IMG/VR virus record: IMGVR_UViG_3300036889_000031
Span: 1-27,503 of that record
DNA from: a virus
Length of the DNA: 27,503 nt
Direction: 5' to 3' (one strand)
Below the pieces are notes generated by a model, which was given only the letters and a program-made list of their open reading frames with translations, was not told the origin of the DNA and ran no database searches. The position numbers and the translations under genes are program-made. Below are positions 1-27,503 of the stretch, piece after piece (the stretch's first letter is position 1; each line of letters starts with the position of its first letter).

Positions 1-9
1 AAACCATCA

Positions 10-63
10 TAGCGTTAATTTAGCGTTATTCCGAGGCGTATAGTTCTTCCATTGGAAATGGAA
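10..63. repeat. short direct and inverted repeats in front of integrase
   Basis: Two direct copies of TAGCGTTA begin at 10 and 21, 11 bp apart and so on the same face of the helix. A perfect inverted repeat follows: TTCCATT (47-53), a 3-base loop, AATGGAA (57-63). It ends just before the integrase ribosome binding site (GGAGG, 66-70). Closely phased direct repeats beside an integrase gene are often arm-type integrase or excisionase sites. The inverted repeat could be an operator or an mRNA hairpin that limits integrase translation. The role is inferred; the repeats themselves are visible. Confidence 0.45.
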
Positions 64-77
64 ATGGAGGAATTTTC

Positions 78-1265
78 GTGGCGAATAAGCGCGTGGCGTT
101 ACTGAGGTACGTGAAAACACCGACCGGGTGGAAGCGTGTAGGTGTGGAGCGCAACCGGCGCGGCGAAACCCTTTTAACGAAAGGGGAGGTCGTGCTTGAG
201 CGCGGCCTATACCAGTTGCGCTGGTATGTCGGCAAGAAGGCTCACTTCATGTCCGTTGGGGAGAGCCTAGAGGAAGCGATCATCGCTCAGGACAAGAAGG
301 CGGCTGAACTCCACGATGCGCCTGAAGCAGCCAAAAGAGCGGGTGGAACCTTCGTTCCGGAGGACCCGGCGCGGAGGACTTTGTCGATCCTCAAGGATGA
401 GTTCATCCGTCTGAAGCAGAAGTCCAACAAGGACAGGGAGACCGTTCTTGCATATCAGAACCTGATCGGCCAGTTTCTTGAATGTGGCAAGCGTTATCCG
501 GAGCAGATTGAGGGTATCGACCTGTTGGAGTTCTGCCAGAATCTGCGTGACAGGAAACTGTCTGAGAGAACGGTCCAGAACTACTTCGGTTCAATCACTG
601 CATTCCTTAACTTCTGTGGGATCGATCACAAATTGCTGGTCAAGAAGGAAGACCGTCCTCGCAAGGAAGATCCCGATCCCATCCCGTACGACAAGGAAGA
701 CGTCGCCAAGTTCATGAGCCACTTGAAGACAGAGCGGCACCGGCTGTTCTTTGAGACTTTGCTGAAGGTTGGCCTTCGTGAGCGGGAAGCGACTTTCCTG
801 GAATGGGAAGACCTCAACTTCCGCGATTCTTGCGTGGATGTTAAGGGAGCGAAGACTAGAATGCTGACTGTCAATGGCGAGAAGAAGGAGTTCAGGTTTC
901 AGACCAAGACTCGGAAGAGCCGGACCATTCCTCTGGAAACTGGGTTACTGGAGAAACTGAAAGCATGGAGGCAGAGTAACCCGACTACTCAATTCGTGTT
1001 CGGGACTCGCAAGGATTTACCAGACGGGCACCTGCTTGAAACCTGCAAGGAGATCGCCAAGGCCGCTGGTCTTGTTTCTGAGGACTGGTACCTTCATCGG
1101 TTCCGTGGAACATTTGCAACCTGGAGTCTGTGGGCTGGTGTTGATGCCCGAACTGTTCAGGAGTGGCTAGGACATACCAAGATAGAAATGACAAGCAGGT
1201 ATCTTGCCCCACAGCGCGGTCAGAAGGCACAGGACAAGATCAACGCTGTGTCATGGGGAGTTTAG
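78..1265 (+). CDS. int: tyrosine recombinase / phage integrase
   Basis: Site-specific recombinase that would integrate and excise the phage chromosome. The 395-residue length is normal for a phage integrase. The N-terminal ~110 residues look like an arm-binding or accessory region, ~110-195 is a SAM-like core-binding domain, and the rest is the catalytic domain. Visible catalytic residues are R234 (GLREREATFLEW), a lysine in the TKTRKSRTIPL strand, H340 and R343 (LHRFRGT), H366 (WLGHTK) and nucleophile Y375 (TSRYLAP). The start is GTG at 78, seven bases after GGAGG. Short repeats precede it. It is transcribed toward the phage interior and is followed by the opposite-strand early genes. All catalytic residues are present, so it should be active. 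Confidence 0.95.
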   Translation: MANKRVALLRYVKTPTGWKRVGVERNRRGETLLTKGEVVLERGLYQLRWYVGKKAHFMSVGESLEEAIIAQDKKAAELHDAPEAAKRAGGTFVPEDPARRTLSILKDEFIRLKQKSNKDRETVLAYQNLIGQFLECGKRYPEQIEGIDLLEFCQNLRDRKLSERTVQNYFGSITAFLNFCGIDHKLLVKKEDRPRKEDPDPIPYDKEDVAKFMSHLKTERHRLFFETLLKVGLREREATFLEWEDLNFRDSCVDVKGAKTRMLTVNGEKKEFRFQTKTRKSRTIPLETGLLEKLKAWRQSNPTTQFVFGTRKDLPDGHLLETCKEIAKAAGLVSEDWYLHRFRGTFATWSLWAGVDARTVQEWLGHTKIEMTSRYLAPQRGQKAQDKINAVSWGV

Positions 1266-1340
1266 CCGAGTTCCGTACCGGCAACGGGTGACCAACCCGA
1301 CGTTCGCAGGAGGAGAAATCAGGAATGACTCCCGCAGAAG

Positions 1341-1502
1341 TTAGTTCAACGCCGTCAGGTCTACAAGTTGAAGAAGCTCTGCTTGTTCCTCGGTGGTTAA
1401 CGAGTCGAAGAAGTGTGAGTAAGCCTGCTTTTCAAGATCTGGAGAAAGATAGTGGGCTTCTTTCTTGAAAAAGTCTTGGCATTTCCTTTGTAGAGTGGTC
1501 AT
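1341..1502 (-). CDS. small early protein, unknown function (53 aa)
   Basis: A short leftward reading frame of 53 residues, starting MTTLQRKCQDFFKKEAHY and ending LVDLTALN. It has a strong ribosome binding site (AAGGAGAGG) just before the ATG. Its leader closely resembles the leader of the next gene upstream (1539-1862), which supports it as the last gene of the leftward operon. The composition is mixed charged and helical, with no domain I recognise. A plus-strand frame covers part of the same DNA (1325-1468) but has less gene-like composition. Function unknown. Confidence 0.6.
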   Translation of the reverse strand: MTTLQRKCQDFFKKEAHYLSPDLEKQAYSHFFDSLTTEEQAELLQLVDLTALN

Positions 1503-1538
1503 GACCTCTCCTTGGTTGGCCAGAATTACGGCGGAAGG

Positions 1539-1862
1539 CTACCTCTTTCCACAAAGAAATGGTGGAAGGGGAGTGTCGTCGAACTTGCGAGTTTTACGAG
1601 CGACTTCGTTGGGAATGGGAGTCATACACTTGCGGATGGTCTTCAGATGATCCAATGCCTGTTCCAACATGTTGATGTCCATATCGATGTCGAGAACATT
1701 GGTAGGACGATCCTGATATTCATCAATCATGAGATGACTGTGGCCTAAAAGAACTTCTGCTTCCTGGTTTCCTTCTGGAGTTCTGATGAAGAGACGAAGG
1801 AACTCATCATGTTCGCTTCCCAAACCAAAACCGTGTATCACATACTGTTTCAAGTTTTTCAT
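1539..1862 (-). CDS. hypothetical early protein (107 aa)
   Basis: Leftward gene with a GAGAGGA ribosome binding site before ATG at 1862. The protein begins MKNLKQYVIHGFGLGSEH and contains an acidic stretch, IDEYQDRPTNVLDIDMDINM, around residues 47-66, followed by a probable helix (LEQALDHLKTIRK). No signal peptide or membrane segment is visible. It lies between two other small genes of the same strand, separated by 36 and 50 bases, so the set is probably one transcript. The leader carries a perfect hairpin (CCAGGA, 7-base loop, TCCTGG). I do not recognise a family. The location beside the integrase and the HTH gene suggests an early or lysogeny-stage accessory role, but this is inference. Confidence 0.65.
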   Translation of the reverse strand: MKNLKQYVIHGFGLGSEHDEFLRLFIRTPEGNQEAEVLLGHSHLMIDEYQDRPTNVLDIDMDINMLEQALDHLKTIRKCMTPIPNEVARKTRKFDDTPLPPFLCGKR

Positions 1863-1912
1863 GATTCCTCTCTTGGTTGTGCCAGGATTACGGCTCCTGG
1901 CGAGCCGGTGGA

Positions 1913-2245
1913 TTAGTTAGACGGATGTTCCATCTTCACCACTTGGAAGTAGGGCTTGCCGGTCAAGATACGTGTAGCTTCTTGATATCCATCCACGAAT
2001 GCCTTGGCGGTTACTTGGAGTTTTGAATCGGTGTAATCTGTCTGGGAGTCAATGACTACTCTGTACACCTTGTCATCATCGCTCTCAACACGAATGGACG
2101 TTGCGTCTACACGATTCTTTTCCTTCAATAACAAATGGATCAGGAGTCCCTCTGTTAATTGGGCAAGACTGCGGTTGTCCCACTTCGAAACAAGGTAACC
2201 AAGTGGGGAGTTTTCCGAATCAACGGTGACGAATACTGTTTTCAT
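1913..2245 (-). CDS. hypothetical early protein (110 aa)
   Basis: Leftward gene. I chose the ATG at 2245 (MKTVFVTVDSENSPLGYL) because AGAGGAATC lies right before it; an ATG at 2278 in the same frame has no such site. The sequence reads as alternating strands and helices: an N-terminal beta strand (TVFVTVD), a helix around LAQLTEGLLIHLLLKEKN, then strands (TSIRVESDDDKVYRVVIDS) and a last helix (AKAFVDGYQEATRILTG). That is consistent with a small soluble alpha/beta fold. No catalytic motif is recognisable. It sits between the HTH gene and the 107-residue gene in the leftward block. Confidence 0.65.
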   Translation of the reverse strand: MKTVFVTVDSENSPLGYLVSKWDNRSLAQLTEGLLIHLLLKEKNRVDATSIRVESDDDKVYRVVIDSQTDYTDSKLQVTAKAFVDGYQEATRILTGKPYFQVVKMEHPSN

Positions 2246-2323
2246 TTTGATTCCTCTTCTGTGGTTTGGTGGCCACATGACTCTCTACCGATGGGTTTCT
2301 CAAAACGGTTAGTGATTCCGAAA

Positions 2324-2539
2324 CTATTTTCTCTTCGGCTGTTTGACAGTTGTGTGTGCATCGACCCAATCGCCCGTCAGCTGCGGATCAAGCCTGAGAT
2401 TGCCACCGGGCAGATGGATCGCCGGGAGTCCACGCTTGACCAGTTTGTAGACGCTGAACTTCGATATGCCCATGATCTCGGCAAACTCCACCACGGAGAT
2501 TCCCGACTTCCGGCTACGGATTAAATCTGCAAGTGTCAC
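2324..2539 (-). CDS. small HTH DNA-binding protein, excisionase-like
   Basis: A 71-residue protein with a MerR/excisionase-type winged helix-turn-helix: EFAEIMGISKFSVYKLVKRG around residues 18-37, then the wing-like LPAIHLPGGNLRLDPQLTGDWVD. Proteins of this fold and size serve as phage excisionases or small regulators, binding beside att sites or early promoters. It is the promoter-proximal gene of the leftward block, facing the divergent control region 2540-2893. The start appears to be GTG at 2539; an in-frame stop (TAG) lies four codons upstream, so it cannot be much longer. The ribosome binding site is poor. Excisionase is the likeliest role, a repressor-like regulator the alternative. 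Confidence 0.75.
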   Translation of the reverse strand: MTLADLIRSRKSGISVVEFAEIMGISKFSVYKLVKRGLPAIHLPGGNLRLDPQLTGDWVDAHTTVKQPKRK

Positions 2540-2893
2540 CCTATGTTCTACTGACCAGAACTCCAGATCGGTTAATTTGCTTTGTAATCAACCATTTACA
2601 GACACTAACTTTTCACCATTTATTCTCCGTATATTCGCCCATTGTTCGTGTTATCGAGATGGTTAACAAATTGCGGGAAGCCCACTGTTCGCTAATCGTT
2701 CGCCTCGCATGAACTGAAGAATTCCATTGCGACAGTGCTTCGCGGAATATTTATTTTTGCCTGGAGATGCCAGTGGCTGGCACCAGTTTCACTGTCGCAC
2801 TGGTATCGCTCCCGCGAGAGAAAGCGTATCGATTGGGTTCTCGACCACATGAAACTCACACGAGTTCCAGTGAACGAGAGAAAAGAGAATCCC
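2540..2893. promoter_or_regulatory. divergent early control region with long inverted repeat
   Basis: This 354-base gap separates the leftward HTH gene from the rightward early block, so it must hold promoters for both. The segment about 2560-2660 is AT-rich. Visible elements: GTTCGC repeated 11 bp apart near 2690-2705; a 9-bp perfect inverted repeat GCGACAGTG (2729-2737) and CACTGTCGC (2790-2798) separated by 52 bases; and further CAGTG/CACTG copies at 2771-2775 and 2798-2802. A weak promoter-like pair (TTGCGA at 2727, TATTTA at 2748) overlaps the left arm. These are good operator candidates for the missing repressor or for the HTH protein. No convincing gene is seen here; the open frame upstream of 2894 lacks a suitable start. 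Confidence 0.5.
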
Positions 2894-3295
2894 ATGACCA
2901 CGATGACAGCAGTTGAAATTCCCGCCTCCCTGATTGATCAACAGTCAGCCTTGAACGCGACCATAGCCCAGATAATTGCTGAGCAATCTGCGCTCACCAC
3001 ACGTAAGTCGGAAGCCGAGAATTCCTTGGCTCGGATAGACAAGGTGATCCGCATCCTACGGGGCGAAGAGATACTCGCACCAGCCGGTGGTGTAGGGACG
3101 CGCAAGCCGATGAGTCAGGCCGGAAAAGACGCGATTCGCGCCGGTCTGCTTCGCTCAGCGGAAGCCAAGAAAGCGGCGGCAGTTGCCGCGTCAGCCGTAA
3201 CCGCAGCCCCTCAGACCGTCCCAGAGCCGTCCGCGCCTACACCGGCACCCGTTTCCCCGGCGGATACCAAGGGCGGCAAGAAGGCCACGAAGTGA
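2894..3295 (+). CDS. small coiled-coil protein with Ala/Pro-rich tail, unknown function
   Basis: A 133-residue protein. The ATG at 2894 is chosen because a purine-rich site (GAGAGAAAAGAGA) precedes it; the frame is open further upstream, but that segment runs through the inverted-repeat control region. Residues ~10-55 (LIDQQSALNATIAQIIAEQS onward) read as a coiled coil ending in IDKVIRILRG. Residues ~75-133 are low complexity, rich in Ala, Pro and Lys, ending GGKKATK. It is the first gene of the rightward early block and overlaps the next gene by four bases (GTGA), implying translational coupling. No known family recognised. The basic tail could bind nucleic acid, but this is only a guess. 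Confidence 0.7.
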   Translation: MTTMTAVEIPASLIDQQSALNATIAQIIAEQSALTTRKSEAENSLARIDKVIRILRGEEILAPAGGVGTRKPMSQAGKDAIRAGLLRSAEAKKAAAVAASAVTAAPQTVPEPSAPTPAPVSPADTKGGKKATK

Positions 3296-3582
3296 CGCCG
3301 CTACCGCTCGGAAAATGCGTTGCGACACCGGGCGCAATTGAAGCGATGCGAGAGGCCGGAGTTGATCCGGCTTCTCTTTTGCGCAGGCATGAATCCGGCG
3401 AAGATTGGGGAGATTTAGACGCACACGATAAGGCCGCAAACGATGAGGCGCTGACAGACGGCTCCAGAATCCTGAGCGCATACATCCTGCCGACCGGCGC
3501 AAAACTTTGGGTCATCACTGAGGGCACGGACGATTCCGGCGTCAGGGAGTCAACCTGCATCTTGTTGCCAAGCGAATACTGA
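3292..3582 (+). CDS. conserved small mobile-element protein, unknown function
   Basis: A 96-residue protein starting at GTG 3292, overlapping the stop of the preceding gene. The pattern is distinctive: an N-terminal ATPGAIEAMREAGVDPASLL, then RHESGEDWGDLDAHD, then GSRILSAYILPTGAKLWVIT and the C-terminal TCILLPSEY. From memory this matches a small conserved family common on plasmids, integrative elements and phages, often annotated only as hypothetical and sometimes mislabelled as a restriction-modification subunit. No catalytic motif supports a restriction role. A clear terminator follows at 3612, so it is the last gene of a two-gene unit with the coiled-coil protein. Confidence 0.8.
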   Translation: MTPLPLGKCVATPGAIEAMREAGVDPASLLRRHESGEDWGDLDAHDKAANDEALTDGSRILSAYILPTGAKLWVITEGTDDSGVRESTCILLPSEY

Positions 3583-3611
3583 AACCCTCGCGCACGCGTA
3601 CATGCGCACAC

Positions 3612-3644
3612 AAGGCCGCCTTAACCGGGCGGCCTTTTATTTTG
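3612..3644 (+). terminator. rho-independent terminator
   Basis: A 9-bp perfect stem, AAGGCCGCC (3612-3620) and GGCGGCCTT (3628-3636), with a seven-base loop, followed by a T-rich tract (TTTTATTTT). It lies 30 bases after the stop of the 96-residue gene and separates the two-gene early unit from the following small-gene operon. Confidence 0.85.
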
Positions 3645-3770
3645 GGTAGTTTCCCATGGTTTTCCACAGACTGTTTTGCTATTTCTTCGGAAAAACTCGG
3701 ACTTATGCACAATTAGCTCGGTTTGACCATACCCCACGCTCGGGAGAAACCTAATGACAGGAGGCAACAC
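3645..3770 (+). promoter_or_regulatory. probable promoter region of small-gene operon; two DnaA-box-like sites
   Basis: After the terminator, transcription of the next block must restart, so this gap likely holds a promoter, although no clear -35/-10 pair stands out. It contains TTTTCCACA (3660-3668, one mismatch) and TTATGCACA (3703-3711, full match) to the DnaA-box consensus TTATNCACA, about four helical turns apart in an AT-richer stretch. About one consensus match is expected by chance in a window this size, so the sites are suggestive only. Confidence 0.35.
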
Positions 3771-4130
3771 ATGGAAACTGACGAATTACCTGCTAAGTAT
3801 TTACGCGACACCAGGCGCGTCCTGCTTGCTTGCTGTGTCAACTTGTTGACCATTGATCCCGCAATCGAGTTCATGAAGGTGCTGCACCATAACACCCACA
3901 TGGATTCACCGTTCTGGAAGCAGAACTGTGATTTTATGGGGGCACTCGGGTATATCAAGTACAATCCCACGCCGGGAGCCAAGTACACCAGGGCACACAA
4001 GCGCATTGCCGCGAACATCACCAAGCGTTGGGCGGAAAAGGCGGCAAATCACAAGGCCGCAGTCGCGTACTACCAGAAGAATCCGGCTAATCGGGAGATC
4101 GTGGATGCCCTCACCCGTGGTGGCAAGTAA
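3771..4130 (+). CDS. hypothetical small-operon protein (119 aa)
   Basis: The start is the ATG at 3771 (METDELPAKYLRDTRR), preceded by CAGGAGGC; an upstream in-frame ATG at 3723 lacks such a site. The protein is basic toward its C-terminus (YTRAHKRIAANITKRWAEKAANHKAA) and contains Cys-Cys in LLACCVNLL. It looks helical and soluble, with no membrane segment. The middle (FWKQNCDFMGALGYIKYNPTP) has several aromatic residues. No family recognised. It is the first gene of a run of five small genes separated by similar hairpins, a common arrangement for early phage proteins that take over or protect against the host, but that role is inferred from position only. Confidence 0.7.
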   Translation: METDELPAKYLRDTRRVLLACCVNLLTIDPAIEFMKVLHHNTHMDSPFWKQNCDFMGALGYIKYNPTPGAKYTRAHKRIAANITKRWAEKAANHKAAVAYYQKNPANREIVDALTRGGK

Positions 4131-4142
4131 CCCACAACCATG

Positions 4143-4164
4143 GGGCCGGTGAAATTGCCGGCCC
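4143..4164 (+). repeat. intergenic hairpin, copy A
   Basis: A perfect 7-bp stem, GGGCCGG (4143-4149) with CCGGCCC (4158-4164), and an 8-base loop. It lies between the stop of the 119-residue gene and the CAGGAGG site of the next. It is flanked by CAACC upstream and ACAAC downstream, as in copies B, C and D. No T-run follows, so it is not a standard terminator. Confidence 0.75.
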
Positions 4165-4189
4165 ACAACAACAATCAGGAGGATGCTTT

Positions 4190-4414
4190 ATGGCAAGAAA
4201 AGCTGAGCCTAAAGTTACTATCTCGCGGAGGCAGTACAAGCAGTTTCTGGAAACTGCCCTGCAAGAACTTGATCGTGAGTTTCCCGGTGCGGATAACGAG
4301 GACACGATCTACCGGATGCTGGTTGGTATCCACAACGCAACTTCAACTAAGGGGTCACCGTTCCTTCCGTTCCACCGCACCACGTGGAATCTCTACAAGC
4401 GCGAGACGGCTTAA
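4190..4414 (+). CDS. hypothetical small-operon protein (74 aa)
   Basis: Starts MARKAEPKVTISRRQYKQFL with CAGGAGG seven to eight bases before the ATG. The N-terminus is basic. It continues with LETALQELDREFPGADNEDT, a probable helix, and ends FHRTTWNLYKRETA. The small size and mixed charge suggest a soluble protein. No family recognised. It lies between intergenic hairpins A and B in the small-gene operon. Strong ribosome binding site and clean spacing make it a confident gene despite the unknown function. Confidence 0.7.
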   Translation: MARKAEPKVTISRRQYKQFLETALQELDREFPGADNEDTIYRMLVGIHNATSTKGSPFLPFHRTTWNLYKRETA

Positions 4415-4425
4415 ACACCAACCAA

Positions 4426-4447
4426 GGGGCGGACCGGCACCGACCCC
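4426..4447 (+). repeat. intergenic hairpin, copy B
   Basis: Stem GGGGCGG (4426-4432) pairs with CCGACCCC (4440-4447), leaving A4443 as a bulge and a seven-base loop. It is preceded by CAACCAA and followed by GCAACC, as in the sister copies. It sits between the stop at 4414 and the TGGAGG site of the next gene. Confidence 0.65.
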
Positions 4448-4474
4448 GCAACCAACTCAAATGGAGGCAGCACA

Positions 4475-4789
4475 ATGGAAAGGAAAACGGTAATCCTGAA
4501 TACCGATCCGGAACCTCCGGAGACGGCAGAGGAGCAGGAGCCCAGCGAGCACGATGTCTTTCACAAGGCGTTCCACGTCGTTCTTAATCAGCTTGTCGAT
4601 GATGCAGAACAGAACACCGTCATGGATTATCCGGGCGTAATGTCCGTCGTCATGGCCATGTTCAAAGTCGCGCCCGAGGGTGGCATCGCGTACGACATTC
4701 TCAACGAGCATCTGGACGAGGTCATGGATACCTTGTTCTTCCACGACGATATTGAATTTGAGAACGTGTGGAAGGCGAAGGCAGCATAA
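4475..4789 (+). CDS. acidic hypothetical small-operon protein (104 aa)
   Basis: Starts MERKTVILNTDPEPPETAEE with TGGAGG before the ATG. The N-terminal third is rich in Glu and Pro. The rest looks helical (HKAFHVVLNQLVDDAEQNTV, then DILNEHLDEVMDTLFFHDD). Acidic residues clearly outnumber basic ones over the length, unlike its basic neighbours. Small acidic early phage proteins sometimes act as DNA mimics or inhibitors of host enzymes, but nothing here proves that. It lies between hairpins B and C. No family recognised. Confidence 0.7.
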   Translation: MERKTVILNTDPEPPETAEEQEPSEHDVFHKAFHVVLNQLVDDAEQNTVMDYPGVMSVVMAMFKVAPEGGIAYDILNEHLDEVMDTLFFHDDIEFENVWKAKAA

Positions 4790-4800
4790 CCATCAACCGT

Positions 4801-4827
4801 GGGGTCGGCATCGCCATCGCTGGCCCC
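4801..4827 (+). repeat. intergenic hairpin, copy C
   Basis: A 9-bp stem, GGGGTCGGC (4801-4809) with GCTGGCCCC (4819-4827), closed with two G-U pairs and a nine-base loop. The flanks are CAACCGT upstream and GCAACC downstream. G-U pairs replace G-C pairs seen in copy A, so pairing at RNA level is kept although the DNA differs. Confidence 0.7.
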
Positions 4828-4856
4828 GCAACCACATCCACCTTTGGAGGAACTAC

Positions 4857-5135
4857 ATGTCACTAGCTGATTCAATTTCCGATGCCGAAGGCAATATGCA
4901 GCGATACCTTACCGACGAATTCTGGTCAAGGGATTACGAATGGAATCGACCTCGAATCGATGCCTTGCTGCGAGAAATGCGCCGTGTTCGTCTCATGCTT
5001 GATGTACGAGGAACGTCACGCGAGTGTCTTTGGCCTCATGTGCTTCCAATCAGAGATATTTTGGAAAAAGAACGTTTGACTAAGTCGGACCACAAGGAAC
5101 TCAGCAGGATGATCGACGCATTGCCTGGTCAGTAA
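4857..5135 (+). CDS. hypothetical small-operon protein (92 aa)
   Basis: The ATG at 4857 (MSLADSISDAEGNMQRYLTD) is chosen because TTGGAGG precedes it; the frame is open further upstream but without such a site, and there it would overlap hairpin C and the previous gene. The protein has a tryptophan-rich segment (EFWSRDYEWNRPRIDALL) followed by an Arg-rich helix (REMRRVRLMLDVRG) and a C-terminal helix. It appears soluble. No family recognised. Located between hairpins C and D. Confidence 0.7.
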   Translation: MSLADSISDAEGNMQRYLTDEFWSRDYEWNRPRIDALLREMRRVRLMLDVRGTSRECLWPHVLPIRDILEKERLTKSDHKELSRMIDALPGQ

Positions 5136-5146
5136 CCATCAACCAA

Positions 5147-5166
5147 GGGGTCGTGCGCCCGGCCCC
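5147..5166 (+). repeat. intergenic hairpin, copy D
   Basis: A 7-bp stem, GGGGTCG (5147-5153) with CGGCCCC (5160-5166), including one G-U pair and a six-base loop. It is preceded by CAACCAA and followed by GCAC and the TTGGAGG site of the next gene. This is the last copy; no similar hairpin is seen after 5473. Confidence 0.7.
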
Positions 5167-5185
5167 GCACAGTTTTGGAGGCAAC

Positions 5186-5473
5186 ATGGGAATTAGCCAT
5201 TTGGATATTAAGCGTGTCACAGAGGCATCGATCGCAGAATTGTCATCGCTCTTAACGCCGCAAATACTAGGCGAGTGGCTAGCGTTCCAAGAGAAGCTCC
5301 AGGCGGGACTTAAACGTCAGAGCTTCAACGCGAAGCTCAAGGAGAAATGGCCTGCCAAGCTCATCGCCAACCGAGAAGCAATCGCGCGGCAAGAAGGTCC
5401 CCTCAATGCATTGCTCTTTGAAAATGAACTGTTTTGGGAAGTTTGCAAAGAACTTGAAGAAGAATCTATTTGA
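5186..5473 (+). CDS. hypothetical small-operon protein (95 aa)
   Basis: Starts MGISHLDIKRVTEASIAELS at 5186, with TTGGAGGC before the ATG; an upstream GTG at 5153 would place the N-terminus inside hairpin D. The protein is largely helical, with a Lys-rich middle (EKLQAGLKRQSFNAKLKEKW) and an acidic C-terminus (ELFWEVCKELEEESI). No family recognised. It closes the hairpin-separated series and is followed after six bases by another small frame. Confidence 0.65.
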   Translation: MGISHLDIKRVTEASIAELSSLLTPQILGEWLAFQEKLQAGLKRQSFNAKLKEKWPAKLIANREAIARQEGPLNALLFENELFWEVCKELEEESI

Positions 5474-5479
5474 TTTGAT

Positions 5480-5698
5480 ATGTCCAGCACGATTTGGCTT
5501 CCGGAGCCGGTAGTAGACACCATGGGCAAATCAGCACGGGCAATCTGGAGATCGATGAACAAGCCCAGCCGGGCATTCGAGCGGCTGATGTCGAGGAAGT
5601 CTCCGGTGGTAGTGGAACCAATCAAGGAAGCTGATGTGGCAGAAAAGCCATTGCCGCAGCGTAAGGTGTGGGAAACGGAAAACGTGCAAGGTGAGTAG
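5480..5698 (+). CDS. possible small protein (72 aa)
   Basis: An open frame starting six bases after the previous stop (MSSTIWLPEPVVDTMGKSAR), with an alternative ATG at 5522. It is basic, with RMS-like repeats of Arg and Ser in the middle and an E/V/P-rich second half. There is no good ribosome binding site, so translation would depend on coupling to the preceding gene. The composition is plausible for a real small phage protein, but support is weaker than for its neighbours. No family recognised. Confidence 0.45.
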   Translation: MSSTIWLPEPVVDTMGKSARAIWRSMNKPSRAFERLMSRKSPVVVEPIKEADVAEKPLPQRKVWETENVQGE

Positions 5699-5755
5699 CT
5701 TGCCAGTATCGAGTGGATGCTGGTCTGATCCACCAGTCTCGCCTCCGTCCATTTG

Positions 5756-5787
5756 AGAGTCGGGTTCTCTCCCGAGTTCCCGACTCT
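5756..5787. other. strong stem-loop upstream of replication block
   Basis: A 9-bp perfect stem, AGAGTCGGG (5756-5764) with CCCGACTCT (5779-5787), and a 14-base loop, in the 196-base gap 5699-5894. A weaker CTGGT/ACCAG hairpin precedes it around 5710-5736. There is no T-run, so it is not a typical terminator. It could be part of a small RNA or a processing site. I tested it as a tRNA arm and rejected that. Confidence 0.5.
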
Positions 5788-5838
5788 ACAAAACGATGTT
5801 GAGGCAAGTGCAAATAGGACGGGAGGCAACACTCTCCC

Positions 5839-5860
5839 TTGACAAATACGAGTATGTCAA
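5839..5860. promoter_or_regulatory. TTGACA/TGTCAA inverted repeat, possible operator-promoter
   Basis: TTGACA (5839-5844) and its inverse TGTCAA (5855-5860) flank ten bases, 35 bases ahead of the first gene of the replication block. TTGACA also matches the consensus -35 box, though no good -10 box is found at 17 bases. A related TGACA/TGTCA pair lies before the capsid gene (10209-10227). A dimeric regulator controlling both blocks is a reasonable inference. Confidence 0.4.
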
Positions 5861-5894
5861 CCAGTGCAGCGCGAGCTGTCTATAGGAGACCGTC

Positions 5895-6056
5895 GTGAAA
5901 ACAGTGAAAACAGTTCTAGAGCGTCTCAATGAGATTTCGACTGGTGGGAGTTTGAAGGACCCCAAGTTGTGGGAGGAAATGAAAGCAAGGTACTTCGCGA
6001 AGAAGGCTGCACGTATTGCCAGAGAAAAGGCCGCCACCGATGCCAACAGCAAGTGA
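5895..6056 (+). CDS. small basic protein before helicase (53 aa)
   Basis: A short frame starting at GTG 5895 with ATAGGAGAC before it. The protein reads MKTVKTVLERLNEIS through ARIAREKAATDANSK: two helices, the second strongly basic (KARYFAKKAARIAREK). It overlaps the start of the helicase gene by 17 bases, implying coupling. It may be a helicase loader or other replication accessory by position, since loaders often sit next to phage DnaB-like helicases, but it is shorter than known loaders. No family recognised. Confidence 0.6.
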   Translation: MKTVKTVLERLNEISTGGSLKDPKLWEEMKARYFAKKAARIAREKAATDANSK

Positions 6057-7554
6057 TTACGACTGCAAGTCACCAATTGTGGTTGCCCTCGTTTTCATGC
6101 GGAGCAATCCACATGATTTGATCGTTCAGCACAGGCACCAGTTGCGTTGGGCCTGTTTTGAGTGCAAGGAGGACGGGGCATCTGCCCTGTTCTCCATCCT
6201 GAAGTATGACAAGGAGTTCGGCAAGTGCCCCGACTCCACGACAACCTTGAAGACGTGGTTGTCTGCCAATGTGAAGAATGACCAGAGAGCAAATCAGGAG
6301 CAGGTTCAGAAGTTTCAGGACATCGACCTTATTGACGAATACGAAGTTGACGGAGAATTGCCCGCTGTTGAAGTCGTCATCGATTCGTTTCTGGCCGACG
6401 CTCGTGTAGAAGCCGATAAGACCACCTACCACGATGCGCAAATGATTCTGACCGGCGCTTCCATTCCCCAAGAAATGAAGAAGCTGGCCGAGGAACTTGC
6501 TCCACCCGAACTTGCCATTCGCTACATTCGAGACCGCTGGAACAAGACTCCAGTTGCTCGAAGGATCACTGATGGCGACTGGGTTGAGAACGCTGAGGTC
6601 ATTCGTCAGGAGCTTGATACTCAATTGCTTGAGCAAACGGAAACTCGCATCAAAACCTTGTACACGGAAGTCGATGAGTGCTTGGTGCTCGGCAAGAAGG
6701 ACCTCCGCTGGATTGGGATTCTTGGATACACTCACCACGGCAAGAGCACCTTCCTGCATTCACTTCTCTACAACATGGCTCGCTCAGGGCACAACGTGTT
6801 GTTGGTTCCGCGTGAAACCACTGTCTCCAAAACCTGGATCAAGCTGACTTGGTTGCATTCAAAGTGGTTTCCGGACATGCCTCTTTGCTCCTACGACACT
6901 TGGTCGTTGAAGCCGCATCTTGTTTCTGACGAGGATCGGCAGACCAAGGATTTCCTGCTTGACGATCTGAAGAGCCGTCGTCACATGGCCGGCAGCATCG
7001 ATGTTAAAAAGCTGACCACGTGGGAAGAAATCGAAGAGTATGTCAAGGACAACCAATCGAAGAAGAACTACAGCGTCGTTGCCGTGGATTACATGGAGCA
7101 TTTGGAGGTCACGACCGGAAGAGGCTTGAATAAGCTCGATGCTCAGAACGATATGTTCCGCCGCGCTCAAATGTTCAGCCAAGATTTCAACAATGGCGAA
7201 GGAATGTGCGTCATTACTCCACTCCAGACCAACAAGAAGGGGATGGAAACCATCAACAAGAAGGATGGCGAACTTTGGGGTGTCTACGAGCCCATTGATC
7301 TCGGAGCCGTTGATTGGTTCACGCAGGTTGCCCACGACATGGATGTTGTGATCGGAGTATGGCAGAACGATCCTACCACCATGACGATTTCATGCCCCAA
7401 AGCCAGAGGCAAGCACTTCCCTCCGTTCACGGTCAAACTTGATGATGCCAAGTCCCGGTATGTGTACGAGTCGAAGAAGAAGTACGATACGGACCCAACA
7501 GTGATCATGCCGAGGTCTAATGAATTTCTTGCCGACTTGTTGGGCGATCTGTAG
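6040..7554 (+). CDS. DnaB-like replicative helicase (RecA-fold ATPase)
   Basis: Hexameric-type helicase expected to unwind phage DNA at the fork. The Walker A motif is GYTHHGKSTF around residues 229-238, and the Walker B region is YSVVAVDYMEHL around 345-356. It is followed by ITPLQTNKKG, in the place of the DnaB 'Q/N' sensor loop, and a C-terminal RecA-fold strand run. The first ~200 residues are helical, as in the DnaB N-terminal domain, but not closely recognisable. The ATG at 6040 has AAAAGG nine bases upstream; a TTG at 6016 would add eight residues and is less likely. The HH in the P-loop is unusual compared with the common GxPGxGKT. It is followed, with ten bases between, by the origin-bearing initiator gene. 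Confidence 0.8.
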   Translation: MPTASDYDCKSPIVVALVFMRSNPHDLIVQHRHQLRWACFECKEDGASALFSILKYDKEFGKCPDSTTTLKTWLSANVKNDQRANQEQVQKFQDIDLIDEYEVDGELPAVEVVIDSFLADARVEADKTTYHDAQMILTGASIPQEMKKLAEELAPPELAIRYIRDRWNKTPVARRITDGDWVENAEVIRQELDTQLLEQTETRIKTLYTEVDECLVLGKKDLRWIGILGYTHHGKSTFLHSLLYNMARSGHNVLLVPRETTVSKTWIKLTWLHSKWFPDMPLCSYDTWSLKPHLVSDEDRQTKDFLLDDLKSRRHMAGSIDVKKLTTWEEIEEYVKDNQSKKNYSVVAVDYMEHLEVTTGRGLNKLDAQNDMFRRAQMFSQDFNNGEGMCVITPLQTNKKGMETINKKDGELWGVYEPIDLGAVDWFTQVAHDMDVVIGVWQNDPTTMTISCPKARGKHFPPFTVKLDDAKSRYVYESKKKYDTDPTVIMPRSNEFLADLLGDL

Positions 7555-7564
7555 GAGGAATGTA

Positions 7565-8554
7565 ATGTCGAGCACGCAACAGTACGAACCCAAGTATCAA
7601 GCATGGAGAGAAAAGGATTTCTCCTCGGATATTGCTGTCATGCGCATGACGCCACATCAACGGCTCATGTATCGTTCCCTCTGTCAACGAGCATTCTACT
7701 GCTCAACCCGTCCGGACTTACCAACCGATGATCAGGAATTGTGCGATCTTGCCGATGCGGATGACGTTGAGCATTGGCTTACGAACAAGAAAGCGGTAAT
7801 GCGGAAGTTCATTCTGGACGGCGATGTTTGGTACAGCAGGCGTCTTCGCTCGGATTGGATTGGCATCACCGAAGTCTATGAGCAAACATCCAACGCAGGT
7901 AAGTCTAGCGCCAACGGTCGCCAACGGTCCACCAACGGTCGTTGGTCTGGTGACCAACGGGTGACCAACGGTGACCAACGGCCTTCCAACGACCCACCAA
8001 CAAAAGTAAATGTAAATGGAAAGATAAAAGAAGAAAGTAAAGAGAGCTTGCTTGCTTCTTCTCTTTCCAATTCACCGGGAGAAGACAGTCCTCGTCCGAC
8101 TCTTGTCCGGAAGAAGACTCCCGGAAACAGTTTCCTTCCGAAGTGGGATGAGCAATCGAATTCTCCCGATTCTAAGACATCGTCGAAAACATCTCCTCCG
8201 GTTAAGTTCGATCCGCTCAATTTCAAGGAACCTATTGGCGACGATCTGGTCAAGGAAGTTCGGCGCGTCATGTTCTATTGCTTCAAGGAAATGGAAGACG
8301 GTTACTGGCGGAAGAACATCCTGACCCGTGAGGATTTGATTCGTGCCTATCCTGCGATGAAGAAGCAGGTTCCGAATGACTTCACTGTTTCCGGTCAATG
8401 GTATCGTGAAATCCGTGTTGTCAATCCCGATTGTCCTATCTGTCAAGGCGTCGGAGACACGTTTGTAGATCATCCTTCGTACACTTCCGGGATGGCCTTG
8501 CTTGGAATTGAATGTGATTGCGTGACGTATCAGGAGCCGGTATGGAAAAGGTGA
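7565..8554 (+). CDS. YdaU/DUF1376-like replication protein, candidate initiator
   Basis: A 329-residue protein starting at ATG 7565 after TAGGAGG. The N-terminal ~100 residues (MRMTPHQRLMYRSLCQRAFY, then LPTDDQELCDLADADDVEHW, then DGDVWYSRRLRSDW) match the YdaU/DUF1376 phage family found in replication modules. Residues ~116-146 are a low-complexity linker rich in NG, QR and DQR; this is where the DNA forms phased iterons. A Ser/Lys-rich stretch follows, then a C-terminal domain (~215-329) with CPIC and CDC cysteine pairs, a possible zinc site. The layout (N-terminal DNA-binding domain, origin inside the middle of the gene, C-terminal partner domain, helicase next door) resembles lambda O. 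Initiator role is inferred. Confidence 0.7.
   Translation: MSSTQQYEPKYQAWREKDFSSDIAVMRMTPHQRLMYRSLCQRAFYCSTRPDLPTDDQELCDLADADDVEHWLTNKKAVMRKFILDGDVWYSRRLRSDWIGITEVYEQTSNAGKSSANGRQRSTNGRWSGDQRVTNGDQRPSNDPPTKVNVNGKIKEESKESLLASSLSNSPGEDSPRPTLVRKKTPGNSFLPKWDEQSNSPDSKTSSKTSPPVKFDPLNFKEPIGDDLVKEVRRVMFYCFKEMEDGYWRKNILTREDLIRAYPAMKKQVPNDFTVSGQWYREIRVVNPDCPICQGVGDTFVDHPSYTSGMALLGIECDCVTYQEPVWKR
7890..8068. other. candidate replication origin: phased iterons plus A-rich tract
   Basis: Six exact copies of CCAACGG begin at 7911, 7921, 7932, 7954, 7965 and 7975. Degenerate copies begin at 7890, 7986 and 7997, and an inverted GTTGG (7941-7945) fills the 22-base gap. Spacings are 10-11 bp or twice that, so the copies lie on one face of the helix. 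Immediately after come ~45 bases (8002-8046) of A, G and T with no C, a good melting tract. A long imperfect inverted repeat then pairs GGAAAGA/AAGAAG (8018-8033) with CTTCTT/TCTTTCC (8055-8068). This is the order seen in lambda-type origins inside the initiator gene. Confidence 0.7.
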
Positions 8555-8772
8555 AGAAGGTCTTTCGCGCAGGTTCACTTGATGTGCCTTACATAGTTGA
8601 GGAGGAACACCCTATGACAATCGATAAACGCCCAATCTCGGAAATGTCGCTTTGCGAACTTGAAGAGGCCTGCTGTGATGACACAACAACTGAAGCAGAG
8701 CGTGACCGAATCCTTGACGAGATGCTGAGACAAGTGAATGAGGAAGTACATGAGTCCGAGCAGCCCAGGTAG
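8542..8772 (+). CDS. small acidic protein (76 or 52 aa), unknown function
   Basis: Two starts are possible: ATG 8542 (MEKVKKVFRAGSLDVPYIVE) with CAGGAG before it, overlapping the initiator gene by 13 bases, and ATG 8614 (MTIDKRPISEMSLCELEEAC) with a strong GAGGAGG. The second gives 52 residues. The shared part is acidic and helical (CELEEACCDDTTTEAERDRI, then LDEMLRQVNEEVHESEQ) with adjacent cysteines. It overlaps the HNH gene by 23 bases in another frame. No family recognised. Confidence 0.55.
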   Translation: MEKVKKVFRAGSLDVPYIVEEEHPMTIDKRPISEMSLCELEEACCDDTTTEAERDRILDEMLRQVNEEVHESEQPR

Positions 8773-9529
8773 TCTATGTAAGGATTGCCAGCGCCGCGCA
8801 TTACCCGGTACGCGGTATTGCCAAGATCACCAGACTGACAACCAAGCAAGAGAGAAACGTCATCTCTACGATGCCTTTGGAAGAGACGAAGAACTTCGTC
8901 CGCTGTATCGTTGCAAGCGATGGGAAACAACACGCCAAAGAGTATTGCGCAGAGACATTCTCTGTCGGATGTGTGGTCATAAGGCAAGCACTGAGGTTGA
9001 TCACGTTCTTCGTGCAAGACTTGTATTGGACAACTTTGGATTAGATGAGTTCTACAACATCGATAGACTACAGGGTTTGTGTCATGACTGTCACTCTATG
9101 AAGACTGCTCACGAGTCAGGTTGGGCAGGAAGCAAAGGCACACGGTTAGATAACCTGAGCAATCGTAGCAACACGACTGTTGTGTGTGGGCAGGCATGTA
9201 GTGGTAAGAGCACATATGTAGAGCAGCACAGACAACAAGACGATGTCTGTTGGGACTACGACGAAGTGATGGCACGCATCACAGGGTTGCCTTTGCATCA
9301 GTCACTACAAGGAGCGATTGGGAGTGTGTTGGCGGATCGTGACAACTTCATCCTAGGTACAGCGACGTGTGAGTATCGCGTTTGGATCATATGCGCGAAC
9401 CCCCAAGCACACATCGTCAAGCTGCTGAGCGAGGCTGGAGCTTCGGTGGTGACCATGCAGACGCCTGATGATGAGTGTCAGCGACGACTACGAGAACGAC
9501 GCAAGCAAGAGGCACTAAATAACCCCTAG
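8750..9529 (+). CDS. HNH endonuclease fused to P-loop kinase-like domain
   Basis: A 259-residue two-domain protein. The N-terminal part has a small zinc-binding knuckle (C10, C13, C24, H27), then an HNH nuclease core: C72-x2-C75, EVDHVLRAR (D84, H85), N103 in FYNIDRLQGLC, and C111-x2-C114. The C-terminal part has a Walker A motif GQACSGKST (147-155), followed by CWDYDEVMARITG, the pattern of small AAA/polynucleotide-kinase-like proteins of phages, and an Arg-rich end (RRLRERRKQE). The two are usually separate genes: HNH proteins sit beside terminase genes and assist cos cleavage. The start at 8750 is chosen for GAGGAAG; it could be 8738. It lies directly before the small terminase. Confidence 0.8.
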   Translation: MSPSSPGSLCKDCQRRALPGTRYCQDHQTDNQAREKRHLYDAFGRDEELRPLYRCKRWETTRQRVLRRDILCRMCGHKASTEVDHVLRARLVLDNFGLDEFYNIDRLQGLCHDCHSMKTAHESGWAGSKGTRLDNLSNRSNTTVVCGQACSGKSTYVEQHRQQDDVCWDYDEVMARITGLPLHQSLQGAIGSVLADRDNFILGTATCEYRVWIICANPQAHIVKLLSEAGASVVTMQTPDDECQRRLRERRKQEALNNP

Positions 9530-9676
9530 TTATACCCGTACCCGGCGGTGGGCGTGTAGGGGCAGTACCTCGTGTACCCGTACCCCGACATGATCTCAAA
9601 ACAGCAGTTGTTCGCAGCCCGGTGCCGCACATTTTTACGCGCGTCAACGCTTCGAAGTTTGAATAGGCTTCAAAAA
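9530..9676. other. gap with direct repeat before small terminase; possible packaging site
   Basis: This 147-base gap holds a direct repeat of TACCCGTACCC (9533-9543 and 9575-9585). Such repeats before the small terminase gene are candidate terminase-binding (cos or pac) sites, especially with an HNH gene adjacent. No other structure is obvious. The reading frame of the small terminase is open back to 9572, but the protein family match starts only at about 9677. Confidence 0.35.
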
Positions 9677-10099
9677 ATGCCATTCCCACGTACACCTACC
9701 GCAATCCTTGAAGCCAAGGGAGCCTTCGAGCAAAACCCCAATCGTGCCCGTCAAAACGAACCCATTCCCGGTGGCAAGTCATTAGGCAGTCCGTCGCCGC
9801 ACTTGTCCCTTGAAGAAAAGCGAGTTTGGCGCGATATGGTCAAACGCTCGTGCCCTGGTGTGCTGTTTGAGTCTGACCGTGACCACTTTGAAATGTGCGT
9901 TCGGCTTTGCACGAAGATGCGCTATCGTTTTGACCAAATGACCGCAGCCGAAATGAGTCAGTTCATTTCGCTAGGCTCGCGCTTCGCTATGACTCCCGCC
10001 GACCGAAGCCGGGTGACCGTCGCCGCTGCGCCGAAGTCATCACTTCAAAGTTTCCTCGCTAAAAAGCCTACCCCTATCAAACTCGTAGCAAATTCATGA
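9677..10099 (+). CDS. terS: terminase small subunit
   Basis: DNA-recognition subunit of the packaging motor. The 140-residue protein starts MPFPRTPTAILEAKGAFEQN and has the pattern of P27-type small terminases: an LEAKGAF..NP..R motif, a proline-rich linker (PIPGGKSLGSPSPHLS), then LSLEEKRVWRDMV and a helical rest. The ATG at 9677 has only a weak ribosome binding site; a longer frame from 9572 is possible but its first 35 residues do not fit the family. It precedes the capsid gene rather than the large terminase, which is unusual. Confidence 0.75.
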   Translation: MPFPRTPTAILEAKGAFEQNPNRARQNEPIPGGKSLGSPSPHLSLEEKRVWRDMVKRSCPGVLFESDRDHFEMCVRLCTKMRYRFDQMTAAEMSQFISLGSRFAMTPADRSRVTVAAAPKSSLQSFLAKKPTPIKLVANS

Positions 10100-10277
10100 A
10101 GCCGGTGAAACCCCATCCCGCCTCATACACCGCCTGACCTTCCTCAGCCTGACGACCTTTGAATATCTAACCCCTCTCCAGAAGCCCATGCCCGGCTCCA
10201 TTGAGTCCTGACAAAGGCCGCGTGTCAATCCCGCTCCGCCGAGCGACTTGGGACAACTTCAAAAAGAGGATTCTGTC
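10100..10277. promoter_or_regulatory. leader of capsid gene with TGACA/TGTCA inverted repeat
   Basis: This 178-base gap carries a short inverted repeat, TGACA (10209-10213) and TGTCA (10223-10227), similar to the one ahead of the replication block. A capsid gene with its own terminator usually has its own promoter, but I see no convincing -35/-10 pair here. No ORF of note is present. Confidence 0.35.
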
Positions 10278-11498
10278 ATGGATAGCAAGACTCTCAACGC
10301 TCGCAAAAAGGAAATTCTGAATCTTCAGCAAGAGTTGCTCACCAAGGCAACTGCTGAAAAGGGTCAGTTCACGGCTGCTGAAGACGAAATGTTCAGCAAC
10401 TGGACGAAGGAACTGGACTCAATCAACACCAACCTGACTCGCGTCGCAGCCGTTGACAAGGGACTTCTGGAAGTGGCACAGCCCACCAACCAGATCATGG
10501 TTCCGGAATTCAAGGGAGCCACCAAGAAGTTTGCGAACTGCACCTCCGAGTATGCCACTGCTTTCTGGAATGCGTTCAAGTCTCGCGACTTCCGCAACGC
10601 GGCACTGGCAGAGGGCGGCACAGCGGCAGACGGATCCTATCTGGTGCCCAGCCAGACTGATCCCAGCATTCCCGCGATGGCTGTCATCGAAGCATCGGCT
10701 CGCAAGCTGTCCCGCGTCATCACCACCTCGATGGACATCAAGTTGCCCTTTCAGTCTGCCAAGACTGTAGCCACGGCCAAGGCTGAGTCAACCAACTCTG
10801 GTGCCAACGCATTCGGCACTGCGGTTCCCTCGTTCCTGACCACAACTTTGTCTGCTTTCATGGCCGGCAACAGCATCGCAGTTTCCTGGGAACTGATGCA
10901 GGATGTCGCGGCATTGTCTCAGTTCGTAACTGCCGATTTGCAGAGAGCAGTTTTCAACTATGAAGAGGGTCAGTTCATCGGATCTGCTTCCCTCGGCACT
11001 GGCACAGGAATGCCACTGGGTTATCTCAATGGTGCAACCGTTCAGACGACCGCTGCTCTGACCATCAGCACCGTCCTTGATCTGGTTGCTGCACTGAAGG
11101 CTGCTTACTACCCCGGTGCCAGCTTCCTCATCAACCGTGGGGAATTTCACCGTTTGTACAAGGCACAGATCGCGGCATCGCAGTTCCAGCAGTACATCAC
11201 CTACGATGCAAACGGTCAGGCACGGCTGCTTGGCTTCCCTGTGTCCTTCTCCAGCGCGATGCCCATGTACATTCCAGCCGTCGTCAGCCCTGTAGTTGCC
11301 GCCGTTCCTGGCGCGGTACTGTTTGGGGATTTCGCGGCAGGATGGGTGATCGGAGACCGTGGCGACAGCAACATTTACGTGAAGGTGCTCGATCAGGTTG
11401 CTGCGCTCAATGGTCAAACTGTTGTTTTGGGCTACAGGCGCACCGACCAGCGTTGCACTTTGCAGGAATCGGTTCAACTGCTCACCACCAACGCTTAA
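10278..11498 (+). CDS. major capsid protein, HK97 fold
   Basis: Forms the icosahedral shell. The 406-residue protein starts MDSKTLNARKKEILNLQQEL, with AAAGAGGA before the ATG at 10278. Residues ~1-75 are coiled-coil, like the HK97 delta/scaffold domain that the head protease removes. The body shows HK97-family signatures: LAEGGTAADGSYLVPSQTDP around 115-134, GTGTGMPLGYLNGA, INRGEFHRLY and the C-terminal FGDFAAGWVIGDRG. The mature chain probably begins a little before residue 110. It has its own terminator at 11527. It sits between the small and large terminase genes instead of after the protease, which is unusual. Confidence 0.92.
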   Translation: MDSKTLNARKKEILNLQQELLTKATAEKGQFTAAEDEMFSNWTKELDSINTNLTRVAAVDKGLLEVAQPTNQIMVPEFKGATKKFANCTSEYATAFWNAFKSRDFRNAALAEGGTAADGSYLVPSQTDPSIPAMAVIEASARKLSRVITTSMDIKLPFQSAKTVATAKAESTNSGANAFGTAVPSFLTTTLSAFMAGNSIAVSWELMQDVAALSQFVTADLQRAVFNYEEGQFIGSASLGTGTGMPLGYLNGATVQTTAALTISTVLDLVAALKAAYYPGASFLINRGEFHRLYKAQIAASQFQQYITYDANGQARLLGFPVSFSSAMPMYIPAVVSPVVAAVPGAVLFGDFAAGWVIGDRGDSNIYVKVLDQVAALNGQTVVLGYRRTDQRCTLQESVQLLTTNA

Positions 11499-11526
11499 TC
11501 AACCGCAGCAGTGTTCTGCTCACGAT

Positions 11527-11564
11527 GCCTCAGCCCTTAACCGGGTTGAGGCTTTCGTGTGTTT
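11527..11564 (+). terminator. terminator after capsid gene
   Basis: A 10-bp stem, GCCTCAGCCC (11527-11536) with GGGTTGAGGC (11543-11552), including one G-U pair, and a six-base loop, then a T-rich but interrupted tract (TTTCGTGTGTTT). It lies 29 bases after the capsid stop and would separate high-level capsid expression from the terminase transcript, possibly with read-through. Confidence 0.75.
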
Positions 11565-11599
11565 GCTAGTGATTCTAAGTATTGGGACTGCAAGGTACT

Positions 11600-13360
11600 A
11601 TGACTATCGAACTTAACGGAGTCGTCGGTGTTCCTCCACTGATTTATTCAGCCGACGAATATATTGCTGGAGTACTGGACGGTTCAATAATCGTAGGGCC
11701 TTGGATAACGAAAGCGATACAGAGACACCTTAGAGATCTAAAGCGCAAAGACATCCGTTTCGATCCAGCAGCCGGTCAGTATGTCATAGATTTTTGCGAA
11801 CGATTCTGTATCCCGAGCGCACAAACTGAACCCATTGTCCTGATGCCGTGGCAGAAGGCCGTGCTGTATATCCTGTATGGCTGGAAGAGGTTAGATGGGA
11901 CACGTCGATTTCGCCGACTATACCTTGAGATAGCCAAAAAGAATGGGAAGACCGGACTTGCCGCTGCTCTCGCACTGTATCACTTAATCGCTGATGGGGA
12001 ACTGTCCGGTCGTGTGTATTGCGCGGCAACTGCTCAAAAGCAGGCTCGTGAAGTTTTCAACGAGTCAGTCGCGATGCGCGACAAGAGCATTGAGTTATCT
12101 ACAGCCATTCATAAGTATGGCAACTCTCCAGTCCTATCCTTGTTTTCACCGGAGACTAATTCCCGACTGACGCCACTCGCTCGTGGTGCGGATACCTCAG
12201 ATGGAGCAATTGTCTCCGCTGCGATACTCGATGAACTCCATCGGTGGAAGCTGACCGAGAACCTGTGGTCAATTCTCAGGTACGGCGGTGATACACGCAA
12301 GCAGCCCATGTTGATCTGTATCACTACAGCAGGAGCCAGCGCGAACAAGTCCACGCTGTGTTGGGGTGAGCACGAATACTGCACTCGCATTCTTGATGGG
12401 ATGATTTCCGATGACGAGGTTGCGGCCTTCATCTTCTGCCTTGATCCAAAGGATGACTATCGCATAGAACGCAACTGGGTAAAGCCAAATCCCTCTCTTG
12501 GAGCAATCCTTCCTCTCACTGCTCTTAAAAATCAGTTCGCGGAGAGCCAGGGTAAGCCAACGGCTCTTGGTGAATTCAAAAGATTCCGCCAGAACATCTG
12601 GACTGACGAAGCAGCAGATCCCGCAATAGAGATCGCGACTTGGGATGAGTGTTGCACAGAGGACATAGAGAAGCATCCCGATTCAAGACGCCTTCGCAAA
12701 GAGGCTATCGAGCAGTTGAAGGGCAAGCTGTGCTTTGCCGGAGTCGATCTTGCACCCAAGATTGACACGTCTGCACTTGTACTGGTGTTCCCTCCGCTCA
12801 CGTCGGAAGAGAAATGGCGAGTGCTTGAGTATTTCTGGGTTCCGGCAGACAACATCAGCGACCGTGTAAAGCGTGATCATGTCCCATACGACACTTGGGC
12901 GAAGGACGGTTTCTTAGAGCCTACACCGGGCAACATGACCGATGTCCGGTACATAGCTGAACAGATTACCGAAATCAACAAGTTATACGACTTGCGAGAA
13001 ATCGCATTTGATGACGCATGGAGTTCCGAACTCGTTAGGATGCTTGGCGAGTCAGGATTCCCGATGCATAAGTTCATCTCGCATCCCCAGACTCCTCAAA
13101 AGATGAATCCTCCCTGCCTTGAGCTAATGCGCAAGATAGAACGTCACGAACTCTCTCAAACCAACAACCCAGTCATGCGCTGGCAGATGAGCAACCTGCG
13201 CTGGGCCACTCAGCAGGGCACAGGTTTCATCAAGCCTGCTCGTGACCGTAGACGGGAAAAGATCGATGGCTGTGCTTCATTGCTGATGGCGATCTCCCGA
13301 GCCATCGACCCGGACAACATGATCAAGCCCAAGCGCAAGTTCTTCATGGTGCAATCATGA
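11600..13360 (+). CDS. terL: terminase large subunit
   Basis: ATPase-nuclease that pumps and cuts DNA. 586 residues, normal for the HK97/P27 terminase family. The ATPase P-loop is AKKNGKTG around residues 112-119, Walker B is AILDELHRW (208-216), and the nuclease acidic residues are D383 (GVDLAPK), D471/D472 (IAFDDAWSS) and D556 (IDGCASLL). The ATG at 11600 (MTIELNGVVGVPP) has AAGG upstream; a TTG at 11582 is in the same frame but less likely. The stop overlaps the following HTH gene by four bases (ATGA). Confidence 0.9.
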   Translation: MTIELNGVVGVPPLIYSADEYIAGVLDGSIIVGPWITKAIQRHLRDLKRKDIRFDPAAGQYVIDFCERFCIPSAQTEPIVLMPWQKAVLYILYGWKRLDGTRRFRRLYLEIAKKNGKTGLAAALALYHLIADGELSGRVYCAATAQKQAREVFNESVAMRDKSIELSTAIHKYGNSPVLSLFSPETNSRLTPLARGADTSDGAIVSAAILDELHRWKLTENLWSILRYGGDTRKQPMLICITTAGASANKSTLCWGEHEYCTRILDGMISDDEVAAFIFCLDPKDDYRIERNWVKPNPSLGAILPLTALKNQFAESQGKPTALGEFKRFRQNIWTDEAADPAIEIATWDECCTEDIEKHPDSRRLRKEAIEQLKGKLCFAGVDLAPKIDTSALVLVFPPLTSEEKWRVLEYFWVPADNISDRVKRDHVPYDTWAKDGFLEPTPGNMTDVRYIAEQITEINKLYDLREIAFDDAWSSELVRMLGESGFPMHKFISHPQTPQKMNPPCLELMRKIERHELSQTNNPVMRWQMSNLRWATQQGTGFIKPARDRRREKIDGCASLLMAISRAIDPDNMIKPKRKFFMVQS

Positions 13361-13680
13361 TGACGATTGTCGAAGAGGTGGTCATCTACACGAAGGAACA
13401 TCCGGATGTACTACAGCGGGAAATCGCTGTTCATTTCTCGCTTACGCAGAGTCGTGTAAGTCGGATTATCTGTAGTGCCGGGCTGTCGAAGCCCTATAGA
13501 TCCGGTAGACCAATCAAACGTCAGTCCGGGCAAACTGACGACGAATTTTACTGGGAGAGCATTCTTCACGCGGCTGGGTTGGGGATGGATCGTGCGATGA
13601 GACTTGGTGGAAATCGTATTCAGTACGGGTACGATCCGATGCTATCTAAACCTGAAGACCGTTCTATAACCCTTATATAG
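13357..13680 (+). CDS. small HTH protein between terminase and portal
   Basis: A 107-residue protein (or 106, from the second ATG). Residues ~10-50 look like a helix-turn-helix: VIYTKEHPDVLQREIAVHFS, then LTQSRVSRIICSAGL. A basic linker follows (YRSGRPIKRQSGQTDDEF), then ESILHAAGLGMDRAMRLGGN and IQYGYDPMLS. The start overlaps the terminase stop, so it is co-translated with it. The HTH could make it a late-gene regulator or a DNA-recognition partner of the terminase. It could also be a relic of a small-terminase or HNH partner. No family is clearly recognised. Confidence 0.65.
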   Translation: MMTIVEEVVIYTKEHPDVLQREIAVHFSLTQSRVSRIICSAGLSKPYRSGRPIKRQSGQTDDEFYWESILHAAGLGMDRAMRLGGNRIQYGYDPMLSKPEDRSITLI

Positions 13681-13694
13681 AACCCATTGGTTCT
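13661..13694 (+). promoter_or_regulatory. two overlapping, mutually exclusive hairpins before portal gene
   Basis: Hairpin 1: GTTCTATA (13661-13668) with TATAGAAC (13676-13683), seven-base loop. Hairpin 2: AGAACC (13679-13684) with GGTTCT (13689-13694), four-base loop. They share 13679-13683, so only one can form at a time. Hairpin 1 includes the stop codon of the HTH gene. The portal start is at 13734. Such alternatives can tune translation or termination, but no function is shown here. Confidence 0.45.
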
Positions 13695-13733
13695 TGCTCA
13701 GCCAGCAACTTGCCCATAGGCAACAGAGGCGCG

Positions 13734-15320
13734 ATGAATCCTTTCACTAAAATAAACTCGATCATCCGGTTTGCTTTCAAGAATGAAGGTGAGAGCACTC
13801 TTGCCGCGCCGAGTGGAGATCTACTTCAAGCTCTCGTCGGATTCCCTGCATCCTCCGGAAAAGCTGTCACTCGCGCGACCGCCGTCCGTGTCGCCACATT
13901 CCTGAGTGGTGTGCGGGTTCTGGCAAACGATATTGCCAAGATGCCTCTCATCCTTCGCCAGACTTCTATTGTCGGTGGACGCCAGCGTACTTCTCACGCA
14001 ATCGACGATCCTCTCTATCCGATCCTTCGCTTCTGCCCCAACAGCTACCAGACTTCGTACCAGATGCGCTGGTTTCTCGCCAGCCAACTTATCATGAATT
14101 CCAATTGCTATTGTCAGAAGATACTCGACCAAGCCGGTGAAATCCTCGCATTGATTCCCCTGCAAGCATGGAATATGGCCCCCCACTGGGATCGTCAGAC
14201 CAATCCTCCCACTCTATTTTGGCGCTATTCCGACGGACAGGGCAACATCCGGGAATTCAAACAGAGCGAAATCTGGCATGTGTCGGCACTCAACCTCGAA
14301 GGGTTCGGCCTGGAAGGTTCTTCGATCATAATGTTGGCGAAGGAGGCCATCAGTCTCCTGATCGCCTCCGAAGAAACTGCTGGTCGCACATTCTCAAATG
14401 GGTTGGGGATGGGTGGATTCTTAACGAGTGTAAGTCCTGACACTGCTCCTGATGAGATTCAGGCCCAGAACACTGTTGACAGACTCCGGAAAGATTTCAG
14501 CGGCTCGCAGAATGCTGGGAAATTCTCCTACATCCCGAATATGAAGTTCGAGAAAATGGCCTGGAACGCGAAGGATAGCCAACTTTTGGAGAGTAGGAAA
14601 TGGGACGCGCAGGAGATAATTCGCGTGCTAGGAGGAGCGCCCCTGCTCGTTAAGCTCGGATTGGGTGAGCAGAATTCTACCTACGCGAGCAGCACGGCCT
14701 TCCTCGACGAATATTTCAACACAGACTTATTGCCGTACACGACAGCCATTGAGCAGAGCATCACGCGCGATCTCATTCCGAAGAAACAGTGGGCCTCACT
14801 GTATGCCAAGCATGACGCGGATGTAATTCTCCGTGGTTCGCCCAAAGAACGAGCAGAGACAAACCAAGTCCTGATCAACAGCTACCAGTTGACTCCGAAC
14901 GAAGCCAGGGCAATTGAAGATCGTGACTCCATTGATGGCGGAGACTTCCTTACTGGTCCAGCAAACGGAGCTATTTTCGATCCAGTTCTGAAGGAATTCT
15001 TCATTCCGGGACAAAAGCCGCCAAGTGCGGAAGGTGAAGAGCCTCCGGCAGCGGTCAAGAAGCCAGTTACTCCTCCAGAAGAGGGTGACGTGGCAGGTGG
15101 TAGTGATGCGAGCAACTTTGCCACACGACTTTCAGCGATTACCAATTCGCTTGTTGATCGTATTCAGCGAAAGGCAGCAAAGACTGATCTCACAGCCCAG
15201 TTCGTCTCAGAGGTTCTGGTCTGTTCGGTTGACTCAGCACAGAGGTACTGCGACTCCTACAAGACACTTACCCCAGCGGATCAGCAGAAAGCGTTGGTAG
15301 CTCTGGCAAAGGGAGAATGA
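13734..15320 (+). CDS. portal protein, HK97 type
   Basis: Ring-shaped vertex protein through which DNA enters the capsid. 528 residues. The start MNPFTKINSIIRFAFKNEG follows CAACAGAGG; an ATG at 13710 is in frame but less likely. Signatures: VRVLANDIAKMPLILRQ around 68-84, PYTTAIEQSITRDLIPK, and the long portal stem with the NQVLINSYQLTPNEARAIE motif near 385-405. Residues ~425-460 form a Pro/Glu linker, and the last ~70 residues are a separate helical tail (RIQRKAAKTDLTAQFV...). It overlaps the protease gene by four bases (ATGA). Confidence 0.9.
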   Translation: MNPFTKINSIIRFAFKNEGESTLAAPSGDLLQALVGFPASSGKAVTRATAVRVATFLSGVRVLANDIAKMPLILRQTSIVGGRQRTSHAIDDPLYPILRFCPNSYQTSYQMRWFLASQLIMNSNCYCQKILDQAGEILALIPLQAWNMAPHWDRQTNPPTLFWRYSDGQGNIREFKQSEIWHVSALNLEGFGLEGSSIIMLAKEAISLLIASEETAGRTFSNGLGMGGFLTSVSPDTAPDEIQAQNTVDRLRKDFSGSQNAGKFSYIPNMKFEKMAWNAKDSQLLESRKWDAQEIIRVLGGAPLLVKLGLGEQNSTYASSTAFLDEYFNTDLLPYTTAIEQSITRDLIPKKQWASLYAKHDADVILRGSPKERAETNQVLINSYQLTPNEARAIEDRDSIDGGDFLTGPANGAIFDPVLKEFFIPGQKPPSAEGEEPPAAVKKPVTPPEEGDVAGGSDASNFATRLSAITNSLVDRIQRKAAKTDLTAQFVSEVLVCSVDSAQRYCDSYKTLTPADQQKALVALAKGE

Positions 15321-16270
15321 CCATGGACCCACTCAAGAAGGAAAAGAATCCAATCGCGTTCAAGGCGCAGGTCTCTGACGACAAGACTCTGAGCATCGAC
15401 ATGTTTGATGTCATCGGACAGACCATGTTCGGAGACGGGATCACGGCAGAGTCTGTGAAGAACGCAATGGACGAAGCCGGTGAATACTCTTCGGTCGTTC
15501 TGAATGTGTCCAGTCCTGGCGGCGATATGTTTCAGGGAGTGAGCATCCGCAACCTTCTTTCGCAGTGTGGCAAGCCGGTCAGCATAAACGTGGTTGGCAT
15601 GTGCGCCTCCGCCGCCTCTCTGGTGGCCACCGCCGGGAAGGTGACCATGGCTCCGGGCACTTGCTACATGCTTCACGAAGCTCAGGGCATGTCCATGGGA
15701 GATGCGGATACGATGCGCAAGATGGCTGACACGCTGGATACGGTGACCAGTTCCGCGAGTGCTCTGTACACAGAGAAGACCGGCAAGTCCAAGAAAGACA
15801 TTCTGGCTCTCATGAAGGCAGAGACATGGATGACGCCGGAACAAGCAGTCAAGGACGGTTTCGCAGACTGTATCGGAGGAAAGAAGATGCAGGTCACGAA
15901 CTCCTTCGACCTTTCGCTATTCCGCAACATACCGGAAGAGTTTAAGAATCAGGAAAAGACAAAAGAGGTGGATGGCGAACACCTCACTGCTGGGGATTTC
16001 TGCTACGTGGGGAATCCTGACGACACCAGCACTTGGTCCCTTCCTTGGAAGTTCAGCACGGCTGAAAAAACAAAGAGCCACCTCAGGGATGCCTTGGCTA
16101 GATTTGACCAGGATGAAGTAATTCCTCCTGCTCACCGCGACGAGGTGTACGCAAAGTTGCTGCGGCTCTGCAAGGAGCATGGAATTGAGGTCAGCCGTCG
16201 TGGCAACGCGAAGAATGAATCGTCACTCGACATTTACGCTCACCAACTCGAAATCAACAAACGGAAGTAG
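15317..16270 (+). CDS. ClpP-like head maturation protease with C-terminal DUF6582-like domain
   Basis: Serine protease that trims the capsid scaffold during head maturation. 317 residues. Catalytic Ser98 lies in GMCASAASLVATAG, His120 in CYMLHEAQG, and an acidic third member is expected near the ETWMTPEQAVKDGFAD region. VLNVSSPGGD is the ClpP 'oxyanion' segment. The C-terminal ~100 residues (EHLTAGDFCYVGNPDDTSTW, then HLRDALARFDQDEVI) look like the DUF6582 domain found attached to other phage head proteins. The start overlaps the portal gene. The capsid gene, normally its immediate downstream partner, is five kilobases upstream here. Confidence 0.85.
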   Translation: MTMDPLKKEKNPIAFKAQVSDDKTLSIDMFDVIGQTMFGDGITAESVKNAMDEAGEYSSVVLNVSSPGGDMFQGVSIRNLLSQCGKPVSINVVGMCASAASLVATAGKVTMAPGTCYMLHEAQGMSMGDADTMRKMADTLDTVTSSASALYTEKTGKSKKDILALMKAETWMTPEQAVKDGFADCIGGKKMQVTNSFDLSLFRNIPEEFKNQEKTKEVDGEHLTAGDFCYVGNPDDTSTWSLPWKFSTAEKTKSHLRDALARFDQDEVIPPAHRDEVYAKLLRLCKEHGIEVSRRGNAKNESSLDIYAHQLEINKRK

Positions 16271-16273
16271 CCC

Positions 16274-16966
16274 ATGTATCAGAGAATTCTGACTCCTCGA
16301 TCAGGACCAATTGTCACGATAACCCAGCTATGTAATTTTGCCAGAGTTGACGTACCAGAAGCGGGAAGTGACGATGAGGACACCATCATCACGTTCATCG
16401 CTGCTGCCACTGACACTGTTGAGATAGCGGCTGCCACAGCGTGTTTCAACGAGCAAATGCTGGAGACTTACGACTACTTCCCCGGCCAGCAAGATCCGCG
16501 AAACTACCTGTACTCGGAATTGAACTACGCCTTCACCGCGACGCCCTATTGGTGGTACGGGTTTCCGACGAAGGACAGCATCGAGCTTGTACGTCGTCCA
16601 GTCCTTGTTCCCACTTTATCTCCGGTGGCCAATACGTTGACCATTCAATACAACGATCCAAACGGAGTACAGCAGACACTGGACCCGGCAAGCTACACAG
16701 TCTTTGCGAACAAAATCACGCTCAATATTGGGTTCCAGTGGCCTGTAACGGATAGGCGTCAGGACTGCATTCAAATCACCTACTGGGCTGGATACAGTGA
16801 AAACGATCCGATGCAGGTGCCTGCCCAACTACGAATGGCCATCATGTTTCTTGGTTCTCACTTCTTGGATAACCGAGCAATTATCGCGGTAGAACCCACA
16901 TCTGAGATTGCTGTGACTCTGTCCAAGATGCTTCAGAGCTTCAAGAGTTGCCGGATTGCGAGGTAA
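16274..16966 (+). CDS. head-tail connector, gp6-like
   Basis: Adaptor ring between portal and tail. The 230-residue protein has the usual N-terminal pattern of phage connector proteins: TITQLCNFARVDVPEAGSDD, then EDTIITFIAAATDTVEIAAA, a helix pair. It continues through several aromatic strands (YDYFPGQQDPRNYLYSELNY) and ends ESTVAVTLSKMLQSF-like residues. It lies three bases after the protease. The C-terminal half is longer than in minimal gp6 homologues. Role is inferred from fold pattern and position. Confidence 0.75.
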   Translation: MYQRILTPRSGPIVTITQLCNFARVDVPEAGSDDEDTIITFIAAATDTVEIAAATACFNEQMLETYDYFPGQQDPRNYLYSELNYAFTATPYWWYGFPTKDSIELVRRPVLVPTLSPVANTLTIQYNDPNGVQQTLDPASYTVFANKITLNIGFQWPVTDRRQDCIQITYWAGYSENDPMQVPAQLRMAIMFLGSHFLDNRAIIAVEPTSEIAVTLSKMLQSFKSCRIAR

Positions 16967-16968
16967 TC

Positions 16969-17418
16969 ATGCTGCCCAAACGACTCAGCACCGGCATACG
17001 ATACCTGAGCGCATCGCAGTTCAATGTGCCAATCACGATCACCCAACCAAACGCAGGTCAGGCGACGGATGGCACCCCACTTCCGGAAACCATTGTTGCG
17101 ACGACTCATGCCAATGTAGCAAAGTGGCGTGACCGCGAAGCGGACAAAGCGCAAGCACGCAACGCGCAAGGATACTACAAAATCGTGATCCGGTATCCCA
17201 AGACCTACAGCATGGACACAGGAATGAACATCCTTGTACGCAACCAGAGACATCTCATCGACGGGTTTTTGGATGAGGATGGCCAGAAGATCCAGTTAAG
17301 CATTTCCACTTGGGTAGAAAACGACACGATAGGTACGGGCGTTATCCCCGTTCCTACTCCTACTCCGAGTAGTGACTTTGCGGAGGAAATAATTGCCTCG
17401 ATTGTGTTAGGAGAGTAG
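16969..17418 (+). CDS. head closure / head-tail adaptor protein
   Basis: A 149-residue protein starting MLPKRLSTGIRYLSASQFNV, with GCGAGG before the ATG. It has the features of head-tail joining proteins: an N-terminal strand set (VPITITQPN), the central ANVAKWRDREADKAQARNAQ motif, and IVIRYPKTYSMDTGMNILVR followed by NQRHLIDGFLDEDGQ. The last ~30 residues (VIPVPTPTPSSDFAEEIIAS) are a Pro/Thr-rich extension not usual in the family. It sits in the expected position between connector and tail genes. Confidence 0.75.
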   Translation: MLPKRLSTGIRYLSASQFNVPITITQPNAGQATDGTPLPETIVATTHANVAKWRDREADKAQARNAQGYYKIVIRYPKTYSMDTGMNILVRNQRHLIDGFLDEDGQKIQLSISTWVENDTIGTGVIPVPTPTPSSDFAEEIIASIVLGE

Positions 17419-17422
17419 CCAC

Positions 17423-19651
17423 ATGCAGGTAATGGTTGGCAACAATTACGGGTCGTACAACTTCAACGCCGCCACAGGTGTCATCACTCTGTCTGGTCTA
17501 CCAACTCCTCTCACTGCCGGACAGGTGAAATTGATTGTCAACGCAAAGACAAACACCATTATTTTCAATTTGGCCGACACGACTCGGACCGCCGCAATCT
17601 CTGGTAGCACAATTGTGTTGTCCTACAACACAGGTGCGATGGGCAACTCCGACCCGCTTCAGATCTTCATGGATGTGCCCGCAGAGTACGTTCCGCAGGC
17701 AGTTGTTGGTACGTTCTGGCAAGCCACGCAGCCGGTAAATGGGTCCGTCAGCGTTGCCAATCTTCCTTCTACTCAGACCGTGAGTGGTTCGGTCAGTGTC
17801 TCAAATCTGCCCTCCACGCAGGCTGTAACAGGAACTTTCTGGCAAGCCACTCAGCCTGTTTCTGGCACTGTGGCGGTTTCTGGATCAGTTGCCGTGACAG
17901 GAACTTTCTATCAAGCCACTCAGCCTGTCTCGGGTTCCGTTTCCATCACGGGAACTCCCTCTGTCAGTGTCAGCAACTTTCCGGCTTCACAAGCGGTAAC
18001 TGGAGTCTTCTGGCAAACCACTCAGCCTGTTTCAAGCACTCAGCTTCCTGCTTCACTGGATGGTTCTGGGAATCTCAAGGTTGCGATAGAGAATTCCTCG
18101 ATAGCTGTCACTGGCACGTTCTGGCAAGCAACCCAGCCTGTTTCCGGATCAGTTTCGATTACCGGGACACCCAGCGTCAGTGTAAGTAACTTCCCTTCAA
18201 GTCAGGCTGTCACTGGCACCTTTTGGCAGGCTACTCAACCAGTGTCCGGAAGCGTGGCAGTTTCTGCCGTGTCCGGATCAGTGGCCGTGACAGGAACTTT
18301 TTGGCAGGCCACTCAACCTGTCAGTGGTTCCGTTTCGATTACCGGCACTCCAGCCATTTCAGGGACTGTCACTTCAAACCAGGGGTCTGCAAACACCGCA
18401 GCGAACGCATGGCCGACTTACACTACAGTTTCCGGAGCGGCAGTTGATCCGCGTCAAACCCGTGCTCTGACTTCTGCTGATCAGGTAACGATTGCAAACT
18501 CATCGTTGGCTGTCGTCACAACTGCCCAGCAAAACACCACGGATGCCAACAACACGACGACTACTCCACTGGCCGCAAACGCTGTCTTCACTGGTGCGGC
18601 AACCAGTGTTTCGAACTACGCTTCCGTGGAGATCGGCATCTACTCTGACCAGTCCTCTGCCACAAATGGTCTACAGGTTGAGTGGAGTCCTGATGGCACG
18701 AACTGGGATTATGTTTCCGCAGTGAGCTACACTGGCGGCGCGGGACTTTCAATCCCATTCCCAGTTCAGAGCAACTACTTCCGCCTCATTTACACCAATG
18801 GAGGAACACTTCAGACTTCCTTCCGGCTCTATGTTTTGCTGATCCCGGTCAGCGTGATCTCCCCGACTCAGGTTCTGTCTCAGCAGCCAACCAATGCGAA
18901 TTTGGCTGTCCTGAATCGCTCTGTATTGACCGGCAGATACAACACGGCTGGTGTCTACATGAATGTCGGATGCGACAGCAACGGCAACCTACTGGTCGAT
19001 CAGTCTTTCATCGGGAATAGTGCCATAGCAATTTCAATGCCGGGTGTACAGAAAGTTGGCGTGGTAGGAGGCTCAGGAGGCGGAGCAGTTGACGGTGCCC
19101 AGAATGCCGCTGCTCCTGCCAATGCTCTAGTGATCGGCGGTGTTTTCAATTCAGCCGTACAGACCATTACCACCGGCCATCTCACGGCTCTTCAGACGGA
19201 CGTAACCGGCAACCTCAACATCAATCTCCGTGATCAGTATGGTAATCCTCTCCAGTTGGAATCGGCGGCTCCGACGGCTGCCAACTACTACCGACTTCCG
19301 GTAAACGCGATTCCTCTGGCAGCCGCTGGCATCGGAGCTTCTTGCAGTGCGTATCTGGGTGCCGCCCAAGCTACGGCAGTCAATCTCAAGGCCACCAGTG
19401 GAAACCTGTATGGTCTGGCGATTGTCAGTGCCACTGCCACCGCTGGATTTATTGAATTCTTTGACACTGCAACCACTGCGACATCCGGAGCGGTCTGGGC
19501 AATTCCGATTGCAGCAAGTGGGACCGTCATTATCCCACCATCGGCCTTGGCTCTGATGCACTTCGCCAATGGAATTGCAATCAACGTCGCTTCTCCGCTG
19601 AACGGAACAACGACTCAGATTACTTGGTCCGGAACCGTGATGTTCAAGTAG
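17423..19651 (+). CDS. large repeat-containing surface or fibre-like protein
   Basis: 742 residues, four bases after the head closure gene. The first ~95 residues are a beta-rich domain (GSYNFNAATGVITLSGL). Residues 96-318 contain seven copies of a GTFWQATQPVSGSV unit, beginning at 96, 137, 160, 194, 231, 265 and 291, with SVSITGTPSVSVSNFP spacers. Residues ~380-480 form a beta-sandwich-like module (VEWSPDGTNWDYVS), and the last ~110 a hydrophobic beta module (YGLAIVSATATAGFIEFF). This repeat is common in phage structural proteins, where it is thought to build a thin beta fibre. Here it may be a head or neck decoration fibre. No enzyme motif seen. Confidence 0.7.
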   Translation: MQVMVGNNYGSYNFNAATGVITLSGLPTPLTAGQVKLIVNAKTNTIIFNLADTTRTAAISGSTIVLSYNTGAMGNSDPLQIFMDVPAEYVPQAVVGTFWQATQPVNGSVSVANLPSTQTVSGSVSVSNLPSTQAVTGTFWQATQPVSGTVAVSGSVAVTGTFYQATQPVSGSVSITGTPSVSVSNFPASQAVTGVFWQTTQPVSSTQLPASLDGSGNLKVAIENSSIAVTGTFWQATQPVSGSVSITGTPSVSVSNFPSSQAVTGTFWQATQPVSGSVAVSAVSGSVAVTGTFWQATQPVSGSVSITGTPAISGTVTSNQGSANTAANAWPTYTTVSGAAVDPRQTRALTSADQVTIANSSLAVVTTAQQNTTDANNTTTTPLAANAVFTGAATSVSNYASVEIGIYSDQSSATNGLQVEWSPDGTNWDYVSAVSYTGGAGLSIPFPVQSNYFRLIYTNGGTLQTSFRLYVLLIPVSVISPTQVLSQQPTNANLAVLNRSVLTGRYNTAGVYMNVGCDSNGNLLVDQSFIGNSAIAISMPGVQKVGVVGGSGGGAVDGAQNAAAPANALVIGGVFNSAVQTITTGHLTALQTDVTGNLNINLRDQYGNPLQLESAAPTAANYYRLPVNAIPLAAAGIGASCSAYLGAAQATAVNLKATSGNLYGLAIVSATATAGFIEFFDTATTATSGAVWAIPIAASGTVIIPPSALALMHFANGIAINVASPLNGTTTQITWSGTVMFK
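17708..18376 (+). repeat. coding tandem-like repeats in fibre gene
   Basis: Seven near-identical DNA units encoding GTFWQATQPV, interspersed with units encoding SGSV and SVSITGTP. The irregular spacing (23 to 41 residues) suggests units were gained and lost by recombination. Several copies share long identical runs and could promote slippage or module exchange. Confidence 0.8.
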
Positions 19652-19659
19652 GAGGTTGA

Positions 19660-20073
19660 ATGATCGAAAAGGGGCTGTTCCGACTTATCCAGACCGATGC
19701 CAATGTCGCCACACTTGTCACCACGACGAATGGTACTGGGGTCTATTGGATTTTGCTGCCGAAGGGCGCAGCAGTTCCCTGCATCATCCTGTCTCGTGTG
19801 GCCACTGACGACACGTATGCAATGTCCGGCACGATGAAGTTCCGAGGAGCACTGTTCCAGGTTGATTGTTACGCGGCCAGCTTCTACCAAAGTTCAGAAT
19901 TGGCCGATATAGTTAGACACTTGCTGGAATCCTTTAGAGGTACACTCGCCGAGGGCACCGTGGTTCAGGGCATACAGACTACCAAAAACTGGTCGATGCC
20001 CTACGAGGAAGGTGGCAAGGGCTTTGTGTATAGGGAACTGGTTGAAGTTCGTGTGTGGTACCAAGATAGCTAG
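19660..20073 (+). CDS. tail completion protein, DUF3168-like
   Basis: A 137-residue protein of the DUF3168 pattern: MIEKGLFRLIQTDANVATLV, then VPCIILSRVATDDTYAMSGT, QVDCYAASFYQSSELADIVR and YRELVEVRVWYQDS at the end. These proteins cap the tail tube at the head junction. The preceding AGGAGG lies just before the ATG. Its stop codon TAG is part of a CTAG shared with the stop of the opposite-strand moron, so the two genes converge with a four-base overlap. Confidence 0.8.
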   Translation: MIEKGLFRLIQTDANVATLVTTTNGTGVYWILLPKGAAVPCIILSRVATDDTYAMSGTMKFRGALFQVDCYAASFYQSSELADIVRHLLESFRGTLAEGTVVQGIQTTKNWSMPYEEGGKGFVYRELVEVRVWYQDS

Positions 20074-20570
20074 TTGTCTGTATTGCGAAGGTCGGCCTCG
20101 TATTTCTCGGTGTCTGTCTCCATCATGGCATGAATCCTTTGGTGCTCCGCAGTGCTGCATTGTGCAAAGGTTACGGGGGTTATCTTCTCCCAATGTCCCT
20201 CAGTTGCTGCCGATGATCCTACAAACCTTTCGTGTTTATCTGCGGTAGCCAAGCACCCTTCAAGAGCAATCTTCTGTAATTCCAGTTCCGTCCTTGCCTG
20301 ACTGCTTCTCATGTCGTTAATGGCGTGAACCAGCATAAGTTCTTTCTCAGTCTTAACCAACTCGCTGAACTTGGCTGCTGTGACACGCTTAATCGAGAAT
20401 CCGATAGACGAGTGCTCCTCAACGGTGTAGATGTGTGACCCCCTCACAGTCTTATCGCACACAGTGACGTCTTGATTTTGCAGCGTGCTGCAAGTAAGTT
20501 GGGTCTGTCCTACGGCTGATGCCATCGGCACCAACAGGAGCAAAGCTGCGATTGTCAAAGTGATTTTCAT
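20070..20570 (-). CDS. secreted protein moron with signal peptide
   Basis: A gene inserted against the direction of the tail operon. ATG 20570 (MKITLTIAALLLLVPMASA) has AAGGAGAATC before it; an earlier start at 20603 would add 11 residues in front of the signal peptide. The N-terminus is a classic Sec signal peptide with likely cleavage after ASA. The 166-residue product contains four cysteines in two pairs (LTCSTLQNQDVTVC, then GCLATADK and AQCSTAEH), fitting disulfides in the periplasm or outside the cell, and is otherwise helical and soluble. Opposite orientation, own promoter-like sequence and export suggest a lysogenic-conversion or superinfection-exclusion moron. Family unknown. Confidence 0.75.
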   Translation of the reverse strand: MKITLTIAALLLLVPMASAVGQTQLTCSTLQNQDVTVCDKTVRGSHIYTVEEHSSIGFSIKRVTAAKFSELVKTEKELMLVHAINDMRSSQARTELELQKIALEGCLATADKHERFVGSSAATEGHWEKITPVTFAQCSTAEHQRIHAMMETDTEKYEADLRNTDN

Positions 20571-20752
20571 GATTCTCCTTTTCACTAACAACGATACCCC
20601 CACCTAACCAGTAAATACCGGCCCGTTTTATACGTGTCTAGGCTTATGTTGAAAACTATTTAACCCCTATATGTAAGGCGAAGGCGAATACAAGCAAGGC
20701 GACTAACATATGGCTCCATCCTTCTTGTGTCGTCTCCCGCCCTGGGGGATAA
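20571..20752 (-). promoter_or_regulatory. putative moron promoter in 182-base gap
   Basis: On the minus strand a TATAAA -10 box (positions 20632-20627) lies 17 bases after TTTTCA (20655-20650), a weak -35 box, about 57 bases before the moron ATG. This would give the moron independent transcription, for example in a lysogen. The same gap must also pass the rightward tail transcript; the plus-strand part ends in CTGGGGG, the ribosome binding site of the neck gene at 20753. Confidence 0.4.
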
Positions 20753-21154
20753 ATGGCTATCCAAATTGAAGGTCTCGCCGAACTCTCCCAACTTCTAACT
20801 GAAATCACACCTCAGGCAGCGAAACGCTACTTAGGTCGCTGTGGTGATAGTGCGGCTTTGCCCTTGCTTGCGGCAATGCAAGGGACCGTTCCAGTGGGCG
20901 TAGGAATTCTTGAGGAGCAACTCAGCTACTCCAAGAAGTTCCTCAGCGATGGCGACGAAACCACTCTAGAAATCAAGATTGGCCCAGAGAAACCAGCCTA
21001 CTGGGGAAGTTTCCAAGAGTTCGGAACCTCCACTCAGGCTGGACAGCATTGGATGGGACGTGCTTGGGAAAGTTCCAAAGATGAGGTTCTGAATGTCTTC
21101 GTCGAGGAAGCAAAGGCTCTCATTCAGGACTTGGGAGCGAAGAAGAAGGGATAA
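20753..21154 (+). CDS. neck / tail completion protein, HK97 gp10-like
   Basis: A 133-residue protein with the gp10 pattern: an N-terminal strand-helix (MAIQIEGLAELSQLLTEITP), QAAKRYLGRCGDSAALPLLA, VGVGILEEQLSYSKKF, and YWGSFQEFGTSTQAGQHWMG followed by a helix (AFxxS..EV-like WESSKDEVLNVFVEEAKALI). The EFGTS..Q..HxMGRAW segment is diagnostic of the family. The ribosome binding site is GGGGG. Order is unusual: gp10-like proteins normally precede the DUF3168 protein, whereas here the moron and this gene follow it. Confidence 0.8.
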   Translation: MAIQIEGLAELSQLLTEITPQAAKRYLGRCGDSAALPLLAAMQGTVPVGVGILEEQLSYSKKFLSDGDETTLEIKIGPEKPAYWGSFQEFGTSTQAGQHWMGRAWESSKDEVLNVFVEEAKALIQDLGAKKKG

Positions 21155-21157
21155 CAG

Positions 21158-21916
21158 ATGTCCGATTTGCCCAAAGTAAGTGGAATACTCCCGGTCGGGT
21201 ACGGAAGCAAATACTTCCGCGTGGCGGCTGATGCCTTCCTAGCTTCCACTTACGAGGGCGAAGAGGGCGTGCGGGGACTACTCGAACTTGTAATCCTGGA
21301 CAACAACGAGATCCCCATCAAGGACTTGATTCCCGACGACCCAAGAGTCGTGTACTACCACTGTGACCGGATGCCAGTAGGCTCACTCCGTAATCTTGCT
21401 ACGTCGTATGCGACGGGTGACATCTGTGTGACGGTTGACGAAGACGACTGGAGTCACCCCGAGCGCGTGCGTGACCAAGTTTGTCGGCTGATTGTGACAG
21501 GTAAGGCAGTGACTGGTTTCCACTCAATCTACTTCTACGACACGAGCAATGGAAACACCTACAAATACTGGTACGAACCGGGCAGGAATCATATTCCGTA
21601 TGCCTGTGGTTCAAGCCAGTGCTACCTCAAATCCTGGTGGGAGAATCACAAGTTTCCGGCAACGGGCGTTGAAGATTATGCCTTCCAACATGAGGCCTTC
21701 GAGAACGATCAACTGGACAGCATCGACGGTGCAGAACTCTTAGTTGCGCGAGCACATAACGACAGTATGTGTTTCCCTGCACAGCTTGGTATACACCGAC
21801 AGTTTCCCACAGTTCCCAAAGAAGAACTTCCCGCAGAGTTCTATAACGCAATAGCTCCCAAGGCTGTTGCAAAACCACAGAAGAAAGTAACAACACAGGA
21901 GAGCAACCATGAGTAA
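21158..21916 (+). CDS. glycosyltransferase family 2-like protein in tail cluster
   Basis: A 252-residue protein of GT-A fold pattern: an N-terminal SGILPVGYGSKYFRVAADAF, LLELVILDNNEI, then a hydrophobic strand and the metal-binding DXD-like motif ICVTVDEDDWSH (D94 and D96). RMPVGSLRNLATSYATGD is the usual nucleotide-sugar-binding segment before it, and GVEDYAFQHEAFEN (ED acid pair) lies near the end of the catalytic domain. No membrane segment. The last 20 residues are a basic tail. It would transfer a sugar onto a protein or polysaccharide. Its position between neck and tail-tube genes suggests that it modifies virion proteins. It overlaps the tail-tube gene by eight bases. Confidence 0.8.
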   Translation: MSDLPKVSGILPVGYGSKYFRVAADAFLASTYEGEEGVRGLLELVILDNNEIPIKDLIPDDPRVVYYHCDRMPVGSLRNLATSYATGDICVTVDEDDWSHPERVRDQVCRLIVTGKAVTGFHSIYFYDTSNGNTYKYWYEPGRNHIPYACGSSQCYLKSWWENHKFPATGVEDYAFQHEAFENDQLDSIDGAELLVARAHNDSMCFPAQLGIHRQFPTVPKEELPAEFYNAIAPKAVAKPQKKVTTQESNHE

Positions 21917-22325
21917 CCCCATCGTAGGCATCGGAGACGCATTTGAATTTGCCTCCGTCTTGACTCCCGCCACATTCACCACCCTCGCTGGTGTGACCTC
22001 CATTGCGATTAGTGGGGACAAGGTTGCAACAGAAAAGACCACGACCATGGCAACGGTCAACGGTGTTGATACGTTCATTGGTTCAACTCAAGACCCTGGC
22101 ACGGCTGATGTCAAGGGGTGGTTCCTGCCTGGCGATACAACGCAGGTCACTATCGAGGCCATCCGTGCCGCTGGCGTAGCCGTGCCCATGAAGGCACTGT
22201 ATGGCTCGACCAATAGCTGCGCCTTCAGTGGAATCGTGGAATCGTTCACGCCTTCTTGGCCGCTGGAAAAGAACGCGACCTTCGATCTCAAGATCAAAAT
22301 CAGCGGACCGAAAGTTTACGTCTAG
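21909..22325 (+). CDS. major tail tube protein
   Basis: A 138-residue protein, beginning MSNPIVGIGDAFEFASVLTP, with AGGAG inside the end of the preceding gene. It is beta-rich with alternating hydrophobic strands (TFTTLAGVTSIAISGDKVAT, then TTTMATVNGVDTFIGSTQDP, and PSWPLEKNATFDLKIKISG at the end), as expected for short siphovirus tail-tube subunits. Position directly before the tail chaperones and tape measure confirms the role. Many copies stack as hexameric rings around the tape measure. Confidence 0.8.
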   Translation: MSNPIVGIGDAFEFASVLTPATFTTLAGVTSIAISGDKVATEKTTTMATVNGVDTFIGSTQDPGTADVKGWFLPGDTTQVTIEAIRAAGVAVPMKALYGSTNSCAFSGIVESFTPSWPLEKNATFDLKIKISGPKVYV

Positions 22326-22378
22326 CCAACTCTGACATGGTGGGGACGAAAGTCCCCTCCTGTGTAGCTGAGGAACTC

Positions 22379-22789
22379 ATGAAAGACGAAGCGATTCTCA
22401 AACTCGCAATCACACCGCACTTCAAGCTGTCCATCGACAAAGAAGACGGTACGGCGCCAGAGGTTTGGTGTTTGTGCCTCGACTACAGAGCCTTGGCTCG
22501 GATTGAAGATGCCACCGGCCTCGACTTGAAAAAGATCGACGCGTGGAAAGACATAAGTTCCGGGAAGCATTTCCCAAAGATCATCTGGGGATCTTTGCAA
22601 CGCTTTAACCCCGAGGCTGATGTTGAACACGTTTTAGATCTTTTGAACCCTGAAGCCCAGCGCATTCTCTCAGACAAACTCTTTGAGCTTTGTTTCCCAG
22701 GGGTCAGAGAGGCTTATCAGAAGGTTCTGGATGACGAGGGCAAAGGTGTAACTGCCGACCCAAACGTGCCAGCGGGGACGATTACCTAG
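22379..22789 (+). CDS. tail assembly chaperone, gpG-like
   Basis: A 136-residue protein read in the zero frame. The ATG at 22379 (MKDEAILKLAITPHFKLSID) has GCTGAGGA before it; ATGs at 22337 and 22256 in the same frame lack a good site. Length, acidic helical nature (DDEGKGVTADPN) and position between tail tube and tape measure match lambda gpG. Near its end a complete -1 frameshift signal lies at 22759-22798, so a fraction of ribosomes should make a longer G-T fusion. These chaperones bind the tape measure before tube assembly. Confidence 0.85.
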   Translation: MKDEAILKLAITPHFKLSIDKEDGTAPEVWCLCLDYRALARIEDATGLDLKKIDAWKDISSGKHFPKIIWGSLQRFNPEADVEHVLDLLNPEAQRILSDKLFELCFPGVREAYQKVLDDEGKGVTADPNVPAGTIT

Positions 22790-22798
22790 AGCGTCCTC
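22759..22798 (+). other. programmed -1 ribosomal frameshift signal
   Basis: The heptamer CCCAAAC (22759-22765) is in register C CCA AAC with the upstream frame, the canonical X XXY YYZ slippery pattern. Eight bases later a hairpin follows: GGGGACG (22774-22780) with CGTCCTC (22792-22798), seven pairs including one G-U, 11-base loop. The second frame is open from 22735, after a stop at 22732-22734, so the shift must occur in the 22735-22789 window, which contains this signal. The fusion would read on through DDYLERPPVTWVDYF, giving a product of about 288 residues. Confidence 0.85.
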
Positions 22799-22800
22799 CT

Positions 22801-23244
22801 GTGACATGGGTCGATTACTTCGCCATGGCAAGGTACGACTTGCATCTCGATTTGGAAGAGTTCTGGAACTTAACCCCGGGGATGTTTCAAGCGCTCTGCA
22901 AGCGTCGTAATGTGGGCATCCGGTATGAGAGGTACGCAAACGCTTTGACTGCATCGGCTGTGTACAACTCGGCGAGATCAAGCGAAGACTCCCCGCTCAT
23001 CTGTGCCTTCGATTTCATCCGGAATGAGAAGGACTCCGCCAAGTTGGAAAAGTTGAGGGAGGGTAAGAGGTTCTGCAAGAAGGTCATTGGTCAGTTGCCA
23101 ATGACGACTCCGCGCTCGAAGTTTCTCGACGTTCGCCGCAAGGCCATCATCGACTTGGCCGCGAGTGGCTACGAGACTCCGGAAGCACTATTTGACAGTG
23201 TGTGGCCGAGCTTAAAACCCACCGAAGAAGAGAGCACGTCATGA
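22801..23244 (+). CDS. tail assembly chaperone C-terminal part (gpT), expressed by -1 frameshift
   Basis: Frame -1 relative to the gpG-like gene, open from 22735 to 23244. It has no good ribosome binding site of its own: the GTG at 22801 follows a pyrimidine-rich run. It is best read as the T extension of a G-T fusion. The 147-residue part begins TWVDYFAMARYDLHLDLEEF and is helical and basic toward the end (KFLDVRRKAIIDLAASGYET). T domains recruit the tail-tube protein to the tape measure chaperone complex. The stop overlaps the tape measure start (ATGA). Confidence 0.8.
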   Translation: MTWVDYFAMARYDLHLDLEEFWNLTPGMFQALCKRRNVGIRYERYANALTASAVYNSARSSEDSPLICAFDFIRNEKDSAKLEKLREGKRFCKKVIGQLPMTTPRSKFLDVRRKAIIDLAASGYETPEALFDSVWPSLKPTEEESTS

Positions 23245-25520
23245 GCGAAATCGGCGCACTTATAGTCCGTCTACAAGCTGAGACTGCTGAGTTTCGGGAG
23301 GATCTCGGAAAGGTAAAGGGCGACCTTTCTGACCTTTCTGATAAGGGCGGTGAAGCTGGTCGCGGTATGTCCTCTGGAATGGGTGAAGCTCGTGGCGGTT
23401 TGATGCTTGTTGAGGAATCGGTAGGAGTCAAACTTCCCCGTCATCTTAATTCCCTCATTGCCCAAATCCCTGGAGTTGGTGCAGCCTTCGCGATGATGCT
23501 CCCGATTGCCGGTGTGGTTGTAGCCATCGAAATTATTGCCAAGCTGATAGAGAAGCACAACGCGGCGGCAGAAGCAGCAAGACAACTGGGGTTTGCTGAG
23601 CAGGAGTCAGGCATCAAGGGCCAGATGGCTCTCAACAGTCTGGATGACAAATTACTGGTTGTACAAAAACGTACTGACGAACTGACGGGCAACCATCTCG
23701 GCGCTCTCAAAAAGGAACTGGAACTCATAGATCACCAGTCTCTCAGTAGTTTGATCGCAGAGTTTGAACGGTTTGGTGGAGCGGCCGAGAAAATCATCAA
23801 TGACATTCAGGCGAGTGTCGGCAAGATGGACATCTTCGAGTCAGGTGTCAAGGGTGTCAAGAGTGCCTATCAGGAGTTCACGGTTGCTTACGAAGGGTAT
23901 CTTTCCACTGCCACCAAAGCTAACGGAAATGAAGAGAAGGCGGAAACACTCCGCAAGAATACCCTCCGGGACGCACAGGTGGTACTGAATGCCCAAAAGG
24001 AAATCGTTGCAATAACCAGTGACCAGATACGTGTACAGGATTCTCTGAACACAGTTAAGAAGGATATGGCTGTCCTAGACGCAGCCGGCATTGGCGGCAC
24101 AGAGAAGGACATTGCCGCACAGCAAGCGTGGGTCAATGTCTTGAACCTCACTGGACAGGCCAAGGAAAAGATCGCTGCCATCGGAAAAGGAGAAAAGGGC
24201 AACGCTGGCATCGCGGCAGAGAATACCTCACTCGCTGAACAGGCTGCCCTACAGAAGGTTCTCACGTCTGGAGTGGAGCAGCACAGTCAAGCGTTGATCA
24301 AGCTCGCCCGTACTCAGGCTGAGACCACCATGGCCGGAACCAAGGGTGGCGAAGACGACAACATCGACGGCAAGTTGGCGAAGCAGAAGGCTGCGATTGA
24401 ATCCGAGAAGGACGACTCCATTGCGGCTTCAAGGGCATCGCTAGTAGCCAAGGCCGCTGACTACGACGCCGACATGAAGGCCGCTGGTGGCAACTCAGCA
24501 AAGAAGAAGGAACTGACCGCACAGTGGGCAAACGAAGTCCACGCCTATTCGGATGCTGTTGTCCAGTTCAATGCCGATGCCGACAAGCAGATAGTTGTTG
24601 CTGATCGTACCGCCGCTAACGAGCGTGCAGCCATTGCTAAGGCTCTTCAAGCAGCGACTGCTGATGGTGCTATGAAGGCTGCCATAACAGCGGCGGAGCG
24701 TCAGAAGAAGATTTCCGATCAAGCTGCCAAGGACGAGGCTGCTCTCCATCACAAGACTGAAGCTCAGACTCTCGCGGCAGAACTTGCTGCCAATCAAGCG
24801 GAAATCAATGCCGAGAAAACCGCATATCAGACTCGTATCAACAATCTGGATAAGTTCGACAAGGACTATGAGAAGAAGGTCAAGGAGCTAAACGACAAGA
24901 TAAAGGAACTGACTGTAAAGGGTCAGGATGACGAAACACAGATCATCAAAACCGCTGCCCAGAAACAGTTGATGGAGATTAAGTCTTCCGAAGACAGGAT
25001 GAAGGAAGCAGTAGCTTCTGACGTTGCGAACTCCATCGTCATGAACAAGTCTCTTGCAGCCTCCTTCCGCCAGACCGGCGAACAGATGGCTGAACAGATG
25101 ATTAAGAACCTCATCATGATGGAACTGACCGGAGACAAGGAAAAACTGATTCATGCCAAGAGTGCTTATGGCAAAGCGTTCGACGCTATGTCAGGCATTC
25201 CCCCGGCTCCGATATGGGGATATGCAGCCGGTGCTCTTGCCTTTGCAGCAGTTATGAGCTTCGAAGCCGGAGGCAAGATTCCCGGCGATGGTCCTGTACC
25301 CATCGAAGGTCACGGTGGAGAAACAGTCGTGACTAAGGCTCTCACTGATCGAGTTGAATCCGCTGAAAAGAGTGGTGGCAAGAGTGCTGGTCAGCACACC
25401 TGGAACTTCGCTCCACAAATCCACGCAATGGACGCTGAAGGAGTAGATCGAGTGCTTGCCAAGCACGCTTCTGTGTTTCAACGGCATGTAGGCCAGACCA
25501 TGCGGAGGATGAACAAGTGA
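23241..25520 (+). CDS. tail tape measure protein
   Basis: 759 residues from ATG 23241 (MSEIGALIVRLQAETAEFRE). The N-terminal ~60 residues are a coiled coil with a Gly-rich hinge, residues ~78-103 a hydrophobic segment (GVGAAFAMMLPIAGVVVAIE) for membrane crossing at DNA ejection, then long Ala/Lys/Glu/Gln-rich coiled coils to ~640, and a C-terminal domain (FEAGGKIPGDGPVPIEGHGG). At about 0.15 nm per residue, a rule established in other siphoviruses, the tail would be near 110 nm. A single gene of this size between chaperone and tail-tip genes is unambiguous. It overlaps the next gene (GTGA). Confidence 0.9.
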   Translation: MSEIGALIVRLQAETAEFREDLGKVKGDLSDLSDKGGEAGRGMSSGMGEARGGLMLVEESVGVKLPRHLNSLIAQIPGVGAAFAMMLPIAGVVVAIEIIAKLIEKHNAAAEAARQLGFAEQESGIKGQMALNSLDDKLLVVQKRTDELTGNHLGALKKELELIDHQSLSSLIAEFERFGGAAEKIINDIQASVGKMDIFESGVKGVKSAYQEFTVAYEGYLSTATKANGNEEKAETLRKNTLRDAQVVLNAQKEIVAITSDQIRVQDSLNTVKKDMAVLDAAGIGGTEKDIAAQQAWVNVLNLTGQAKEKIAAIGKGEKGNAGIAAENTSLAEQAALQKVLTSGVEQHSQALIKLARTQAETTMAGTKGGEDDNIDGKLAKQKAAIESEKDDSIAASRASLVAKAADYDADMKAAGGNSAKKKELTAQWANEVHAYSDAVVQFNADADKQIVVADRTAANERAAIAKALQAATADGAMKAAITAAERQKKISDQAAKDEAALHHKTEAQTLAAELAANQAEINAEKTAYQTRINNLDKFDKDYEKKVKELNDKIKELTVKGQDDETQIIKTAAQKQLMEIKSSEDRMKEAVASDVANSIVMNKSLAASFRQTGEQMAEQMIKNLIMMELTGDKEKLIHAKSAYGKAFDAMSGIPPAPIWGYAAGALAFAAVMSFEAGGKIPGDGPVPIEGHGGETVVTKALTDRVESAEKSGGKSAGQHTWNFAPQIHAMDAEGVDRVLAKHASVFQRHVGQTMRRMNK

Positions 25521-26251
25521 ACTATCCTATCATGCCTCAACTACCGATATCCATGGCTAGTGGGATTCACAAGACTCCTGTGTTTAACACAGCGAGACAG
25601 AAGTCTGCTGCTGGTTATGTCAGCGCACTTGCTTTACAGCCATACCCTACTTGGCAGTTTGAATTCTCACTTGACCACATTCAGGGCAACGAAGCCGCAG
25701 CAAGCACTATCTTGGCTAAATTCTTTGGCGTGTTCATGTCCACTTGCGGCGGAGCCATCCCATTTCTATTCGTGGACCCGCAGAATAGCGGAGTTCTTAC
25801 CGATCAGTTTGGGACAGGAAATGGGACCACGACTGCCTTTCAGTTGAGCCGCAACATCAATGGCGCTGTAGACATTGTCCAGTTTGTGATTGAATCACCA
25901 CTTATCTATATCAATGGAACACTCACAACCAGTTACACGATGTCTGTAACTGGAGTGGTCACATTTTCTACTCCACCGGCTGTCGGCGCTGTCCTGACTT
26001 GGACTGGTAGCTTCTACTACCTCTGCCGCTTCTCGGAAGACACGCTGGATTCAACCCGGTCGTTCTCGATTAACAACGGACTCGATCAGTGGATGATTCA
26101 GGGCGTCAAGTTTCAATCCGAATTCGTCATGGGTGCGGTTAATGGCGCAATCGCTGAGCCAGGAGGCATAAGCGGTGGATTCATTTTCGTAAATGGAGTA
26201 CTGGTGGGTGACACCTCGGGCACTATCACGGTCAACGGAGACACGCTATGA
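25517..26251 (+). CDS. tail-tip protein, DUF2460 family
   Basis: A 244-residue protein starting at GTG 25517 (MNYPIMPQLPISMASGIHKT), overlapping the tape measure stop. The start, the KTPVFNTARQKSAAGYVSAL segment and LQPYPTWQFEFSLDHIQGNE are the pattern of DUF2460/TIGR02217, found in gene-transfer-agent and siphovirus tail tips. GTGNGTTTAFQLSR around residues 99-112 is a frequent insertion module. The last ~35 residues are Gly-rich beta strands. Family members lie at the distal end of the tube. No domain of the hub (DUF2163) kind follows, which is unusual for a GTA-like gene order. Confidence 0.85.
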   Translation: MNYPIMPQLPISMASGIHKTPVFNTARQKSAAGYVSALALQPYPTWQFEFSLDHIQGNEAAASTILAKFFGVFMSTCGGAIPFLFVDPQNSGVLTDQFGTGNGTTTAFQLSRNINGAVDIVQFVIESPLIYINGTLTTSYTMSVTGVVTFSTPPAVGAVLTWTGSFYYLCRFSEDTLDSTRSFSINNGLDQWMIQGVKFQSEFVMGAVNGAIAEPGGISGGFIFVNGVLVGDTSGTITVNGDTL

Positions 26252-26281
26252 TTCCAGGACTCAATTTCATAACCCCTAAGT

Positions 26282-27427
26282 ATGAAGAGTCTTGTAACCT
26301 GCATTCTACTTGTGTTTGGGGCAATGGCTGGAGCACAGAGTAATGTGAACTTCTCCGATACCGTTCCTGCCGCTCCTTCTGGTTCGGTCAATGTCAAGTG
26401 GCAGCACGACCTCAATAATCCCGCCAATGTATCGGCGTATGTCCCGTTGTCGAGTCTGACCGGAAACTCTTTCGACAACCTTTACATCACTTCTTCATCG
26501 CTTCCTACTTTGTTCTTTGCTCCTGGAGGAACACCGGCAGGTGAGCTTGAGTTGACTGGAAGTGGCACATTCGATCTTGGCAGTGGACCTCTGGGAAGTT
26601 ACAACGGAACTCTATGGCTCGCTGATCTACATGCTACGGATAACGTGTATTCATCGGCAGGGCACTTCAACACTGTCACGCTTACAGCCGATCCGACAAC
26701 AGCCATGCAGGCGGCAACCAAGCAATACGTGGATTCTCAAGGCAGTCCTCCTCTCGTGTTCAGCAATCTTGATGATTCTCTAACGAAGTGGAAGCCGGTC
26801 TGCGTCCTGTCTGCGTGTAACCCTGGTGGCACGGATGCTCCCGCGTCAACGTCTCAGACCATAAACAATGTGTCACCCTCGCTAGATGGTCATTCGATGC
26901 GTATTTCAGAGACCACGAATGCCTCGTCAACCCAGACTAACGCTCTCTGGGTATATTCGGCAGGGTCTTGCGATAGCTGCACTACGACTACCTCTGATTT
27001 CGAAGTCTACATCACGAATGGAAGTGCGGCTGACAACATCGAATTCGATTCGTTCATCTTTGATGCCAGTGACTCGCTAGATTTCATGTTCGGAACTCAG
27101 TGCAACCAGACACTAGGGTTTTGGCAGATCGCCAATAATAGCAGTCCATGGCAGACGTCTTCTGCCGCTTGCAACCTGACTTCCGGGACGTGGCACCACA
27201 TCGTTGAAACTTTCCATCGTGTCCCCGGTGATACCAGTTGTACCGGAGGTCTACCCTGTGAGCATTTTGACACCATTTCTGTGGACGGGAATGTAAACGT
27301 TATCAATATGTCCTATGTGGCAACGACCCTTCCAACTGGATGGGCTTCAACGTCGGGACTTCAATTCCAGATCGATATTGGTACTACGAGTTCCGCTACA
27401 ACGTGTGTTTTCGGCAAGGGTGCGTGA
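26282..27427 (+). CDS. fibre-like protein with N-terminal signal peptide
   Basis: 381 residues. The start MKSLVTCILLVFGAMAGAQ is a typical Sec signal peptide (basic n-region, hydrophobic core, small residues before Gln). The next part (SNVNFSDTVPAAPSGSVNVK) and TAMQAATKQYVDSQ, around residues 140-155, are tail-fibre-type motifs. The C-terminal half has eleven or so cysteines in pairs (CDSCTTTTSDF, CTGGLPCEHF) and strand patterns such as SGTWHHIVETFHRVPGDTS that resemble concanavalin/laminin-G-like lectin folds, a receptor-binding candidate. There is no clear ribosome binding site; translation may couple to the DUF2460 stop, 31 bases upstream. Signal peptides are rare on tail proteins, and a host-surface role is possible. 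Confidence 0.65.
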   Translation: MKSLVTCILLVFGAMAGAQSNVNFSDTVPAAPSGSVNVKWQHDLNNPANVSAYVPLSSLTGNSFDNLYITSSSLPTLFFAPGGTPAGELELTGSGTFDLGSGPLGSYNGTLWLADLHATDNVYSSAGHFNTVTLTADPTTAMQAATKQYVDSQGSPPLVFSNLDDSLTKWKPVCVLSACNPGGTDAPASTSQTINNVSPSLDGHSMRISETTNASSTQTNALWVYSAGSCDSCTTTTSDFEVYITNGSAADNIEFDSFIFDASDSLDFMFGTQCNQTLGFWQIANNSSPWQTSSAACNLTSGTWHHIVETFHRVPGDTSCTGGLPCEHFDTISVDGNVNVINMSYVATTLPTGWASTSGLQFQIDIGTTSSATTCVFGKGA

Positions 27428-27503
27428 CGCGATGTAGCTGACCTTGTTAAGTTGAATCAGCCGGCGAGGTTGGCTGATATTGAGCAGGAGAAAGAGCGCA
27501 ACG
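27428..27503 (+). other. end of window; in-frame open stretch after fibre stop
   Basis: After the fibre TGA, the same frame stays open to the end of the window (reading ADLVKLNQPARLADIEQEKE). No ATG or GTG start is present in it; TTG at 27452 is the only start-like codon. It may be the beginning of the next gene, or a tail reached by read-through of a leaky TGA-C stop. The evidence is too short to decide. Confidence 0.25.

Follow-up and report, generated by a model that had tools for sequence, protein, structure and literature searches.

A probable replication origin made of helically phased iterons within the linker of a DUF1376-related, initiator-like phage gene

The best-known phage initiators that carry the origin within their own gene are the lambda-type O proteins, which have iterons of 20-24 bp. 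Phages and prophages of many bacteria encode proteins with DUF1376, a domain of unknown function. One such protein is YdaU of the E. coli Rac prophage, which is followed by a DnaC-like loader, YdaV; the Rac origin, oriJ, may lie in ydaU. In lambdoid phages, the origin is located inside the initiator gene, with the iterons and an AT-rich tract between the N- and C-terminal domains (PMC7466680). In pAD1, pSK41 and similar plasmids, the origin lies in the rep gene (PMC3155836). The N-terminal domain of the RepA_N initiators binds the iterons, a set of semi-palindromic repeats that run towards each other up to a poly-A tract (PMC7145576).

The window analyzed here is a stretch of 27,503 nucleotides, IMG/VR virus record IMGVR_UViG_3300036889_000031, and its features are listed in Table 1. 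Positions 7890-8069 are very likely a theta-type phage origin situated in the linker of its own initiator gene, P0001, a reading that includes binding by the N-terminal domain, DNA melting and helicase recruitment. As in oriLambda and the origins of the Stx phages, iterons and an AT-rich tract lie in the middle of the initiator gene, and a helicase-related gene adjoins. The position of the tract within the gene, directly beside the iterons, is also a lambda-type trait. Unlike in lambda, the helicase-like gene is upstream and no P-like gene was identified. The N-terminal domain, unlike that of lambda O, has no match to Phage_rep_O (PF04492), and the pitch is 10-11 bp instead of 20-24 bp. A positive control of 25 lambda-O-type genes gave repeat peaks at 19-20, 23-24, 44 and 47 bp but no peak at 11 bp, so known origin repeats are detected by the method and the two kinds can be told apart. 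The proposed origin works like oriLambda and is not a lambda-O member, so that the label "lambda-O-like", given to it in an earlier note, is appropriate for the iterons and AT-rich tract in an initiator gene, but not for the protein family or the repeat spacing. The linker of Rac YdaU contains repeated TGTTCAAACA followed by an A-rich tract, which is the arrangement of the window with a different repeat sequence.

Table 1. Features of the proposed origin region and adjoining reading frames
Feature	Coordinates	Strand	Basis or remark
Upstream ORF with Walker A-like motif, weakly DnaB-like, proposed replicative helicase	6016..7554	+	PHROG
Initiator-like gene P0001, 329 aa, divergent DUF1376 relative	7565..8554	+	
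N-terminal domain of P0001, residues ~10-127, predicted winged helix	7592..7945	+	structure model
Iteron array	7890..8003	+	nine direct CCAAC-type copies (6 exact, 3 degenerate)
Dyad CAACGGTCGTTG	7933..7944	.	a direct copy paired with the inverted one
C-free A-rich tract, proposed unwinding element	8002..8046	+	directly after the array
Imperfect inverted repeat, 53 nt	8017..8069	.	stems 8017-8024/8062-8069 and 8028-8033/8055-8060
C-terminal region of P0001, residues ~226-329	8240..8551	+	low-confidence helices and CPIC...CDC cysteines

The exact copies of CCAACGG start at 7911, 7921, 7932, 7954, 7965 and 7975, in steps of 10, 11, 22, 11 and 10 bp. The degenerate copies are CCAACGC at 7890, CCAACGA at 7986 and CCAACAA at 7997, and one inverted copy, CGTTGG, occupies 7940-7945 in the gap of the array. 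A single lattice with a period of about 10.67 bp, or one turn of the helix, accommodates all nine direct CCAAC copies. The earlier note had described the six copies with their spacing, the three degenerate copies in the same phase and the inverted copy, and each of these was confirmed. No other 7-mer cluster of this kind (at least four copies within 120 bp) occurs elsewhere in the record. The linker peptide is itself repetitive (NGRQRSTNGR), and the DNA repeats might be a by-product of this low-complexity sequence. The nine copies, however, have codon phases 1, 1, 2, 1, 2, 1, 2, 1 and 0. All three phases are used and the steps of 10-11 bp are not multiples of 3; the repeat is therefore one of DNA and not of peptide. 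Moreover, 3000 synonymous recodings of the same peptide gave at most three CCAACGG, against the six observed, and the excess of 11-bp spacings in the family, described below, is likewise measured against synonymous recoding. The by-product explanation was rejected on the codon phases and on the recoding tests of window and family, and has almost no probability left; it is the peptide that appears to be shaped by the DNA repeats, as had been supposed.

The C-free run that follows the array is, with 45 nt, the longest of the record (the runner-up has 32), and overlaps 7999-8043, the most A-rich and also most AT-rich 45 bp of the record. The inverted repeat has a folding z of -3.2, and only one of 200 shuffles folded equally well. 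Both elements had been noted before and are borne out. The cumulative GC skew of the record, a check proposed at the outset, gave no clear origin signal. Phased direct repeats can in general be operators or centromeres, and the array could be a regulatory or partition site bound by P0001 or another protein. Such a role is very improbable, as the array lies within a gene whose neighbor is helicase-like, rather than at a promoter, and borders on the record's most A-rich tract. The neighbors of DUF1376 genes are often helicase loaders (P-like in 17/90, DnaC-like in 16/90), and the method that finds the array recovers the known 20-24-bp origin repeats of O genes. Finally, the segment might be a decayed origin in a defective prophage, the record being of 27.5 kb and perhaps incomplete. 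The helicase-like and initiator frames are open and the lattice is regular, which leaves this explanation scarcely any weight.

The sole Pfam match of P0001 is DUF1376 (PF07120; residues 18-95, 23.0 bits, E 1e-4), under the Pfam cut-off of 30.1. In a profile-profile comparison by hhalign covering 102 columns, the N-terminal domain matched 24 DUF1376 members with 97.2% and E 3.5e-11; this part also matches "primosomal protein" models of PHROG. VIA-align rows were weak for P0001 and were left out of membership decisions. Judged by these comparisons, P0001 is a divergent relative of DUF1376 only: the previous assignment to the YdaU/DUF1376 family stands at the level of profiles, but not as full membership. 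No direct relatives of P0001 were found among phages and viral contigs, and P0002 had one partial match there (26% of the query, 24.5% identity).

The C-terminal region of P0001 is proposed to be the helicase-recruiting part. It has no significant match to any family among the Pfam and PHROG profiles, including known helicase-recruiting families, and a scan with this part alone found nothing. In some other DUF1376 members, the C-terminal domain resembles that of DnaT, primosomal protein 1 (Z 13.5, 53% identity; profile E 1.9e-6), whereas the Pfam scan found no DnaT C-terminal domain in P0001. The C-terminus of Rac YdaU resembles those of the lambda-O type and not that of the window protein. 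The upstream ORF matches PHROG 19 (E 1.1e-5) and PHROG 239 (E 3.5e-6). The array had been placed in the linker of a gene after that of the helicase; the linker position is correct, but the upstream ORF is just weakly DnaB-like. On the other side of P0001, ORF 8738-9529 joins an HNH endonuclease part to a P-loop part, and in PHROG matches the terminase small subunit (E 2.8e-43) and also HNH endonuclease.

The structure of P0001 was predicted from 52 sequences. Most N-terminal blocks have pLDDT >85 and the linker is of low confidence. The predicted N-terminal elements are helices 30-46, 56-62 and 68-79, strands 83-85 and 88-90, and a long helix 92-127. The structural matches of this domain are mostly winged helices and are weak (a RepA_N Rep-DNA complex, ORC2; Z ~5), and Foldseek alone found nothing significant (best E 0.42). 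The top matches are the RepA_N initiators of pSK41, pTZ2162 and pAD1 and the PLE RepA. The Z of 5.1 for RepA_N (rmsd 5.3-5.5 over 88 residues) is too low for a claim of kinship. RepA_N proteins, moreover, have no sequence match to the window protein, and their iterons differ in being semi-palindromic.

The linker repeats were examined in 101 non-redundant DUF1376 genes, including that of the window, from genomes, viral contigs and phages, with 279 flanking ORFs as controls. By synonymous shuffling (p up to 0.01), repeats in excess of the coding requirement are present in 37/101 DUF1376 genes and 8/279 flanking ORFs (Fisher 7e-17). In the 100 genes other than that of the window, identical 7-mers at a lag of 11 number 91 against 6.5 expected, 14 times the synonymous recoding, and occur in 40 genes; at a lag of 22 there are 38 against 4.0. 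The flanking genes have 11 at lag 11 against 4.6 expected. After grouping into N-terminal clusters the lag-11 excess is 0.273 vs 0.021, seen in just 6 of the 14 clusters. A phased block is detectable in 57/101 genes, just past the N-terminal domain as in the window; it starts at a median of nt 353 (IQR 333-362), and the 60 nt that follow it are AT-richer than the gene mean. P0001 belongs to this phased-repeat class by its pitch, its start at nt 346, its CAACG core and its strand offset of 7+11n. The alignment of homologous genes, which the earlier note had proposed, gave a block nearly fixed in place with a repeat sequence that varies with the N-terminal clade. Phased repeats were expected in the linkers of relatives and are present in these 57 genes, but in about 44% of the sampled relatives an 11-bp block is not detectable. 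Many DUF1376 genes (L092, L105, L106, L109, L114 and others) have tandem tracts of 6 bp (AGATAC/ATACAG) or 5 bp (AGAAG) after the 11-bp repeats, which are possibly unwinding elements.

The repeats of the N-terminal clades are of the CAACG, GCAAT/GCAAA, GCGAA and CTACG types. The CAACG core is found in 26 DUF1376 genes, the window and 25 others, and in none of the 279 controls. In the 25 others, opposed copies are most commonly offset by 18, 7, 29 and 40 bp, which is 7+11n, and also by -15 and -26. The inverted copy of the window is offset by 7, 18, -15 and -26 from direct copies, in the register of the family, although P0001 is only about 20% identical to the CAACG-type relatives. Five of these (L116, L108, L099, L096 and L082) have the 12-mer CAACGGTCGTTG letter for letter.

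The CAACG lattice was also searched for in viral contigs with no protein information, as three CAACG at an 11-bp pitch, the only pitch scanned. At least 80 loci were found. A DUF1376 gene is present at 29 of the 80 listed, and the match is inside that gene in all 29: 22 have it in the linker, and the remaining 7 have it solely at nt 171, on the opposite strand. The latter kind, three CGTTG at an 11-bp pitch within the N-terminal-domain coding sequence, is seen in L358, L366, L374, L400 and others. Among the other 51 listed loci, 30 are in ORFs assigned, directly or through an ORF of the same cluster, to replication-initiation, DnaD-like, O-like or primosomal models of PHROG, and initiator-like genes thus hold 59 of the 80 listed matches. 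The lattice therefore marks initiator genes generally. There is about an even chance that CAACG sites spaced by exactly one turn of the helix, and opposed by copies at 7+11n, are a common origin signal of several phage initiator families without recognizable sequence kinship (DUF1376, DnaD-like, O-like), so that origins and initiator genes could be found by the DNA pattern alone. At one locus, L382:3111-4607 (minus strand), an HNH endonuclease domain is seemingly inserted in the linker of the initiator gene, beside a CAACG array.

The presence of the lattice in non-DUF1376 initiators strengthens the origin reading, but the reader of the sites could differ from the DUF1376 protein. The array might thus belong to an origin and yet be read by a host factor or another phage protein, with P0001 acting through its other domains. 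This alternative, favored by the same lattice in several PHROG families, is improbable, though less so than the other alternatives weighed here. The repeat type of DUF1376 genes tracks the N-terminal tree, on which it requires 10 changes, whereas shuffles require 21 or more. Repeats are shared by pairs alike in the N-terminus and unlike in the C-terminus to the same extent as by pairs similar at both ends (0.18 vs 0.019 for unrelated pairs), a comparison softened by physical linkage and by the non-independence of pairs. Since the repeats adjoin the N-terminal coding sequence, such co-inheritance is not proof of recognition. The fold predicted for the N-terminal domain, a DNA-binding winged helix, also points to P0001 as the reader.

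In the sister phages found by terminase, a recognizable P0001 relative is present only in L031 and L019. These nearest kin have 21-bp repeats of different sequence (L031) or no such repeats (L019). The terminase relative L014 has an unrelated helix-turn-helix initiator (1332-2468, minus strand) with its own five 21-bp linker repeats (SNQDCT peptide); initiator and origin have therefore, we infer, been exchanged as a module. L031:1652-2590 and L038:1908-2882 have a common C-terminal domain (44% identity) and unrelated N-terminal domains, and their homology begins at an NEQSVSQS segment within an inverted-repeat-like stretch, which suggests a recombination joint just after the origin. Some repeats lie apart from such genes. 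About seven copies of an 11-bp repeat with a TGGTCCTGA core, followed by an AT-rich stretch, are at L008:3320-3410 (a sister phage with 75% terminase identity), outside any ORF of at least 100 aa; this resembles an origin that is not housed in a long gene. L031:4880-4990 and L028:4830-4940 have GCAAATG at steps of about 12 bp, followed by an A-rich tract and by a segment of CAGACAGACAGTC, with no initiator ORF around; the DUF1376 gene of L031 is 2.3 kb upstream. These repeats may represent a second, orphan origin or else a relic.

An origin inside the initiator gene, as first suggested in the earlier note, is the best reading of the sequence, to judge by the phased blocks, their fixed position and their varying repeats. 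We infer that the iterons are bound, the tract melted and the helicase loaded at an active origin, in the following manner. The winged-helix N-terminal domain of P0001 would bind CCAACGG sites one helical turn apart, which would align the bound molecules along the same side of the DNA and place a single opposed pair at the dyad. Their assembly would strain and melt the adjacent A-rich tract, and the C-terminal part would recruit the replicative helicase, which the upstream gene probably encodes. Family members would then combine three elements: a swappable N-terminal binder together with its own sites, a tract rich in A, and a C-terminal adapter for the helicase.

YdaU-like proteins had been described as usually without function, but "DNA replication protein O" and "primosomal protein" already stand as annotations of some relatives. 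In the literature searched, no title or abstract indicated a study of DUF1376 function. Relative to this literature, three points appear to be new: an 11-bp lattice whose strand register is fixed, the location of this lattice in the gene, and its occurrence outside DUF1376 as well. On the sequence evidence, the DUF1376 family very probably starts phage DNA replication. It gains a specific and testable job, that of an origin-binding initiator, with a predicted binding site and, for each gene, a likely origin position. The 11-bp lattice implies an initiator assembly unlike that of the lambda-type O proteins with their 20-24-bp iterons, and a pattern search on this lattice finds initiator genes directly.
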